From the NCBI RefSeq assembly GCF_036226745.1, contig NZ_CP109013.1, forward strand, positions 4,154,001 through 4,218,000: a stretch of DNA of 64,000 nucleotides, read 5' to 3'. This document shows, piece by piece, positions 1 through 64,000 of this stretch. How positions within the stretch are numbered: the first letter of the stretch is position 1; each line of letters begins with the position of its first letter. This DNA is from Streptomyces sp. NBC_00683 (GTDB lineage Bacteria; Actinomycetota; Actinomycetes; Streptomycetales; Streptomycetaceae). The position numbers and the translations under genes were made by a program. The notes under the pieces are model-generated. The model was given only the letters and a program-made list of their open reading frames with translations, did not search any database and was not told the origin of the DNA.

Positions 1-176
1 GGGGTGGGCACCAAGTCCGCCAGCGAGCGACGCAGTTCGTCCTGCGCCGTGGGGAGGACGGAACGCTGCGCGTAGCGCGCCCAGTGACTGCGTTCGGGCT
101 CCCGGAAGGCGGCGAGCGGCTCGTACACCCGCAGGTAGGACGTGTAAGGGACGAGCACTGAAGACACCACCGACAT
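1..176 (-). CDS. conserved hypothetical protein, N-terminal part (cut by window edge)
   Basis: The reverse strand from the ATG at 176 is open to the window edge and gives 58 residues beginning [20 protein letters not shown]. It continues beyond position 1, so only the N-terminus is visible. The start of this protein resembles the short gene lying between vdh and bldC in other Streptomyces (from memory), so bldC may lie just outside. It is divergent from vdh; the 176 bp between them must hold both promoters. No domain or function can be assigned from this fragment. Confidence 0.65.
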
Positions 177-352
177 GCAGCAAATCGTGTCACGCCGGTA
201 CTCCGCCAGGGGGTGATCCTCGGCACTGGAACAGATCTGCGTGTCCCGAGGACTTACGCTCTTGCCCAGTCGGACCGGCCGTGCCGGTCGGTCCGGGGCC
301 CTCCCCACCTTCAGGAGGGTCTTCCGCCGCTTCGTACTTGGGAGTCACCACA

Positions 353-1435
353 GTGACCAATCTGACCGACGGCGTCCTGCACACCCTGTTCCACTCGGAT
401 CAGGGAGGCCACGAACAAGTCGTGATCTGCCAGGACCGTGACAGCGGCCTCAAGGCCGTCATCGCCCTCCACTCCACCGCCCTGGGCCCCGCCCTCGGCG
501 GCACCCGCTTCTATCCGTACGCCTCCGAGGAGGAGGCCGTCGCGGATGCGCTGAACCTGTCGCGCGGCATGTCGTACAAGAACGCCATGGCCGGCCTGGA
601 CCACGGTGGCGGCAAGGCCGTCATCATCGGCGACCCGGACACCATCAAGTCCGAGGAACTGCTCCTGGCCTACGGCCGTTTCGTGGCCTCGCTCGGCGGG
701 CGCTACGTGACCGCCTGTGACGTCGGCACGTACGTCGCCGACATGGACGTCGTCGCCCGGGAGTGCCCCTGGACCACCGGCCGCTCCCCCGAGAACGGCG
801 GCGCGGGAGACTCCTCCGTCCTCACCGCGTTCGGTGTCTTCCAGGGCATGCGCGCCTCCGCCCAGCACCTGTGGGGCGACCCCACGCTGCGCGGCCGCAA
901 GGTGGGTGTCGCGGGCGTCGGCAAGGTGGGTCACCACCTGGTCGAGCACCTGCTCAGCGACGGCGCCGAGGTCGTCATCACCGATGTGCGCGAGGAGTCG
1001 GTACGCCGGATCACCGACCTGCACCCCGAGGTCGCCGTGGCCGCGGACACCGCCGCGCTGATCCGTACCGAGGGGCTCGACATCTACGCCCCGTGCGCAC
1101 TCGGCGGAGCGCTGAACGACGACACCGTGCCGGTGCTCACCGCCAAGGTGGTGTGCGGCGCGGCCAACAACCAGCTCGCGCACCCGGGTGTCGAGAAGGA
1201 CCTCGCCGACCGCGCGATCCTGTACGCACCCGACTACGTGGTGAACGCCGGTGGCGTGATCCAGGTCGCCGATGAGCTCCACGGTTTCGACTTCGACCGG
1301 TGCAAGGCGAAGGCTGCAAAGATCTTCGACACCACGCTGGCCATATTCGCACGTGCGAAGGAGGACGGGATTCCGCCGGCCGCCGCGGCCGACAGGATCG
1401 CCGAGCAGCGCATGGCCGAGGCCCGTCGCCGCTGA
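353..1435 (+). CDS. vdh: valine (branched-chain amino acid) dehydrogenase
   Basis: NAD-dependent oxidative deamination of L-valine and related branched-chain amino acids to 2-oxo acids, feeding acyl-CoA precursors. 360 residues from the GTG at 353, which follows GGAG at 341-344; an upstream ATG at 281 would add 24 residues unlike the family. The substrate-side lysines lie in SYKNAMAG (K76) and GGGKAV (K88), and the Rossmann loop GVAGVGKVG is at about 185-193. Length and motifs match Streptomyces Vdh and the Leu/Phe/Val dehydrogenase family. It is monocistronic, with a strong hairpin at 1464-1502. Leucine as preferred substrate cannot be excluded from sequence. Confidence 0.93.
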
Positions 1436-1463
1436 CGCTTCGCCCGATTCACCCGGCGGCCAT

Positions 1464-1502
1464 CGGCCCGTCACCGGACTGTGCAGTGCCGGTGACGGGC
1501 CG
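1464..1502 (+). terminator. probable vdh terminator
   Basis: A 14-bp perfect inverted repeat (cggcccgtcaccgg and its complement) with an 11-nt loop lies 29 bp after the vdh stop. No U-tract follows, as is usual for Streptomyces hairpin terminators. Confidence 0.6.
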
Positions 1503-1787
1503 GTGGCGGCCCGGTGCCCGGCCGGTGCGGCCGGGCAGGGAGACAAGGCTCACGCCGGTCGGCGGGTCGGCCGTCCGCAAGAGGTTAAAATCGCGGTTGA
1601 CCAGCGAGGACGGGCTCCTCGGTGGTCCTGTACCGAGGCACGTGATGCGGGCGGCGTACCGTATGGCCGAGGAAGCAGGTACCGTTAAAGCCACGGGCGC
1701 GGTCTCTCAGCCGAGAGTCCGTCCTGAAACATGAACGCGTGTCAAGACTCTGGGGCCGTCGAGCCCCGTCACCGAGGGGGTCGAGCC
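1503..1787. promoter_or_regulatory. vdh-DUF3073 intergenic region
   Basis: Between the vdh hairpin and the DUF3073 start I see no gene. The stretch has a TTGACC at 1592-1597 and an AT-richer patch (ttaaaat) near 1585-1591, and probably carries the promoter of the DUF3073 gene, but no clear -35/-10 pair at normal spacing could be fixed. Confidence 0.3.
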
Positions 1788-2045
1788 ATGGGGCGCGGCC
1801 GGGCAAAGGCCAAGCAGACTAAGGTCGCCCGTCAGCTGAAGTACAGCAGCGGCGGGACTGACCTGTCGCGTCTGGCCAATGAGCTGGGCGCATCACCTTC
1901 GAGTCAGCCACCGAACGCTGAGCCGTTCGAGGACGACGACGAGGAAGATGACCCGTACGCACAGTACGCGGATCAGTACAACGACGACGAGGACGCGGAC
2001 GAGGACGACCAGTCCGGTCCGTCGTCACAGCGCCGCGGCGCTTGA
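1788..2045 (+). CDS. DUF3073 domain-containing protein
   Basis: 85-residue protein starting MGRGRAKAKQTKVARQLKYS at the ATG at 1788, preceded by GAGGGGG at 1774-1780. The basic N-terminal motif followed by a very acidic C-terminal tail (runs of Asp/Glu from about residue 45) is the hallmark of DUF3073, a family of unknown function widespread in actinobacteria. The charge split suggests nucleic-acid binding by the N-terminus, but this is inference. An upstream ATG at 1731 is in frame but lacks a ribosome site. It is convergent with purM, and two hairpins separate them. Confidence 0.85.
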   Translation: MGRGRAKAKQTKVARQLKYSSGGTDLSRLANELGASPSSQPPNAEPFEDDDEEDDPYAQYADQYNDDEDADEDDQSGPSSQRRGA

Positions 2046-2062
2046 CCTCGCGCTGACACATC

Positions 2063-2092
2063 AACCCGGTCCGGGCCTGCCCGGACCGGGTT
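2063..2092 (+). terminator. terminator after the DUF3073 gene
   Basis: Perfect 14-bp inverted repeat (aacccggtccgggc and complement) with a 2-nt centre, 17 bp after the stop codon and followed by TTCTGT. It could also act on purM transcripts arriving from the other side. Confidence 0.65.
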
Positions 2093-2136
2093 CTGTGCTG
2101 TCCGGGTGCGGACGGGTGGAGCTGCCCCGCCTCACG

Positions 2137-2160
2137 CCGGTCCGGAGTGTGCCGGACCGG
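2137..2160 (-). terminator. terminator after purM
   Basis: Perfect 9-bp inverted repeat ccggtccgg/ccggaccgg with a 6-nt loop, 14 bp downstream of the purM stop in its reading direction. Confidence 0.5.
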
Positions 2161-2173
2161 CGTTCGTGGCGTT

Positions 2174-3241
2174 CTACCGTGCGTAGCTGCCGGTCAGTTC
2201 GGCGCCCGTGGTGTGCGCACCGCGGTCCGTGATCTCACCCGCGACCCAGGAGTCGACACCCCGGTCGGCCAGGGTCGTGAGCGCGGCGTCCACCGAGTCC
2301 GCGGGAACGATCGCGATCATGCCGACACCCATGTTGAGCGTCTTCTCGAGCTCCAGCTGTTCGACCTGACCGGCCTTGCCGACCACGTCGAAGACGGCGC
2401 CGGGCGTCCATGTCGAACGGTCGACCGTGGCGTGCAGCGAGTCCGGGACGACCCGGGCCAGGTTGTTGGCCAGTCCGCCGCCGGTGACGTGGCTGAAGCC
2501 GTGCACCTCGGTCGTACGGGTCAGCGCCAGGCAGTCCAGGGAGTAGATCCTGGTGGGCTCCAGGAGCTCCTCGCCGAGCGTCCGGCCGAACTCCTCGATC
2601 TCCCGGTCCAGGGCCCAGCCGGCCCGGTCGAAGACCACGTGGCGCACGAGCGAGTACCCGTTGGAGTGAAGACCGGACGACGCCATGGCGATCACGGCGT
2701 CACCCTTACGGATACGGTCCGGGCCCAGCAGCCGGTCGGCCTCCACCACGCCCGTGCCCGCGCCCGCGACATCGAAGTCGTCGGGGCCGAGCAGACCCGG
2801 GTGCTCCGCGGTCTCGCCGCCGATCAGCGCGCAGCCTGCCAGGACGCAGCCTTCGGCGATGCCCTTCACGATGGCCGCGACACGCTCGGGATGCACCTTG
2901 CCGACACAGATGTAGTCGGTCATGAAGAGCGGTTCGGCACCGCAGACGACCAGGTCGTCCACGACCATGCCGACGAGGTCGTGGCCGATCGTGTCGTACA
3001 CGCCCATCTGCCGGGCCAGATCGACCTTCGTGCCCACGCCGTCGGTGGCGGAGGCGAGCAGCGGGCGCTCGTAGCGCTTGAGGGCCGAGGCGTCGAAGAG
3101 GCCGGCGAATCCGCCGATGCCCCCCAGGACCTCGGGGCGCTTCGTCTTCTTCACCCACTCCTTCATCAGCTCGACGGCGCGGTCACCGGCTTCGATGTCG
3201 ACGCCCGCCGCCGCGTAGGAAGCACCTGTTGTCTCAGACAT
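2174..3241 (-). CDS. purM: phosphoribosylformylglycinamidine cyclo-ligase (AIR synthetase)
   Basis: Fifth step of IMP synthesis: ATP-dependent closure of FGAM to aminoimidazole ribotide, in the cytoplasm. 355 residues, full length for PurM. Family motifs are visible: GGFAGLFDAS near residue 40, ASATDGVGTKVDLA near 65, a central SSGLHSNGYSLVR and VTGGGLANNLAR towards the C-terminus, and the PurM/ThiF-type glycine-rich elements shared with PurL. It is downstream of purF in the same direction with a 60-bp gap, so the two are likely cotranscribed. Confidence 0.96.
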   Translation of the reverse strand: MSETTGASYAAAGVDIEAGDRAVELMKEWVKKTKRPEVLGGIGGFAGLFDASALKRYERPLLASATDGVGTKVDLARQMGVYDTIGHDLVGMVVDDLVVCGAEPLFMTDYICVGKVHPERVAAIVKGIAEGCVLAGCALIGGETAEHPGLLGPDDFDVAGAGTGVVEADRLLGPDRIRKGDAVIAMASSGLHSNGYSLVRHVVFDRAGWALDREIEEFGRTLGEELLEPTRIYSLDCLALTRTTEVHGFSHVTGGGLANNLARVVPDSLHATVDRSTWTPGAVFDVVGKAGQVEQLELEKTLNMGVGMIAIVPADSVDAALTTLADRGVDSWVAGEITDRGAHTTGAELTGSYAR

Positions 3242-3301
3242 TGCCTGGGATCTTTCGTGTGGGAATACGGGGCTGGTGGGGAGGGAGCCGGTCCGTCCGG
3301 A

Positions 3302-4828
3302 TCACGGACGACGCAGCGCGTCGGCCGCCGCGGTCGCGGCGGGGCCGGCCGCCAGCTCGGTCTCCAGCAGCTGCTTGCCGAGCAGCTCCGGGTCCGGGAG
3401 CTCCATCGGGTATTCACCGTCGAAGCAGGCGCGGCACAGGTTCGGCTTGTCGATCGTCGTCGCCTCGATCATCGCGTCGAGCGAGATGTACGAGAGCGAG
3501 TCGGCACCCATCGAGGTGGCGATCTCGTCGACGGACATGCCGTTGGCGATCAGTTCGGCGCGGGTCGCGAAGTCGATGCCGAAGAAGCAGGGCCACTTCA
3601 CGGGCGGGGAGGAGATCCGGATGTGGATCTCGGCGGCGCCCGCCTCGCGGAGCATCCGGACCAGAGCACGCTGGGTGTTGCCGCGGACGATCGAGTCGTC
3701 GACGACCACCAGGCGCTTGCCCTTGATGACTTCCTTGAGCGGATTCAGCTTGAGACGGATACCCAGCTGGCGAATGGTCTGGGACGGCTGGATGAAGGTC
3801 CGGCCGACGTAGGCGTTCTTGACCAGTCCGGCACCGAACGGAATTCCGCTCGCCTCCGCGTAGCCGATGGCCGCGGGAGTGCCCGATTCCGGCGTCGCTA
3901 TGACCAGATCGGCCTCGACAGGGGCCTCGGCCGCCAGCCTCCGGCCCATCTCGACCCGGGAGAGGTAGACGTTGCGCCCGGCGATGTCGGTGTCGGGGCG
4001 GGCCAGGTACACGTACTCGAAGACACAGCCCTTGGGCTTCGCTTCTGCGAAGCGGGAGGTGCGCAGGCCGTTCTCGTCGATGGCGACGAGCTCGCCCGGC
4101 TCGATCTCGCGAACGAAGCTGGCACCGCAGATGTCGAGGGCGGCGGACTCGGAGGCCACCACCCAGCCGCGCTCCAGCCGGCCGAGCACCAGGGGGCGGA
4201 TGCCCTGCGGGTCACGGGCGGCGTAGAGGGTGTGCTCGTCCATGAAGACGAGCGAGAAGGCGCCCTTGACCTCGGGGAGCACCTTTGCGGCGGCCTCCTC
4301 GATGGTGAGCGGCTTGTCGTCCTCATCCGTCTGGCCGGCGAGCAGCGCGGTCACCAGGTCGGTGTCGTTGGTCGCCGCCACCTGAGTGGCACGGCCGTCC
4401 TTGCGGGGAAGGTCGGCGACCATCTCGGCGAGCTGGGCCGTATTGACCAGGTTGCCGTTGTGACCCAGGGCGATCGAGCCGTGCGCGGTGGCACGGAATG
4501 TCGGCTGCGCGTTCTCCCACACCGAGGCACCGGTGGTGGAGTAGCGGGCATGACCGACCGCGATATGGCCCTGGAGGGAACCCAGAGACGTTTCGTCGAA
4601 GACCTGCGAGACCAGTCCCATGTCCTTGAAGACCAGGATCTGGGACCCGTTGCTCACTGCGATGCCCGCGGACTCCTGTCCACGGTGCTGCAGGGCATAC
4701 AGTCCGAAATAGGTGAGCTTGGCGACCTCTTCGCCCGGAGCCCAGACACCGAAGACGCCGCAAGCGTCCTGGGGGCCTTTCTCTCCGGGGAGCAGGTCGT
4801 GGTTGAGTCGTCCATCACCACGAGGCAC
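3302..4828 (-). CDS. purF: amidophosphoribosyltransferase
   Basis: First committed step of purine synthesis: glutamine plus PRPP to 5-phosphoribosylamine. 508 residues from the GTG at 4828 (MPRGDGRLNHDLL...); the frame stays open far upstream but only this start matches the family. A 22-residue propeptide precedes Cys23 (DACGVFGVW), the catalytic Cys of the class II glutamine amidotransferase domain, which would become N-terminal after processing. The PRPP-binding loop VVVDDSIVRGNT is in the C-terminal half, and Cys residues in CVFEY, CFFGID and CRACFDGEYP fit the [4Fe-4S] type of PurF. First gene of purF-purM. Confidence 0.97.
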   Translation of the reverse strand: MPRGDGRLNHDLLPGEKGPQDACGVFGVWAPGEEVAKLTYFGLYALQHRGQESAGIAVSNGSQILVFKDMGLVSQVFDETSLGSLQGHIAVGHARYSTTGASVWENAQPTFRATAHGSIALGHNGNLVNTAQLAEMVADLPRKDGRATQVAATNDTDLVTALLAGQTDEDDKPLTIEEAAAKVLPEVKGAFSLVFMDEHTLYAARDPQGIRPLVLGRLERGWVVASESAALDICGASFVREIEPGELVAIDENGLRTSRFAEAKPKGCVFEYVYLARPDTDIAGRNVYLSRVEMGRRLAAEAPVEADLVIATPESGTPAAIGYAEASGIPFGAGLVKNAYVGRTFIQPSQTIRQLGIRLKLNPLKEVIKGKRLVVVDDSIVRGNTQRALVRMLREAGAAEIHIRISSPPVKWPCFFGIDFATRAELIANGMSVDEIATSMGADSLSYISLDAMIEATTIDKPNLCRACFDGEYPMELPDPELLGKQLLETELAAGPAATAAADALRRP

Positions 4829-4951
4829 GGCACCGAGTGTAGGCGAGATCGACCACCGGTCCGAATTGGGGAAGCGCCGTGCACGGCCTGCGGGATCACC
4901 GCGGACGTGGCCGGGAGGGGCCCGGGCGGGCCGTTCCGGGTGACACCCAGT

Positions 4952-4968
4952 GATCACTCGGAGTGATC
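4952..4968. promoter_or_regulatory. 17-bp palindrome upstream of purF
   Basis: GATCACTC-g-GAGTGATC is a perfect 8+8 palindrome about a single central base, 124 bp upstream of the purF start. It has the size and symmetry of a dimeric repressor site. No known purine regulator can be assigned from sequence. Confidence 0.35.
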
Positions 4969-5647
4969 GCGACCGGTTCGCCGGAGAGCCTTTCCGCGGG
5001 CGCGGGGCAGTCGGCGCCCGGATGAGCGGCTGGTTACCGGTCGGTTCGGGCCGGCCGCGGAATGGGCGGCGGACGGCACTCTCGTGGCACTCGGTGAGGC
5101 GGGTCCAGGGGCCGGAGGGACGTCGGCCGCACACTCGTTTCGTGGTGAGCCTCACACTCGGGGGCGCGGCCGAGGGGTCCGCCGGGCGTTCCGGGGGCCC
5201 GGGAGCGGCTCCGGACGAGGGCCGGGGGAGGCCTTCCGAGGTCCACGTGATGTGCCCGGTCCGGGCGGCGCGGATGACGTTGTCCGCAGTACGAGACCTG
5301 TGTCCGCAGTACGAGACTGGCGTTGACAGGCTCATGGCCCGTTGGCAGGCTCCTGCCCCATGCAGCCCTCCGGTGATCTTTCGGTCCCGCTCGTAGCGCG
5401 CCGCCACGTCGATCTGGGACGTGTCGCGAGCGCCATCTGTCGCTGCGTCTGAGCCTTCGCGCTCCCTGCACCCCCGGGCCCCGGACTTCCGGGACGCCTG
5501 AGCCGATCCGGCCTTTTCTCCCGCTTCTCCCTTTCTGCCCGCCCGTGGCCGGGTGCGTTCCCGCACGCCCCCTGACGGGCCCCGTCGCGTTCATCCACCT
5601 CGTGCGCCCTGTCCCGACCGGCGCCCGGGGCCCTCCCTGGAGACCTC
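4969..5647. promoter_or_regulatory. purF-sulfatase divergent intergenic region with tandem repeats
   Basis: The 819 bp between purF and the sulfatase gene contain open frames on both strands, but none has a convincing start, ribosome site or recognisable product, so I treat it as non-coding. Notable parts are the palindrome at 4952-4968, two exact copies of tgtccgcagtacgagac at 5281-5297 and 5301-5317 (20-bp period), then gttgacaggctc at 5322-5333 and gttggcaggctc at 5341-5352 (19-bp period). The TTGACA at 5323-5328 could be a -35 element, which would put the repeats at a promoter reading towards the sulfatase. Confidence 0.4.
5281..5352. repeat. two adjacent pairs of direct repeats (operator-like)
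   Basis: Two identical 17-mers (tgtccgcagtacgagac) start exactly 20 bp apart, followed by two near-identical 12-mers (gttgRcaggctc) 19 bp apart. Spacing close to two helical turns puts each pair on the same DNA face, as in direct-repeat binding sites of activators. The nearest gene in the plus direction is the sulfatase, about 300 bp downstream. Confidence 0.6.
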
Positions 5648-7114
5648 ATGCCCTCTCGTGATTCGAATACCAGTTCCCCTCAGCGATCCGACTCACCGCT
5701 GAGCAGGCGCGCCTTCACCACCGCGGTGGGCGCGACCGCAGCCACCGCCGCCGTCGGAGTGCAGGCCGCCTCGCCGGCCGCGGCGGCTTCCGGGCCGGCT
5801 TCCGGCGACGCGGTGCGGGAGCAGCCGTTCCGTGCCGCCCGCGGCAAGCACTCCCGGCGGCCCAACATCCTGTTCATCCTCGGTGACGACCTCGGCTGGG
5901 CGGACCTCTCCTCGTACGGGGCCCCGCACATCCGGACCCCCAACCTGGACAGACTCGGCCGCCAGGGGGTGCGGTTCACGGATGCGTACGCGGGGTCCGC
6001 CACCTGCTCCCCCACCCGGTTCAGCCTCTACACCGGACGCTATCCGGGGCGGACGAAGGGCGGCCTCGCCGAGCCCATCGCGGACAGGTCCGTGGGTCTC
6101 GAGCCGACGCACCCGACGCTCGCCTCGCTGCTGCGCGGCGCGGGCTACTCCACCGCGCTGATCGGCAAGTGGCACTGCGGCTATCTGCCCGACTACAGCC
6201 CGACCAGGTCCGGCTGGGACGAGTTCTTCGGCAACTTCGGCGGGGCGCTGGAGTACTACTCCAAGCTCGGGCTCGGCGGTGAGTACGACCTGTACGAGGG
6301 CGACGCCGAGTACAAGGACCTGCGCTACTACACCCGGATCCTGACGGAGCGCGCGAGCGAGTACGTCCAGCGGGACCACGACGCGCCCTGGCTCCTCAAC
6401 CTGAACTTCACCACTCCGCACTGGCCGTGGATCGCGGACGGCGACACCGAGGAGAGCGCCGAGATCGTCCGGCGCATCAAGGCGGGCGACGGAAGCGCGC
6501 TGTGGAACGCCGACGGCGGCTCGGTCCAGAAGTACACCGAGATGGTCGAGGACCTGGACCGCTCCGTCGGCGAGGTGCTGAAGGCGCTGAAGCGGTCCGG
6601 TCAGGAGGAGGACACCCTGGTCTTCTTCGCCAGTGACAACGGCGGCGAGCGCTTCTCCTACAACTGGCCGCTGTCCGGTAACAAGAGCTCGCTCCAGGAG
6701 GGCGGCATCCGCGTCCCCGCGGTGCTGCGCTGGCCCGCCCGGATCGACGGTCACCAGGTCAGCGACCTGCCGGTGTTCTCGCCCGACTGGACCGCGACGC
6801 TCCTGGAGCTCGGCGGCGCCCGGCCGGACCCCGCCTATCCGCTGGACGGCATCAGCCTCGCCGGATACCTGCTGCGTGACGAGGAACCGAAGGAGCGCGA
6901 CCTGTTCTGGCGGGTGCGCGGGGAGCGGGCGCTGCGCCGCGGTGACTGGAAGTACTACCGGGGGAAGGCCGGCACCGACCAGCTGTTCAAGCTGGCCGAC
7001 GACCAGCGGGAACAGGCGAACCGGGCGGCGGCCGAGCCGGAGCTGCTGGCCGAGCTGCGGGCGTCGTGGGAGCGGACGAACGCCGGTCTGCTCCCGTATC
7101 CGACGGGTTCCTGA
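5648..7114 (+). CDS. Tat-exported sulfatase (arylsulfatase family)
   Basis: Hydrolysis of sulfate esters outside the cytoplasm. 488 residues. A twin-arginine signal (SRRAFTTAVGATAATAAVGV, Arg20-Arg21) with an Ala-rich hydrophobic core and cleavage region near residue 47 is followed by a sulfatase alkaline-phosphatase-like domain. Asp80-Asp81 (ILGDDLGWADL) are metal ligands, and Cys120-Ser-Pro-Thr-Arg124 is the C-x-P-x-R signature whose Cys is oxidised to formylglycine. GKWHCG, TPHWPW and SDNGGERFSYN give further metal and sulfate contacts. The ATG at 5648 has only a weak upstream GGAG (5639-5642). It is convergent with the META lipoprotein gene. The natural substrate is unknown. Confidence 0.92.
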   Translation: MPSRDSNTSSPQRSDSPLSRRAFTTAVGATAATAAVGVQAASPAAAASGPASGDAVREQPFRAARGKHSRRPNILFILGDDLGWADLSSYGAPHIRTPNLDRLGRQGVRFTDAYAGSATCSPTRFSLYTGRYPGRTKGGLAEPIADRSVGLEPTHPTLASLLRGAGYSTALIGKWHCGYLPDYSPTRSGWDEFFGNFGGALEYYSKLGLGGEYDLYEGDAEYKDLRYYTRILTERASEYVQRDHDAPWLLNLNFTTPHWPWIADGDTEESAEIVRRIKAGDGSALWNADGGSVQKYTEMVEDLDRSVGEVLKALKRSGQEEDTLVFFASDNGGERFSYNWPLSGNKSSLQEGGIRVPAVLRWPARIDGHQVSDLPVFSPDWTATLLELGGARPDPAYPLDGISLAGYLLRDEEPKERDLFWRVRGERALRRGDWKYYRGKAGTDQLFKLADDQREQANRAAAEPELLAELRASWERTNAGLLPYPTGS

Positions 7115-7135
7115 TCCCGCGGTCGCCCGGGATCA
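7112..7135. terminator. bidirectional terminator between sulfatase and META lipoprotein genes
   Basis: An 8-bp perfect stem tgatcccg/cgggatca with an 8-nt loop occupies the space between two convergent stop codons and can serve both strands. Confidence 0.5.
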
Positions 7136-7966
7136 GCCCTTGGCCGCCGGGGCCGACGCGCCGAGTCCCTTGCCGTTCTGTGCGGTGAGGGACAAGGAGC
7201 GGTGCTCGATCGTGTACGTCGTCCTCCCCTTGAGGACACCGAGCAGCGTGCGCTCCAGCTCCATCTCGGGCCCCGGGCACATCTTCCGCGTCGAGGCGAG
7301 CGGGCCGAAGGTGATCGAGGAACCGGCGACCTTCGCCCTGCCGTGGAAGGAGTTGCAGCCGAGGCTGCCTTCCACGGAGCCGTCCTTGCCGAAGGTGAGG
7401 TGCGCCCTGCCCTCCGTACCCGCGGGCAGGGAGGTGGCGGTGCTCCCGGACACCAGCCCGGTGACCTTCCAGGCGGTGCCGGTCAGCGGGGCCGGGGGCT
7501 GCGCGGTGAGGGCGATGGAGTCGCCCTCGGCCGTGGTCAGGGTCAGGGCCCTGTCGGCGCTCCGGCCCGTGACAGCCGCCTTGAGCTTGCCGCTGAAGGT
7601 GCGGCCCATCGCTTTCTCGAACTGCTGGAGATCCTCCTCGCAGCCCATCTCGGTGGTGGTGCCCGGGCCGACGGTGACCGTGTCACCGTCGATGCGGACG
7701 TCCGCGGTGAAGCGGTTGCAGCCCAGATTGCCGCTCGCCCTGCCCTGGGAGTCGATCTCGACGTGGGCACCGGCCGGAGCGGCGGTCTTCTTCCCGCCGA
7801 CGGTGAGGGAGGAGACGCTCCAGTGGACACCGGTGACGGGCAGGTCGGTCCGTACGGTTCCGCTGCCGTCTCCGGATCCTGCTCCGGAGCCCGACTCCGT
7901 ACCGCAGGCGGCAAGGGTGAGGAGGGCCAGGACGCTGACAGCCATACGTTGTTTGTGCATGGTCAT
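7133..7966 (-). CDS. META domain-containing lipoprotein
   Basis: Predicted surface lipoprotein of 277 residues. The signal peptide ends in the lipobox LAAC (Cys about 21), followed by a flexible Gly/Ser linker. Two META/HslJ-like domains follow (about 40-145 and 150-260), each with the conserved pattern of a Gly-Cys-Asn element (GNLGCNRFTADV and GSLGCNSFHGRA) and a later Cys in EMGC or MCPG. HslJ-like proteins are linked to stress and antibiotic tolerance in enterics; the role here is unknown. A second ATG at 7960 is equally possible as the start. Confidence 0.85.
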   Translation of the reverse strand: MTMHKQRMAVSVLALLTLAACGTESGSGAGSGDGSGTVRTDLPVTGVHWSVSSLTVGGKKTAAPAGAHVEIDSQGRASGNLGCNRFTADVRIDGDTVTVGPGTTTEMGCEEDLQQFEKAMGRTFSGKLKAAVTGRSADRALTLTTAEGDSIALTAQPPAPLTGTAWKVTGLVSGSTATSLPAGTEGRAHLTFGKDGSVEGSLGCNSFHGRAKVAGSSITFGPLASTRKMCPGPEMELERTLLGVLKGRTTYTIEHRSLSLTAQNGKGLGASAPAAKG

Positions 7967-7997
7967 GGGACGGATCGAGTAGCCGATCCGGTTCCCC

Positions 7998-8801
7998 TCA
8001 GCCCATCAGCGGGAGCAGATCAGCGAGGTCTGCCCGCTCACCACTGGCGGCGACCTGCGCATCGTCGAGCGCCCGCGCCCACCGGGTACGGCCGGTGGCG
8101 AGCCGGATCCAGGTGAGCGGATCCGTCTCCACGACATTGGGCGGGGTTCCGCGGGTGTGCTTGGGGCCACCGATGCACTGGACGACCGCGAAGGGCGGGA
8201 CGCGCACCTCGACGGACCCGCCGGGCGCCTTGTCGGCGAGTGCGTCGGCGAGCAGCCGCGTGCACGCGGCGAGCGCCTGACGGTCGTACGGGATGGTGAG
8301 GCCGGTCGCCCGGTGGAGGTCGTCCGTGTGCACGACGAGCTCGACGGTACGGGTGACCAGGAAGTCGCCCAGCCGCATGGTGCCCGCCCGGGTCGTCACC
8401 AGCCGGTCGCCGGCCGCGGCGGGCACGAGCTCCCCGAACCTGGTGGCGGTCACTTCGTACAGCGCGTCGAGGTCGGGCCATTCCTCGGCCAGGGCCCGGG
8501 TGGCGTCGGCGATCCCGCCGGCCCGCCCGGCGGTGGAGAGCGGCCACTCCAGCAGGGCGAGTTCGGGCTTCGGTCCGCCGGCCGGTTCGGGCAGCTCCAG
8601 GCTGTCGCTGACCCGTCCGAGGGCCATCGTCATGTGCGCGGCAAGGTCCCGTACGGTCCACTCTCCCAACCGGGCGGGCAGGGCCAGCTGTTCGGGCGCG
8701 AGACTGCGAACGGCTTCCCGCACGTGGCCGAACTGGGCCAGGACCGCGGTCAGGGTCCTGGAGTAGTCGTACGCGCGCAAGCGCTTCTTGGCCGGTGGCA
8801 T
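7998..8801 (-). CDS. maleylpyruvate isomerase-family (mycothiol-dependent, DinB-fold) protein
   Basis: 267 residues from the ATG at 8801 (MPPAKKRLRAYDYSRTL). The N-terminal four-helix DinB-like bundle has the characteristic WTVRDLAAHM metal-binding helix (His) and later HTDDLHRA, as in mycothiol-dependent maleylpyruvate isomerase-type proteins; a C-terminal domain (about 190-265) follows. A TAGTCT box lies 7 nt before this ATG, so the mRNA is probably leaderless, which supports this start over the GTG at 8831. The exact reaction is unknown; these proteins usually use mycothiol in transfer or isomerisation of electrophiles. Confidence 0.8.
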   Translation of the reverse strand: MPPAKKRLRAYDYSRTLTAVLAQFGHVREAVRSLAPEQLALPARLGEWTVRDLAAHMTMALGRVSDSLELPEPAGGPKPELALLEWPLSTAGRAGGIADATRALAEEWPDLDALYEVTATRFGELVPAAAGDRLVTTRAGTMRLGDFLVTRTVELVVHTDDLHRATGLTIPYDRQALAACTRLLADALADKAPGGSVEVRVPPFAVVQCIGGPKHTRGTPPNVVETDPLTWIRLATGRTRWARALDDAQVAASGERADLADLLPLMG

Positions 8802-8852
8802 AGGAGCGAGACTAACCGGCACCTCCGACAACGACGGCTGATCGCGCGTCGC

Positions 8853-10163
8853 TCAACTCCGGGCGAAGTCGGCCTTCTCGGGGAAGGTGACACCGGTGCA
8901 GCCGCGGCGTTCGGCCGCGTCGTCGACGTATGCCCGGAACAGTGCTTCCAGCCGGTCGGCGACTATTCGGTCGTACGGGTAGGCCACCCACATCACGTGC
9001 ACGGCGGGCCGGCCCCCGCAGACGGAGGACGCCCACCAGATGCCGCTGGAGTCCGTGCCCGCGGTTCCCGGGGCAAGCACGGCCGGCCCGAGAGTCTCGT
9101 TGCTCAGGAGCCCCCGCGTCCCGTCGCCGACGTACGTCTCGGTCTTCACCCACCAGGGGGAGTACTTCAGCACGTCCTGAAGCTTCTGCGGGTGGTCCGC
9201 GGTCTTCGCGTAACCCGGGAAGATCCTTCGGGTCTCCTTCTCCCCGACCGCCAGCACGCAGGCGTCATGGTCGCCGGCCGTACTCGCAGGAGCGGCCAGC
9301 GCCCGCTCGGGGAGCTGTCCCCGGTCCTCCGCGGTCAGGAAGCGCCGGTACCAGGCGCAGGTGCCGCCCGTGCTCGCCGCGGCGCCGAGCTCCAGCTTCG
9401 GCTCGGCCAGTACGGCGGGAAGCTCCGGGAGTTCCGCCTTGCACCCCGTCCGCCCGGCAGCCCGGTCCGCCGCCTGACGCGCCAGGCCGGCGAGCGTGCG
9501 GCGGTCCTCGGACGTGACGGGCTCGTCGTACTGGGCGACGGCGGTCGCCTCTATGGAGGAGACCGCGCCCCCTTTCTCGCACAACGCCCGGGCCGTCACC
9601 TTGTATTCGTCGTAGTCGCCCAGCCGGCCGTCTCCGAGCGGGTGAGGGAGCGCGTGGCGCACCACGACGGCCGGCTCGTCGTCCGTGTACGGGGAGCGGA
9701 AGGGCCGGTCGGACTCCTCGTCGATCTCGGTCTCGTCCTCTTCGGACTCCTCGGCGTCCGGGTCCACCGCGTGCCGGACGAGGGCCAGCGAGAAGTGCCC
9801 GTACGTCGTCCCCGGATCGCCGACCCGGTAGACGAGACAGCCGCTGGACCGCTCGTCGGTGTCGGCCTCGTGTTCGTCGGAGAGCTTGACCCGGTCGACA
9901 CCGCCGCCGTTGAGCCCGAGGACGGGGTCGGGGTCGATGAGGCCGTCGCACGCCGCTGTGATGCGCTCACGGCTCTCGGACCGGTCGCGCAGGTCGATGA
10001 GCTCCAGGGCGAAGGCCCAGACACTGAGCCCGATGCCGGCGACGGCGAGCACGCACAGCAGCTTGTTGAAGATGTTGCCCCAGGGCCCGCGGTCGGGCCA
10101 TTCCCTTGCGTCGCCGTCCTGTTGGGCAGTTCCTCGATCGTCCACCGTCGTCCCCCCGAACAT
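8853..10163 (-). CDS. membrane-anchored protein of unknown function
   Basis: 436 residues from the ATG at 10163 (MFGGTTVDD); the GTG directly upstream at 10166 is also possible, and neither has a clear ribosome site. One transmembrane helix is visible at about residues 32-55 (LLCVLAVAGIGLSVWAFAL), so the rest (about 380 residues) should face outside. The outer part is acidic, with an Asp/Glu-rich loop near residue 125 (AEESEEDETEIDEESD), and has paired Cys residues (CDGL, CLVY, CKAEL, CAWY, CVLA, CGG, GCTG) that could form disulfides. I recognise no domain. It follows the M23 peptidase gene in the same direction, 27 bp after its stop. Confidence 0.7.
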   Translation of the reverse strand: MFGGTTVDDRGTAQQDGDAREWPDRGPWGNIFNKLLCVLAVAGIGLSVWAFALELIDLRDRSESRERITAACDGLIDPDPVLGLNGGGVDRVKLSDEHEADTDERSSGCLVYRVGDPGTTYGHFSLALVRHAVDPDAEESEEDETEIDEESDRPFRSPYTDDEPAVVVRHALPHPLGDGRLGDYDEYKVTARALCEKGGAVSSIEATAVAQYDEPVTSEDRRTLAGLARQAADRAAGRTGCKAELPELPAVLAEPKLELGAAASTGGTCAWYRRFLTAEDRGQLPERALAAPASTAGDHDACVLAVGEKETRRIFPGYAKTADHPQKLQDVLKYSPWWVKTETYVGDGTRGLLSNETLGPAVLAPGTAGTDSSGIWWASSVCGGRPAVHVMWVAYPYDRIVADRLEALFRAYVDDAAERRGCTGVTFPEKADFARS

Positions 10164-10189
10164 CACAACGTGTAACGATCGCCAAGCTA

Positions 10190-11023
10190 TCAGCCGCTGC
10201 TGACAGCCTCGTCGGCGACGAACGCCTCGCCGTTGGCCGGGATGCCCAGGCCCCGCCAGGTGAAGGGAACCCCGCGGCCCACATCGAGGTCCGGGTGGTC
10301 CATCAGCTGGAAGTGCACATGCGGTTCGGTGGAGTTGCCCGAATTCCCGCACCGGGCGAGCCGCTGTCCCTCCCGTACGGTGTCCCCCGCCCTCACCTGG
10401 AGCGAGCCGCGCCGGAGATGGGCGTACACGGCGTACGTACCGTCGCCGAGGTCGAGCACGATGTGGTTGCCGACGATCCTGCCCGCGCCCGCCATGTCGC
10501 GTACGGACGCCTCGACCAGCATCAGATAGGCGAGCGCCGGGCCGGAGTTCCGGCTGAGGTGGTCGCGCTGCCCGTCGCTCGCGTGCACGACGGTGCCGTC
10601 CGCCACCGCGAGCAGCGGGGCGCCGAACGCGGGGAAGTCCTCGTTGCGGCGGACGACGGGCCACAGCCACCGGAACGGCGGGCGTACCGGGACGCCGTCA
10701 CCCTCCGGTTCGGCGACGATGTCGATCGCGTACGTCTGTCCGTAGCCGTGCGTGCCGTGGCTGGGCACCTTGTCCGCCGGGCTGTTGAGCGCGGTCCAGC
10801 GGCCCGTCACCGGCGGACCGACCTCCACCGGCGGCCCCGCCTCCGCCAGGTCCGTACGGCTGCGGCGGCCCACGGTGAGACCGATGACGATCGCCATGCC
10901 CGCGGGCACGAACGTCAGCCCGTAAGGGACGAGCGGATCCGCGAGGACGCTCACGAGCACCAGGGCGACGAAGACGATCCAGCAGCAGCGGTAGAGGATC
11001 ATGGCGGCTTTGCGAACGGGCAT
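10190..11023 (-). CDS. M23-family metallopeptidase, membrane-anchored
   Basis: 277 residues. Two hydrophobic N-terminal helices (about 9-29 and 33-50) anchor a LytM/M23 peptidase domain. The zinc-site pattern is complete: His in SHGTHGYGQTYAID with the Asp of YAID, and His-x-His in PHVHF near residue 240. GNHIVLDLGDGTYAVYAHL is the typical M23 beta-strand pair. M23 enzymes cut peptidoglycan cross-bridges or activate other hydrolases. The gene lies 30 bp downstream of the ArsR-type regulator and is likely cotranscribed with it. Confidence 0.87.
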   Translation of the reverse strand: MPVRKAAMILYRCCWIVFVALVLVSVLADPLVPYGLTFVPAGMAIVIGLTVGRRSRTDLAEAGPPVEVGPPVTGRWTALNSPADKVPSHGTHGYGQTYAIDIVAEPEGDGVPVRPPFRWLWPVVRRNEDFPAFGAPLLAVADGTVVHASDGQRDHLSRNSGPALAYLMLVEASVRDMAGAGRIVGNHIVLDLGDGTYAVYAHLRRGSLQVRAGDTVREGQRLARCGNSGNSTEPHVHFQLMDHPDLDVGRGVPFTWRGLGIPANGEAFVADEAVSSG

Positions 11024-11053
11024 GAGGCTTCCCCTCGTCAGGTGTGGTGCCGG

Positions 11054-11590
11054 TCAGGGCCGGGCGGCCGTGAGGACCACCAGCAGCGGCACCACCCGGG
11101 CCGCCGGTACCTCGTAGCGCCCGCGTCCCGTCGTGTGCAGCCAGCCCGCGCCGGTCAGCAGGCGCAGGTGGTGGTAGATCTGACCGGTCGTGCCTGTCTC
11201 GTCCAGCTCGGCCAGCTCGGCAGCGGTACGCCGGCCGCCGAGGATCTCCCGGAGCAGTCGCAGCCGTACCGGATGGCCGAGCGCGGCCAGCGGTTCGGCG
11301 GCGTCCGCCCAGTCGGGGCGGTCCTCGTCCGAGCCCAGGAGCCCTGCGGTGAGTGCGCCGTACTGCCACTCGTACCGCTCACCGGCCGGCAGCCGGACGG
11401 CGCCCGTGAACAGCACCCCGCCGTCGGCGGCGTCCTCCCCGAGCCGGCCGAGCTGGTCCTTCAGCCCGGCCAGCGCCCAGAAGTCGCCGTCGCCGAGACT
11501 CGGCGTCCCGCCGCTGTCCGCCGCCTGCTCCAGCACCGCCAGTCGGCGTTCCAGCTCGGCGACCCGCTCCTCAAGCTCCACAACACGCAC
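11054..11590 (-). CDS. ArsR-type winged-helix regulator with N-terminal coiled coil
   Basis: 178 residues from the GTG at 11590. Residues 1-25 form a leucine-rich coiled coil (VELEERVAELERRLAVLEQ), probably for dimerisation. A middle linker is followed by an ArsR-like HTH (about 95-165: ALGHPVRLRLLREILGGRRT, AELAELDETGTTGQIYHHLR as recognition helix, then a short wing with TTGRGRYEV). No clear metal-binding Cys pair is present, so it is not an obvious metal sensor. The 16-bp palindrome at 11592-11607 touches the start codon, which suggests autoregulation. First gene of an operon with the M23 peptidase. Confidence 0.83.
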   Translation of the reverse strand: MRVVELEERVAELERRLAVLEQAADSGGTPSLGDGDFWALAGLKDQLGRLGEDAADGGVLFTGAVRLPAGERYEWQYGALTAGLLGSDEDRPDWADAAEPLAALGHPVRLRLLREILGGRRTAAELAELDETGTTGQIYHHLRLLTGAGWLHTTGRGRYEVPAARVVPLLVVLTAARP

Positions 11591-11591
11591 C

Positions 11592-11607
11592 TTACGTAAT
11601 TACGTAA
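11592..11607. promoter_or_regulatory. perfect 16-bp palindrome at the ArsR-type gene start (putative operator)
   Basis: TTACGTAATTACGTAA is perfectly self-complementary and made of two TTACGTAA units. It ends one base before the GTG start at 11590, where a ribosome site would normally lie, and is unusually AT-rich for this genome. The simplest reading is an operator for the regulator, overlapping a promoter for a leaderless or very short-leader mRNA. Confidence 0.65.
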
Positions 11608-11635
11608 TAACAATCAACCGGTTCGGGCAGGAACG

Positions 11636-11673
11636 CCGAAGCCCCTGTCCGGTCGGCCGGACAGGGGCTTCGG
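11636..11673 (-). terminator. purL terminator
   Basis: A 17-bp perfect stem (ccgaagcccctgtccgg and complement) with a TCGG tetraloop, 13 bp beyond the purL stop. Confidence 0.75.
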
Positions 11674-11685
11674 TACAGGCGGAAC

Positions 11686-13931
<2,246 letters not shown>

Positions 13932-13935
<4 letters not shown>

Positions 13936-14612
13936 GCGTTGACCAGCTTCTTGATGATCGAGGTGAAGAAACCGAGGCCGTCGGTGCCGCCGGTGCCGAT
14001 CAGCGGCTCCACGGCGTGCTCCGGGTGCGGCATCAGACCGACGACATTGCCCGCGGCGTTGGTGATGCCGGCGATGTCGCGCAGCGAACCGTTCGGGTTC
14101 AGGTCGGCGTAGCGGAACGCGACGCGGCCCTCGGCCTCCAGCTCGTCGAGCGTGTGCTCGTCGGCGGTGTACCGGCCGTCCACGTTCTTCAGGGGTACGG
14201 AGATCTCCTGGCCGACGGTGTAGTCCGAGGTCCAGGCGGTCTCCGCGTTCTCCACCCGCAGCTTCTGGTCGCGGCAGATGAAGTGGAGGTGGTTGTTGCG
14301 CAGCATCGCGCCGGGCAGCAGGTGCGCCTCGGTCAGGATCTGGAAGCCGTTGCAGATACCGAGGACCGGCATGCCGGCCTTCGCCTGCTCGATGACGGTC
14401 TCCATCACCGGCGAGAAGCGCGAGATGGCACCCGCCCGCAGATAGTCGCCGTAACTGAATCCGCCCGCCAGGATGACCGCGTCGACCTGGTGGAGGTCCT
14501 TGTCGCGGTGCCAGAGCGAAACGGGTTCGGCGCCCGCGATCCGGACGGCCCGCAGGCTGTCCCGGTCATCGAGCGTGCCGGGGAAAGTGACGACTCCGAT
14601 ACGAGCAGTCAC
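13932..14612 (-). CDS. purQ: phosphoribosylformylglycinamidine synthase subunit PurQ
   Basis: Glutaminase subunit of FGAM synthase; class I glutamine amidotransferase of 226 residues. The nucleophile Cys is in [10 protein letters not shown] (about residue 87), and the His/Glu pair of the triad is in MPHPEHAVE near residue 195-200. [13 protein letters not shown] is the oxyanion-side motif. Both junctions are 4-bp overlaps: with the purS stop upstream and the purL start downstream. Confidence 0.97.
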
Positions 14613-14878
14613 TTCGGCTCCTCGGCCTTCTCGTCCGCCTCGATCTTGACGGTGAAGTCCTCGATGACGGTGTTGGCGAGGAAGGTCTCGGCCATCTCGT
14701 TAATACGGGCGAGGGCGGCATCGTCGACCGGCCCCTCGACCTCGAGCTCGAAACGCTTTCCCTGACGTACGTCCGCGATTCCTTCGAAGCCGAGACGGGG
14801 CAGTGCGCGCTGCACAGCCTGTCCCTGCGGGTCGAGGATCTCCGGCTTGAGCATGACGTCGACTACGACGCGTGCCAC
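14609..14878 (-). CDS. purS: phosphoribosylformylglycinamidine synthase subunit PurS
   Basis: Small structural subunit bridging PurL and PurQ in FGAM synthase. 89 residues from the GTG at 14878 ([20 protein letters not shown]). A second GTG at 14884 would add two residues, but GGGAG at 14885-14889 sits 6 nt before 14878 and directly against 14884, so 14878 is preferred. Family motifs are [16 protein letters not shown] and the [11 protein letters not shown] strand. First gene of the purSQL operon. Confidence 0.95.
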
Positions 14879-14884
14879 TGGCAC

Positions 14885-15251
14885 TCCCGGTGGTGTGGTG
14901 CGGCTGTGTCTCCGAGGGGTTCCCCAGATCCCCGCGGGTCCACTCAGCGTACCTGGCCAGAAATTCTACGCGGGTAGATATCAGACGGCCAGGATCACGC
15001 CGAGATATCGGCCGCGACAACATGCAGGGAAAGTCCTGGGAAAAAATCTTCACCCGGATTGCACGCGGACACGCGGATGTAATTGGCTGGGCTTCACAAT
15101 GCTGCTCCCACCGCTGTACAAATGATTACGGGGGAAAGCACCATTGCCCCGGAACAGTCGACACCAGTCGATCCGCATCCGCCTAGCAGCCGGAAGGCCC
15201 GGCATCAGCGCATGTCAGACGCGCCGATGCCGTAGGAAAGGACCGATATCC
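14885..15251. promoter_or_regulatory. purS-lsr2 divergent promoter region
   Basis: No gene is seen here. It is richer in A/T than its surroundings. On the minus strand TAGAAT (14963-14968) is a candidate -10 for purSQL. On the plus strand TTCACA (15093-15098) and TACAAA (15117-15122), 18 bp apart, are candidate elements for lsr2, with the long A/T-rich tract a plausible site for Lsr2 autoregulation. Confidence 0.4.
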
Positions 15252-15587
15252 GTGGCTCAGCGCGTAGTGGTCACGCTCTCCGACGACATCGACGGGGGAG
15301 AAGCGGCGGAAACGGTCACCTTCGCCCTGGACGGGAAGTCGTACGAGATCGACCTCAATCCCGTCAACGCAAAAAAACTGCGGAAGGCGCTGGCCCCGTA
15401 CATGACGGCCGGCCGAAAGCAGACAAATGCCAGTAAGCATGGCAAGACCCCGGTGTCGTACCACCACACGTCCCTCGCGCCCGACCCGGCGGCCGTGCGC
15501 GCCTGGGCGCGCTCGCACCGGATGGAGGTGCCGGCCCGCGGCCGGATCCCCAAGAAGGTCTACGAGGCGTTCCAGGCCGCCAGTTGA
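15252..15587 (+). CDS. lsr2: Lsr2 nucleoid-associated protein
   Basis: Actinobacterial H-NS-like protein that bridges DNA, prefers A/T-rich sequence and silences foreign genes. 111 residues from the GTG at 15252, with GGAAAGGA at 15234-15241 as ribosome site. The N-terminal dimerisation domain MAQRVVVTLSDDIDG continues to about residue 60 with FALDGKSYEIDLN. The C-terminal DNA-binding domain includes VRAWARSHRMEVPARGRIPK, whose RGR is the AT-hook-like minor-groove contact. Streptomyces usually carry two paralogues; this is the one beside purS. Confidence 0.96.
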   Translation: MAQRVVVTLSDDIDGGEAAETVTFALDGKSYEIDLNPVNAKKLRKALAPYMTAGRKQTNASKHGKTPVSYHHTSLAPDPAAVRAWARSHRMEVPARGRIPKKVYEAFQAAS

Positions 15588-15594
15588 GAGGTTC

Positions 15595-15657
15595 TTCCGG
15601 AACGTCCCGTTCCGGAACGATCTCCCCGGCTCCCCGGCGGAACACCCCGGGGAGCCG
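15595..15657 (+). terminator. double hairpin after lsr2
   Basis: Two adjacent inverted repeats: ttccggaacg/cgttccggaa with a 3-nt loop at 15595-15617, and ggctccccgg/ccggggagcc at about 15629-15657. Together they probably terminate lsr2 and insulate the tRNA promoter at 15660. Confidence 0.55.
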
Positions 15658-15659
15658 AC

Positions 15660-15690
15660 TTGCACAACACCCCTGCAGGTCGGCTAGAGT
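15660..15690 (+). promoter_or_regulatory. promoter of tRNA-Gly(UCC)
   Basis: TTGCAC at 15660-15665 and TAGAGT at 15685-15690, 19 bp apart, match the housekeeping sigma consensus. The expected start is near 15697, about 43 bp before the tRNA. Confidence 0.55.
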
Positions 15691-15739
15691 CTGAAGCACG
15701 CCGAAGGGCAAGGCCGAAAGGCCGGGCCTCACGCAGCGT

Positions 15740-15811
15740 GCGGGTGTAGTTCAGTAGTAGAACATCCCCCTTCCAGGGGGAAGGCGCAGTGTGCAATTCC
15801 TGTCACCCGCT
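15740..15811 (+). tRNA. tRNA-Gly (anticodon UCC), atypical D and T loops
   Basis: The acceptor stem GCGGGTG/CACCCGC, D stem GTTC/GAAC and anticodon stem TCCCC/GGGGA all pair perfectly, and the loop CTTCCAG gives anticodon UCC. The D loop AGTAGTA lacks the G18-G19 pair (canonical AGTTGGTA is seen in the neighbouring tRNA-Gly genes). The T arm GCAGT-GTGCAATT-CCTGT lacks the TTC of the normal GTTCRAnnC and has a weak stem with a T-C mismatch and an 8-nt loop. The acceptor and anticodon arms are intact and it has its own promoter, so it is not simple decay. It may serve a non-ribosomal role (see findings). Confidence 0.85.
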
Positions 15812-15891
15812 CTTCACTGCCTTGCCGGACCACTCCTGTGGATCAGGTAGAGTAGTGACCGCTCCACCGGTGAAAGCCGAGTGGCAGCAAT

Positions 15892-15964
15892 GCGGACGTA
15901 GCTCAGTTGGTAGAGCGCAACCTTGCCAAGGTTGAGGTCGCCAGTTCGAACCTGGTCGTCCGCT
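15892..15964 (+). tRNA. tRNA-Gly (anticodon GCC)
   Basis: A complete 73-nt cloverleaf: acceptor GCGGACG/CGTCCGC, D loop with GG, anticodon stem CAACC/GGTTG with loop TTGCCAA, and T arm CCAG-TTCGAAC-CTGG. A TAGAGT box about 25 bp upstream of the gene (15848-15853) is a candidate -10. It is a near-copy of the tRNA-Gly at 19921, with compensatory pair changes in the stems. Confidence 0.97.
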
Positions 15965-15971
15965 CTTGTTC

Positions 15972-16003
15972 AAAGGCCCCGGTCGATATCGACCGGGGCC
16001 TTT
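15972..16003 (+). terminator. terminator after tRNA-Gly(GCC)
   Basis: A 32-bp perfect palindrome, arms aaaggccccggtcgat and its complement, starts 8 bp after the tRNA. A very similar hairpin follows the second tRNA-Gly(GCC) at 20001. Confidence 0.75.
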
Positions 16004-16094
16004 GTCGTATCCATTGCCGACCCATGACGTTTGTCATGAGCAGTGATGACAGCGCGCACTGCGCACCGCCCTGATCCGGCGGAAGTCTTGGGTC

Positions 16095-17042
16095 ATGACC
16101 AGCGACGACTTTCTCCTCCCCGGCGCGGCCATCGAAGCGAGCGAGGTCCGGCGGTGTTACGCCGGCGGCTTCGAGGCCGTGAGCGGGATCTCCTTCTCCG
16201 TGGCGCGCGGCGAGCTCTTCGCCCTGCTCGGGACCAACGGCGCGGGAAAGACCTCCACCGTCGAGCTGCTGGAGGGACTGGCCCGCCCGGACAGCGGCAC
16301 CGTGCGCGTACTCGGCCACGATCCGTACAGCGAGCGCGCGGCCGTCCGGCCCCGGACCGGAGTGATGCTCCAGGAGGGCGGCTTCCCGTCCGACCTGACG
16401 GTCACCGAGACCCTGCGGTTGTGGGCGGGCTGCACCAGCGGGGCCGGGCCGCCCCGCGAGGTGCTCGACAGGGTGGGCCTCGGTGGCCGGGCCGGCGTCC
16501 GGGTCAAGCAGCTCTCCGGCGGGGAGCGCCGCCGCCTCGACCTGGCACTGGCCCTGCTCGGACGCCCGGAGGTCCTCTTCCTGGACGAGCCGACGACGGG
16601 GCTCGACGCCGAGGGCCGGCGCGACACCTGGCGGCTGGTGCGGGAGCTGCGGGACGACGGCACGACCGTCCTGCTGACCACGCACTACCTGGAGGAGGCC
16701 GAGGCGCTCGCCGACCGGCTGGCGATCATGCACCAGGGACGGATCGTCACCTCGGGCACGATCGCCGAGGTGACGGCCGAGCGTCCCGCCCGGATCCGCT
16801 TCGAGCTCCCCGAAGGGGTGACAGCGGCACAGCTCCCGCTGACGCTGCGGGCCGCGGCCGACGGCCGGCGCATCGACATCCGCACCCACGAGCTTCAGGA
16901 ATCCCTCCACGAACTGCTGCTCTGGGCCCGGGAGTCCGGCGTGCGGTTGCACGGGCTCGATGCCCGTTCCGCCTCGCTCGAAGAGGCGTTCCTGGACATC
17001 GCGAACACGCACGCACAGGCGGAGAGGGTGGCGACGGCATGA
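16095..17042 (+). CDS. ABC transporter ATP-binding protein (ABC-2 type)
   Basis: Nucleotide-binding subunit of an exporter. 315 residues. Walker A GTNGAGKTS at 46-54, signature LSGGERRR at about 140, Walker B VLFLDEPTTGLD at about 160, and switch His in TTHYLEEAEALADR. A C-terminal extension (about 225-315) is typical of ABC-2/DrrA-type multidrug or lipid exporters. It overlaps the permease gene by ATGA, and a sensor kinase and response regulator follow, a layout like DesKR-linked ABC-2 exporters. The substrate is unknown. Confidence 0.93.
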   Translation: MTSDDFLLPGAAIEASEVRRCYAGGFEAVSGISFSVARGELFALLGTNGAGKTSTVELLEGLARPDSGTVRVLGHDPYSERAAVRPRTGVMLQEGGFPSDLTVTETLRLWAGCTSGAGPPREVLDRVGLGGRAGVRVKQLSGGERRRLDLALALLGRPEVLFLDEPTTGLDAEGRRDTWRLVRELRDDGTTVLLTTHYLEEAEALADRLAIMHQGRIVTSGTIAEVTAERPARIRFELPEGVTAAQLPLTLRAAADGRRIDIRTHELQESLHELLLWARESGVRLHGLDARSASLEEAFLDIANTHAQAERVATA

Positions 17043-17809
17043 CGAGCACCACGACGACGGGGCGGCTGGGCGCCCTCGGACGTGCCGAGCTGACCCTGCT
17101 CGTACGCAACAGGACGGCGGTGTTCGTCGCCCTGCTGATGCCCCTGATGATGATCTTCGCGATGAAGTCCTCACTGGACCGGATCGACCTCGGCGGGACC
17201 GGACTGACCGTCGCCGGAGCGGCCCTGACCGGGGGCCTCGGCATGGTGCTGCTCCAGGTCGTCTACATGAACCTGGTCGCCACCTACGTGGCCCGTCGCG
17301 AGGAACTCGTCCTGAAGCGGCTGCGCACGGGAGAGGTCTCCGACCGCGAGATCCTCACCGGTACGGCGCTCCCGGCGGTGTCGCTGGCCCTCGCCCAGTG
17401 CGTCCTGATGATTGTCGTCGGAGGGCTCGCCTTCGGCCTGGGCGCACCCCGGCAGCCCGGACTGCTGGTCCTGGGGCTGCTCCTGGGACTGCTGCTGCTG
17501 TCGGCGCTGGCGGCGGTCACGTCCGCGACGACGCGCACGGTGCAGACCGCCCAGCTCACCACGCTGCCGGTGTTCTTCGTGTCGATACTGGGCTCCGGTC
17601 TCTTCGTACCGCTGGAGGTCCTCCCGGACCGTGCCGCTTCGCTGTGCGAACTGCTCCCGATGACAGGTGTGATGACGCTCGTACGGGCCGGCTGGCTGGG
17701 CGGCGGGGAGGGCTACGACCTGCTCGGGTCGGGGCTGACGGCACTGGCCTGGACCGTGTGCGGGGTGTTTGCTGTGCAGCGCTGGTTCCGCTGGGATCCA
17801 CGACGATGA
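17039..17809 (+). CDS. ABC-2 type transporter permease
   Basis: 256 residues with about six membrane helices: FVALLMPLMMIFAM near 30, then MVLLQVVYMNLVAT, SLALAQCVLMIVVGGLAFGL, LLVLGLLLGLLLLSALAAV, LTTLPVFFVSILGSGLFVPL and a last helix near the C-terminus. The pattern and LPDRAASLCELLPMTGVMTL near the end match ABC-2 permeases of the YhfJ/drug-export kind. Starts at the ATG overlapping the ATPase stop (ATGA) and ends overlapping the kinase start (ATGA). Confidence 0.9.
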   Translation: MTSTTTTGRLGALGRAELTLLVRNRTAVFVALLMPLMMIFAMKSSLDRIDLGGTGLTVAGAALTGGLGMVLLQVVYMNLVATYVARREELVLKRLRTGEVSDREILTGTALPAVSLALAQCVLMIVVGGLAFGLGAPRQPGLLVLGLLLGLLLLSALAAVTSATTRTVQTAQLTTLPVFFVSILGSGLFVPLEVLPDRAASLCELLPMTGVMTLVRAGWLGGGEGYDLLGSGLTALAWTVCGVFAVQRWFRWDPRR

Positions 17810-19272
17810 GCCGGCCGCCGAACAGCGGGACACAGGCAGCGGAACACGGGGACGGGAGCACCATGACCACGGAGAAGACGGGCGGGGACCCGCTGTGGGC
17901 GCGGCTGTTCGGACGTCGGGCACTGCGGTCCGCCAGGACCGACACCGCGAAGGTCGAGCTCTACACGCGCTTTACCTTCCACGCGATGGCCGGTGCCGAA
18001 GCCGGTGCGCTCGCCTTTCCGCAACTGTTCGCCGATCGGCAGCCCGCGGGTGTGTGGCTGTTCCTTCTCCTGCTCGCGCACTCGGTGGTCTGTGCCGTCC
18101 TCACCTCCAGAGCCCTCGACTGGCGGCTGGGCCGCAGGGAGCGTCCCGTATCGCTGATGGCGGCCACCGCCGCACTGTCCGGTGCGGGCGTCCTGGCCCT
18201 TCTCCTGCTGCTCGACACCGGGGCGATCACCAAGCAGGACGACTTCGGGCTGCTGATGATGGGGATCCCCGCCTTCGGCGTGGCGACGCTGGTGCTCGGT
18301 CTGCGGACGACGGAAGCGCGCGTGTACGCGGTGCTCGGTGCCCCGACAGCGACAGCCGTCGTCACGGCCGTCCTGGGGCTGGGCCTGCGGCAGACCTGGC
18401 TGAACTTCGTCGGGGTCGCCGCCGCCGGTTCGCTGCTCGCCCTCACGTACGTCTTCTCGGCCTGGCTCGTCGGCGTCGTCCGGGAACTGGACGCCTCGCA
18501 CGAACTTCGGACCCGCCTCGCGGTCGCTGAGGAACGGCTTCGGTTCGGGCGGGACATGCACGATGTGATGGGGCGCAATCTCGCCGTGATGGCCCTGAAG
18601 AGCGAGCTGGCGGTCCAACTGGCCGAGCGGGGAAGGCCGGAGGCCGTCTCGCAGATGGCCGAGGTGCAGCGGATCGCCCAGGAGTCGCAGCGCGAGGTCC
18701 GGGACGTCGTACGCGGCTACCGGGAGGCGGACCTGCGTATCGAACTGGAGGGGGCGGTGGGCGTGCTGAAGGCCGCGGGGATCGACTGCGTGATCCATGG
18801 GCTCGACGACGGTCCGCCGGCCCTCCCGCCGGACCTCCAGTCCGCGCTGGGGTGGGTGGTACGGGAGGCGACGACGAACGTGCTGCGGCACGGCGACCCC
18901 CGGCGGTGCACGATCCGGCTCGCCACGACGGAGCCGTCCGGGGCGAGCGGGTCGCCCGGAGGCCCGCGGCCTCCTCGACAGGGAGAGGTGGTGCTGACGG
19001 TGCAGAACGACGGCGTGCCCGAGCCGGCCGTCGTCCCGGGCGAAGGCGCGAACGAGGACGGGACCGGGGCGAGTACGGGCACCGGCTCCGGCCTGGTGGG
19101 CCTGCAGGAACGGCTCGCCGCCCACGGCGGGACGCTGGAAGCGGGCCCGACCCCGGGCGACGGATGCTTCCGGCTGACCGCGCGGGTGCCCCTGCCCGCT
19201 CCGGGCACGGACCACGACCGGGGCTCCCGCGCCTCCGCCGGCTCCTCCGGTCCGGATGAGGTGGCCGCGTGA
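17806..19272 (+). CDS. DesK-like sensor histidine kinase (HisKA_3)
   Basis: 488 residues from the ATG overlapping the permease stop. An ATG at 17863 (MTTEKTGG) has a better ribosome site (GGGAG at 17854-17858) and would give 469 residues. About six membrane helices occupy residues 65-230 with little extracytoplasmic sequence, so it probably senses membrane state or the transporter itself. The phospho-acceptor is His252 in FGRDMHDVMGRNL; the HATPase domain follows, with WVVREATTNVLRHG (N box) and GSGLVGLQERLAAHGG (G box). A low-complexity insert (TGASTGTGSG) precedes the G box. It pairs with the regulator immediately downstream. Confidence 0.92.
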   Translation: MSRPPNSGTQAAEHGDGSTMTTEKTGGDPLWARLFGRRALRSARTDTAKVELYTRFTFHAMAGAEAGALAFPQLFADRQPAGVWLFLLLLAHSVVCAVLTSRALDWRLGRRERPVSLMAATAALSGAGVLALLLLLDTGAITKQDDFGLLMMGIPAFGVATLVLGLRTTEARVYAVLGAPTATAVVTAVLGLGLRQTWLNFVGVAAAGSLLALTYVFSAWLVGVVRELDASHELRTRLAVAEERLRFGRDMHDVMGRNLAVMALKSELAVQLAERGRPEAVSQMAEVQRIAQESQREVRDVVRGYREADLRIELEGAVGVLKAAGIDCVIHGLDDGPPALPPDLQSALGWVVREATTNVLRHGDPRRCTIRLATTEPSGASGSPGGPRPPRQGEVVLTVQNDGVPEPAVVPGEGANEDGTGASTGTGSGLVGLQERLAAHGGTLEAGPTPGDGCFRLTARVPLPAPGTDHDRGSRASAGSSGPDEVAA

Positions 19273-19898
19273 TGCCCGGACAACGACCGGCCCCCATACG
19301 GGTCCTGCTGGCCGAGGACGAGCACCTGATCCGCGGCGCACTCGCCGCGCTGCTCGCCCTCGAGGACGACATCCTCCTGGTCGCCGAGGCGGCGACCGGA
19401 CCCGAGGCGCTCGCGATGGCGATGGCGCACCGGCCGGACGTCGCGGTCCTGGACCTGGAGATGCCGGGCGCGGACGGTGTGAAGGTCGCCACATCCCTGC
19501 GCACCGGACTGCCCGGCTGCCGGACCATGATCGTGACGAGTCACGGCAGACCCGGGCACCTGAAGCGGGCGCTCGCGGCGGGCGTCCGCGCCTTCGTCCC
19601 GAAGACGGTCAGCGCCCGCCGGCTGGCCGAGATCATTCGTACGGTGCACGCGGGAAACCGCTATGTGGACCCCGAGTTGGCCGCCGACGCGATCTCCGCC
19701 GGGGACTCCCCGCTGACCGCGCGCGAGGCCGAGGTGCTGGAACTCGCGGCGGACGGTGCGCCCGTCGCGGAGATCGCGGAGCGGGCGTCGCTGTCCCAGG
19801 GGACCGTGCGCAACTACCTGTCCTCGGCCGCGTCCAAAGTCGGTGCCGAGAACCGTCATACGGCAGTGCGTCTCGCACGGGAGCGGGGTTGGGTATAG
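19272..19898 (+). CDS. NarL/FixJ-family response regulator (DesR-like)
   Basis: 208 residues from the ATG at 19272 (a GTG at 19269 directly precedes it). The receiver domain has the acidic pair in LLAEDEH, phospho-acceptor Asp61 (AVLDLEMPG), Thr/Ser near 85 (MIVTSHG) and Lys in FVPKT. A LuxR-type HTH covers about 140-205 (SPLTAREAEVLELAADG, LSQGTVRNYLSSAASKVG). It overlaps the kinase stop and probably controls this ABC operon. Its last codons contain the -10 box TATAGT (19894-19899) of the next tRNA gene. Confidence 0.94.
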   Translation: MPGQRPAPIRVLLAEDEHLIRGALAALLALEDDILLVAEAATGPEALAMAMAHRPDVAVLDLEMPGADGVKVATSLRTGLPGCRTMIVTSHGRPGHLKRALAAGVRAFVPKTVSARRLAEIIRTVHAGNRYVDPELAADAISAGDSPLTAREAEVLELAADGAPVAEIAERASLSQGTVRNYLSSAASKVGAENRHTAVRLARERGWV

Positions 19899-19899
19899 T
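19894..19899 (+). promoter_or_regulatory. -10 box for tRNA-Gly(GCC), inside the regulator stop codon
   Basis: TATAGT overlaps the TAG stop of the response regulator gene and lies 21 bp before the tRNA 5' end. No convincing -35 was found in the coding sequence upstream. Confidence 0.4.
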
Positions 19900-19920
19900 T
19901 AGCAGCGCGCTTCGGCGCAT

Positions 19921-19993
19921 GCGAACGTAGCTCAGCTGGTAGAGCGCAACCTTGCCAAGGTTGAGGTCGCGAGTTCGAACCTCGTCGTTCGCT
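19921..19993 (+). tRNA. tRNA-Gly (anticodon GCC)
   Basis: 73-nt cloverleaf with acceptor GCGAACG/CGTTCGC, anticodon loop TTGCCAA and T arm CGAG-TTCGAAC-CTCG. It is identical to the tRNA at 15892 apart from paired changes in the acceptor and T stems and a single change in the D loop. The gene begins only 22 bp after the response regulator stop. Confidence 0.97.
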
Positions 19994-20000
19994 CCACACA

Positions 20001-20033
20001 AGAAGGCCCCGGTCCTCGTGACCGGGGCCTTCT
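20001..20033. terminator. bidirectional terminator between tRNA-Gly and purC
   Basis: A 14-bp stem agaaggccccggtc/gaccggggccttct with loop ctcgt lies between the tRNA and the convergent purC stop. Its core matches the hairpin at 15972-16003. Confidence 0.75.
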
Positions 20034-20037
20034 GCTG

Positions 20038-20952
20038 TTACGACCAGCGGGTGCCGGTCAGGAGCTCGTACGCGTCCAGGTACTTCGCCCGGGTCGCGTC
20101 GACGATCGCCTGCGGCAGCGCCGGGGGCGGCTGCTCGCTGTGGCGGTCCCAGCCTGAGGCCGCCGAGGTCAGCCAGTCGCGCACGAACTGCTTGTCGTAC
20201 GAGGGCTGCGCCTTGCCCGGCTTCCAGGTCGCGGCGGGCCAGAAGCGCGAGGAGTCCGGGGTCAGCACCTCGTCCGCGATGATCAGCTCCTCGCCGCCGT
20301 CCGCGGTGGGCGCGAAGCCGAATTCGAACTTCGTGTCGGCGAGGATGATCCCGCGCTCACGCGCGATGTCCCGTGCACGGCCGTACACGGCGAGCGTCGT
20401 CTGCCGCAGCGCGGCGGCCGTCTCGGCGCCGACCTCGCCGACGACCTCCTCGTACGACACGTTCTCGTCGTGGTCCCCGACCGCGGCCTTGGTGGCGGGC
20501 GTGAAGATGGGCACCGGGAGTTCGGAGCCGTCGACGAGCCCCTCGGGAAGCGCGAGCCCGCAGACCGTACGCGTCGCGTTGTACTCGATCAGTCCGGACC
20601 CCGTCAGATACCCACGGGCGACGCACTCGACCGGGACCATCCGCAGCGACCTGCAGATCAGCGTGCGGCCCGCCCAGTCGGCGGGAGCTCCGGCGGGGAG
20701 CTCCGAGGACAGGACGTGGTTCGGCACGAGATCGGCGAACTGGTCGAACCACCACAGCGACAGCTGCGTGAGCACCCGCCCCTTGTCCGGGATCTCGGTG
20801 GGCAGGACCCAGTCGTACGCGGACATACGGTCGCTGGCGACCATGACCAGGTCGCCCGCCTCGTTCCGGTACAGGTCGCGCACCTTGCCGGTGTGCAGGT
20901 GGGTGAGCCCCGGCACCTGCACGGGCTCGGGCTTTTCTACGAAACCGGACAC
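20038..20952 (-). CDS. purC: phosphoribosylaminoimidazole-succinocarboxamide synthase (SAICAR synthetase)
   Basis: Joins aspartate to CAIR with ATP, the eighth step to IMP. 304 residues from the GTG at 20952, with GGAGG (20957-20961) 4 bp upstream; the frame is open further but without family similarity. Motifs are HTGKVRDLYRNEAGDLVMVASDR at residues 20-42, PVECVARGYLTGSG near 110 and LADTKFEFGF near 210, the SAICAR synthetase signatures. It is a longer, PurC-only form. Apparently monocistronic. Confidence 0.97.
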   Translation of the reverse strand: MSGFVEKPEPVQVPGLTHLHTGKVRDLYRNEAGDLVMVASDRMSAYDWVLPTEIPDKGRVLTQLSLWWFDQFADLVPNHVLSSELPAGAPADWAGRTLICRSLRMVPVECVARGYLTGSGLIEYNATRTVCGLALPEGLVDGSELPVPIFTPATKAAVGDHDENVSYEEVVGEVGAETAAALRQTTLAVYGRARDIARERGIILADTKFEFGFAPTADGGEELIIADEVLTPDSSRFWPAATWKPGKAQPSYDKQFVRDWLTSAASGWDRHSEQPPPALPQAIVDATRAKYLDAYELLTGTRWS

Positions 20953-21058
20953 GCTGCCTCCGCGTAGGTTGATCCAGGAGTCGCTCCGATTGTCCCGCAT
21001 GCGAACGGGCCACGACGCCACGGGTCCGCCTCGGTCGGTGGCGCGGGCGGGAAGCCGC

Positions 21059-22522
21059 TCAGTCGCGCTTGCAGATCCGGTCGAGCAGGTTGGCCGTGGC
21101 CCGCTGGATGCGGGTGTCGACATGGCCCGGCCGGTCCAGCGCCGGTGACCAGGCGAAGGTTCCCGACGCGAAGACCAGCGCACCGGACGGCGCCCGGTAC
21201 AGCGAGGTCTCCTGATGCCGCGTGGCCCCGTCGCCGTCCCGGTAGGGGGAGTGCGCGAGCAGTATGCGGTTCTCGTGCTCCGGCAGCGACGTACGCGGGA
21301 AGTAGCGGTCGGCCTCACCGGCGACCAGCCCGTCGATCTCGTCGCCCTCGGCCGCTCCGGTGGCCTCCCAGAGCCAGTGCTCGGCGTTGCGGACGACCAG
21401 GGGGTGGGCCTCGGGGACCCGGCCCGCGTACTGGATGCCGAGCAGCTGCTGTTCGGCACGGTCGACCTCGCGCCACAGCGCGGACTTGCCCGGCCCGCTG
21501 CGCTTGCGGCAGGTCAGCAGGCGGTCGGGAACCCCCGACGGGGACGGGGAGAGGCCGACCTGCCAGTACATGGTGTTCGCGGAGAGGAAGACGAGCGAGG
21601 TGCCGGTGTCGCGGGCACGCTCCGCGGTACGGCGCATGGGCACCGACCAGTACTCGTCGTGGCCGGGGAAGACCAGACCGCGGTAGCGGCTGGTGTCGAC
21701 ACGGCCGGCGTGCAGATCGCGGGCGTCGGCGTACGCGAGGTCGTAGCCGTAGCGCTCGGCCCAGCGGATGAAGTCGTAGGCGTGGCCGACGTGCAGGGGC
21801 AGTCCCGCGCCCGCGTAGGGGCGGTCGAAGGAGATCGTGGAAGCGGCGTCCTCCTCGCCCAGCAGCCGACCCTGTTCGTCCCAGGCGTGATAGAGGCTGG
21901 CGCCGGTGCGGCCGTCCTCCGGGTAGAGGTTGTACGCCTGCCAGGTGATGTCCGGGAGCAGGAGCAGCAGATCCGCCGGGTGGTCGTCGCGGACCGTGAA
22001 GGGGATGTGGGAGCGGTAGCCGTCGGCGGTGGTGAGGACCGCGACGTACGCGCCGACCGACCAGTAACTGGGGATCTGCAGACGCCAGGAGAGCCACCAG
22101 TGATGGCAGGAGACCGTACGGTCGGCGGCGAGCGGGGCCGGCTGGACGATGCCGGACAGTCGCGGGCTCGTGGTGATCTTGGCGGCGCCGTCGCCCGCGT
22201 AGTGGCCGATGCGGTAGATGTCGACGGAGAACTGCTGGGGCGGGTCCACCGTGATGTGGAAGTCGATCGCCTCGCCGGGTGCCGCGGCGCCGGGTGACAC
22301 GAAGCCCTTGATCTGGCGGTGCACATCGTCGGCCGCACGCGTGCCGCCACCGGCCCCGCCGCGGCCCAGGTCGGGATCGGCGTACCAGGGGACGACCTGG
22401 CCGGTGTCGTCGAAGTAGTTCTCGCTGCCCCGGAGCCACGGCAGCGGGCCCTGCCCGAAGGGGTCGCTCACCGCGTGCGCGAGGGCACCTGATTCCCATC
22501 GCCGGATCTGCTCGGCCCCCAT
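21059..22522 (-). CDS. N,N-dimethylformamidase beta subunit-like protein
   Basis: 487 residues from the ATG at 22522, with a strong ribosome site GGAGGGGAG just upstream. No signal peptide is evident. An N-terminal beta-rich part (about 70-190, with VSPGAAAPGEAIDFHITV and YRSHIPFTV) resembles Ig-like domains; the rest fits the large dimethylformamidase-subunit fold, with LVFPGHDEYWSVPMR near 270 and LVFLSANTMYWQVG as glutamine-amidotransferase-like core motifs. Actinobacteria have many such proteins of unknown substrate. The gene follows purC's start region in the same orientation; no functional link is evident. Confidence 0.75.
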   Translation of the reverse strand: MGAEQIRRWESGALAHAVSDPFGQGPLPWLRGSENYFDDTGQVVPWYADPDLGRGGAGGGTRAADDVHRQIKGFVSPGAAAPGEAIDFHITVDPPQQFSVDIYRIGHYAGDGAAKITTSPRLSGIVQPAPLAADRTVSCHHWWLSWRLQIPSYWSVGAYVAVLTTADGYRSHIPFTVRDDHPADLLLLLPDITWQAYNLYPEDGRTGASLYHAWDEQGRLLGEEDAASTISFDRPYAGAGLPLHVGHAYDFIRWAERYGYDLAYADARDLHAGRVDTSRYRGLVFPGHDEYWSVPMRRTAERARDTGTSLVFLSANTMYWQVGLSPSPSGVPDRLLTCRKRSGPGKSALWREVDRAEQQLLGIQYAGRVPEAHPLVVRNAEHWLWEATGAAEGDEIDGLVAGEADRYFPRTSLPEHENRILLAHSPYRDGDGATRHQETSLYRAPSGALVFASGTFAWSPALDRPGHVDTRIQRATANLLDRICKRD

Positions 22523-22746
22523 GTCGCTCCCCTCCCTCGTCCCCCGGACCACACTGGTGCGCCGGATGTCAGCGCCGGTCCCCAGCACATCACATAACGC
22601 ATGCACTCCGTCACCGTTCGTCGCGAATTGACGTGAACGGAACGTAACCTTCCGGATGTTGGGGACATGGGGGACGCAGGAGACACATGGGTGTACTGGG
22701 AGACCAAGGCGTATACAGGCCCGCGGGTACCGCTTGGGGCAGCCGT

Positions 22747-24468
22747 TCACACCAGCCGTACGGGCTTGTCGGTGCGGACGCCCAGGCCGGAGAGCCAGGA
22801 ACGCAGAGGCTCCGCGTCACCGTCCTCGACGAGGCTGAGAACGGGAGCACCCAGGTCCGACCTGCGTCCGCCGTCGACCAGCAGCGCCGGCCCGTCGAGC
22901 CAGTCGAGGCCGGGCGCCGCCCCCGCCGTGTCCACGGCCGCGCAGCAGACCATCGCCACGACGTGATCGGCCAGCAACTCCGCACCCGTGCGCGGAGGCT
23001 GGAGCGGGAACAGCGGGAGCGGCACGGGGCCCCAGAGGTCGAGGGGGTCCGGATCCGCTCCGGGCTGCGCACCGTCCGCCGGGCCGCCGGCCCGGGGCGG
23101 TGGTGCCGCTCCCGCCTCGTCGCGGGCCACGGCGGCACCGATCCCGGCGGCGAGCTCCTCGGCGTTCCCGCCGGGTGCCGCCAGGTGGTCGATGACACGG
23201 GCCAGCGTCGGCACCGCGGTGCCGACCGGCTCGGCGGGCGGGGCGCGGTGCACACCCGCGGACACGCCCAGGGAGTCGAGCACGCGGTGGAGCCGGGCCG
23301 CCTCCGTACGCCACTTCCGGTCGACGACCTCTTCCGGATACTGCTGCCAGTCGACCGGGGACCAGTCGGGGCCGCTCTCCGCGGGGCCACCGTGGAAGAG
23401 CCGCGCGGCCAGCAGGGAAGCCGCTTCGTCGGCCACGCCCGGCTCCTCCAGAAGATCGCAGGCAGGGCGCTCCCCGAGCCGCGAGGTGAAGCCCTCCGCC
23501 AGCCGGTCGCGCCGGGAGAGCTCGGTGAGCGCGGAGACGACACCGGCGTCGAGCCGGGAGGGCCAGCGGCCCATCCGCCAGGCGGGCAGCGCGACCCGGG
23601 TCAGCAGCCGGTCCCAGCCCGCGTAGGCGAGGCCGACCTGCTCCTGGGCGACGATCCGCAGTCCGTAGTCCACCCCCTGGGCGCGCACCGAGGCGGCGGC
23701 GGCGACGCAGCGCTCCATCTCGGCCGCATGACTGCGACAACCGCGCAGCAGCATCCTGGCGATCCAGCCGACGAAGGCGGCCGGCACCCTGCGCACGGCC
23801 CCCTGGCCGGGTACGGAGGCATCGGCGACGGCGGCATCGAGTCCACGTACGAAACGGCGGGCGGCGGCTATGTCCGGGTGCGCGGACGGACCGGTCCCCG
23901 CGACGACCGGAGCCAGCACCGCCCGCAGCTCGGCGACCCGCATCCACCACAGGAAGGGCGAGCCGATCACGAGCACGGGCGCGGCAGGAACCCGTCGGCC
24001 GCGCCGGCCGCCCGACAGCCCCTTGGCCAGGTCCGTCGCCCTCTGCTGGGCGGCGGGGTGCGTACGGTCCTCCAGCCAGCTGTCGCAGTCCGGCGTCAGA
24101 GCTATGGCGGAGGGCGCAGGGACGTCGAGCCGGTCGGCCAGATCACGGACCAGCCGGTAGAGATCGGGGGCCGCCTCCTCCGTGAGCGGCACGGTCGGAC
24201 TGACCGCGGGCCGCGCCCGCGCCACCGCGGCGGCGACCGCGACGGCGAGCAGCAGCACGACGACGGCGCAGACCGTCACCCCCCAGCGGACCGTGTCCCA
24301 CGCACCGCCGCCGATGTGGCCCTGTGCGCCCGCGACGAGCAGCACGACGGCCGCAGCCGCGGGCAGGATGGCCACGGCCACGGCTCTGCTGCGGATACGC
24401 AGCAGAGCCAGGGCACGGGCACGCGCTGAAAGCGCACCCAGCTCCTCAACCGAACCGGTACCGGACAC
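22747..24468 (-). CDS. membrane protein resembling an M48 peptidase without its zinc site
   Basis: 573 residues. Two hydrophobic helices lie at about 30-48 and 62-84 (AVAVAILPAAAAVVLLVAG, VTVCAVVVLLLAVAVAAAVA). The following part resembles the M48/HtpX layout: LVRDLADRLDVPAPSAIALT, then a hydrophobic strand, then VAELRAVLAPVVAG where active enzymes read ELRAVLAHExxH. The His-Glu-x-x-His site is therefore absent. CRSHAAEMERCVAAAAS fits the second-helix region around the third metal ligand. The C-terminal 200 residues are Pro/Gly-rich without a recognised domain. Probably a pseudo-peptidase with a binding role; that is inference. Confidence 0.65.
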   Translation of the reverse strand: MSGTGSVEELGALSARARALALLRIRSRAVAVAILPAAAAVVLLVAGAQGHIGGGAWDTVRWGVTVCAVVVLLLAVAVAAAVARARPAVSPTVPLTEEAAPDLYRLVRDLADRLDVPAPSAIALTPDCDSWLEDRTHPAAQQRATDLAKGLSGGRRGRRVPAAPVLVIGSPFLWWMRVAELRAVLAPVVAGTGPSAHPDIAAARRFVRGLDAAVADASVPGQGAVRRVPAAFVGWIARMLLRGCRSHAAEMERCVAAAASVRAQGVDYGLRIVAQEQVGLAYAGWDRLLTRVALPAWRMGRWPSRLDAGVVSALTELSRRDRLAEGFTSRLGERPACDLLEEPGVADEAASLLAARLFHGGPAESGPDWSPVDWQQYPEEVVDRKWRTEAARLHRVLDSLGVSAGVHRAPPAEPVGTAVPTLARVIDHLAAPGGNAEELAAGIGAAVARDEAGAAPPPRAGGPADGAQPGADPDPLDLWGPVPLPLFPLQPPRTGAELLADHVVAMVCCAAVDTAGAAPGLDWLDGPALLVDGGRRSDLGAPVLSLVEDGDAEPLRSWLSGLGVRTDKPVRLV

Positions 24469-24885
24469 GGCCTGACGTCACCCCCTCTGCCCCCGCGACG
24501 GTGTTGGTCACTCCCCCACTGTGGCACCCACCACCGACATCGCAATGCCGGTGGGCCAAGTGCCGGAACGCTTGCGCCGCACCCTAGTTGGGGCCTCGGC
24601 GGACGTCATCCGGATGGCCCAGTCGTCACCCGATGGAATGGCTTTGGGCAAAGCTGCTGACGCGCCGGTGCACAAGGGTCCGCTGTTACGGGTGACGCTC
24701 TGCCGGACCCGTGCCGGTGGTTCCGGAGGAGCCGTTACCCGCCCGTACCCGCCCGTACACACCCGTGCCCGGCCACTCCGGGAAGTGGCCGGGCACGGAA
24801 GCACGCAAGAACGGACCGGGGGCCGGGACCGGGACCGGGCTGAGACGGCCGGGACCGTCGGGCCTCGGGCCCCAGGACTCGGGCC
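24469..24885. other. intergenic region between the M48-like gene and purD
   Basis: No convincing gene. It holds short GC-rich tandem repeats (cccgcccgta units at about 24737-24760; gggacc units at 24820-24840) and the purD terminator. The M48-like gene promoter must lie near 24470-24560, but no clear boxes were identified. Confidence 0.3.
24763..24798 (-). terminator. purD terminator
   Basis: A 15-bp perfect stem ccgtgcccggccact/agtggccgggcacgg with a 6-nt loop, 88 bp beyond the purD stop. Confidence 0.65.
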
Positions 24886-26139
24886 TCAGGCCTCCTCGGC
24901 AGCCTTGCGGGCGATGTCCGTACGGTGCTGGGAGCCGTCGAGCCGGATCCGGCCGAGGGCCTTGTAGGCGCGCTCACGGGCCATCGAGAGGTCCGAACCG
25001 GTCGCCGTGACGGAGAGCACGCGCCCCCCGGCGCTGACGACCGCGTCGCCGTCCTGCCGCGTACCGGCGTGCAGGACGAACGCGTGCGGGGCATCCTTCG
25101 CCGCCACATCCGCGAGACCGTCGATCGGGTCACCCGTGCGGGGTGTGCCCGGGTAGTTGTGCGAGGCGATGACCACGGTGACGGCAGCGTCGTCGCGCCA
25201 GTTCAGCGGGGGTACGAGGTCCAGGGTGCCGTTCGCGGAACCGAGCAGGACACCGGCCAGCGGGGTCTTCAGCCGGGCCAGGACCACCTGGGTCTCCGGG
25301 TCTCCGAAACGGGCGTTGAACTCGATGACCCGTACCCCGCGCGAGGTGATCGCGAGGCCGGCGTACAGCAGCCCCGAGAAGGGCGTACCGCGGCGGCGGA
25401 GCTCGTCGACGGTCGGCTGGAGGACGGTCTCCATGACCTCGTCGACCAGCTTCGGGTCGGCCCACGGAAGCGGGGAGTACGCGCCCATGCCGCCGGTGTT
25501 CGGGCCCTCGTCGCCGTCCAGGGCGCGCTTGAAGTCCTGTGCCGGCTGCAACGGCAGGACCGTGGTGCCGTCGGTGATCGCGAAGAGGCTCACCTCGGGG
25601 CCGTCGAGGAACTCCTCGATGACCACACGGTCGCAGGCGAGCGCATGGGCGCGGGCCTCTTCGACGTCGTCGGTGACGACGACGCCCTTACCGGCCGCGA
25701 GACCGTCGTCCTTGACGACGTACGGGGCTCCGAAGGCGTCGAGTGCCTCGTCGATCTCGGCAGCCGTCGTGCAGACGTAGCTGCGGGCGGTCGGGACGTT
25801 GGCACCGGCCATGACGTCCTTGGCGAACGCCTTGGAGCCCTCCAGCTGGGCCGCCTCGCGCGAGGGGCCGAAGCAGGGGATGCCGACCGCGCGCACGGCG
25901 TCGGCGACCCCGGCGACAAGCGGTGCCTCCGGGCCGACGACCACCAGCTCGGCGCCCAGCTCGGTGGCGAGGCGCGCGACGGCTTCGCCGTCGAGTGCGT
26001 CGACCGGGTGCAGTTCGGCCACCTCTGCGATTCCGGCGTTGCCGGGGGCGCAGTACAGAGCGGTGACATCGGGGTCGAGGGAGAGAGAGCGGCACAGGGC
26101 GTGTTCGCGGGCGCCGCCGCCGATGACGAGGACCTTCAC
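24886..26139 (-). CDS. purD: phosphoribosylamine-glycine ligase (GAR synthetase)
   Basis: ATP-dependent ligation of glycine to phosphoribosylamine, the second step to IMP. 417 residues, standard single-domain length. MKVLVIGGGAREHALC at the N-terminus, VVGPEAPLVAGVAD near 65, and the ATP-grasp loops PYVVKDDGLAAGKGVVV near 140, NTGGMGAYSP near 225 and EFNARFGDPETQ near 285. The GTG start is preceded by TAGGCT (26146-26151 on the plus strand) 6 nt upstream, so the mRNA is probably leaderless. Confidence 0.97.
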   Translation of the reverse strand: MKVLVIGGGAREHALCRSLSLDPDVTALYCAPGNAGIAEVAELHPVDALDGEAVARLATELGAELVVVGPEAPLVAGVADAVRAVGIPCFGPSREAAQLEGSKAFAKDVMAGANVPTARSYVCTTAAEIDEALDAFGAPYVVKDDGLAAGKGVVVTDDVEEARAHALACDRVVIEEFLDGPEVSLFAITDGTTVLPLQPAQDFKRALDGDEGPNTGGMGAYSPLPWADPKLVDEVMETVLQPTVDELRRRGTPFSGLLYAGLAITSRGVRVIEFNARFGDPETQVVLARLKTPLAGVLLGSANGTLDLVPPLNWRDDAAVTVVIASHNYPGTPRTGDPIDGLADVAAKDAPHAFVLHAGTRQDGDAVVSAGGRVLSVTATGSDLSMARERAYKALGRIRLDGSQHRTDIARKAAEEA

Positions 26140-26215
26140 GGGTGCAGCCTAACCGCCGGGGGCCGGGCGCCATGACGGGCGCCGCTCCGTGGACACGGTC
26201 CGCGGCACGGGCCCC

Positions 26216-28456
26216 CTACTCGTTGTTGAACTCCTCGACGACCGTCGCCCCCAGCTCGCGGACGATCAGATCGTGCCCGGAGAGCGCGGAGTCCACCAGA
26301 TCCGGATCGTCGGCCTCCGCGGTGTCGTCCTCGGGAGCGACCGAACGCGACGGCTCGGGAGCGGCCCTGGAGTACCCCTGGTCGGACTGCCCGGCCTGCC
26401 CGGACTGCTGGGACGGCGGCTGCTGGGGCTCCTGTGCCGGGGCCGGGCGGGACTCGTACGACTGCGGCTGCGGCTGCGGGGCCGCCGGGGGCTGATACGG
26501 GGCGGCCGGAGGGCGGCCACCGCCGCCACCGGTCTGCGGGGGCGTGCCTCCGCCACCTCCGCCGCCCGACGGGTCGATGACGGCCTCGACCCTCCACTGG
26601 GCGTTGAACCTCTCGGCAAGAGCCTGCTTCAGCACCTCTTCGCTGCCGCTGCTCGCGAAGTTGTCCCGGGCACCCGCGCTGAGGAAGCCGATCTGCAGTG
26701 TGGTGCCGTCGAAACCGGTGACCTGGGCGTTCTGGCTGAGCAGGATCCAGGTGAACCGGCGGCGGTTCTTCACGGCCTCCAGGATGTCCGGCCACATGTT
26801 CCGTACCTGGCCGACGCCCTGCGCCATGTCCTGTCCGCCCGGCGCGGGTGCTGCGGGCGCAGCAGCGGCGGCAGCCGGGGCCGCGGCGGTGGCCGGGGGG
26901 GCCGTCTGCGGAGGCGGTGTCTGACCCGGTGCGGACGCGGTCGGCCAGCCCCCGGGACGACGCGCCGGCTCCGCTCCGGCGCCTCCGGCCCCTGCGGCGG
27001 CGGGCCACGCCCCGGGGCGCTGCCCGGCGGCCGGCGCTTCTGCGGGTGGTGCTTCCGCGGGTGCCTGGTGGACCGGCGGCGCGACAGCCGGAGCCTCCGG
27101 GACGACGGGAGCGGTGGCAGGGGCTGCGGCGGGAGCTGCGAAGGGTGCGGCTGCGGGGCCGCCGTCGGGTGCCTCGCCACGTACCGCCGCACGAGCTGCG
27201 GCGGGGCCGCCGCCGGGCAGTCCGGCACCGGCCGGCGCATGGGCCTCCGGCCCGGGGACGTACCCCACGGCGGGGCCCGCGCCGGGTGCCGCGAAGGACA
27301 CGCCGCGCTCCAACCGGTCCAGCCGGGCCTGGAGCGAACGCTCGTCGTCGAAGGCCGCGGGCAGCAGCACCCGGGCGCAGATCAGCTCCACCTGAAGCCG
27401 CGGAGAGGTCGCCCCGCGCATCTCCGTGAGCCCCTCGTTGACCAGATCGGCGGCGCGGCTCAGCTCCGCGGCACCGAAGACGGACGCCTGGGCCTGCATC
27501 CGCTCGACCACGTCGGCAGGCGCGTCGATGAGCCCCTTGTCGCCCGCGTCCGGCACGGCCGCCAGGATCACCAGGTCGCGCAGCCGCTCCAGCAGGTCCG
27601 CGACGAAGCGCCGTGGGTCGTTGCCGCCCTCGATCACCCGGTCCACGACCTCGAAGGCCGCCGCCCCGTCGCCCGCGGCGAAAGCGTCCACGATGGAGTC
27701 CAGCAGGGACCCGTCCGTGTAGCCGAGCAGCGAGGTCGCCATGGCGTATGTCACACCGTCATCGCCCGCGCCGGCCAGCAACTGGTCCATGACAGACATC
27801 GAGTCACGCACGGATCCCGCACCCGCGCGCACGACGAGGGGCAGCACACCGTCCTCGACGAAGCTGTTCTCCTTGCCGCACACCTCGGCGAGATAGCCGC
27901 GCAGCGTCCCGGGCGGAACCAGCCGGAACGGGTAGTGGTGCGTACGCGACCGGATGGTGCCGATGACCTTCTCGGGCTCCGTGGTCGCGAAAATGAACTT
28001 GAGGTGCTCCGGCGGCTCCTCGACCACCTTCAGCAGGGCGTTGAAACCTGCCGGCGTGACCATGTGCGCCTCGTCGATGATGTAGATCTTGTACCGGCTC
28101 GACGCAGGCCCGAAGAATGCCTTTTCCCGCAGGTCACGGGCATCGTCGACACCACCGTGGGACGCGGCGTCGATCTCGATCACATCGATCGAACCGGGTC
28201 CGTTGCGCGCGAGGTCCTGGCAGGACTGGCACTCCCCGCACGGCGTCGGCGTCGGCCCCTTCTCGCAGTTCAGACAGCGGGCGAGGATGCGCGCGCTGGT
28301 CGTCTTTCCACATCCGCGCGGCCCGCTGAACAGGTACGCGTGATTGACCCGGTTGTTCCGCAGGGCCTGCTGCAAGGGGTCAGTGACATGCTCCTGACCG
28401 ATGACCTCGGCGAAGGACTCGGGGCGATAGCGGCGGTAGAGCGCAAGGGACGACAC
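26216..28456 (-). CDS. dnaX: DNA polymerase III subunit gamma/tau
   Basis: Clamp-loader ATPase of the replisome. 746 residues from the GTG at 28456 (MSSLALYRRYRPESFAEVIG). Walker A FSGPRGCGKTTS is near residue 45, the zinc-binding Cys cluster CLNCEKGPTPTPCGECQSC near 64-82, DEAHM as Walker B near 124, and SRTHHYPFRL near 170 as the sensor region. From about 410 a Pro/Ala/Gly-rich linker joins a tau-like C-terminal domain (about 590-680: VRNMWPDILEAVKNRRRF). TAACCT lies 7 nt before the GTG, so the transcript is likely leaderless. No slippery frameshift site was seen. Confidence 0.96.
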   Translation of the reverse strand: MSSLALYRRYRPESFAEVIGQEHVTDPLQQALRNNRVNHAYLFSGPRGCGKTTSARILARCLNCEKGPTPTPCGECQSCQDLARNGPGSIDVIEIDAASHGGVDDARDLREKAFFGPASSRYKIYIIDEAHMVTPAGFNALLKVVEEPPEHLKFIFATTEPEKVIGTIRSRTHHYPFRLVPPGTLRGYLAEVCGKENSFVEDGVLPLVVRAGAGSVRDSMSVMDQLLAGAGDDGVTYAMATSLLGYTDGSLLDSIVDAFAAGDGAAAFEVVDRVIEGGNDPRRFVADLLERLRDLVILAAVPDAGDKGLIDAPADVVERMQAQASVFGAAELSRAADLVNEGLTEMRGATSPRLQVELICARVLLPAAFDDERSLQARLDRLERGVSFAAPGAGPAVGYVPGPEAHAPAGAGLPGGGPAAARAAVRGEAPDGGPAAAPFAAPAAAPATAPVVPEAPAVAPPVHQAPAEAPPAEAPAAGQRPGAWPAAAGAGGAGAEPARRPGGWPTASAPGQTPPPQTAPPATAAAPAAAAAAPAAPAPGGQDMAQGVGQVRNMWPDILEAVKNRRRFTWILLSQNAQVTGFDGTTLQIGFLSAGARDNFASSGSEEVLKQALAERFNAQWRVEAVIDPSGGGGGGGTPPQTGGGGGRPPAAPYQPPAAPQPQPQSYESRPAPAQEPQQPPSQQSGQAGQSDQGYSRAAPEPSRSVAPEDDTAEADDPDLVDSALSGHDLIVRELGATVVEEFNNE

Positions 28457-28540
28457 ACATACGAGGTTATCGGGGCGGACCGACAACCGGCCCCGCTCCG
28501 GGCACACCATCGGCGGGACACCACACCCCCGGGCACGCAA

Positions 28541-28630
28541 GGGCCCCCCACGCACCCGCCAGAGCCAACCTACCCTTGCTGCCTTCCGGCCCTGGGGGAG
28601 TTCAGTCAGATAGCGCCACGTGAGGGGCTG
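28541..28630 (-). ncRNA. ffs: signal recognition particle RNA (4.5S, small bacterial type)
   Basis: The minus strand carries the conserved apical loop CAGGGCCGGAAGGCAGCAAG (complement of about 28575-28594), the Ffh-binding site. The flanks can pair: CCCCTCACG near 28627 with a G-rich strand near 28549. TAAGGT at 28637-28642 (minus) is a candidate -10 with start near 28630. The position beside dnaX is typical of Streptomyces. The ends are approximate. Confidence 0.85.
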
Positions 28631-28751
28631 ACGCCCACCTTAACCGATCCCCGCCCCCCGAAGTCCACCCACCCGGCCCCCCGGGTCCGCTCCGGGACCG
28701 CTCGGAACGATCTCCGGGGGAACGTGTTCGCGAGCACTCCCCAACGTCTTG

Positions 28752-28757
28752 TATTGT
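28752..28757 (+). promoter_or_regulatory. -10 box of tRNA-Ser(GGA)
   Basis: TATTGT lies 7 bp upstream of the mature tRNA 5' end, in an AT-rich patch between ffs and the tRNA. No strong -35 was recognised. Confidence 0.4.
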
Positions 28758-28764
28758 TTGCGGC

Positions 28765-28849
28765 GGAGGATTCGCCTAGTGGCCTAGGGCGCACGCTTGG
28801 AAAGCGTGTTGGGGGCAACCCCTCACGAGTTCGAATCTCGTATCCTCCG
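28765..28849 (+). tRNA. tRNA-Ser (anticodon GGA)
   Basis: An 85-nt class II tRNA: acceptor GGAGGAT/ATCCTCC, anticodon stem ACGCT/AGCGT with loop TTGGAAA, a long variable arm (gttgggggcaaccccc region) and T loop TTCGAAT. A recombinase remnant starts just downstream, so its 3' end was probably an integration site. Confidence 0.96.
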
Positions 28850-28875
28850 CCATTGCTCTCACCGGGCAATACGTT

Positions 28876-28907
28876 GAAGGGCCCCACCGCTTGCGGTGGG
28901 GCCCTTC
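28876..28907 (+). terminator. terminator after tRNA-Ser(GGA)
   Basis: Perfect 15-bp inverted repeat gaagggccccaccgc and its complement with a 2-nt centre, 26 bp after the tRNA. Confidence 0.7.
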
Positions 28908-29392
28908 GGCGTTGTCTCAGCCCCCGTTGTCCTGGTCTTTGTCCACAAGGCCCTTCGGTGGGGCCCCCAGATGGCGTCCGCGATCTTCTGCGCCACGTCC
29001 TTCAGCATGGCGTCGGGGCACATGCAGGTACCGCGCGCGCATCCGGGCGGACGTCCCCGCCTCCCAGCCCATGATCTGGTCGATCACGCGGTCCGGGACG
29101 CCAAGCGGCATGAGGACGGTAGCGGCGGTGTGCCGGGCGTCGTGCAGGCGCGCGTCACGGACCCCAGCGTCCTCCAGCAGCTTCTTCCAGTCGTGGTAGT
29201 CCGTTATTCGGGCTCAACGGGCCACCGAGCGGCTTCGTGAACACGTAGTCCGACTCGGTCCACAGATTCCCAGCGGTCTTGCGCTCCCGCGCCTGGGCCT
29301 CCCCGTGCGTTCGCAACATCACAACCAGAGGCCCCGGCAGGGGAACCACGACGGCCGGCACGCGACTTGGTGTTCTTCGCCTCGCGCCGCGC
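28908..29392 (-). pseudogene. tyrosine recombinase (integrase) remnant with three frameshifts
   Basis: Reading leftward from an in-frame stop (TAG at 29393-29395), three frames join into one integrase C-terminus. EAKNTKSRAGRR leads to VPLPGPLVVMLRTHGEA (shift at about 29347), then SDYVFTKPLGGPLSPN (shift at about 29204, one extra base), then DYHDWKKLLEDAGVRDARLH with DARHTAATVL, the conserved H-x-x-R/RH box, then QIMGWE and RYLHVP with the catalytic Tyr (shift in a C run at 29015-29018), then DAMLKDVAQKIADAIWG. The N-terminal half is missing, and the last frame runs through the tRNA terminator to 28859. A relic of an element that used tRNA-Ser(GGA). Confidence 0.85.
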
Positions 29393-29467
29393 CTACTTGC
29401 GGCGGCTTCCGTCGAGGTCTTCTCCGGTGCGGCCCTGCTCGAGGCGCAGGTCCTCCGGCCGTCCGGC

Positions 29468-30226
29468 TCAGAGGGTGAGGGAGAGCCCCCTGGTCACCCG
29501 CTCAGCCGATGCGAGCAGCCTCTCCCGTACCTGGCTGGTCCGGTACATCCGGTCCGACCGGAAGGAGATGCCGAGCGAGCCGAGCTTGTCCCCGCTGTAC
29601 ACGGGCACCGCGATGCAGAGCGTGCCGAGGGAGTACTCCTCGCGGTCCATGACGACGGGGGCGGGCTGCGAGGAATCGAGCTCTCGCACGAGGTCCTCCC
29701 GCCGCGTGATCGTGCGGGGTGTGAGATCGGCCAGGTCGTGTCTGGAGAGGTAGTCGCCGCGCGCCTCGTCGTCCAGCTCGCGCAGGACGCACTTGCCCAG
29801 TGCCGTGGCGTGTCCGGCGTCCTTGAATCCCACCCAGAGGTCCACTCTCGGCGCCTGCGGGCCGTCGACGATCTCCGCGACGCGGATCTCGCCGTCCTCG
29901 TAGAAGGTCAGGTACGCGGCGGCCGACACCTCGTCCCGCAGCGAGGCGAGTGCGGGGCGGACGCGCGTGAGCAGCCCCTCCGCGAGGCTTCCCGGCTGCG
30001 GCTCGAACAGCTCGTCACCCATGACGAACCCGCCGTCGTCCAGCCTCTTCAGGTAGCCGTCATGGGTGAGCGCGGGCAGCAGCTCGTGCGCGGTGGCCAA
30101 CGGCAGCCCGGCCTCCCTCGCCAGCTGCTCCGCGGGAACGCCGCCCTCGTGCGCTCCCGCCGCTTCCAGCAGGCGGAGGGCCTGCTGGACAGCCGCGACA
30201 GGCGTGGGGCCTACCTGATCACCCAT
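29468..30226 (-). CDS. IclR-family transcriptional regulator
   Basis: 252 residues. N-terminal winged helix (about 10-70: AAVQQALRLLEAAGAHEGG, EQLAREAGLPLATAHELLPA) and C-terminal IclR effector-binding domain (about 80-250: ATALGKCVLRELDD, LGTLCIAVPVYSGDKLGSLG). GGTGGA just precedes the ATG. It lies 78 bp downstream of cobN on the same strand and could be read through from it, though its own promoter is possible. The effector is unknown. Confidence 0.9.
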   Translation of the reverse strand: MGDQVGPTPVAAVQQALRLLEAAGAHEGGVPAEQLAREAGLPLATAHELLPALTHDGYLKRLDDGGFVMGDELFEPQPGSLAEGLLTRVRPALASLRDEVSAAAYLTFYEDGEIRVAEIVDGPQAPRVDLWVGFKDAGHATALGKCVLRELDDEARGDYLSRHDLADLTPRTITRREDLVRELDSSQPAPVVMDREEYSLGTLCIAVPVYSGDKLGSLGISFRSDRMYRTSQVRERLLASAERVTRGLSLTL

Positions 30227-30304
30227 TCCACCAGCTTGGACCCGGTACAGCCGAGCGGCAATATGTCCCGGATCCGCCCTGTTCCGAGCGCTGGGACGCG
30301 CGCC

Positions 30305-33300
30305 TCAGTCCTCGCCCTCCAGGTTGCCTTCCGTCTCCAGGAAGACCTGGCGCAGCGCCTCGAGCACGGCCGGGTCCGGCTTCGCCCACATGCCCCGCGA
30401 CTCGGCCTCCAGGAGGCGTTCCGCGATGCCGTGGAGGGCCCAGGGATTGGCCTGCTGGAGGAACTCGCGGTTCGTCGGATCCAGGACGTACGTCTCCGTG
30501 AGCTTGTCGTACATCCAGTCGGCGACCACGCCCGTCGTCGCGTCGTACCCGAACAGGTAATCGACCGTGGCGGCGAGCTCGAAGGCGCCCTTGTAGCCGT
30601 GGCGGCGCATCGCCTCGATCCACTTCGGGTTGACCACCCGGGCGCGGAAGACCCGGGACGTCTCCTCGACCAGGGTGCGCGTGCGGACCGTCTCGGGCCG
30701 GGTCGAGTCGCCGATGTACGCCTCGGGGGCGGTGCCCTTCAGCGCGCGTACGGTCGCCACCATGCCGCCGTGGTACTGGAAGTAGTCGTCGGAGTCCGCG
30801 ATGTCGTGCTCACGGGTGTCGGTGTTCTTCGCCGCGACCGCGATGCGCTTGTACGCGGTCTCCATCTCGTCCCGGGCCGGGCGCCCGTCGAGCTCACGGC
30901 CGTAGGCGTAGCCGCCCCACACCGTGTAGACCTCGGCGAGGTCGGCGTCGGTGCGCCAGTCGCGGGAATCGATGAGCTGGAGCAGCCCGGCACCGTACGT
31001 CCCCGGCCGGGAGCCGAAGATACGGGTGGTGGCACGCCGCTCGTCGCCGTGTTCGGCCAGGTCGGCCTGGGTGTGGGCGCGTACGAAGTTCCGCTCGGCG
31101 GGCTCGTCGAGGGAGGCGGCCAGGCGTACCGCGTCGTCCAGCAGGCCGATGGTGTGCGGGAAGGCGTCCCGGAAGAAGCCGGAGATGCGCAGCGTGACGT
31201 CGATACGGGGGCGGCCCAGCTCCTCGTACGGGATCGGCTCCAGGCCCGTGACGCGGCGCGAGGCGTCGTCCCAGACGGGGCGGACGCCGAGCAGGGCGAA
31301 GGCCTCGGCGATGTCGTCGCCCGCCGTGCGCATCGCGCTCGTGCCCCACAGGGACAGGCCGACGGAGGTGGGCCAGTCGCCGTTGTCGGCGCGGTAGCGC
31401 TCCAGGAGCGAGTCCGCGAGGGCCTGGCCGGTCTCCCAGGCGAGACGGGACGGGACGGCCTTCGGGTCGACGGAGTAGAAGTTCCGGCCGGTCGGCAGGA
31501 CGTTCACCAGACCGCGGAGCGGGGAACCGGAGGGGCCCGCAGGGACGAAGCCGCCGTTCAGCGCGTGGACGGTGTGGTCGAGCTCGTCGGTCGTGGCGGC
31601 GAGGCGGGGCACGACCTCCGTGGCGGCGAAGTCGAGGATGTCGGCGACGGCGGGCGGCTGTCCGGCGGCCACTCCGGCGACGGCGGCCGGATCCCAGTCC
31701 GCGTCCTCCATCGCCTGGACGAGGGTGCGGGCCTGCTCCTCGATCGCGTCGGCGGCGGTGCGGGTGGCCGCGGACTCGTCGAGGCCGAGCGCCTCGCGCA
31801 GACCGGGCAGCGATGTCGTACCGCCCCAGATCTGACGGGCGCGCAGGACGGCGAGGACGAGGTTGACGCGGTCCTTGCCGGCCGGGGCGCCGCCCAGGAC
31901 GTGCAGCCCGTCGCGGATCTGGACGTCCTTGATCTCACAGAGCCAGCCGTCGAGATGCATGATGAACTCGTCGAAGCCCTCGTCCTCGGGCCGGTCCTGA
32001 AGCCCCAGGTCGTGGTCGAGCTTCGCGGCCTGGATCAGGGTCCAGATCTGGGCGCGGACGGCCGGGAGCTTCGCCGGGTCCATCGCGGCGATCTGGGCGT
32101 GCTCGTCCAGGAGCTGTTCGAGGCGGGCGATGTCGCCGTAGCTGTCGGCGCGCGCCATCGGCGGTACGAGGTGGTCGACCAGCGTGGCGTGCACACGGCG
32201 CTTGGCCTGGGTGCCCTCGCCCGGGTCGTTCACCAGGAACGGGTAGACGAGCGGCAGATCGCCGAGTGCGGCGTCGGGGCCGCAGGCGGCGGACAGGCCG
32301 GCGTTCTTGCCGGGCAACCACTCCAGGTTGCCGTGCTTGCCGAGGTGGATCATCGCGTCGGCGCCGAAACCGTTGTCGTCCGCGGACGCGGCGATCCAGC
32401 GGTAGGCGGCCAAGTAGTGGTGCGAGGGCGGCAGATCGGGGTCGTGGTAGATCGCGATCGGGTTCTCACCGAAACCGCGCGGCGGCTGGATGAGGATCAG
32501 CAGGTTGCCGCGGCGCAGGGCGGCGAGCACGATGTCGCCCTCGGGGTTACGGGACCGGTCGAGGAACATCTCGCCCGGGGCCGGGCCCCAGTGCCGCTCG
32601 ACGGCTTCGCGGAGTTCGGCGGGCAGCGTGGCGAACCAGCGGCGGTAGTCGGCGGCGGGGATCCGGACCGGGTTGCGGGCCAGCTGCTCCTCGGTGAGCC
32701 ACTCCTGGTCGTGGCCGCCGGCCTCGATCAGCGCGTAGATCAGCTCGTCGCCGTCGCCGGAGACCAGGCCCGGGATGTCCTCCTCGGGCCCGAAGTCGTA
32801 GCCCTCGGCCCGGAGCCTGCGCAACAGGGCGACGGCGCTGGCGGGGGTGTCGAGGCCGACCGCGTTGCCGATGCGGGAGTGCTTGGTCGGGTACGCGGAC
32901 AGGACGAGGGCGATCCGCTTCTCGGCGGCCGGGATGTGGCGGAGCCGGGCGTGCCGTACGGCGATTCCGGCGACGCGTGCCGCACGCTCGGCGTCGGCGA
33001 CGTACGCGGGCAGGCCGTCCTCGTCGATCTCCTTGAAGGAGAACGGCACCGTGATCAGGCGCCCGTCGAACTCCGGCACCGCGATCTGGGTGGCGGCGTC
33101 CAGCGGGGAGACGCCCTCGTCGTTCTCCTCCCAGGCCGCACGGGGGCTGGTGAGGCAGAGCGCCTGGAGCACCGGTACGTCGAGGCCGGTGAGGGCGCCC
33201 GCGTCCCAGGACTCGTCGTCGCCGCCCGCGGACGCGGTGGCCGGCTTGGTGCCGCCCGCTGCGAGGACGGTCGTCACGATGGCGTCGGCGGCCCGGAGTT

Positions 33301-33907
33301 CGTCGATGAGTTCGGGCTCGGGCGTACGGAGCGAGGCGACGTACAGCGGGAGGGCGCGGGCTCCCGCGTCCTCCACCGCGGCGCAGAGCGCTTCGATGAA
33401 CGCCGTGTTCCCGCTCATGTGGTGGGCGCGGTAGTAGAGCACCGCGATGGTGGGCCCGGTGACGCCCTCACGGGCCGTCCGCTCCAGCGGGCCCCAGGCG
33501 GGGGCGGGGGCGGGCGGCTCGAAACCGTGGCCGGTGAGCAGCACCGTGTCGGACAGGAAGCGGGCCAGCTGCTCCAGGTTGGCGGGGCCGCCGTGCGCGA
33601 GGTAGGCGTGCGCCTCGGCGGCGATGCCGATGGGGACGGTGGACGCGGCCATCAGCTGGGCGTCGGGGGCCTGTTCACCGGTCAGCACGACGACGGGGCG
33701 GCCGGTCGCCAGCACCTGGTCGAGGCCGTCCTGCCAGGCCCGTACGCCGCCGAGGAGGCGTACGACGACGAGGTCCGTGCCGTCCAGCAGCTCCGGGAGT
33801 TCCTCGAGGGAGAGCCGGGAGGGGTTGGCGTAGCGGTAGTTGACCGGGCCCGCGGACGCGCGGGCGCTGAGCAGGTCGGTGTCGGACGTCGACAGGAGCA
33901 GGATCAT
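30305..33907 (-). CDS. cobN: cobaltochelatase subunit CobN
   Basis: Large, ATP-using subunit of the aerobic cobaltochelatase that inserts Co2+ into hydrogenobyrinate a,c-diamide with CobS and CobT. 1200 residues, typical for CobN/magnesium-chelatase H. Motifs: NAVGLDTPASAVALLRRLRA and YFQYHGGMVATVRAL, GKHGNLEWLPGKNAGLS in the centre, and YKGAFELAATVDYLFGYDAT near the C-terminus. The ATG follows GAGGAAGG within the riboswitch expression region. CobS/CobT (or ChlI/ChlD-like partners) are not in this window. Confidence 0.96.
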   Translation of the reverse strand: MILLLSTSDTDLLSARASAGPVNYRYANPSRLSLEELPELLDGTDLVVVRLLGGVRAWQDGLDQVLATGRPVVVLTGEQAPDAQLMAASTVPIGIAAEAHAYLAHGGPANLEQLARFLSDTVLLTGHGFEPPAPAPAWGPLERTAREGVTGPTIAVLYYRAHHMSGNTAFIEALCAAVEDAGARALPLYVASLRTPEPELIDELRAADAIVTTVLAAGGTKPATASAGGDDESWDAGALTGLDVPVLQALCLTSPRAAWEENDEGVSPLDAATQIAVPEFDGRLITVPFSFKEIDEDGLPAYVADAERAARVAGIAVRHARLRHIPAAEKRIALVLSAYPTKHSRIGNAVGLDTPASAVALLRRLRAEGYDFGPEEDIPGLVSGDGDELIYALIEAGGHDQEWLTEEQLARNPVRIPAADYRRWFATLPAELREAVERHWGPAPGEMFLDRSRNPEGDIVLAALRRGNLLILIQPPRGFGENPIAIYHDPDLPPSHHYLAAYRWIAASADDNGFGADAMIHLGKHGNLEWLPGKNAGLSAACGPDAALGDLPLVYPFLVNDPGEGTQAKRRVHATLVDHLVPPMARADSYGDIARLEQLLDEHAQIAAMDPAKLPAVRAQIWTLIQAAKLDHDLGLQDRPEDEGFDEFIMHLDGWLCEIKDVQIRDGLHVLGGAPAGKDRVNLVLAVLRARQIWGGTTSLPGLREALGLDESAATRTAADAIEEQARTLVQAMEDADWDPAAVAGVAAGQPPAVADILDFAATEVVPRLAATTDELDHTVHALNGGFVPAGPSGSPLRGLVNVLPTGRNFYSVDPKAVPSRLAWETGQALADSLLERYRADNGDWPTSVGLSLWGTSAMRTAGDDIAEAFALLGVRPVWDDASRRVTGLEPIPYEELGRPRIDVTLRISGFFRDAFPHTIGLLDDAVRLAASLDEPAERNFVRAHTQADLAEHGDERRATTRIFGSRPGTYGAGLLQLIDSRDWRTDADLAEVYTVWGGYAYGRELDGRPARDEMETAYKRIAVAAKNTDTREHDIADSDDYFQYHGGMVATVRALKGTAPEAYIGDSTRPETVRTRTLVEETSRVFRARVVNPKWIEAMRRHGYKGAFELAATVDYLFGYDATTGVVADWMYDKLTETYVLDPTNREFLQQANPWALHGIAERLLEAESRGMWAKPDPAVLEALRQVFLETEGNLEGED

Positions 33908-33914
33908 GCGGCGT

Positions 33915-34070
33915 CAGCCCTTCCTCGGGGTGTCCACGCCCCGGGCGGTGTCGGACGGCAGGAGTTCCTGACTCGCCCGGTCGTGGACCGGGCTCACAGT
34001 GGCGGGACCGCGCCGGAATCTCACCGGGCTTCCTCCCATGTCGCCGTCTGGCGATGGCGGGCCGAACGGA
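33915..34070 (-). promoter_or_regulatory. cobalamin (adenosylcobalamin-type) riboswitch upstream of cobN
   Basis: On the minus strand the conserved core CCGGTGAGATTCCGGCGC continuing to GGTCCCGCCACTGT (34026-33996) is followed by the B12 box GAGTCAGGAACTCCTGCCGT (33974-33955). A C/G-rich hairpin around ggggcgtggacacccc lies next to the GAGGAAGG ribosome site of cobN, so control is probably at translation start. The outer boundaries are approximate. Confidence 0.93.
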
Positions 34071-34284
34071 CCGCCGCTAGGCATAGTAGGCGGCCAGGGG
34101 CCCGGCGTGAGGAGATGCCCCTGGACGGGACTTGTCCCGGCCGCCCGACGGCCGGTTCCCGCCCTGCGGCGGACGCGGCCGGGGACAGCAGCCCGGACCC
34201 TGGACCGCTCGCGGTTCCGGCTCCGGCCCGATGGGTGTCCTGCAGGTCACAGTCACCGTAGGACTGTGCTGCGGTCACGGTCGG

Positions 34285-34290
34285 TATGCT
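34285..34290 (+). promoter_or_regulatory. -10 box for leaderless cobG mRNA
   Basis: TATGCT lies 7 nt before the ATG at 34298 with no ribosome site between, the usual geometry of leaderless Streptomyces transcripts. A GACTGT at about 34262-34267 is a possible -35. Confidence 0.4.
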
Positions 34291-34297
34291 CGCCGCC

Positions 34298-35563
34298 ATG
34301 CCCCCATCCGCCGTCCCGCCCCGGTCTCCGGGCGGTGATGCCTGCCCCGGAACACTGCGTCTGCACCGGGCGGACGACGGTGCGCTGGCACGGGTCCGGC
34401 TGCCCGGCGGAGTGCTGACCGTTGCACGGGCGAACGCCCTCGGGGAGGCCGCGGCCCGCCTGGGAGACGGTGAGTTGCATCTCACCTCGCGCGGCAATGT
34501 GCAGCTGCGCGGGCTCGCCCCTGACTGCGGTGCGGAGTTGGCCGGACTGCTGGGCAGGGCCGGGCTGCTGCCCTCCGAACGCCACGAGCGGATACGCAAC
34601 GTCGTCGCTTCCCCCCTCGCCGGGCTCGACGGCCTCGGAGCCGCGGAAGTCGGACCGTGGCTGTCCGCACTGGACCGTCTGCTGTGCGGGAGCGACCGTG
34701 CGACCGCGCTCTCCGGCCGCTTCCTGTTCGCACTCGACGACGGCCGCGGTGACGTCGACGCCCTCGGCGCCGACCTCACCCTGCTGGCCCGTGCCGACGG
34801 CGACGCGATGCTGCGCATCGGGGACACCGACGCCGTCCTGCGCGTCCCGGCCGCCGAAGCGCCCCGCGCCGCGCTCCTGGCCGCCGAAGCGTTTCTGGAC
34901 GCCGCCCCGGACACCGGTGCCTGGCGGGTGAAGGACCTGCCGGGCGGCTCCGCCGCACTGGCCGACGACGTCGTACGGCGGTTGCGGCAGACCGGTACCG
35001 CCGTGTCTGAGGACCGCCACCCCCGTCCTCACGCATCCGTCCCGCCTGTCCTCGGCCGCGTACACGGCGGCCGCCGCGATGTCGCGCTGTCCGTCGGCGT
35101 ACCGCTGGGGCGCCTGGACCCGAATCAGTGGCGGCTCCTGGCCGGCGCCGGCGAACTGCGGCTCACCCCGTGGCGCGGGGTCGTCGTCACCGGCGTCTCA
35201 CCGGATCACGCGGACGAACTGCTCGCCGCCCTCTCGGAGGCCGGTCTGATCACCGGGCCCGGCTCGCCGTGGGCCGGTGTCGGGGCGTGCATCGGACGGC
35301 CCGGCTGCGCGAAGTCCCTGGCCGACGTGCGGGCCGAAGCGGGGGCCGCCGTCGGACCCGTGGGAAGGCTGCCTGTGTACTGGTCCGGGTGCGAACGCCG
35401 GTGCGGCCATCCGCACGGGGAGTGGATCGACGTGGTCGCCACCCCGGACGGACACCGGATCTCCCATGTGACGGGGGACCGGTCGGACGCCACGGCGACG
35501 GTCCGGGACAACCCTGCCGCGCTGGCCGCCGCGGTGGCGGCGGCGCGAGGCTCTCGCACCTGA
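34298..35563 (+). CDS. cobG: precorrin-3B synthase
   Basis: Oxygen-dependent conversion of precorrin-3A to precorrin-3B in the aerobic corrin pathway. 421 residues from the ATG at 34298 (an ATG at 34286 is in frame, but overlaps the -10 box). Two nitrite/sulfite-reductase ferredoxin-like repeats are visible: [14 protein letters not shown] at about 60-75 and [15 protein letters not shown] at about 285. The [4Fe-4S] Cys set is present: [11 protein letters not shown] and [11 protein letters not shown]. Divergent from cobN; 67 bp before cobH. Confidence 0.92.
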
Positions 35564-35630
35564 CCGTGCATCACCTGTTCACCTGTGTCTGGCCGCCGGC
35601 CACAAACCCGATGAAGAAAGCGACAGCACT

Positions 35631-36257
35631 GTGCATCAGTACGAGAAGGACGGACCGGCGATCTACCGCCAGTCCTTCGCCACCATCCGCGCGGAGGCGG
35701 ATCTGGCAGGGCTGCCCGCCGATGTGAGCCAGGTCGCCGTCCGCATGATCCATGCCTGCGGCATGGTCGACCTCGTACGCGACCTCGCCTTCTCGCCGGA
35801 CGCCGTGGCCGACGCCCGCGCGGCGCTGCGGTCCGGTGCGCCCATCCTGTGCGACGTGGCCATGGTCGCCAGCGGGGTCACCCGCAAGCGGCTGCCGGCG
35901 GACAACGACGTGGTGTGCACCCTGTCCGACCCGGCCGTTCCGGGACTGGCCGCGAAGCTCGGCACCACCCGCAGCGCCGCCGCGCTGGAACTGTGGCGCG
36001 ACCGCATGGGAGGGGCTGTCGTCGCCGTCGGCAACGCGCCCACCGCCCTCTTCCGGCTCCTGGAGATGATCGAGGAGGGCGCCCCGCGCCCCGCAGCCGT
36101 CATCGGGGTCCCGGTCGGCTTCATCGGCGCCGCCGAGTCCAAGGACGCGCTGGCCGCCCACCCGTCCCGCCTCGAGCACCTGATCGTGCGCGGCCGGCGC
36201 GGCGGCAGCGCCATGGCGGCGGCGGCCATCAACGCGATCGCCAGCGAGGAAGAGTGA
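35631..36257 (+). CDS. cobH: precorrin-8X methylmutase
   Basis: Moves the C-11 methyl to C-12 to give hydrogenobyrinic acid. 208 residues from the GTG at 35631. The catalytic His lies in [11 protein letters not shown] (residue 43), with [17 protein letters not shown] in the middle and the C-terminal [15 protein letters not shown] and [15 protein letters not shown] signatures. Full length for CobH/CbiC. The ribosome site is weak. Its stop overlaps or abuts the cobI-cobJ start, so translation is probably coupled. Confidence 0.95.
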
Positions 36258-36259
36258 GC

Positions 36260-37768
36260 GTGAGCGAGCACAAGAAGACCGGACGGCTGTACGGGGTCGG
36301 GCTCGGGCCCGGCGACCCGTCCCTGATGACCGTGCGCGCCGTGCAGGTCATCGGCGAGGCCGATGTCGTGGCGTACCACTCCGCCCGGCACGGCCGGTCC
36401 ATCGCCCGTTCCATCGCGGCGCAGCACATCCGCGCCGACCACATCGAAGAGGCGCTGGTCTACCCCGTCACGACGGAGACCACCGACCACCCCGGCGGCT
36501 ACCGGGGCGCGCTGGACGAGTTCTACACCGAGGCCGCGGCCCGCCTCGCGGTCCATCTCGACGCGGGGCGCACCGTCGCCGTGCTCGCCGAGGGCGACCC
36601 GCTGTTCTACGGCTCGTACCAGCACATGCACAAGCGGCTCGCGGACCGTTACACCACCGAGGTCATCCCGGGCGTCACCTCGGTCAGCGCCGCCGCCGCC
36701 CGTCTCGGCACTCCGCTCGTCGAGGGCGAGGAGGTGCTGACGATCCTGCCGGGCACGCTGCCGGAGGAGGAGCTGACGGCACGTCTGGCGGCCACCGACT
36801 CAGCGGTGGTGATGAAACTGGGCCGCACGTTTCCTGCCGTGCGCCGTGCGTTCGAGGCGTCCGGGAGGCTCGCCGAGGCGCGTTACGTCGAGCGCGCCAC
36901 CATGGCCGGGGAGCGCACCGGTGATCTGGCCGACACCGACGCCGACTCGGTGCCGTACTTCGCGGTCGCGGTGCTGCCGAGCCGGATCGACGCACCCCGC
37001 CCCGAACGCGCCGCCGGATCCGGCGAGGTCGTCGTGGTGGGCACCGGGCCGGCCGGCCCGCTGTGGCTGACGCCCGAGACCCGCGGGGCGCTGGCCGCCG
37101 CCGACGACGTCGTCGGCTACACGACGTACCTGGACCGGGTGCCCGTACGTCCCGGGCAGCAGCGGCACGGCTCCGACAACAAGGTCGAGTCGGAACGCGC
37201 GGAGTTCGCCCTGGACCTGGCTCGGCGCGGGCGGCGGGTGGCCGTCGTGTCGGGCGGTGACCCGGGGGTCTTCGCCATGGCGACGGCCGTGCTGGAAGTG
37301 GCGTCGCAGGACGCGTACACGGACATAGCGGTACGAGTGCTGCCCGGCGTGACCGCGGCCAATGCCGCCGCCGCCCGCGCGGGTGCTCCGCTGGGCCACG
37401 ACTACGCCACCATCTCGCTCTCGGACCGGCTCAAGCCCTGGGAGGTCATCGCCGAGCGGCTGCGCGCGGCGGCCACGGCCGATCTGGTGATGGCGCTGTA
37501 CAACCCCGGTTCACGCAGCCGTACCTGGCAGGTCGGCAAGGCCCGCGACCTGCTGCTGGAGCACCGCTCCCCGGACACGCCGGTCGTGCTCGGGCGCGAC
37601 GTCGGCGGCCCGGCGGAGAGTGTGCGCACGGTGCGGCTCGCCGATCTGGATCCGGCCGAGGTCGACATGCGGACGATCCTGATCGTGGGGTCCTCGCAGA
37701 CCCGGTGGGTGCGGAGGGGGGACGGCCGGCAGATCGTCTGGACGCCGCGCCGCTACCCGGAGGACTGA
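36260..37768 (+). CDS. cobIJ: bifunctional precorrin-2 C20- / precorrin-3B C17-methyltransferase
   Basis: Fusion of CobI (SAM-dependent C-20 methylation of precorrin-2) and CobJ (C-17 methylation with ring contraction of precorrin-3B). 502 residues from the GTG at 36260, about 8 nt after the GAGGAAGAG ribosome site; the GTG at 36254 overlaps that site. The first module (about 1-240) has GVGLGPGDPSLMTVRAV, AEGDPLFYGSYQHMHKRL and PGVTSVSAAAARLG. The second (about 255-502) has VVVGTGPAGPLWLTPETR, YTTYLDRV, VSGGDPGVFAMA and GHDYATISLSDRLKPW. Such fusions are common in actinobacteria. Confidence 0.95.
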   Translation: MSEHKKTGRLYGVGLGPGDPSLMTVRAVQVIGEADVVAYHSARHGRSIARSIAAQHIRADHIEEALVYPVTTETTDHPGGYRGALDEFYTEAAARLAVHLDAGRTVAVLAEGDPLFYGSYQHMHKRLADRYTTEVIPGVTSVSAAAARLGTPLVEGEEVLTILPGTLPEEELTARLAATDSAVVMKLGRTFPAVRRAFEASGRLAEARYVERATMAGERTGDLADTDADSVPYFAVAVLPSRIDAPRPERAAGSGEVVVVGTGPAGPLWLTPETRGALAAADDVVGYTTYLDRVPVRPGQQRHGSDNKVESERAEFALDLARRGRRVAVVSGGDPGVFAMATAVLEVASQDAYTDIAVRVLPGVTAANAAAARAGAPLGHDYATISLSDRLKPWEVIAERLRAAATADLVMALYNPGSRSRTWQVGKARDLLLEHRSPDTPVVLGRDVGGPAESVRTVRLADLDPAEVDMRTILIVGSSQTRWVRRGDGRQIVWTPRRYPED

Positions 37769-37833
37769 ACGCCCGCGGCGGGGTCCGGGGGCGCCGGGCC
37801 GCTGCCCGTCCGCTGTCGGACCCCCGTGCCACG

Positions 37834-38355
37834 ATGGCGGACATGAGCGCTCCCGAACGCCCCATGCCCCCTTTGGACGCCGATGAGCGGACCTCCCTGG
37901 AGAGCTGGCTCGACTTCTACCGCACCACACTCGCCCGGAAGTGCGACGGCCTGACGGAGGGGCAGCTCCGCGAAGCGGCTGCGGAACCTTCGCCGATCAC
38001 CCTGCTCGGGCTCGTCCAGCACCTCGCGGAGGTCGAGCGGAACTGGTTCCGCCGGGTCCTGGCCCAGGAGGACGCCCCGCCGATCTTCACCCCCGGTGCC
38101 GACCCCGAGGCCACCGACGGCGGTTTCGACCTGGCCGGCGGAGCGACGTACGAGCAGGCGCTGCCGATCTGGCAGGCCGAGATCGGCCGGGCGCGGGCGA
38201 ACTGCGCCACCCGCGCACTCGATGACACCAGCCCCTTCATGGGCGGGCAGGTCACCCTGCGCTGGATCTACACGCACATGGTCGGCGAGTACGCCCGCCA
38301 CTGCGGCCACGCCGACCTCGTACGCGAACGGATCGACGGCCGTACGGGCGTCTGA
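37834..38355 (+). CDS. DinB/DUF664-family protein
   Basis: 173 residues; a second in-frame ATG at 37843 is equally plausible. DinB four-helix fold: ESWLDFYRTTLARKCDGL, then LLGLVQHLAEVERNWFRRVL with the first metal-binding His, and TLRWIYTHMVGEYARHCGHAD with two more His residues, the complete DUF664 metal triad. These proteins are often thiol-dependent transferases; the substrate is unknown. It sits inside the cobalamin cluster between cobIJ and the convergent cobK but has no known role in that pathway. Confidence 0.87.
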   Translation: MADMSAPERPMPPLDADERTSLESWLDFYRTTLARKCDGLTEGQLREAAAEPSPITLLGLVQHLAEVERNWFRRVLAQEDAPPIFTPGADPEATDGGFDLAGGATYEQALPIWQAEIGRARANCATRALDDTSPFMGGQVTLRWIYTHMVGEYARHCGHADLVRERIDGRTGV

Positions 38356-38360
38356 GCCGC

Positions 38361-39161
38361 CTAGACGCTGCGCGGGAGCGCCTGCCCCGTCTCCGGGAGC
38401 ACCTGCCCCGCAAGGTCGCGCAGCCAGCTGACGGCCTCCCCGGGGGTCCCGGCCACCGGGACTCCCTCCGGTACCGGGGGCCTGCGGACCACGACCACCG
38501 GGATGCCCGCCTCGCGGGCGGCCGTGAGCTTGGGGGCGGTCGCCTCGCCGCCGCTGTCCTTCGTCACGAGGACGTCGATGCGATGGCTGCGGATCAGCTC
38601 CCGCTCCCCCTCCAGCGTGAACGGCCCCCGGTCCAGCAGCGTCTCCATCCGCGCCGGGTGCGGCACATCGGGAGCGTCCACCGAACGCATCAGGAACCAC
38701 AGCTCGTCCAGACCCGCGAAGGCGGCGAGGCCCATCCGGCCCGTCGTGAGGAAGACCCGCCTGCCAAGTCCCGGGAGAAGCCCGGCCGCCTCCGCCAGCG
38801 AGCCGGCCGCATGCCACCGGTCGCCCTCCGAGGGCACCCAGCCGGGCCGGCGCAGAGCCAGCAGGGGAACATGGACTGTGGCGGCGGCCTCGGCCGCGTT
38901 GAAACTGATCTTCCCGGCGAAAGGATGGGTGGCGTCGATGACCGCATCCACTCGGTGCGCCCGGAGCCATGCGGCCATGCCGTCGGCTCCGCCGAACCCA
39001 CCGATGCGCACCTCGCCGGGCGGAAGCTTCGGACGGCCGACGCGCCCCGCGAGCGAGCTGGTCACCCGGGCCCCGGCGGGCAGTCCGTCCGCGGCCACCA
39101 GGGACTCCGCGAGCAGGCGGGCCTCAGTCGTGCCGCCGAGGACGAGTACGTGCAGAGCCAT
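38361..39161 (-). CDS. cobK: precorrin-6A reductase
   Basis: NADPH-dependent reduction of precorrin-6A to 6B. 266 residues starting MALHVLVLGGTTEARLLAES at the ATG at 39161. Central motifs are VDAVIDATHPFAGKISFNAA and LALRRPGWVP; the C-terminal VLVTKDSGGEATAPKLTAAR is the substrate/cofactor signature of CobK/CbiJ. Only 15 bp separate its start from cbiD on the other strand. Convergent with the DinB gene (5 bp apart). Confidence 0.95.
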   Translation of the reverse strand: MALHVLVLGGTTEARLLAESLVAADGLPAGARVTSSLAGRVGRPKLPPGEVRIGGFGGADGMAAWLRAHRVDAVIDATHPFAGKISFNAAEAAATVHVPLLALRRPGWVPSEGDRWHAAGSLAEAAGLLPGLGRRVFLTTGRMGLAAFAGLDELWFLMRSVDAPDVPHPARMETLLDRGPFTLEGERELIRSHRIDVLVTKDSGGEATAPKLTAAREAGIPVVVVRRPPVPEGVPVAGTPGEAVSWLRDLAGQVLPETGQALPRSV

Positions 39162-39176
39162 CGGATCGGTCCATCC

Positions 39177-40295
39177 ATGAGCAGTGAGGCGCAGGGCGGG
39201 CGCACCGCCCAACTCAAGCACACCGGTCTGCGGCCCGGATGGACGACCGGCGCCTGTGCGACCGCCGCGGCCACGGCCGCGTACACCGCGCTGCTGACCG
39301 GCGAGTTCCCCGATCCCGTGACCATCACCCTGCCCCGGGGGCAGACCCCGGCCTTCGCGCTCGCGGTGGAGGAGCTCGGCGACGGCAGTGCCATGGCCGG
39401 AGTGGTCAAGGACGCGGGCGACGACCCGGACGTGACGCACGGCGCGACGGTGAGGGCCACCGTGCGGCAGCTCCCTCCGGGGTCCGGAGTGGTCTTCCGG
39501 GCCGGGCCCGGCGTGGGGACGGTGACGCTCCCGGGGCTGCCGCTCGACGTCGGTGAGCCCGCGATCAACCCCGTGCCCCGCCAGATGATGCGGGACCACG
39601 TGGCGCGGGTGGCGTCCGACCACGGGGGCACCGGCGACGTGGAGATCACGGTCTCGGTGGACGACGGCGAAGAGATCGCACGTTTCACGTGGAACATTCG
39701 CCTGGGCATCCTGGGCGGCCTCTCGATCCTGGGCACGACGGGCGTCGTGGTGCCGTACTCCTGCTCGGCCTGGATCGACTCGATCCGCCGCGGGGTGGAC
39801 GTCGCCCGGGCGGCCGGGCACACCCATGTGGCGGGGTGCACGGGCTCGACCTCGGAGAAGACGGTGGTGACCGAGTACGGGCTGCCGGAGATCGCCCTCC
39901 TGGACATGGGGGACTTCGCGGGGGCGGTACTGAAGTACGTGCGCCGGCATCCGGTGGAGCGGCTGACGGTCTGCGGCGGGTTCGCCAAGCTGTCCAAGCT
40001 CGCCGCGGGCCATCTGGACCTGCACTCGGGCCGCTCCCAGGTCGACAAGATCTTCCTGGCCGGGCTGGCACGGCAGGGCGGCGCGAGCGAGGCGCTGGCG
40101 GCCGAGATCGAGGTCGCCAACACCGGCCTGGCCGCGCTGCAGCTCTGCGCGGCGGCCGGTGTGCCGCTGGGCGACCTGGTGGCCGTGGCCGCCCGGGACC
40201 AGGCGCTGTCCGTGCTGCGGGGAGCGCCCGTGGCGGTGGACGTGATCTGCATCGACCGGGCGGGGACGGTGGTGGGGCGGAGCGAGGTGCGGTGA
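39177..40295 (+). CDS. cbiD: cobalt-precorrin-5B (C1)-methyltransferase CbiD
   Basis: C-1 methylation linked to loss of the C-20 fragment; takes the place of CobF. 372 residues from the ATG at 39177. LRPGWTTGACATAAATAAYT at about 20-37, AGVVKDAGDDPDVTHGA at about 80, NPVPRQMM and GILGGLSILGTTGVV in the middle, and LTVCGGFAKLSKLAAGHLDL near 265 are the family signatures. CbiD is usual in anaerobic clusters but also occurs with CobG in organisms lacking CobF. Convergent with cobM. Confidence 0.95.
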   Translation: MSSEAQGGRTAQLKHTGLRPGWTTGACATAAATAAYTALLTGEFPDPVTITLPRGQTPAFALAVEELGDGSAMAGVVKDAGDDPDVTHGATVRATVRQLPPGSGVVFRAGPGVGTVTLPGLPLDVGEPAINPVPRQMMRDHVARVASDHGGTGDVEITVSVDDGEEIARFTWNIRLGILGGLSILGTTGVVVPYSCSAWIDSIRRGVDVARAAGHTHVAGCTGSTSEKTVVTEYGLPEIALLDMGDFAGAVLKYVRRHPVERLTVCGGFAKLSKLAAGHLDLHSGRSQVDKIFLAGLARQGGASEALAAEIEVANTGLAALQLCAAAGVPLGDLVAVAARDQALSVLRGAPVAVDVICIDRAGTVVGRSEVR

Positions 40296-40337
40296 CCGGG
40301 AGCCGTGAGCCCCCAGCACCCGCCGTACAGGCCCGGG

Positions 40338-41087
40338 TCAGCAGGTGTGGCGGTCCCGGGCAGGGGAGTAGAGGTGGCTGTCGCGGAACTGCTCCGCACC
40401 CAGCGTCCGGCCCACCATGATCACCGCGGTCCGGATCACTCCCGCCTCCTTGACCTGCTCCGCGATGGAGTCCAGTGAGCCGCGCAGGATGATCTGGTCC
40501 GGGCGCGAGGCCATGGCCACCACGGCGGCAGGGCAGTCGGCCCCGTAGTGCGGCAGCAGCTCGTCGACCACCCGGTCCACGTACCGCGCCGCGAGGTGCA
40601 GCACGATCAGCGCGCCGCTGCGGCCCAGCGTGGCCAGGTCCTCACCCTCGGGCATCGCGGTGGCGCGCTGGGCGATCCGGGTGAGGATGACGGTCTGGCC
40701 GACCGTGGGCACCGTCAACTCCCGCTTCAGCGCAGCGGCCGCCGCGGCGAAAGCGGGCACCCCGGGCACCACGTCGTACGGCACGCCCGCCTCGTCGAGC
40801 CGCCGCATCTGCTCGTTGACCGCGCTGAAGACCGAGGGGTCGCCCGAGTGCAGCCGGGCGACGTCGTGACCGTCGGCGTGGGCACGGACCAGTTCGGCGG
40901 TGATCTGGTCGATGTCCAGGTCGGCGGTGTCCACCAGCCGGGCGTCCGGCGGGCATTCGGCAAGCAGCTCGCGCGGCACCAGGCTGCCCGCGTACAGGCA
41001 GACCGGACTGGCGGCGAGAATGCGCGCGCCGCGCACCGTGATCAGGTCTGCGGCGCCGGGGCCCGCACCGATGAAGTGCACGGTCAT
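40338..41087 (-). CDS. cobM: precorrin-4 C11-methyltransferase
   Basis: SAM-dependent methylation at C-11 in corrin synthesis. 249 residues from the ATG at 41087, with AGGAGA 7 bp upstream. The family core is MTVHFIGAGPGAADLITVRG, CLYAGSLVPRELL near 31, HSGDPSVFSAVNEQMRRL near 80, PGVPAFAAAAAALKRELTVP and the C-terminal RTAVIMVGRTLGAEQFRDSH. Its start overlaps the cobL stop by 4 bp. Confidence 0.96.
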   Translation of the reverse strand: MTVHFIGAGPGAADLITVRGARILAASPVCLYAGSLVPRELLAECPPDARLVDTADLDIDQITAELVRAHADGHDVARLHSGDPSVFSAVNEQMRRLDEAGVPYDVVPGVPAFAAAAAALKRELTVPTVGQTVILTRIAQRATAMPEGEDLATLGRSGALIVLHLAARYVDRVVDELLPHYGADCPAAVVAMASRPDQIILRGSLDSIAEQVKEAGVIRTAVIMVGRTLGAEQFRDSHLYSPARDRHTC

Positions 41088-42373
41088 CTGTTGTCTCCTG
41101 AAGCGTGTGTGTCGGGCGAGGCTTTGCGTACGGACCACTGCGTCACGGGCATCGCCTGGCGCCACCCGGTGAACCCGCCGACCGGCACCGCGTGGGCCAC
41201 CGCGAGCCGCACCAGGTCGCCGCCGTGCACCCGGTAACGCTCGGCGAGCAGCGCCTCCGACTCCAGCGTGACCGTGTTGGCGACCAGTCGGCCGCCCGGA
41301 GGCAGCGCGTCCCAGCAGGCGTCGAGCAGGCCGGGCACCGTGAGCCCGCCGCCGATGAACACGGCGTCGGGGACGGGCAGTCCGGCCAGGGCGTCCGGCG
41401 CCCGGCCGGTGACCACGCGCAGGGCGGGAACGCCGAGCCGGTCCGCGTTGCGGGCGATGCGCCGGGCGCGCACCGGGTCGCGCTCCACGGTCACCGCACG
41501 GCAGGACGGATGGGTCCGCAGCCATTCGACGGCGATCGATCCGGAGCCGCCGCCGATGTCCCAGAGGAATTCGCCGGGCGCGGGCGCGAGCACGCCGAGC
41601 GTGGCGGCCCGTACATGGCGCTTCGTCAGCTGGCCGTCGTGCTCGTACGCCTCGTCGGGCAGACCCGGTACGGCGCCGATGCGCAGGGCGTCCGGCGTGG
41701 AGCGGCACTCGACGGCGATGACGTTGAGGGGGTCGCCCGGCTCCCGCGCCCAGGTGTCCGCGGTGCCGTCCACGCAGTCCTCGCGCTCGCCGCCGAGCTG
41801 TTCGAGCACCCGCATCCGGCTGGGCCCGAAGCCGTGTTCCCGCAACAGGGCGGCCACGGCTGCGGGAGTGGCGGCGTCCGCGCTGAGGACGAGCAGCCGG
41901 CGTCCGTCGTACAGGGCGGCGGCCAGCCGGGCCGTGGGACGGCCCACCAGGGTGACGACCTCGGTGTCCTCCAGCGGCCAGCCGAGCCGGGCGCAGGCGT
42001 AGGAGGTCGACGACGGGTGCGGCAGGACGTGCAGCGCCCCCGGGCCGAGCTCCTCGGTGAGTGCCCGGCCGATGCCGTAGAACATGGGGTCGCCGCTGGC
42101 CAGTACGGCGATCCGGTTCCCCTCGTGGGCGGCGAGCAGGCCGCGAACGGCGGGCCGCAGCGGCGACGGCCAGGGCACGCGCCGGCCCTCGCAGCCGGGC
42201 GGGAGCAGCCGCAACTGGCGCTCACCGCCGATCAGTACCTCGGCGTCCAGGAGCGCGGAGCGTGCCGTGTCCGGCAGGCCGGCCCATCCGTCGGCGCCGA
42301 TGCCCACCACGCTCACGACACGCGCGTCGGACGAGAGCTTCGGGGCGGGTGGTTCGGATGGTGCGGGGGACAC
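41084..42373 (-). CDS. cobL: precorrin-6Y C5,15-methyltransferase (decarboxylating)
   Basis: Fused CbiE and CbiT domains: methylation at C-5 and C-15 with decarboxylation of the acetate side chain. 429 residues from the GTG at 42373. N-terminal tetrapyrrole methylase (about 20-220) with VVGIGADGWAGL, LASGDPMFYGIGRAL and PHPSSTSYACARLGWP. C-terminal Rossmann methyltransferase (about 245-420) with LTKRHVRAATLGVL, FLWDIGGGSGSIAVEWLR and FIGGGLTVPGLLDACW. Operon with cobM. No cobalamin riboswitch was found upstream of it. Confidence 0.96.
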   Translation of the reverse strand: MSPAPSEPPAPKLSSDARVVSVVGIGADGWAGLPDTARSALLDAEVLIGGERQLRLLPPGCEGRRVPWPSPLRPAVRGLLAAHEGNRIAVLASGDPMFYGIGRALTEELGPGALHVLPHPSSTSYACARLGWPLEDTEVVTLVGRPTARLAAALYDGRRLLVLSADAATPAAVAALLREHGFGPSRMRVLEQLGGEREDCVDGTADTWAREPGDPLNVIAVECRSTPDALRIGAVPGLPDEAYEHDGQLTKRHVRAATLGVLAPAPGEFLWDIGGGSGSIAVEWLRTHPSCRAVTVERDPVRARRIARNADRLGVPALRVVTGRAPDALAGLPVPDAVFIGGGLTVPGLLDACWDALPPGGRLVANTVTLESEALLAERYRVHGGDLVRLAVAHAVPVGGFTGWRQAMPVTQWSVRKASPDTHASGDNR

Positions 42374-42596
42374 GGCCGTACCTCGGTGTTCGGGGGATGA
42401 CGCTGCCGAACTCTACTGTCCGGTCCGGTCCGCGGCCCGGCCAGGTCGGGTGACCGGCCACCGGGATCCCCCGGGGCACCCGGGGGGCAGCCCCACCCCC
42501 AACCGGCCTGGTCACCCCATGCCGTCGGGCGCGCGGATCCACGAGTGTGGAGCACGCCAGCACGGAGCATCCCCACCCGATGATGTCGAGGCCGCC

Positions 42597-43334
42597 ATGA
42601 CCACCAGCACCCTCCCGCGCACCACAGCACCGTCCACCGCCGACGCGCCCGGCGAACGGGCCCCGAGGACCGCGCCCACGACGGCGTTCCGGCGCGGCCC
42701 GTTCGCCGCTGCCACGTACCGGGAGATCGGTTACGCGCTGACCTCGCTGCCGATCGCCATCGGTGGATTCGTCCTCTCCGTGACCTTGTTCTCGCTCGGC
42801 GCCGGGCTCTCCCTCACGGTGCTCGGCCTGCCTGTCCTCGCCGCTCTGCTCGCCGCCGCTCGCGGCCTCGGTGCCGCCGAACGGCGACGGGCGGGCGCAC
42901 TGCTCGGCCTGGACGCCACGGCGCCGGCGGACATCCCCGCGGCCACGAGGCCCGGCTGGTGGGCCGGCGTCCAGGCCCGGCTGACGGACGCGGCGGGCTG
43001 GAAGGCGCTGCTCTTCCAGGTCGTCATGTTCCCGTGGCGGGTGGCGAGCTTCTGCCTGACGCTGACCTTCCTGATCACCGGATGGACGGTCGCGCTCTAC
43101 CCGCTCTACGCCTGGGTCTTTCCCCGGTACGTGGGCTGGTCCGGGTACCAGGTCTTCGACTACACCTCGGACGGCGTCCGCCACCAGTACTACCTCTCCT
43201 CCCCCCTCCAGATCGCCGCGGCCTCGCTCCTCGGCCTCGTGATCGTCTTCCTCACCCCGAAGCTCGTGCACGCCCTGACGAGTGTCGACCGCGCGGCGGT
43301 GCGTTCGCTGCTCGGCCGGAACCGGCCGCTGTAG
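42597..43334 (+). CDS. sensor-domain membrane protein without kinase
   Basis: 245 residues from the ATG at 42597. A 40-residue Thr/Ala/Pro-rich N-terminus precedes four hydrophobic segments: SLPIAIGGFVLSVTLFSLG, LSLTVLGLPVLAALLAAARG, FQVVMFPWRVASFCLTLTFL and PLQIAAASLLGLVIVFLT. The layout and YREIGYALTSLPIAI are typical of the putative sensor module that normally precedes HisKA_3 kinase domains in actinobacteria. Here the gene ends after the module, and no kinase follows. The ligand is unknown. Confidence 0.8.
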   Translation: MTTSTLPRTTAPSTADAPGERAPRTAPTTAFRRGPFAAATYREIGYALTSLPIAIGGFVLSVTLFSLGAGLSLTVLGLPVLAALLAAARGLGAAERRRAGALLGLDATAPADIPAATRPGWWAGVQARLTDAAGWKALLFQVVMFPWRVASFCLTLTFLITGWTVALYPLYAWVFPRYVGWSGYQVFDYTSDGVRHQYYLSSPLQIAAASLLGLVIVFLTPKLVHALTSVDRAAVRSLLGRNRPL

Positions 43335-43397
43335 GGCACAGCGCGCCTGCCGCCGGACCGCACCTGCTGGAGTGATTGCGGAAAGTCTGCCGCGTGG

Positions 43398-43428
43398 TGT
43401 CGAGAACCCGCCCGCGGCTCCGACGTCC
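43398..43428 (+). promoter_or_regulatory. ECF42-type promoter upstream of the YCII gene
   Basis: TGTCGA at 43398-43403 and CGACGTC at 43421-43427 are separated by exactly 17 bp, in agreement with the -35 TGTCGA and -10 CG(A/T)C elements reported for ECF42 sigma factors. It lies about 50 bp before the YCII gene, whose product and the ECF42 factor are encoded together. Confidence 0.65.
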
Positions 43429-43478
43429 CCTGTGAGAGTTGCCCACAAGGGGCAGCGCAGCCGCCGAGGGAGCGAATC

Positions 43479-43886
43479 ATGAAGTACCTGGTGATGGTGC
43501 AGGGATCTCAGGCCGACTACGAGGCGATGCGCGGCAAGGCGTCCGCGAGCAGCCCGGCCTGGAACGAGAAGGACGTGAAGGCGATGTTCGCCTTCATGGA
43601 AGGACTCAACAACGACCTCGCCGAGACCGGCGAGATGGTGGACGGCCAGGGACTGGTCGAACCCGCGAAGACCCGTTTCGTGAGCGCGGGCGCCGACGGA
43701 CAGCCGGTGATCTCCGACGGTCCGTACGGGGAGACCAAGGAGCTCCTCGCCGGGTACTGGGTGCTCGACTGCGAGAGCCTGGAGCGGGTGACCGAGATCG
43801 CGGCACGCATCGCGCTCTGTCCGCAGCCCGAGGGCGCTCCCGAGTACCCCGTGGTCATCCGCCCGATCGACTCGGGCGGATGCTGA
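43479..43886 (+). CDS. YCII/DGPF-domain protein
   Basis: 135 residues from the ATG at 43479, ribosome site GAGGGAG just upstream. The YciI-like ferredoxin fold is visible: MKYLVMVQGSQADYEAM, TGEMVDGQGLVEPAKTRFV, the DGPYGETKELLAGYWVLDC block (the DGPF motif) and a C-terminal VVIRPID. These proteins accompany ECF42 sigma factors throughout actinobacteria and are part of their regulon; their reaction is unknown. 25 bp before the sigma factor gene. Confidence 0.92.
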   Translation: MKYLVMVQGSQADYEAMRGKASASSPAWNEKDVKAMFAFMEGLNNDLAETGEMVDGQGLVEPAKTRFVSAGADGQPVISDGPYGETKELLAGYWVLDCESLERVTEIAARIALCPQPEGAPEYPVVIRPIDSGGC

Positions 43887-43911
43887 GGAACCGCCTGGTC
43901 AGAGGTGACGA

Positions 43912-45147
43912 GTGGACCGTAGGACGACGGAGATCGAGGACCTGCTGCGCCGGCACGCGCCGCAGGTCCTCGGCGCGCTCGTGCGCCGGTACGGACACTT
44001 CGACGCCGCCGAGGACTCCGTACAGGAGGCACTCCTCGCGGCAGCGCAGCAGTGGCCGGAGCAGGGGCTGCCGGACAACCCGCGCGGCTGGCTCATCAGG
44101 ATCGCGTCCCGGCGGCTGACCGACCAGCTGCGCAGCGACTCCGCCCGGCACCGGCGCGAGAGGACGGCGGCAGCGCTCACCCCGCGGGACGCGTTCACCG
44201 CACCGCCGCCCGGGGAGAGCCGGGCACCGTCCGAGGACGACACCCTCACCCTGCTCTTCCTCTGCTGCCACCCGGAGCTGACTCCCGCCGCCCAGGTCGC
44301 GCTCACCCTGCGCGCCGTCGGCGGCCTCACCACGGCCGAGATCGCCCGGGCCCACCTGGTGACCGAGGCGACGATGGCCCAGAGGATCAGCCGGGCGAAA
44401 CAGAGGATCCGGGGAACCCCGTTCCGCCGGCCCGGGCCCGCCGACCGCGATCTGCGGCTCGCCGCCGTGCTCCAGGTGCTCTACCTGATCTTCAACGAGG
44501 GGTACACGGCGACCTCCGGCAGTGACCTGCACCGCGCGGACCTCGCCCGCGAGGCGATCCGGCTGACCCGTTCCGTACGGGGGCTCCTGCCCCGGGAGGG
44601 CCGCGTGGCCGGACTGCTGGCGCTGATGCTGCTCACCGAGGCCCGCAGCGCGGCCCGCAGCGGCCCGGACGGTGAGCTGATCCCGCTCGACGAGCAGGAC
44701 CGCACCCGCTGGGACCGTGCCGCGATCGCGGAGGGCGCCGCCCTGGTGGAGGAGGCGCTGTCCGAGGGACCTGCCGGGGCCTACCAGCTGCAGGCGGCGA
44801 TCGCGGCACTGCACTGCGAGGCGGAGCGCGCCGAGGACACCGACTGGCCGCAGATCCTCGCCCTGTACGACATCCTCGTGGCCCGCGCCCCGGACCCCAT
44901 GGCCGGGCTCGGCCGCGCGGTGGCCGTCGCCATGGTGCACGGCCCCCGGGCCGGGCTGGCGGAAGTGGACGCGCTGAGCGACCGGCTGGCCGGTAACCAC
45001 CGGCTGGACGCCGTACGGGCCCATCTGCTGGAGAGGGCCGGAGACCGCGACGGGGCACGGGCGGCCTACCGGCTGGCCGCCGACCGCACCCTCAGCGCAC
45101 CGGAGGTCCGCTACCTGCAGATGCGCGCGGACCGCCTGCGGCCCTGA
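43912..45147 (+). CDS. ECF42-group RNA polymerase sigma factor with C-terminal TPR-like extension
   Basis: 411 residues from the GTG at 43912. Sigma region 2 is at about 15-85 (ALVRRYGHFDAAEDSVQEAL, NPRGWLIRIASRRLTDQLR); region 4 at about 115-165 (LTLRAVGGLTTAEIARAHLV, MAQRISRAKQRIR). The long C-terminal extension (about 185-411, DUF6596 with YLIFNEGYTATSG, then helical repeats) defines ECF42. No anti-sigma gene is nearby; the extension is thought to be needed for activity in this group. Cotranscribed with the YCII gene and probably autoregulated through the promoter at 43398. Confidence 0.93.
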   Translation: MDRRTTEIEDLLRRHAPQVLGALVRRYGHFDAAEDSVQEALLAAAQQWPEQGLPDNPRGWLIRIASRRLTDQLRSDSARHRRERTAAALTPRDAFTAPPPGESRAPSEDDTLTLLFLCCHPELTPAAQVALTLRAVGGLTTAEIARAHLVTEATMAQRISRAKQRIRGTPFRRPGPADRDLRLAAVLQVLYLIFNEGYTATSGSDLHRADLAREAIRLTRSVRGLLPREGRVAGLLALMLLTEARSAARSGPDGELIPLDEQDRTRWDRAAIAEGAALVEEALSEGPAGAYQLQAAIAALHCEAERAEDTDWPQILALYDILVARAPDPMAGLGRAVAVAMVHGPRAGLAEVDALSDRLAGNHRLDAVRAHLLERAGDRDGARAAYRLAADRTLSAPEVRYLQMRADRLRP

Positions 45148-45174
45148 AGCCCTGCGGCCCGCCACCGCCGACCC

Positions 45175-45948
45175 TCAGCCCCGGCGCTCGCGCTCCTCTA
45201 GCCATTCCACGAACGTCGTCGTGCCCGTCACGTCCGGCCGGTCCGTGGTCAGCGCACCCGACCGGACAGCCCTGCCCACCGCGCCCGGCAGTGCCAACGG
45301 CACCATCCGCGCGCGGCTGCCGGTGACCGAACGCCACTGCCGGGCGAGGTCCCGGACGTCGGCGGTCTCGGGTCCGGCCACCTCGATACGGCCGCGGAGC
45401 GCGGGTCCCCCGGCGGCATCGGCCACCGCCAAGGCCACCTCCGCGGACGCCACGGTCCGCAGGGGCATCCTGGGCAGGACCAGCACTCCGAAGCGGGCCA
45501 TGGACGTGAACAGCCCGGCCACCAGTTCGTGGAACTGCGTCGCCCGCACCAGGGTCCAGTCCACCGGCCCCGCCTCCACCACCCGCTCCTGCGCGGCCTT
45601 CGCCCTGTAGTAGCCGAAGGGGACGCGCTCGCAGCCGACGATGGAGACGCAGACGTGGTGGCGGACCCCGGCGGCCTCCTCGGCGGCCAGCAGGCGCCGC
45701 GAACCGTCGACGAGCGTTCGCGCCGCCCCCTTCGGAGAGGTGCTGTTACTGGCGTCCACCACGACGTCACAGCCGGCCAGCGCCCTGTCCAGGCCCTCCC
45801 CCGTGGTCAGGTCGACGCGGTACTCCCGCGAGCGACGGCTGAGGACCCGCACCTGGTGGCCGCGCGAGCGCAGCGTGCCTGCGACCCCCCGGCCGAGCGT
45901 CCCGGTTCCGCCGGCGACGGCAATGGTCAGCTTCTCTTCGGCGTTCAT
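45175..45948 (-). CDS. NmrA-like NAD(P)-binding protein
   Basis: 257 residues from the ATG at 45948 (MNAEEKLTIAVAGGTGTLGR). The Rossmann loop GGTGTLG is at about 14-20, followed by RGHQVRVLSRRSRE as NADP-binding strand. No SDR Tyr-x-x-x-Lys catalytic pair is clear; YYRAKAAQERVV is the nearest match. DWTLVRATQFHELV matches atypical (NmrA/extended-like) reductases used as redox-sensing or oxidoreductase proteins. The frame is open upstream to 46599, but without similarity. Confidence 0.85.
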   Translation of the reverse strand: MNAEEKLTIAVAGGTGTLGRGVAGTLRSRGHQVRVLSRRSREYRVDLTTGEGLDRALAGCDVVVDASNSTSPKGAARTLVDGSRRLLAAEEAAGVRHHVCVSIVGCERVPFGYYRAKAAQERVVEAGPVDWTLVRATQFHELVAGLFTSMARFGVLVLPRMPLRTVASAEVALAVADAAGGPALRGRIEVAGPETADVRDLARQWRSVTGSRARMVPLALPGAVGRAVRSGALTTDRPDVTGTTTFVEWLEERERRG

Positions 45949-46089
45949 GCCCCGAGAACGAACGGCGCTCCGGGAAGGTGACGTCCCCACTCCCCGGATG
46001 CCCCCTGGCTCCCCGCCCGGCCTCCCGGGGCTCCCCGCCCGGCATCGCTGGACTCGCCGATCCCCGCCGCTCTCGCGATCATCGAAGAT

Positions 46090-46710
46090 ATGACCAAGAG
46101 CAACGACGGCAAGGACTTCACGGTGCGGATCGCCCAGCAGTCCGACGCGGACGAGCTCCTCGGGCGCAGTCCGCTCGCAGCCCTCGTCGGCATGCTGCTG
46201 GACCAGCAGGTTCCCATGGAATGGGCGTTCACCGGCCCGTACACCCTGGCCGGGCGCATGGGCTCGGACGATCTGGACGCGCACGAGATCGCCGCCTACG
46301 ACCCGGAGGCGTTCACCGAGCTCTTCACCTCCAAACCCGCCCTGCACCGCTATCCCGGCTCCATGGCCAAGCGGGTGCAGCAACTGTGCCAGTTCCTGGT
46401 GGCGGAGTACGGCGGAGAGGCGAGCGCGGTCTGGGAGGGCGCCGGGACGGGCGCCGAACTGCTGAAACGCCTCAACGCGCTGCCCGGGTTCGGCACCCAG
46501 AAGGCGCAGATCTTCCTGGCTCTGCTCGGCAAGCAGTTCGATGTCCGCCCGACCGGATGGCGGGAGGCCGCGGGTCCCTACGGGGAGGCGGACTCGCACC
46601 GCTCCGTCGCCGACATCACCGGACCCGACTCGCTCGCCGAGGTGCGTGCGTACAAGCAGGAAGCGAAGGCGGCGGCCAGAGCGGCGAAGGCGACGGGACG
46701 GGCCAAGTGA
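46090..46710 (+). CDS. HhH-GPD-type base-excision repair family protein
   Basis: 206 residues from the ATG at 46090. LVGMLLDQQVPMEWAFTGPY near 32 and the helix-hairpin-helix LKRLNALPGFGTQKAQIFLA near 125 match the actinobacterial HhH-GPD family protein. The catalytic Lys/Asp of classic glycosylases is not evident in the usual place: GFGTQKAQ is followed by a Gln/Phe-rich helix. The C-terminal 35 residues are Lys/Ala-rich and basic, likely binding DNA. Activity is unproven in this family. Confidence 0.88.
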   Translation: MTKSNDGKDFTVRIAQQSDADELLGRSPLAALVGMLLDQQVPMEWAFTGPYTLAGRMGSDDLDAHEIAAYDPEAFTELFTSKPALHRYPGSMAKRVQQLCQFLVAEYGGEASAVWEGAGTGAELLKRLNALPGFGTQKAQIFLALLGKQFDVRPTGWREAAGPYGEADSHRSVADITGPDSLAEVRAYKQEAKAAARAAKATGRAK

Positions 46711-46814
46711 TCACGAACGAGCCACACAAGCGATCACAACCGGCCTCTGCGGTTCACAGATGCCGGACCACTCGCTAGCTTTCACGCACATCCGTTCGCA
46801 TCGGAAGGACTCCT

Positions 46815-48362
46815 GTGCACGCAACTCGTCGCAGAGCCATGGCGGTTGTGGCCGCCACCGCCCTGGCCACACCGCTCCTCCTCGCCGCGTCCCCGCACCA
46901 CGGCCACGCGTCCCACGACCCGGCCAAGGATGCCGCCAAGCTGTCGCGGACCCTGGTCAAGAACTCGTCCGCGAAGGACGCCCACCGGCACCTGGAGCAG
47001 TTCCAGGCGATAGCCGACTCGGCGGACGGCCACCGCGCGGCCGGCTCGCTGGGCCACGACGCCTCCGCCGCCTACGTCTACCGGCAGCTCCAGAAGGCCG
47101 GTTACGAGGTCGGCTACCAGGCCTTCGACTTCGTCTACACCGAGACGCTGGCCGAGAAGCTCTCCGTGGTCTCACCCACGCCCCGTGATATCTCCATCAA
47201 GGCGATGACGTACACGAAGTCCACGAAGGAGGGCGGGATCCGAGCGGCCCTCGTCGCCGTTCCCGCCGACGACACCACCGGCTGCGAGGCAGCCGACTAC
47301 GCCTCCGCGACCTTCACCGGCAAGATCGCGCTGATCAAGCGCGGCGGCTGCTCCTTCGCCGTGAAGCAGGCTGCGGCAGGCGACGCGGGCGCTGCCGGCG
47401 CGGTGATCTACAACAACACCGAAGGCGTGCTCTCCGGCACCCTCGGGGACGTCGAGTCGGGGAAGATACCCACCGGCGGACTCCTCCAGGCAGAGGGCGA
47501 GAAGCTCGTCGCGGACCTGGCCAAGGGCGAGGTGACGGTCGACTTCGAGATCCGCGAGTTCCAGGAGGAGCGCACCACCCGCAACGTCGTCGCGGAGACC
47601 CGCCGCGGGAACCCGGCGAAGACCGTCATGCTCGGCGCGCACCTCGACTCGGTCACCGACGGCCCCGGGATCAACGACAACGGATCCGGCTCGGCCGGAC
47701 TCCTCGAAGTCGCCCTGGAACTCGCCAAGTCGCACAAGCAGCCCGCCAACAAGGTGCGGTTCGCCTGGTGGTCGGCGGAGGAGAACGGCCTGCTGGGCTC
47801 GGAGGCGTACGTCACGAAGCTCTCCGAGGAGCAGCGCAAGCAGGTCGCGCTGTACCTCAACTTCGACATGATCGCCTCGCCGAACGGTGTGCAGTTCGTC
47901 TTCGACGGCGACAACTCCGACAACGTCGGCGAGGGCCCCGGCCCCGAGGGCTCCGCCCAACTGGAGCGTGACATCAACCAGTTCCTGGACGGGAAGGCCA
48001 AGCCCCACACCGGCACGGACTTCACCGGACGCTCCGACTACGGGCCGTTCATCGAAGCCGGCATCCCGTCCGGCGGTACGGACACGGGCGCCGAGGGCAT
48101 CAAGACGGCCGACCAGGCGAAGACGTTCGGCGGCACGGCCGGCATCGCGTACGACCCGTGCTACCACGCGGCCTGCGACGACCTGGACAACATCGACATG
48201 GCTCACTTCGACACCAACATCGATGTGATCGCCAACGCCGTGGGCACCTACGCCTACGACCTGCGCTCCCTGACCCGCCCGGTCCCGCCGGCCCCCAGCA
48301 CCGGTGAGCCCGGCAGCGGCGGCGGACTGCGCGAGGGACACGCGCACGGCGTCACCGAGTAA
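46815..48362 (+). CDS. secreted M28 aminopeptidase with PA domain
   Basis: 515 residues from the GTG at 46815, ribosome site GGAAGG. Signal peptide (RRRAMAVVAATALATPLLLA) with cleavage near residue 32. A protease-associated domain is inserted at about 130-230 (FTGKIALIKRGGCSFAVKQA). Zinc ligands of M28 are in GAHLDSV, GINDNGSGS, WWSAEENGL, NFDMIASP and PCYHAACDD. The fold and length match Streptomyces extracellular leucine/arginine aminopeptidases with a C-terminal Pro/Gly tail. It liberates N-terminal amino acids from peptides outside the cell. Confidence 0.94.
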   Translation: MHATRRRAMAVVAATALATPLLLAASPHHGHASHDPAKDAAKLSRTLVKNSSAKDAHRHLEQFQAIADSADGHRAAGSLGHDASAAYVYRQLQKAGYEVGYQAFDFVYTETLAEKLSVVSPTPRDISIKAMTYTKSTKEGGIRAALVAVPADDTTGCEAADYASATFTGKIALIKRGGCSFAVKQAAAGDAGAAGAVIYNNTEGVLSGTLGDVESGKIPTGGLLQAEGEKLVADLAKGEVTVDFEIREFQEERTTRNVVAETRRGNPAKTVMLGAHLDSVTDGPGINDNGSGSAGLLEVALELAKSHKQPANKVRFAWWSAEENGLLGSEAYVTKLSEEQRKQVALYLNFDMIASPNGVQFVFDGDNSDNVGEGPGPEGSAQLERDINQFLDGKAKPHTGTDFTGRSDYGPFIEAGIPSGGTDTGAEGIKTADQAKTFGGTAGIAYDPCYHAACDDLDNIDMAHFDTNIDVIANAVGTYAYDLRSLTRPVPPAPSTGEPGSGGGLREGHAHGVTE

Positions 48363-48378
48363 CCCGGACCGCTCCCTC

Positions 48379-48417
48379 ACGCCGCAGGCGCCGAGCCCCG
48401 CTCACCGCCTGCGGCGT
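48379..48417. terminator. bidirectional terminator between M28 and HerA-like genes
   Basis: A 12-bp stem acgccgcaggcg/cgcctgcggcgt with a 15-nt loop; the right arm overlaps the last codons of the convergent HerA-like gene. Confidence 0.5.
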
Positions 48418-50000
48418 GACGTACCGAAGAGCGACCGCGAGATCTCCCGCCCGACCTGCGTTCCCACGCTCCGGGCCAGGGACTTGAACATGCTGCTCCC
48501 CACCACCTGCCGGACCAGCGAACCCTCTTCCTTCCGCTCCTCGGGGGCCTGCTTCGACTCCCCGGGCGCCGACGTCACGGCCTCCTCCACGGCCGCGCGG
48601 TCCGCCGCGTCCCGGTCGGCCCGCGCGGACTCCTCCTGGCCGGCCGCGAGCTTCTCGTACGCGGACTCACGGTCCACGGCCTCGGCGTAACGCCCGTACA
48701 GCGAGGACCCCTTGACCGCCCGCTCCAGCGCGTCCGCCGGCACCGGTCCCATCAGTGACTGCGGCGCCCGCAGCCGGGTCGCCGCCACCGGGGTGGGCGC
48801 GCCCCTCTCGCTCAGCACCGTGATCACGGCCTCGCCCGTACCCAGTCCGGTCAGCAGCTCCTCCAGGTCGTACGGGGAGTCGGGGAAGGTCTTCACCGTC
48901 GCCCGCAGCGCCTTCGCGTCGTCCGGGGTGAAGGCGCGCAGCGCGTGCTGCACCCGGTTGCCGAGCTGGCCCAGCACCTCGGCGGGGACATCCTTCGGTG
49001 TCTGCGTGACGAAGAAGATCCCGACTCCTTTCGAGCGAATCAGCCGCACCGTCTGTGTGATCGCGTCCAGGAACGCCTTGGACGCGTCGTCGAACAGCAG
49101 ATGCGCCTCGTCGAAGAAGAAGACCAGCTTGGGCCGGTCGGGGTCGCCGACCTCCGGCAGATCGTGGAAGAGGTCGGCGAGCAGCCACATGAGGAACGTC
49201 GAGAAGAGCTGCGGCTTGTCCTGTACGGCCGCCAGTTCGAGTACGGAGACCACCCCCCGCCCGTCGGGTGCCTGCCGGAGGAACTCGGCCGTATCGAACT
49301 CCGGCTCCCCGAAGAAGTCGCCCGCGCCCTGCTGTTCGAAGGCGGTGACCGAGCGCAGGATCACCCCGGCCGTGGCGGTGGAGAGCCCGCCGATGCCCTT
49401 CAGTTCGGCCTTTCCGGTGTCCGAGACGAGGAAGGCGACAACGGCCCGCAGGTCCTTGAGGTCGACCAGCTCCAGGCCCTTGGAGTCCGCGTAGTGGAAG
49501 ATCAGCCCGAGCGACTGCTCCTGCGTGCGGTTGAGCTGGAGGACCTTCGAGAGCAGGACCGGACCGAAGCTGGTGACCGTCGCACGCAGCGGGATGCCGG
49601 ACCCGATGCCGCCGAGCGCGTAGAACTCGCTCGGGAATCCGGCCGCCGTCCACTCCTGTCCGACCTGCCCGGCCCGCTCGCTCACCTTCTCGCCGGGCTG
49701 CCCGGGGGCGGAGATGCCGGAAACGTCGCCCTTGATGTCGGCGAGGAAGACCGGCACCCCGTTCGCCGACAGCTGCTCGGCGATCAGCTGGAGGGTCTTG
49801 GTCTTCCCGGTGCCCGTGGCGCCCGCCACGAGGCCGTGCCGGTTGAGCATGCCCAGCGGGATACGGATCCGCGCACCGGGAAGGGCCGCACCGTCCCAGA
49901 GGAGCGCGCCGAGTTCGAGTGCGGCACCGGAGACCGCGTACCCGTCGGCGATGTCCTGAGCCTGCTGCGGCAGTGCGCCCCCGCTCTCGCTCCCACTCAT
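48402..50000 (-). CDS. HerA-like helicase/ATPase (DUF853)
   Basis: 532 residues from the ATG at 50000 (MSGSESGGALPQQ). FtsK/HerA-type P-loop: Walker A GATGTGKT at 60-67, FLADIKGDVSGIS near 90, Walker B KLVFFFDEAHLLF near 300 and the arginine-finger region GIFFVTQTPKDVPAEVLGQL. The C-terminal 120 residues are charged, with a likely coiled coil (SAYEKLAAGQEESARADRD), and end in a basic SRRRR tail. A DNA-directed motor of unknown process; it has no NurA neighbour. Confidence 0.88.
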   Translation of the reverse strand: MSGSESGGALPQQAQDIADGYAVSGAALELGALLWDGAALPGARIRIPLGMLNRHGLVAGATGTGKTKTLQLIAEQLSANGVPVFLADIKGDVSGISAPGQPGEKVSERAGQVGQEWTAAGFPSEFYALGGIGSGIPLRATVTSFGPVLLSKVLQLNRTQEQSLGLIFHYADSKGLELVDLKDLRAVVAFLVSDTGKAELKGIGGLSTATAGVILRSVTAFEQQGAGDFFGEPEFDTAEFLRQAPDGRGVVSVLELAAVQDKPQLFSTFLMWLLADLFHDLPEVGDPDRPKLVFFFDEAHLLFDDASKAFLDAITQTVRLIRSKGVGIFFVTQTPKDVPAEVLGQLGNRVQHALRAFTPDDAKALRATVKTFPDSPYDLEELLTGLGTGEAVITVLSERGAPTPVAATRLRAPQSLMGPVPADALERAVKGSSLYGRYAEAVDRESAYEKLAAGQEESARADRDAADRAAVEEAVTSAPGESKQAPEERKEEGSLVRQVVGSSMFKSLARSVGTQVGREISRSLFGTSRRRR

Positions 50001-50091
50001 GACAGCCCCTGTTCCGGTTTCACCCGATTCATTGCGGTTTGCCAAGCATCGCAGTCCCGTCCCGTGGCTGCGCCCGGACGCCCTTGCCCGG

Positions 50092-50097
50092 TAGGCT
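50092..50097 (+). promoter_or_regulatory. -10 box for leaderless VapB-like gene
   Basis: TAGGCT is 6 nt before the GTG at 50104, with no ribosome site, implying a transcript starting at the start codon. Confidence 0.4.
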
Positions 50098-50103
50098 TTC
50101 CGT

Positions 50104-50400
50104 GTGATCTTCAAGCGCATCGGAAATGGGCGGCCATATCCTGACCACGGCCGGGAAAGCACCCGGCAGTGGGCGGATGTAGCGCCGCGCCCGGTCCGCC
50201 TCGACCAGCTCGTGACCACCAAGGGACAGCTGGACCTCGAGACCCTGCTCGCCGAGGACTCCACGTTCTACGGCGACCTGTTCGCGCACGTCGTGAAGTG
50301 GCAGGGCGACCTCTACCTCGAGGACGGACTGCACCGCGCCGTGCGCGCCGCACTGCAGCAGCGCCAGGTGCTGCACGCACGCGTCCTCGAACTCGGCTGA
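50104..50400 (+). CDS. VapB-family antitoxin-like protein, orphan
   Basis: 98 residues, MIFKRIGNGRPYPDHGREST. Databases often name this family type II VapB antitoxin. DQLVTTKGQLDLETLLAEDS and DLYLEDGLHRAVRAAL resemble the ParB-like dimerisation fold, in which DGxHR is the nucleotide or phosphate-contact motif. No PIN-domain (VapC) toxin is adjacent, so an antitoxin role is doubtful. The HerA-like gene is divergent; the LytR_C gene follows on the same strand. Confidence 0.75.
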   Translation: MIFKRIGNGRPYPDHGRESTRQWADVAPRPVRLDQLVTTKGQLDLETLLAEDSTFYGDLFAHVVKWQGDLYLEDGLHRAVRAALQQRQVLHARVLELG

Positions 50401-50517
50401 CCGCGCCACTCCCACCCGTGGCCCATTTCGGGCCTTTCGAGTGCTTTTATGCACATACGGGTGCCATCTGTTGATCGTTTAGTAGGCATCATCACCAGGT
50501 CGCACTACGCTGCGCCC

Positions 50518-51141
50518 ATGAGCATGCTGACCCCTCCCGGCATGGGCGGAAAGTACCGCATCACGGGCAACACCTACCCGCGCATGCGCCGCCCCCGTCA
50601 TCGCCGCAGGCTCGTCCTGTCGGCCGTCGCTGCCGTTGCGGCCCTCGGCCTGGCCGGATGGGGCACGCTGCAGCTCATCGACGTCTTCACCGGTGGCGAC
50701 GGACAGGCGAACGCGGCCGAGCGCACGAAGGCCTGCCCCTCACCGACCGCTTCGGCACCCGCCAGGGCGCTCCCGAAGCCGGCCGCCATCAAGGTCAACA
50801 TCTACAACGCGACGCCGCGCAGCGGGCTGGCCAAGGCCGCCGCCGACGAACTGAAGAAGCGCGGCTTCACCATCGGCAAGGTCGGCAACGCCACGGCCGC
50901 GTACGACAAGAAGGTGCCGGGCACCGCACTGCTGCTCGGCGCCCCGACGGCGGCGAACGGCTCCTTCCCGGTGCTCGGCACGCAGCTGCCCGGGATCGTG
51001 CAGAAGACCGACGCCCGCCGGACGGCGGACGTCGATCTGATCATCGGTACGAAGTTCACGGCGTTCAGCCCGCCCGCGGCGGCCGCTTCCGCGCTCACCG
51101 CCCTGACGAAGCCCGCCCCGGCTCCGTCCTCCTGCCGATAG
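50518..51141 (+). CDS. LytR_C-domain membrane protein
   Basis: 207 residues from the ATG at 50518. A basic cytoplasmic N-terminus (RMRRPRHRRR) precedes one transmembrane helix (about 30-50: LVLSAVAAVAALGLAGWGTL). A Pro/Ala linker leads to the LytR_C domain (about 90-180: IKVNIYNATPRSGLAKAAAD, ELKKRGFTIGKVGNA), an extracytoplasmic fold found at the C-terminus of LCP cell-wall ligases; the catalytic LCP domain is missing here. TACGCT (50506-50511) is 6 nt before the ATG, so the mRNA is probably leaderless. Confidence 0.85.
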   Translation: MSMLTPPGMGGKYRITGNTYPRMRRPRHRRRLVLSAVAAVAALGLAGWGTLQLIDVFTGGDGQANAAERTKACPSPTASAPARALPKPAAIKVNIYNATPRSGLAKAAADELKKRGFTIGKVGNATAAYDKKVPGTALLLGAPTAANGSFPVLGTQLPGIVQKTDARRTADVDLIIGTKFTAFSPPAAAASALTALTKPAPAPSSCR

Positions 51142-51154
51142 CCGGGCGGCCCCG

Positions 51155-51790
51155 TCAGTCGACGGTGCCGTACATCCGGTCGCCGGCGTCGCCGAGCCCC
51201 GGCACGATGTAGCCGTTCTCGTTGAGCCGCTCGTCGACCGAGGCGGTGACCACCGTCACCGGCGCGCCGGCCAGCTCGCGCTCCATGACCTCGACGCCCT
51301 CGGGCGCCGCGAGCAGCACGACCGCGGTGACGTCGTCCGCGCCGCGCTTGATCAGCTCCCTGATGGCCGCGACGAGCGTGCCGCCGGTGGCCAGCATCGG
51401 GTCCAGGACGTAGACCTGACGACCGGAGAGGTCCTCGGGCATCCGCGTCGCGTACGTCTCCGCCTGGAGCGTCTCCTCGTTGCGGATCATGCCCAGGAAG
51501 CCGACCTCGGCGGTCGGGAGCAGCCGCACCATGCCGTCCAGCATGCCGAGACCGGCACGCAGGATCGGCACGACCAGGGGCCGCGGGTACGACAGCTTCA
51601 CGCCGGTCGTGGCGGTCACCGGGGTCTCGATGTCGACCTGCTCGGTCCGCACATCCCTGGTGGCCTCGTACGCGAGGAGGGTGACCAGCTCGTCGGCGAG
51701 CCGCCGGAAGGTCGGGGAGTCGGTGCGCTTGTCGCGCAGCGTGGTGAGTTTGTGCGCGACCAGCGGGTGGTCGACGACGTGGATCCGCAT
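51155..51790 (-). CDS. upp: uracil phosphoribosyltransferase
   Basis: Pyrimidine salvage: uracil plus PRPP to UMP. 211 residues from the ATG at 51790 ([16 protein letters not shown]). [18 protein letters not shown] near 78, the PRPP loop [17 protein letters not shown] near 130, and the C-terminal [20 protein letters not shown] uracil loop are all present. The minus-strand TACTGT (complement of 51798-51803) is 7 nt before the ATG: a leaderless start. It is convergent with the LytR_C gene. Confidence 0.97.
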
Positions 51791-51866
51791 GCCGTCAACA
51801 GTAGCCGGGCCCCGGGCGGGCTTCCCGCACGTCTGCACTGGCATCAAGCACCTGTTCGGGGGGAAG

Positions 51867-52142
51867 GTGGGGGCATACGGACCCAGGCTTGGGGTGGTGT
51901 GTCGATTGCCCGACGGGGAGCAGCGGAAACAGCGGCAGGCCGGACGCGACGCGCGCGACCTGCCCGACGTGCAGGAGAACGTGCCGGACGCGCAGGAGAG
52001 TGACGCGGCGCGCCGGAGGCGCCGGGTCCAGTTCCTCCGTGAGCTCCATGAGGCGAAGCAGCTCCGCGACCGGGTCCAACCGCGCCGCGCCCGCGCGGCC
52101 CGTATGCGCCAACAGATGCGGATGCGCACGTTCCGCTGGTGA
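51867..52142 (+). CDS. small arginine-rich protein of unknown function
   Basis: 91 residues if started at the GTG at 51867; GTGs at 51894 and 51897 are alternatives. The C-terminal two thirds look conserved in Streptomyces (from memory): [18 protein letters not shown], then [20 protein letters not shown] and the basic end [16 protein letters not shown]. Strong positive charge and predicted helix suggest binding to nucleic acid or a ribosomal/membrane surface. No known domain. Divergent from upp; the TadA partner gene follows 218 bp later. Confidence 0.6.
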
Positions 52143-52360
52143 CCGCCCGCCGTCCGGACCTCCGCGCCCTTCGCCGGATGCCCGCGAGGAGCCCCCCGCC
52201 GAGCAGGCACTCCCGGAACTCATGGCCGACGCAACGGTCGAAGACGTCTCGCTTCGCGCTCGTTTCTGCCACGATGCCGATTGGGCGGGGCCCAGAGCAG
52301 CCGGAAGACCGTCTGCCCTCCCGTCGGACCGATTCACCTATGACCAGTGGGAGAGTCACG

Positions 52361-52936
52361 GTGTACTTCGCCGCACTGCTCGCGCGCACCGAAGACGGGT
52401 GGGAAGCGAGCGATACAGAGCTCGACGATGTGGAAACCCTGTCCGACCTGACAGATCTGGCCCGAGAGGCCTCGGTGGACGAGGACACGGTCCTGGTCTA
52501 CATCGAGCAGGAGGACGCCTGGTTCGGCGTCGTCCGGGTGGACGGTGAGGAGGACCCCCGTATCTACATCTCGGACGCGTCCGCCGCCGCCCGCTCCTCG
52601 TACGGGGAGATCCTGCTCACCGATGAACTGCTCGGCCGCGAACCGGGGGCCGACGACGAGATCGCCGCACTCGAGGAACTCGTGGACCTCGACGGTACGG
52701 AGGACGGCGAACCGGACGAAGCCAAGGACAGCGCCGACGGCCGGGCCGGCGCCGACGACCCCGACCCCGACCTGGACCACGACCCCGACGCCGTACCGGC
52801 GGGGCCGCTCGGAGATATCGGGGTCCTCGCCGACCTCGGGCTGTCCGAGAAGCAGTTGCTGACCCTGCGCACCGACGCGCTGGTGGAGATCGCGGACGCG
52901 CTCGGCGCGGCCGAGGTCCTGGAGACCGTCCGTTAG
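52361..52936 (+). CDS. TadA-associated acidic protein
   Basis: 191 residues from the GTG at 52361 with GGGAGAG at 52349-52355; an ATG at 52340 is in frame but less well placed. VYFAALLARTEDGWEASDTE begins a domain kept upstream of tadA in actinobacteria (the tRNA adenosine deaminase-associated family). The centre is very acidic (about 100-160) and the end LTLRTDALVEIADALGAAEV forms helices. It probably assists or regulates the deaminase; no direct evidence. Ends 9 bp before tadA. Confidence 0.85.
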   Translation: MYFAALLARTEDGWEASDTELDDVETLSDLTDLAREASVDEDTVLVYIEQEDAWFGVVRVDGEEDPRIYISDASAAARSSYGEILLTDELLGREPGADDEIAALEELVDLDGTEDGEPDEAKDSADGRAGADDPDPDLDHDPDAVPAGPLGDIGVLADLGLSEKQLLTLRTDALVEIADALGAAEVLETVR

Positions 52937-53446
<510 letters not shown>

Positions 53447-53525
53447 CCCTGCCGCGCACGCGCTCCGGCCGGGCGGCGGGAATCTGATTTCGAACCATGG
53501 CCCGGGATGGTCTAAGCTCTCTCTC

Positions 53526-53610
53526 GGTAGCGTGTCCGAGCGGCCGAAGGAGCTCGCCTCGAAAGCGAGTGTGGGGAAACTCACCGAGGGTTCAAATCCC
53601 TCCGCTACCG
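53526..53610 (+). tRNA. tRNA-Ser (anticodon CGA)
   Basis: An 85-nt class II tRNA: acceptor GGTAGCG/CGCTACC, anticodon stem CTCGC/GCGAG with loop CTCGAAA, variable arm around gtggggaaactcac, and T arm GAGGG-TTCAAAT-CCCTC. Confidence 0.96.
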
Positions 53611-53617
53611 CTCTTAC

Positions 53618-53648
53618 GAAGGGCCCGGCGCAGTGCGCCGGGCCCTTC
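53618..53648 (+). terminator. terminator after tRNA-Ser(CGA)
   Basis: Perfect 15-bp stem gaagggcccggcgca and complement about a single base, 8 bp after the tRNA. Confidence 0.7.
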
Positions 53649-53667
53649 GGGCGTTCCTCGCGCAGGA

Positions 53668-53709
53668 CATGACTGTGGCCCCGGCTCGCAAGCCGGGGCC
53701 ACAGTCATG
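53668..53709. repeat. 19-bp perfect hairpin
   Basis: catgactgtggccccggct and its exact complement surround the tetraloop cgca. It follows the tRNA terminator by 20 bp and is far stronger than needed for termination; it may be a second terminator, a processing site or the core of a small RNA. Confidence 0.6.
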
Positions 53710-54053
53710 CCGTGCGTCAGGTTCGAGGTCGGGGGAAGCGGCATCGGGGGGACAAGCCGCTTCCCCCGGTGAGAACAGGGACCAGGGGGCCCTCGCCGCG
53801 GTCAGGGGGGAATCTCGCGGTGTGGACCCCGGAGAGGTCCTGTTCCTCGGCCCGCACGTTTCGGTTGCATACGGCGGGCTCGCTTCCCATCGTGCCTCCT
53901 GGCAGAAGCCGCAGCCGGGGGCAAAGGGCCCGGATCGGAGGGTCCTTCGTCCTTAAAGACCGCATCAGTGATCGGAAACTGCCATCGGATACGGCCATAC
54001 GTGCGGCTAGAATCACCCGACTGCACAGGTGATCGAAAGGGAGAGGCGGGACT
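53710..54053. other. gene-free region with a third hairpin
   Basis: No convincing gene. A 12-bp hairpin gggggaagcggc/gccgcttccccc is at about 53733-53767. TAGAAT at 54008-54013 is a candidate -10 for the small membrane protein gene at 54054. Confidence 0.35.
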
Positions 54054-54218
54054 GTGGTGCAAGCGAAGAAGATCGCGCTCTACTTGATTGTGGTCTTCGT
54101 GCTGTACACGATCATCACGTCTCCCGCCCGGGCCGCCGATCTCGTCCAAGTCGGGTTCGAAGGCGTGTCGAGCGCCGCACAGGGCGTCGGGGACTTCATG
54201 TCCGAGCTCGTGAAGTAG
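54054..54218 (+). CDS. small single-span membrane protein (54 residues)
   Basis: Start GTG at 54054 (a second GTG follows at 54057), ribosome site GGGAGAGG at about 54040. It reads MVQAKKIALYLIVVFVLYTI, then ITSPARAADLVQVGFEGVSS and a short soluble end to LVK. One hydrophobic helix covers residues 6-23 with a basic N-terminus, so the tail is probably outside. PARAA after the helix could be a signal-peptidase site, making it a small secreted peptide instead. 10 bp before the Dabb gene, likely an operon. Confidence 0.8.
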   Translation: MVQAKKIALYLIVVFVLYTIITSPARAADLVQVGFEGVSSAAQGVGDFMSELVK

Positions 54219-54228
54219 GAGAACCCCC

Positions 54229-54522
54229 ATGATCCGCCACCTGGTCCTGTTCAAGCTGAACGACGGCGTGGAACGCGACGAACCGCGGGTCGTCGCGGGC
54301 GTACAGGCCTTCCGGGAGCTCGAGGGGACGATCCCCGAGCTGGAGTTCTGGGAGTGCGCCTGGAACATCACCGACCGGCCGATCGCGTACGACTTCGCCA
54401 TCAACTCGGCGGTCGCGGACGAGGACTCCCTGAAGCGCTACATCGAGCACCCGGCACATCAGGCGGCTGCCGGACAGTGGCGCGAATTCGCCACTTGGGT
54501 GATTGCCGACTACCCCTTCTGA
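54229..54522 (+). CDS. Dabb (stress-responsive alpha/beta barrel) protein
   Basis: 97 residues from the ATG at 54229, ribosome site AGGAGAA. MIRHLVLFKLNDGV with the conserved His3 or His4, then REFATWVIADYPF at the end: the dimeric Dabb ferredoxin fold of small proteins with varied roles. ITDRPIAYDFAINSAVADED is the usual middle block. The function is unknown; it sits upstream of sigF and after the 54-residue membrane protein. Confidence 0.92.
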   Translation: MIRHLVLFKLNDGVERDEPRVVAGVQAFRELEGTIPELEFWECAWNITDRPIAYDFAINSAVADEDSLKRYIEHPAHQAAAGQWREFATWVIADYPF

Positions 54523-54548
54523 CGCGTTCCCGCCTTTCGGCCCTTCGG

Positions 54549-54577
54549 GCCCCTCACCTTTCAGGAGAGGGGCTTTT
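54549..54577 (+). terminator. terminator after the Dabb gene, with T run
   Basis: gcccctc/gaggggc stem (7 bp, 11-nt loop) followed by TTTT, 26 bp after the stop: one of the few hairpins here with a U-tract. Confidence 0.6.
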
Positions 54578-54710
54578 CGGCATGTTTAAACCGAATCGCG
54601 CTCAACACGACTCTTTGCGGTGCTTGCACACAGTGGACATGTCTTGTGATGCTATGACCGCTTTTGACGGATGAGTTGACCGTAGTTGACCGCAAAGGGG
54701 TGGCGACACC

Positions 54711-55568
54711 GTGCCGGCCAGTACAGCGCCTCAAGTCCCGCCCCAGAACGTCCAGACGGACGACATCCAGACCGAGACGCCCGATCCCTCCACGCCCACC
54801 AGAACCCGGGGCGCGGACACCAGGGCGCTCACCCAGGTGCTGTTCGGCCGGCTCAAGGGCCTCGAACCGGGCACCTCGGAACACCGCAGGGTGCGCGCCG
54901 CCCTGATCGAGGCGAACCTGCCCCTCGTGCGGTACGCCGCGGCCCGCTTCCGCAGCCGCAACGAGCCGATGGAGGACGTCGTCCAGGTCGGCACGATCGG
55001 CCTCATCAACGCCATCGACCGATTCGACCCGGAACGCGGCGTCCAGTTCCCGACGTTCGCCATGCCCACCGTGGTCGGGGAGATCAAGCGCTACTTCCGC
55101 GACAACGTCCGGACCGTCCACGTCCCGCGGCGGCTGCACGAGCTCTGGGTCCAGGTCACCGGCGCCACCGAGGATCTGACGACCGCTCACGGCCGCTCAC
55201 CCACGACCGGTGAGATCGCCGAGCGGCTGAAGATCTCCGAGGACGAGGTGCTCGCCTGCATCGAGGCGGGCCGCTCCTACCACGCGACCTCCCTGGAGGC
55301 CGCCCAGGAGGGCGACGGCCTGCCGGGGCTCCTGGACCGGCTCGGCTACGAGGACCCGGCACTCGCCGGGGTCGAACACCGTGATCTGGTACGGCACCTG
55401 CTCGTCCAGCTGCCGGAGCGCGAGCAGCGGATCCTGCTCCTGCGCTACTACAACAATCTGACCCAGTCCCAGATCAGCGCCGAACTCGGTGTCTCCCAGA
55501 TGCATGTGTCAAGGCTCCTGGCCAGAAGTTTTGCCCGTCTGAGATCCGCAAACAGGATCGAGGCGTAA
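54711..55568 (+). CDS. sigF: RNA polymerase sigma factor, SigB/SigF family
   Basis: 285 residues from the GTG at 54711. A Pro/Thr-rich start of about 30 residues, sigma region 2 (about 60-135: [40 protein letters not shown]), region 3 (about 140-195) and region 4 (about 230-280: [34 protein letters not shown]). The position ahead of a second such factor fits Streptomyces sigF, needed for spore maturation; the assignment rests on this order (from memory). No anti-sigma gene is adjacent. Confidence 0.85.
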
Positions 55569-55657
55569 CCGGAACGGGTAGATCGCACGGAGACCGGTTC
55601 CGGCGGCACAAAAGCCGTACACCCCCTGTTTCCAGGGCAGTTCTGGCGCTGACTTGT

Positions 55658-55692
55658 CGACATGTCACTACAGCGTGTTGCCGACATGTGAC
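55658..55692. repeat. direct repeats upstream of sigN
   Basis: CGACATGTCAC (55658-55668) and CGACATGTGAC (55682-55692) lie 24 bp apart, each with a near-palindromic core, about 110-145 bp before the sigN start. Confidence 0.5.
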
Positions 55693-55802
55693 ATTCTGCT
55701 GGAACCGCGTTTGCCGCAGCCCTACCTCCGGTATTCAGGTGGAGGCTGCGTTCCTCCGATGGTCGTGGCCACCGCGACCGTCCGCGACCTCAAGGGGGTG
55801 GC

Positions 55803-56669
55803 ATGTCCGCAGAACAGGGCAGCTCGAAGGTGCTCACGCTCACGAAGAGCGCACCAGCACCTGCCGTGCTCACCAGCTCATCGGAAGCCATCGACACCCG
55901 CACTCTGTCCCGCTCCCTGTTCCTGCGGCTCGCCGCGCTGGGTCCCGCATCGGGTCCCGACGGAACGGACAGTCCGGAGCGGACCTATGTGCGGGACACA
56001 CTCATCGAGCTCAACCTCCCGCTCGTGCGGTACGCGGCGGCGCGGTTCCGGAGCCGTAACGAACCCATGGAGGACATCGTCCAGGTCGGCACGATCGGCC
56101 TGATCAAGGCGATCGACCGGTTCGACTGCGAGCGGGGGGTGGAGTTCCCCACGTTCGCGATGCCGACCGTGGTGGGCGAGATCAAGCGCTTCTTCCGCGA
56201 CACCTCGTGGTCGGTGCGGGTGCCGCGCCGGCTGCAGGAACTGCGGCTCGCCCTCACCAAGACCAGCGACGAGCTCGCCCAGAAGCTCGACCGCTCGCCG
56301 ACCGTGCCCGAGCTCGCCAAGGCGCTCGGGGTCTCCGAGGAGGACGTGGTCGACGGCCTGGCCGTCGGCAACGCCTACACGGCCTCCTCGCTGGACTCCC
56401 CGTCCCCCGAGGACGACGGCGGCGAGGGCTCGCTGGCGGACCGCCTGGGCTACGAGGACGCGGCGCTGGAAGGCGTCGAGTACCGCGAGTCCCTGAAGCC
56501 GTTGCTGGCCAAACTCGCCCCGCGCGAGCGGCAGATCATCATGCTGCGCTTCTTCGCCAACATGACCCAGTCGCAGATCGGTGAGGAGGTCGGCATCTCG
56601 CAGATGCATGTCTCACGGCTGCTGACCCGGACGCTCACCCAGCTCAGGGAGGGGCTCATCGCGGACTGA
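55803..56669 (+). CDS. sigN: RNA polymerase sigma factor, SigB/SigF family
   Basis: 288 residues from the ATG at 55803. Region 2 at about 65-140 with [40 protein letters not shown]; region 3 with KLDRSPTVPELAKALGVSEE; region 4 with LAPRERQIIMLRFFANMTQS and [15 protein letters not shown]. It is closely related to the factor 234 bp upstream, indicating an old tandem duplication. Placement fits Streptomyces sigN, involved in aerial growth. An acidic insert SPSPEDDGGEGS sits between regions 3 and 4. Confidence 0.85.
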   Translation: MSAEQGSSKVLTLTKSAPAPAVLTSSSEAIDTRTLSRSLFLRLAALGPASGPDGTDSPERTYVRDTLIELNLPLVRYAAARFRSRNEPMEDIVQVGTIGLIKAIDRFDCERGVEFPTFAMPTVVGEIKRFFRDTSWSVRVPRRLQELRLALTKTSDELAQKLDRSPTVPELAKALGVSEEDVVDGLAVGNAYTASSLDSPSPEDDGGEGSLADRLGYEDAALEGVEYRESLKPLLAKLAPRERQIIMLRFFANMTQSQIGEEVGISQMHVSRLLTRTLTQLREGLIAD

Positions 56670-56864
56670 CCCTTGCGGGTCGGTGATTGACGGCGCATCA
56701 GCCGGTCCGGCGTGCGACACGACGCCGGACACGCGGCTCGACCGGCCGCCGGGGCACCTTGTTCACCGCCTCGGCGGCCGCGGTGTGCCCTGCGCCGTCG
56801 TGCCGGCCGGGCATGCGTCCGGCAAGGGCGCAGCGGGCGCCGCACCGCGCGCGGACGCGGCACG

Positions 56865-56906
56865 ACGCCCCGGCCCTCCGGCGGGCATGCCGGAGGGCCG
56901 GGGCGT
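56865..56906. terminator. bidirectional terminator between sigN and the small membrane gene
   Basis: An 18-bp perfect stem acgccccggccctccggc and complement with a 6-nt loop. The 195 bp between the sigN stop and this hairpin hold nothing recognisable. Confidence 0.75.
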
Positions 56907-56967
56907 CACGCCGTGGGAAGTGACAGGGGCGTGACCTGAGCAGGGTCCCCGTCCGCGGGGACCGCGG

Positions 56968-57183
56968 TCAGCCGAGCGCGAGCCAGGCGACCGCGCCGAG
57001 GACGACGACGACCGCGACGACGATCGCGATCACCCCGGCCTTCGGCCCGGAAGACGTCGCGGCAGGCTGCTGCCTGCGCTGCGGCTCGCCCTCGTCGACG
57101 AAGGCGCGGAACATCTGCGTGCTGCCCGCCGGGTCGTGAGTGCCCTCGGGGCCCGGCTGCGGGGCGTGGGGGTTGTGTGCCAT
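56968..57183 (-). CDS. small C-tail-anchored membrane protein
   Basis: 71 residues from the ATG at 57183 (MAHNPHAPQPGPEGTHDPAG). A Pro/Gly/Gln-rich cytoplasmic part with MFRAFVDEGEPQRRQQ leads to a single C-terminal transmembrane helix (about 50-70: AGVIAIVVAVVVVLGAVAWL). Typical small Streptomyces membrane protein of unknown function; the open frame extends further upstream to 57390, but without sense. Confidence 0.75.
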   Translation of the reverse strand: MAHNPHAPQPGPEGTHDPAGSTQMFRAFVDEGEPQRRQQPAATSSGPKAGVIAIVVAVVVVLGAVAWLALG

Positions 57184-57480
57184 GGCCCAGGACACTAGCG
57201 AACTCAGGGGTGCCGCCCAACCCCCGGGTCCACAGCGGACGATGCCCGTCCAAGCCGTCCACGGCCTCTTCACCCGTCCACCGAAGCGCTCCGCACCGCC
57301 TCCACGGCCCCGTCCGGCCGCTTCCCGTGGAGATCCGGGCCGCTTCCCGTGAGGAGCGGCGCCGCTCGCGCCCTGTGCTGCGGAACACATCCGGCGCGGC
57401 TCACCTGCCCTGCGCTGCGGGCTTGACCGGGAGCCTACGGAGGCTTTTGCCTTCCTTTACTTCTGCAAGCCCCTTTTCGT

Positions 57481-57522
57481 TTGCCTGTAGCAACCAACAG
57501 CTTCTATCGTTGCCCTAAGCAA
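57481..57522. promoter_or_regulatory. twin MarR-type operators over the marR-MFS promoter
   Basis: TTGCCTGTAGCAA (57481-57493) and TTGCCCTAAGCAA (57510-57522) are two copies of the inverted repeat TTGC-N5-GCAA, 29 bp apart. TATCGT (57505-57510) is a candidate -10 with TTGCCT (57481-57486) as -35 at 18 bp, so the first site covers the -35 and the second the start point. Confidence 0.65.
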
Positions 57523-57526
57523 CAAG

Positions 57527-58066
57527 ATGACCCGGGAGAAATCTGGAGGACCGGTGGCCGCAAGGAGCCAGTACGAGGAACTGGCCCGCCAGCTCAGCGC
57601 CATCGGAGCCGTCAAAAGGGGCCTCGCCCGCATCCTGCCCGCAGAGTGCCCCGGTGGCTCGGCCGCCGTGCTGACCCTGCTGTCCCAGTACGGCGAGATG
57701 CGGATCACCAGGCTCACCGAACTTCTCGCCGTGAACATGTCGGTGACCAGCCGGCACGTCGCCCATGCCGTGGACAACGGCTGGATCGAACGGTTCCCGG
57801 ACCCTGCGGACAAGCGGTCCCGCATCGTGCGGCTGACCCCCGCGGGCCACGACCTGCTGGGCGAGCTGTCCCGGCGGACCACGGAAATGTTCGCCCGCAA
57901 CCTCCCCGACTGGTCCGACGAGGACGTCGGACAACTCAACACGTTGCTGTCCCGGCTGCGCGACAGCTTCTCCTGCCGCAGCCTCGTCGGCTGCGCCCCC
58001 GGGAAGCACAGCGGCGACTGCCGCACCGGGCACTCCGACGATTCGCACACCCGTACACCTGTGTAA
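57527..58066 (+). CDS. MarR-family transcriptional regulator
   Basis: 179 residues from the ATG at 57527; the GTG at 57554 with GGAGG 4 bp upstream would give 170 residues (VAARSQYEEL) and may be the true start. Winged helix at about 60-125 (GEMRITRLTELLAVNMSVTS, PDPADKRSRIVRLTPAG). The extended C-terminus carries three Cys (SFSCRSLVGC ... GDC), which could sense oxidants. Twin operators lie just upstream and the MFS gene starts 24 bp downstream, so it probably represses its own operon. Confidence 0.9.
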   Translation: MTREKSGGPVAARSQYEELARQLSAIGAVKRGLARILPAECPGGSAAVLTLLSQYGEMRITRLTELLAVNMSVTSRHVAHAVDNGWIERFPDPADKRSRIVRLTPAGHDLLGELSRRTTEMFARNLPDWSDEDVGQLNTLLSRLRDSFSCRSLVGCAPGKHSGDCRTGHSDDSHTRTPV

Positions 58067-58089
58067 CAGAAGCAAAGACAAGGAACTCC

Positions 58090-60576
58090 ATGGCTACGAC
58101 CACACCGACCGGTGTGCGGGGCGGCCACGCCAAGCACGGGGCATCGGACGCCCCCGACGGCACGCCGATGACACACCGCCAGATCATGGAAGCGCTCACC
58201 GGGCTGCTGCTCGGCATGTTCGTCGCGATCCTGTCGTCGACCGTCGTTTCCAACGCCCTGCCGGAAATCATCTCCGACCTCGGCGGCGGCCAGAGCGCCT
58301 ACACCTGGGTCGTCACGGCCTCGCTGCTGGCCATGACCGCCACCACCCCCTTGTGGGGCAAGCTCTCCGACCTGTTCAGCAAGAAGCTGCTGGTCCAGAT
58401 AGCACTGATCATCTACGTGCTCGGCTCGGTCGTGGCCGGTCTGTCGACCAGCAGCGGCATGCTCATCGCCTGCCGTGTCGTGCAGGGCATCGGGGTCGGC
58501 GGTCTCTCCGCCCTCGCCCAGATCGTGATGGCCGCGATGATCTCCCCGCGCGAGCGCGGGCGCTACAGCGGCTACCTCGGCGCGGTCTTCGCCGTCGCCA
58601 CCGTCGGCGGCCCGCTGCTCGGCGGCGTCATCACCGACACCAGCTGGATGGGCTGGCGCTGGTGCTTCTACGTGGGTGTGCCGTTCGCGGTCATCGCCCT
58701 GATCGTGCTGCAGAAGACCCTGAAGCTCCCGGTCGTCAAGCGCGAGGTCAAGGTCGACTGGTCGGGCGCGTTCTTCATCAGCGCCGCCGTCTCGCTGCTG
58801 CTGCTCTGGGTCACCTTCGCGGGCGACAAGTACGACTGGGTCTCGTGGCAGACCTATACGATGCTCGCCGGTGCGGTCCTGCTCACGCTGGTCTTCGTGC
58901 TCATCGAGTCCCGTGCCAGTGAGCCGATCATCCCGCTGCGCCTCTTCCGCAACCGGACCATCACCCTGGCCTCGATCGCCTCGCTGTTCGTCGGCATCGC
59001 GATGTTCGCGGGCACCGTCTTCTTCAGCCAGTACTTCCAGCTGGCGCGCGACAAGTCGCCGACCATGTCCGGCGTCATGACCATCCCGATGATCGCCGGG
59101 CTCTTCCTGTCGTCGACCGTCTCGGGCCAGATCATCACCAAGACGGGCCGCTGGAAGGCCTGGCTGGTCGCCGGTGGCTTCCTCGTCACCGCGGGCCTCG
59201 GGATGCTGGGCACCATCCGGTACGACACCGAGTACTGGCACATCGCCGTCTTCATGTTCGTGATGGGCCTCGGCATCGGCATGATGATGCAGAACCTGGT
59301 CCTCGCCACGCAGAACCAGGTCGCTCCCGCCGACCTCGGCGCGGCCAGCTCCGTCGTCACGTTCTTCCGTTCGCTCGGTGGCGCCATCGGCGTCTCCGCG
59401 CTGGGCGCCGTCATGGCCAACCGCGTCACCCACTACGTCAAGGACGGCCTGGCCGACCTCGGCCCCCAGGGCGCCGCATTCGGCCACGGCGGTACCGGCG
59501 GCGGGGGCATCCCCGACCTGGACAAGCTCCCCGCGCCGTTCCGCACCGTCATGGAGGTCGCCTACGGCCACGGCGTCGCCGACGTCTTCCTGTACGCCGC
59601 CCCGGCAGCGCTCGTCGCGTTCATCGTCACGATCTTCATCAAGGAGGTCGCGCTGAAGACGAACGCCGGCAACGACAAGGTCCCGGCAGGCGACGGGGCA
59701 CCCGCCACGGAGGCCGCCGAGGCCACCACGGGCACCACCGCGCTCGTCGCCGAAGCAACGGCCGGGGTCACCTCGGTCGAGGCACCGGACGCCCCGGTCG
59801 TGACCGCGCACGGAACGCCCGTACGCGGAGTGGTGCGCGGCGCCGAGGGCGCGCCTGTCGCCCGGGCGGCCGTCACGCTGATCTCGCTGGGCGGCCGGCA
59901 GCTGGGGCGCTCCGTCGCCCAGGCCGACGGCGGCTACGTACTGGACGCGCCGGGCTCCGGCAGCTACGTCCTCATCGCGTCCGCCGACGGCTTCCAGCCG
60001 CAGGCATCCACCGTGGTCGTCGGCGAGGAGCCGCTCGCGTACGACATCCTGCTCGCCGGAACGAGCGGTCTCGCCGGGACCGTACGGAACGCCGAGGGCG
60101 GCACCCCGGTCCCGGGCGCGATGGTCGTCGTGACCGATGTGCGCGGCGACGTGCTGGCCACCGGTACCTCGGGCGACGCGGGCGACTTCACCTTCGGCGA
60201 GCTGATCCCCGGCACGGTGACCGTGGCCGTGACGGCCGCCGGCTTCCGTCCGCTGGCCCTGCCGGTGGAGATCGGCGGCCAGGGAGTCACCCGGGTCGAC
60301 GCGGCACTGCGGTCCGGTGCGCTGGTCCAGGGTGTCGTACGGGCCGGCTCCGGCCGGGCCCCGCTGCCCGACGCCCGGGTCACCCTCATCGACGCGGCAG
60401 GCAACGTGGTCGCGGGTTCGACGACCGGGGAGGACGGGGCGTACGCCTTCACCGACCTGGACGCGGGCGAGTACTCGGTCATCGCGACGGGTTACCCGCC
60501 GGTGGCCACCGCACTGACCGTGACGGGTGGCGGAGTCGACGGCCACGACATCGAGCTCGCCCACCCGGGGCAGTAG
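58090..60576 (+). CDS. MFS (DHA2-type) transporter with three C-terminal carboxypeptidase-regulatory-like domains
   Basis: 828 residues from the ATG at 58090. Residues 35-545 form a 14-helix drug:H+ antiporter, with ISDLGGGQSAYTWVVTASLL, GKLSDLFSKK (motif A), RVVQGIGVGGLSALAQ and VATVGGPLLGGVIT (antiporter motif C). After an Ala/Thr linker, three repeats of about 83 residues follow (about 578-660, 661-744, 745-828), each with the pattern GxVRxxxGxPVxxAxVTL...G...AxxxGxYxx..PGxYxVxAxxxG of Ig-like CarboxypepD_reg domains. Such fusions are unusual; with 14 helices the domains would be cytoplasmic. Hairpin at 60661. Confidence 0.92.
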   Translation: MATTTPTGVRGGHAKHGASDAPDGTPMTHRQIMEALTGLLLGMFVAILSSTVVSNALPEIISDLGGGQSAYTWVVTASLLAMTATTPLWGKLSDLFSKKLLVQIALIIYVLGSVVAGLSTSSGMLIACRVVQGIGVGGLSALAQIVMAAMISPRERGRYSGYLGAVFAVATVGGPLLGGVITDTSWMGWRWCFYVGVPFAVIALIVLQKTLKLPVVKREVKVDWSGAFFISAAVSLLLLWVTFAGDKYDWVSWQTYTMLAGAVLLTLVFVLIESRASEPIIPLRLFRNRTITLASIASLFVGIAMFAGTVFFSQYFQLARDKSPTMSGVMTIPMIAGLFLSSTVSGQIITKTGRWKAWLVAGGFLVTAGLGMLGTIRYDTEYWHIAVFMFVMGLGIGMMMQNLVLATQNQVAPADLGAASSVVTFFRSLGGAIGVSALGAVMANRVTHYVKDGLADLGPQGAAFGHGGTGGGGIPDLDKLPAPFRTVMEVAYGHGVADVFLYAAPAALVAFIVTIFIKEVALKTNAGNDKVPAGDGAPATEAAEATTGTTALVAEATAGVTSVEAPDAPVVTAHGTPVRGVVRGAEGAPVARAAVTLISLGGRQLGRSVAQADGGYVLDAPGSGSYVLIASADGFQPQASTVVVGEEPLAYDILLAGTSGLAGTVRNAEGGTPVPGAMVVVTDVRGDVLATGTSGDAGDFTFGELIPGTVTVAVTAAGFRPLALPVEIGGQGVTRVDAALRSGALVQGVVRAGSGRAPLPDARVTLIDAAGNVVAGSTTGEDGAYAFTDLDAGEYSVIATGYPPVATALTVTGGGVDGHDIELAHPGQ

Positions 60577-60660
60577 ACACGGAAGATCCACAAAGACCTC
60601 TGGCGGAACAGCACTTCGAGCGGAGAGGCTGTGGCCGCCGGCGGAAAAGGGCCCCGTGGT

Positions 60661-60694
60661 GGGGACGGCAGGCAGGGGACGGCCTGCCGTCCCC
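60661..60694 (+). terminator. terminator after the MFS gene
   Basis: ggggacggcaggc/gcctgccgtcccc, a 13-bp stem with an 8-nt loop, 84 bp after the MFS stop; separates it from the YceI gene. Confidence 0.6.
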
Positions 60695-60756
60695 GCCCGG
60701 GGCCCGACTCATTGAGTCACTGAGCAACTGAGTGATGGAGCAAGGAGAGAGCACAG

Positions 60757-61572
60757 ATGGGACTTCGCGCACAGGTACGGACGCGGGACGGCTGGGCGGT
60801 CCAGCACGCGGTCATCACGGTGACCGACATGACGGGCGCCCAGGTGCTCCGGGCCGCGGCGGACGAGAACGGTTCCGTCCGTACCGACGACCGCCTGCAG
60901 GCCGGCGCGTACACGGTGATCGTCACAGCGGTCGGCTACGCGCCCGCCGCCTCCACCGCGCTCGTCACGGCCAGTGGCCGGGTCGAGGCCGGCACCGTGG
61001 TGCTCGCCCGGCAGGGCGGTGTGGAGCTGCCGCCGCCGGGCACCTGGTCGCTGGACCCGGTGCACTCCTCGGTGGCCGCGGTCGCGCAGCACCTGGGAAT
61101 CTCCAGCGTGCACGGCCGGTTCACCGAATTCGGCGGCCGGATCGAGATCGCGCAGGACGTCCAGCGCTCCCGGGTGGAGGCCTTCATCACTCCGGCCAGC
61201 ATCGACACGGGCAACGGCATGCGTGACAAGCACCTGCGCTCGCCCGACTTCCTGGACGTCGAGCGGTTCCCGGAGATCACCTACCGCTCGCGCGCCCTGA
61301 CCCCGGCAGGACCGGACCGCTGGACGGTCGACGGCGTGCTCACGATGCACGGCGTGGCCCGCGACGTCGACCTGGACCTCAGCTACCTCGGCACCGGCCC
61401 CGACCCGTGGGGCGGGGTACGGGCGGCCTTCCACGCAACGGCCGAACTGCGCCGCGAGGACTTCGCCATGAACTACAACCAGGTGGTGCAGGCGGGCATC
61501 TCCGCGATCGGTACGACGCTGCGGGTGGAGCTGGACATCCAGGCCGTGCAGGGGGATTCCGTCCCGGCATAG
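60757..61572 (+). CDS. YceI-family protein with N-terminal carboxypeptidase-regulatory-like domain
   Basis: 271 residues from the ATG at 60757, ribosome site AAGGAGAG. Residues 1-88 repeat the CarboxypepD_reg-like pattern of the upstream transporter (LRAQVRTRDGWAVQHAVITV, RLQAGAYTVIVTAVGYAP). Residues 93-268 are a YceI lipocalin-like barrel: GTWSLDPVHSSVAAVAQHLG, SVHGRFTEFGGRIEI, FLDVERFPEITYRS and RREDFAMNYNQVV. YceI proteins bind polyisoprenoid or quinone-like lipids. There is no signal peptide, so this one appears cytoplasmic, unlike E. coli YceI. Confidence 0.92.
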   Translation: MGLRAQVRTRDGWAVQHAVITVTDMTGAQVLRAAADENGSVRTDDRLQAGAYTVIVTAVGYAPAASTALVTASGRVEAGTVVLARQGGVELPPPGTWSLDPVHSSVAAVAQHLGISSVHGRFTEFGGRIEIAQDVQRSRVEAFITPASIDTGNGMRDKHLRSPDFLDVERFPEITYRSRALTPAGPDRWTVDGVLTMHGVARDVDLDLSYLGTGPDPWGGVRAAFHATAELRREDFAMNYNQVVQAGISAIGTTLRVELDIQAVQGDSVPA

Positions 61573-61582
61573 GGTTGGCGGC

Positions 61583-62053
61583 ATGGCACCGAACATCGCG
61601 ACCAACACCACCGTGGAGCTCGCCGGGCTGCTGGACTTCGTACGGCCGCGGCACCGGGCGATCCTGCTGACCACCCGGGCCGACGGCCGCCCCCAGGGTT
61701 CCCCGCTGACCTGTGGCGTCGACGACGCGGGGCGGATCGTCGTCTCGACCTACCCCGAACGGGCCAAGACCCGCAACGCCAAGCGGGACGAGCGCGTCAG
61801 CGTGATCGTCCTGTCGGACGAGTGGAACGGCCCTTGGGTGCAGATCGACGGCTCGGCCGAGGTGATCGACTCACCGGAGTCGGTCGAGCCGCTCGTCGAG
61901 TACTTCCGGAACATCTCCGGTGAGCACCCGGACTGGGACGAGTACCGGGCGGCGATGGTGAAGCAGGGCAAGTCCATCATCCGCATCACGCCGGAGCGCT
62001 GGAGCCCGGTCGCCACCGGCGGCTTCCCCGCCCATCTGGCCACCGGCAGTTGA
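61583..62053 (+). CDS. PPOX-class F420-dependent oxidoreductase
   Basis: 156 residues from the ATG at 61583. Split-barrel fold: LAGLLDFVRPRHRAILLTTR, ADGRPQGSPLTCGVDDAGR, TRNAKRDERVSVIVLSDEWN and PWVQIDGSAEV, with a C-terminal RITPERWSPV, matching F420-dependent PPOX proteins of actinobacteria. The lysine in AKTRNAKRDERV and the RPQGSP loop are the usual cofactor contacts. 10 bp after the YceI stop, so probably in the same transcript. Confidence 0.88.
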   Translation: MAPNIATNTTVELAGLLDFVRPRHRAILLTTRADGRPQGSPLTCGVDDAGRIVVSTYPERAKTRNAKRDERVSVIVLSDEWNGPWVQIDGSAEVIDSPESVEPLVEYFRNISGEHPDWDEYRAAMVKQGKSIIRITPERWSPVATGGFPAHLATGS

Positions 62054-62061
62054 CGGGTCCC

Positions 62062-63021
62062 GTGACGCCGGCCCGCCGTCCGCCCCGCCCCGATCTGCTC
62101 GCACGGGCCGAGCTCCTGGCCGCGCCCGCCCTCGACACGTCCGTGGTCGGGGAGCTGGAGCGGATCACCGGACGCCCGGCGGGACGCGCGTCAGGCACCG
62201 TGCCCGAGGGACCGTTCCTGTACGTGGGTGACACGCTGCCCCGAGCCCTGCGCAGCGGACAGCTGTTGTGGTTCCACAGCGTCAACGCGGGTACGGACGC
62301 GCTGCTCGCCGCCGGACCCTGGCCCGAAGGGGCGCTGCTGACCCGGACCGTGGGCCGGATGGGCGAGCGGATCGCCCAGTACGTGCTGGCCTGGGTGCTC
62401 GCCGAGTGCCAGTCCGTCCCGGAGCACACGGCACAGCACGCCGCGGCCCGGTGGCGCCGCATCCCGTCCGAACTCGCCGCCGGGCAGACCGTCGTCGTCC
62501 ACGGCACCGGACACATCGGCTCCGCGGTCGCCGGGCTGCTGAGGGCGTGTTCGCTGCGCACGGTGGGCGTCTCCCGCACGCCGCACGGCGTACCGCCGGG
62601 CTTCGACCGGGTGGTCGCGGCCGGCGGGGACGAGGAGCGGGCGGCGCTGGCCGAAGCCCGGTGGGTGGTGTCCACGCTCCCGCTGACCGCGGCCACGGAG
62701 CGGTTCTTCGGCGGCGCACGGTTCACCGCGATGAGGGGCGCCTCCTTCGTCAACGTCGGCCGGGGCGCGTGCGTGGACATGGCGGCACTGGAGGCCGCCC
62801 TGCGCGCCGGTACGGTGCGACGGGCCGTCCTCGACGTGCTGCCCGACGAGCCCGCGGGCCCCGACGACACCGTCTGGCAGCTGCCGCGCACGGTGATCAC
62901 CTCGCACTCCGCGGGCATCACGGCCGACGAGGACGTCGTCACGGACTTCGCGGCCTGCTGGCAGGCGGTGGCCGAGGGGCGCCGTCCCGCACTCGCCGTG
63001 GACACGGGGCGCGGGTACTGA
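62062..63021 (+). CDS. D-2-hydroxyacid dehydrogenase family protein
   Basis: 319 residues from the GTG at 62062; a TTG at 62050 overlapping the PPOX stop is an alternative. NAD-binding loop VVHGTGHIGSAVAGLLRA at about 145-160, catalytic Arg in FVNVGRGACVDM, Glu in DVLPDEPAGPDD and His in TSHSAG near 290: the D-2-hydroxyacid dehydrogenase triad. The N-terminal substrate part is short, and FHSVNAGTDALL is typical of GhrA/hydroxypyruvate reductase-like forms. It ends 10 bp before the convergent tetR gene. Confidence 0.9.
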   Translation: MTPARRPPRPDLLARAELLAAPALDTSVVGELERITGRPAGRASGTVPEGPFLYVGDTLPRALRSGQLLWFHSVNAGTDALLAAGPWPEGALLTRTVGRMGERIAQYVLAWVLAECQSVPEHTAQHAAARWRRIPSELAAGQTVVVHGTGHIGSAVAGLLRACSLRTVGVSRTPHGVPPGFDRVVAAGGDEERAALAEARWVVSTLPLTAATERFFGGARFTAMRGASFVNVGRGACVDMAALEAALRAGTVRRAVLDVLPDEPAGPDDTVWQLPRTVITSHSAGITADEDVVTDFAACWQAVAEGRRPALAVDTGRGY

Positions 63022-63031
63022 CGCCGCGGGG

Positions 63032-63802
63032 CTACTGGTGGACCGCCCGCTCGCACATCGCTTCGATGCCCGCGATCAGAAGGTCCAGCGCGAACACGAA
63101 GTCCCGCTCGCGCATCTCCTCGACGGTGTCCCCGCCGCGCGCGGCCATGATGGCTTCCGAGGTCTGCACGATGTGCCGGTGGTCCGGATGGGAGCGGATC
63201 GTGCTCATGGCCTGCCGGAAGTACGCGTCCTGACTCAGCCCGGCCTGTGCCGAACGCTGCAGGAAATGGCCCTCGATGGTGCCGAACCCGTAGACGAACT
63301 GGAAGACGGCGGACATCGCACCCGACTGGTGTTCCAGGGGCAGTCCGGTGGCCCGGATGACGTCCTGGACCGCGTACGAGAACAGCATCGAGTGCGGGCC
63401 GATGTTCAGGAAGTTCCCGGCGAGTGCCGAGGCCCACGGGTGCCGGACCAGCATCTGCCGGTAGCTGGTGGCCAGTTCGCGCAGCCGCTCGCGCCAGCCC
63501 GTGTCCTCCTGGGGCGGCGCGATCTCCCCGAAGACGGTGTCCAGGGCCAGTTCCAGCAGGTCGTCCTTGGTGTCGACGTACCAGTAGAGGGACATCGCCG
63601 TGACGTCGAGATCGGCGGCGAGGCGGCGCATGGAGAACTTGGCGAGGCCCTCGGAGTCCAGCAGCCGTACGCTCGCCGCGGTGATCCTGTCCCGGTCGAG
63701 GCCGGCCGGCTGATCCGTCCTGCGGCCGCGCGAAGGGGTTCGCCGGTCCAGCCACACACTGATCCGTGCAGGGTTGTTCGCACCGTCCGCCGCGGACCCC
63801 AT
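63032..63802 (-). CDS. TetR-family transcriptional regulator
   Basis: 256 residues from the ATG at 63802, ribosome site GAGGAGAG. After a 35-residue basic lead, the TetR HTH is at about 38-85 (LDRDRITAASVRLLDSEGLA, FSMRRLAADLDVTAMSLYWY). The C-terminal TetR_C part (about 100-256) has WRERLRELATSYRQMLVRHP and a YGFGTIEGHFLQRSAQ helix as in tetracycline-repressor C domains. The gene beyond it at the edge may be its target transporter. Confidence 0.92.
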   Translation of the reverse strand: MGSAADGANNPARISVWLDRRTPSRGRRTDQPAGLDRDRITAASVRLLDSEGLAKFSMRRLAADLDVTAMSLYWYVDTKDDLLELALDTVFGEIAPPQEDTGWRERLRELATSYRQMLVRHPWASALAGNFLNIGPHSMLFSYAVQDVIRATGLPLEHQSGAMSAVFQFVYGFGTIEGHFLQRSAQAGLSQDAYFRQAMSTIRSHPDHRHIVQTSEAIMAARGGDTVEEMRERDFVFALDLLIAGIEAMCERAVHQ

Positions 63803-63860
63803 GACGCACTCTCCTCGACTTGCCGACGGTACGGACTGCCCTGGGTGTCCGTCTCAACGG

Positions 63861-63898
63861 GTGCCGTACGGAGCGGATGGCACCCCTCCGTACAGCAC
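63861..63898. promoter_or_regulatory. inverted repeat between tetR and the edge gene
   Basis: gtgccgtacggag and ctccgtacagcac form an imperfect 13-bp inverted repeat (one mismatch) with a 12-nt centre. It could be the TetR operator or the terminator of the edge gene. Confidence 0.35.
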
Positions 63899-63909
63899 TC
63901 CGTCCGATG

Positions 63910-64000
63910 CTATGCCCGCTCCGGTGCCCGCTGCTCGGGCCGAGGGTCCTCGGCGGTCTGCGCCGCGTCCGCGCGCTCCGCCCGGCGCAGCAGTACGGCG
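63910..64000 (-). CDS. C-terminal end of a protein cut by the window edge
   Basis: The minus-strand frame ending at the TAG at 63910-63912 gives AVLLRRAERADAAQTAEDPR and a short charged tail. A basic/acidic C-terminal tail after a hydrophobic stretch fits an MFS-type efflux pump upstream of a TetR gene, but the fragment is too short to name. Confidence 0.5.
   Translation of the reverse strand, partial: AVLLRRAERADAAQTAEDPRPEQRAPERA

Follow-up and report, generated by a model that had tools for sequence, protein, structure and literature searches.

The window analysed here is the whole 64,000-nucleotide stretch of Streptomyces sp. NBC_00683, which corresponds to positions 4154001-4218000 of an 8.5 Mb genome assembled as a single contig and containing 69 tRNA matches. 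On its forward strand, lsr2 (15252..15587; Pfam Lsr2 and Lsr2_DNA-bd), which served as locus marker, is followed by a conserved promoter-like element, TTGCAC-19-TAGAGT (15660..15690), by a putatively transcribed leader (15691..15739), by an accessory tRNA-Gly(UCC) of 72 nt up to discriminator U73, with no encoded CCA (15740..15811; Rfam RF00005), and by a canonical tRNA-Gly(GCC) as the next gene (15892..15964). The Rfam covariance model gives the accessory tRNA 53.5 bits (cut-off 29), against 70.1 and 69.4 bits for its two GCC neighbors in the window, which both ARAGORN and Rfam find canonical, as a sequence-only reading of this DNA had stated; four diverged relatives of the odd tRNA score 52.5-63.2 bits. 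ARAGORN made no call at 15740-15811 when run on the window. That reading had also given the gene a promoter of its own, and this is borne out by the pattern TTG[C/A]..-19-TA..GT, found with the same spacing upstream of the first copy in 80/80 Streptomyces loci. Identity, taken over 44 of 50 loci, falls from 0.92 in the tRNA to 0.53 in the 50 bases that follow, while the leader (0.63, 44 loci) is partly conserved at ACGCCGA and GGCCGAAAGGCC; its consensus fold holds a 3-bp hairpin only (-4.8 kcal/mol), with no clear structure. Elsewhere in the window, matches above cut-off to a cobalamin riboswitch (33943-34090) and a small SRP RNA (28537-28631) lie on the reverse strand.

The acceptor, D and anticodon stems of the odd tRNA are fully paired, and the anticodon UCC stands at 15772-15774 in the anticodon arm (15765..15781), just as had been noted. 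The two other arms require some amendment of the sequence-only reading. In the D arm (15749..15763, loop AGUAGUA), said to lack both G18 and G19, the former is indeed replaced by A (15756) but G19 (15757) is retained, and the G19-C56 combination is kept in 48/48 variants. The T arm (15786..15803) had been credited with a mismatch and an extra base, and the two are best explained together by a single U (15790) that bulges out after position 52 and before position 53; G49-U65, C50-G64, A51-U63 and G52-C62 precede it and a G53-C61 pair follows. The Rfam alignment has the same bulge register, and because it leaves a seven-base loop, UGCAAUU (U54 G55 C56 A57 A58 U59 U60, with C56 at 15794), U55 is replaced by G (15793). 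The T arm does lack TTC: this is the only one of the genome's 69 tRNA matches with a T loop other than TTCRA.

Some of the single features are more common. A51-U63 occurs in 14 of the 68 other tRNA matches of the genome and A-U at 49-65 in 17, and the pair 51-63 is G-C or C-G in all four other tRNA-Gly examined from it; of these four, Gly(CCC) resembles it most at the 5' end, where 21 of the first 24 bases are identical. The genome also holds a canonical tRNA-Gly(UCC) with encoded CCA at 5720811-5720881, of which a match at least 90% identical was found in 150/150 sampled Streptomyces genomes. Therefore, there is no decoding gap for the odd tRNA to fill, and the objection that it might be the sole UCC tRNA falls away. 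The only other tRNA match flagged for having no D-loop GG is a tRNA-Leu(UAA) (genome 5149441-5149524), which we take to be bldA. SCOt17, a tRNA-Gly(UCC) that could be either of the two UCC genes, is given among the genes with Gbn bound upstream in the available portion of one study (PMC9239103).

By nearest-neighbor rules, which take in neither modifications nor tertiary contacts, the T arm is worth about -2.8 kcal/mol in the window tRNA, whereas the arm of the canonical UCC tRNA reaches -8.1 and that of the canonical CCC tRNA -6.0. A 4-bp hairpin between tRNA columns 45-48 and 52-55 has a lower energy than the T arm in 41/48 variants, one of which (L177) was put at a disadvantage as a cloverleaf because its bulge was scored without the shift. 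For the window tRNA the fold of lowest energy contains this hairpin, so that a plain fold does not give the textbook T arm. Since it is broken in seven rows of the alignment (those of g2 and g5, with two from g7 and two from Streptomyces), we treated it as a side effect of the weak T arm.

The odd tRNA is close to universal in the genus. A sequence search matched all of 199 Streptomyces genomes, and a second search of the 49 weakest found it in 48 (85-93% identity over 72 positions) and a paralogue alone in G156, so that 198/199 genomes carry it as a full-length 72-nt match; the miss is likely an assembly gap, since no full lsr2-locus match was found in G156. The 80 compared loci contain 31 distinct sequences. 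Tandem copies, two or three, were seen in 9/135 loci, a few of them from the same genome twice, and an Lsr2-like C-terminus lies upstream in 133/135; just upstream of the odd tRNA in L101 and L347 none was recognisable. ARAGORN calls the odd tRNA in L130, L168, L172, L173 and L177 and misses it in the window, L090, L121 and L344, so gene annotation will be uneven.

Constraint on the structure was followed in 48 aligned variants from the family (47 distinct), with a 71-nt sequence one base short (L175) left out of alignment and counts, and identical repeats such as L174 not added. The groups g5 and g3 were taken as Embleya and Streptacidiphilus, to which identical or 99% identical FemX proteins pointed. 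The UCC anticodon, C2-G71, U73, A51-U63 and the extra T-stem base are each present in 48/48 variants. G49-U65 is found in 44/48, and the four remaining variants, three of Streptacidiphilus and one of g10, none of Streptomyces, have A49-U65. The bulge is a C in one Streptacidiphilus row and is shifted by one pair (51/52) in the g10 row. A18 occurs in 45/48 variants, always together with G55 (A/G); the other three combine G18 with U55 (G/U), no variant is mixed, and this coupled change may have been a single event. The three G/U variants, from g2 and g5 (L172, L173 and L176), have this bulge too, although their loop is a normal GUUCRA and G18 and G19 are both kept, which fixes the bulge register. 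Across the 48 variants, eight pairs change on both sides, all five of the anticodon stem among them, and 99.8% of cells pair, vs 48-58% with slid partners; none of 500 shuffles attains the counts for pairs, cells or covariation. Further pair types are no more numerous than in shuffled alignments (382/500 reach the count), and for Streptomyces taken by itself the number of pairs altered on both sides is four, which 40/500 shuffles reach. Covariation is no test of the T stem, which hardly varies. The loops, then, do not vary freely as those of a pseudogene might, a prospect the sequence-only reading had raised against itself: anticodon and T arm are nearly fixed while the stems covary. As for the order of change, Streptomyces scabrisporus (now Embleya) is said, in the accessible part of one source, to have split off ahead of the Streptomyces-Kitasatospora-Streptacidiphilus clade (PMC6113628), and as Embleya has the bulge together with G18 and UUC, this suggests that the bulge came first and the 18-55 change later. 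A reversal at 18/55 is possible, however, because g15, which has A/G, branches first in the FemX tree, with weak support (90/37) and a root formed by a very long paralogue branch.

For the wider search we used R1, a covariance model built on 31 variants of the odd tRNA, which scores the window tRNA at 103.9 bits and odd tRNAs at 86 bits or more, vs canonical tRNA-Gly at up to 68.5 bits in the genomes checked first, 69.9 elsewhere in Streptomyces and 73.7 in the order. Within the Streptomycetaceae, 174/249 genomes carry the odd tRNA (R1 match of 2.8e-20 or better), usually beside lsr2; counted by E-value, these are 105/105 Streptomyces and, from those further genera in which it occurs, 69 of 71 genomes, G224 and G326 being the exceptions. 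The misses in G156 and G224, which lack a full lsr2-locus match, and in G326, which is 71% complete, were not taken as losses. No R1 match above the canonical range was found in 70/70 Kitasatospora (g14) and 3/3 Peterkaempfera (g11) genomes, whose best matches are at 8.1e-15 or weaker and, in the eight Kitasatospora and three Peterkaempfera genomes where they were read, are canonical UCC genes. In the four loci read from these two genera, two canonical tRNA-Gly(GCC) genes stand after lsr2 and a UCC gene is absent. The group g14 was assigned to Kitasatospora through coordinates that L273, L277 and L278 share with named records (L294 is deposited as Streptomyces sp. CB01881), and g11 to Peterkaempfera through L261, from G229. 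Because the two genera group together in the FemX tree (support 95/86, and 93/87 in a second tree), one loss would suffice. The odd tRNA was found in 0/15 genomes from the other families of the order, where four of the best matches were read and all are canonical, and in 0/354 genomes of the class, at an E-value of 3e-17 and under stricter filters that could miss diverged relatives. A mobile or phage origin was considered and rejected, distant-mode searches giving no match in plasmid records (231-base query) or phage records (81-base query).

Comparison across the family thus shows this gene to be an accessory tRNA-Gly(UCC) of Streptomycetaceae that is functional and under selection, and its role is probably a specialised one rather than that of a broken gene. 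The reading that we put foremost, although with rather less than even confidence, is that it is a chargeable accessory tRNA-Gly, handicapped for EF-Tu, which feeds a non-ribosomal reaction, with FemX as the leading candidate. The anticodon UCC, C2-G71 and U73 are determinants for glycyl-tRNA synthetase, and with these acceptor-stem and anticodon letters kept, the enzyme would be expected to charge the odd tRNA. The bulge, the weakness of A51-U63 and an elbow contact (18-55) altered on both sides would weaken binding of EF-Tu, and the charged tRNA would then stay off the ribosome, forming a set-aside pool of Gly-tRNA; its most likely consumer would be the FemX glycine transferase, for the glycine bridge of lipid II. 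The retention of G49-U65 in most variants and of G19-C56 in all of them, like the occurrence of A51-U63 in other tRNAs of the genome, counts against such a handicap, G49-U65 being a strong EF-Tu pair according to the part available of one account (PMC4052509).

That FemX is present in this genome favours this reading, and that femX lies about 146 kb from the odd tRNA does not; FemX was matched in 45/45 family genomes tested (in G326 at 53% only). The redundancy of the tRNA and its fixed odd loops support a specialised role. As to the dedicated donor advanced by the sequence-only reading, FemX also occurs without the tRNA, being intact in 18/18 Kitasatospora and 3/3 Peterkaempfera genomes examined, none of which has an odd-tRNA match. 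The presence of FemX is thereby ruled out as a predictor of the odd tRNA, and since these genera keep the enzyme without it, FemX must be generally independent of this tRNA and at most aided by it. A donor role in the cell wall is plausible, although weakened by the Kitasatospora result. In the substrate mycelium of Streptomycetaceae the main diamino acid is either LL- or DL-diaminopimelate, and Streptacidiphilus and Kitasatospora share the same mixed chemistry, according to the accessible part of the source (PMC6113628); because Streptacidiphilus keeps the odd tRNA, its loss does not simply track diaminopimelate chemistry. A lower demand for glycine in Kitasatospora would be speculation.

Other explanations account for parts of the same evidence. 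The tRNA could serve translation as a second reader of GGA, slow but functional, with A18 and G55 replacing the normal elbow contact, and the unchanged anticodon agrees with this, since it is not obvious why a tRNA that only supplied FemX should need UCC; so do the joint change of positions 18 and 55, never found mixed, and the retention of G19-C56 and, in most variants, of G49-U65. Nevertheless, the canonical UCC gene of every sampled genome leaves such a decoder nothing to supply, the extra T-stem base is present in every variant and no other tRNA of the genome has a changed T loop, so that we hold this explanation to be unlikely, if worth keeping in view. The tRNA might instead be the donor for a Gly-tRNA-dependent reaction other than that of FemX, one absent from Kitasatospora and Peterkaempfera, which would suit the grouping of these two genera in the FemX tree and their possession of FemX without the tRNA. 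Natural-product pathways that use Gly-tRNA, of the DhpK and BD-12 Orf11 type, are sporadic, whereas the odd tRNA is nearly universal in Streptomyces, and this makes the proposal improbable in spite of the Gly-tRNA-using Fem-like enzymes, DhpK and BD-12 Orf11, that the portion seen of one paper gives for Streptomyces natural products (PMC12945691).

A regulatory tRNA-like RNA, acting as a sensor of glycine charging or as a decoy rather than as a donor, would be in keeping with the hairpin that outcompetes the T arm in most variants and in the fold of the window sequence, with the conserved promoter, and with the precedent of the Bacillus cereus tRNA-Other, as far as the part available of its description goes (PMC3399842). 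But that hairpin is broken in seven rows, and no glycine T-box target was found in the genome, whose sole T-box match (genome 6329393-6329640, reverse strand) is below threshold (41.8 bits, cut-off 93) and lies just before ileS, not a glycine gene; we regard such a role as quite doubtful. As to a decaying pseudogene, the Rfam score below those of the GCC neighbors and the miss by ARAGORN would be as expected of one, yet full-length matches in nearly all Streptomyces genomes, compensatory changes and a conserved promoter already refute it, leaving it next to no credit.

Giannouli et al. reportedly described, in 2009, a non-proteinogenic tRNA-Gly(UCC) of Staphylococcus aureus, and we found no title or abstract in the open-licence literature that we recognised as describing the structure or role of the odd tRNA of Streptomyces. 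A conserved, redundant and misshapen tRNA-Gly in tractable antibiotic producers allows a direct deletion test, for which Kitasatospora offers a natural absence, and it would provide a bacterial example of a tRNA in which the T stem is always bulged and the 18-55 contact has been replaced. Tentatively, and with the odds rather against it, we propose that the Streptomycetaceae as a family arrived at an orthogonal glycine tRNA of their own, independently of Staphylococcus and along another structural path, that of the T-stem bulge and the rewired 18-55 contact, that it diverts Gly-tRNA from the ribosome to wall synthesis, and that it was discarded in the line of Kitasatospora and Peterkaempfera. 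How aminoacyl-tRNAs are diverted from translation to the wall is called somewhat unclear in most instances in the accessible part of the literature (PMC4052509), which assigns to the Staphylococcus wall tRNAs the weak EF-Tu pairs A49-U65 and A51-U63 and the loss of G18 and G19. Like the wall tRNA-Gly(UCC) of S. aureus, as presented in the portions available (PMC4052509, PMC8007984), the odd tRNA stands beside proteinogenic isoacceptors, has altered D and T loops and A51-U63, and belongs to a host with FemX; A49-U65 is shared as well, but only by the three Streptacidiphilus rows and the g10 row. In Streptomyces two of the Staphylococcus marks are matched in part, G19 and G49-U65 being retained. 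In Staphylococcus, G18 and G19 are both exchanged (for UU or CU), as are the two strong pairs, whereas here G18 alone changes and G49-U65 mostly stays. Those same portions of the Staphylococcus account make no mention of a T-stem bulge, which is the constant mark here. One unpaired T-stem base is also found in the selC* tRNA-Cys (bulge A51a, 4-bp T stem), but selC*, in the part available of its description (PMC7609411), is an 8/4 tRNA charged with cysteine, while the odd tRNA is of the 7/5 type, carries the letters of glycine identity and bulges at 52/53, or at 51/52 in g10. The B. cereus tRNA-Other is likewise an aberrant tRNA, with an extra-translational role and a cell-wall phenotype; according to the accessible part of that report (PMC3399842), it has a Trp anticodon and is poorly charged, in contrast to the Gly anticodon and intact Gly identity letters of the tRNA described here.
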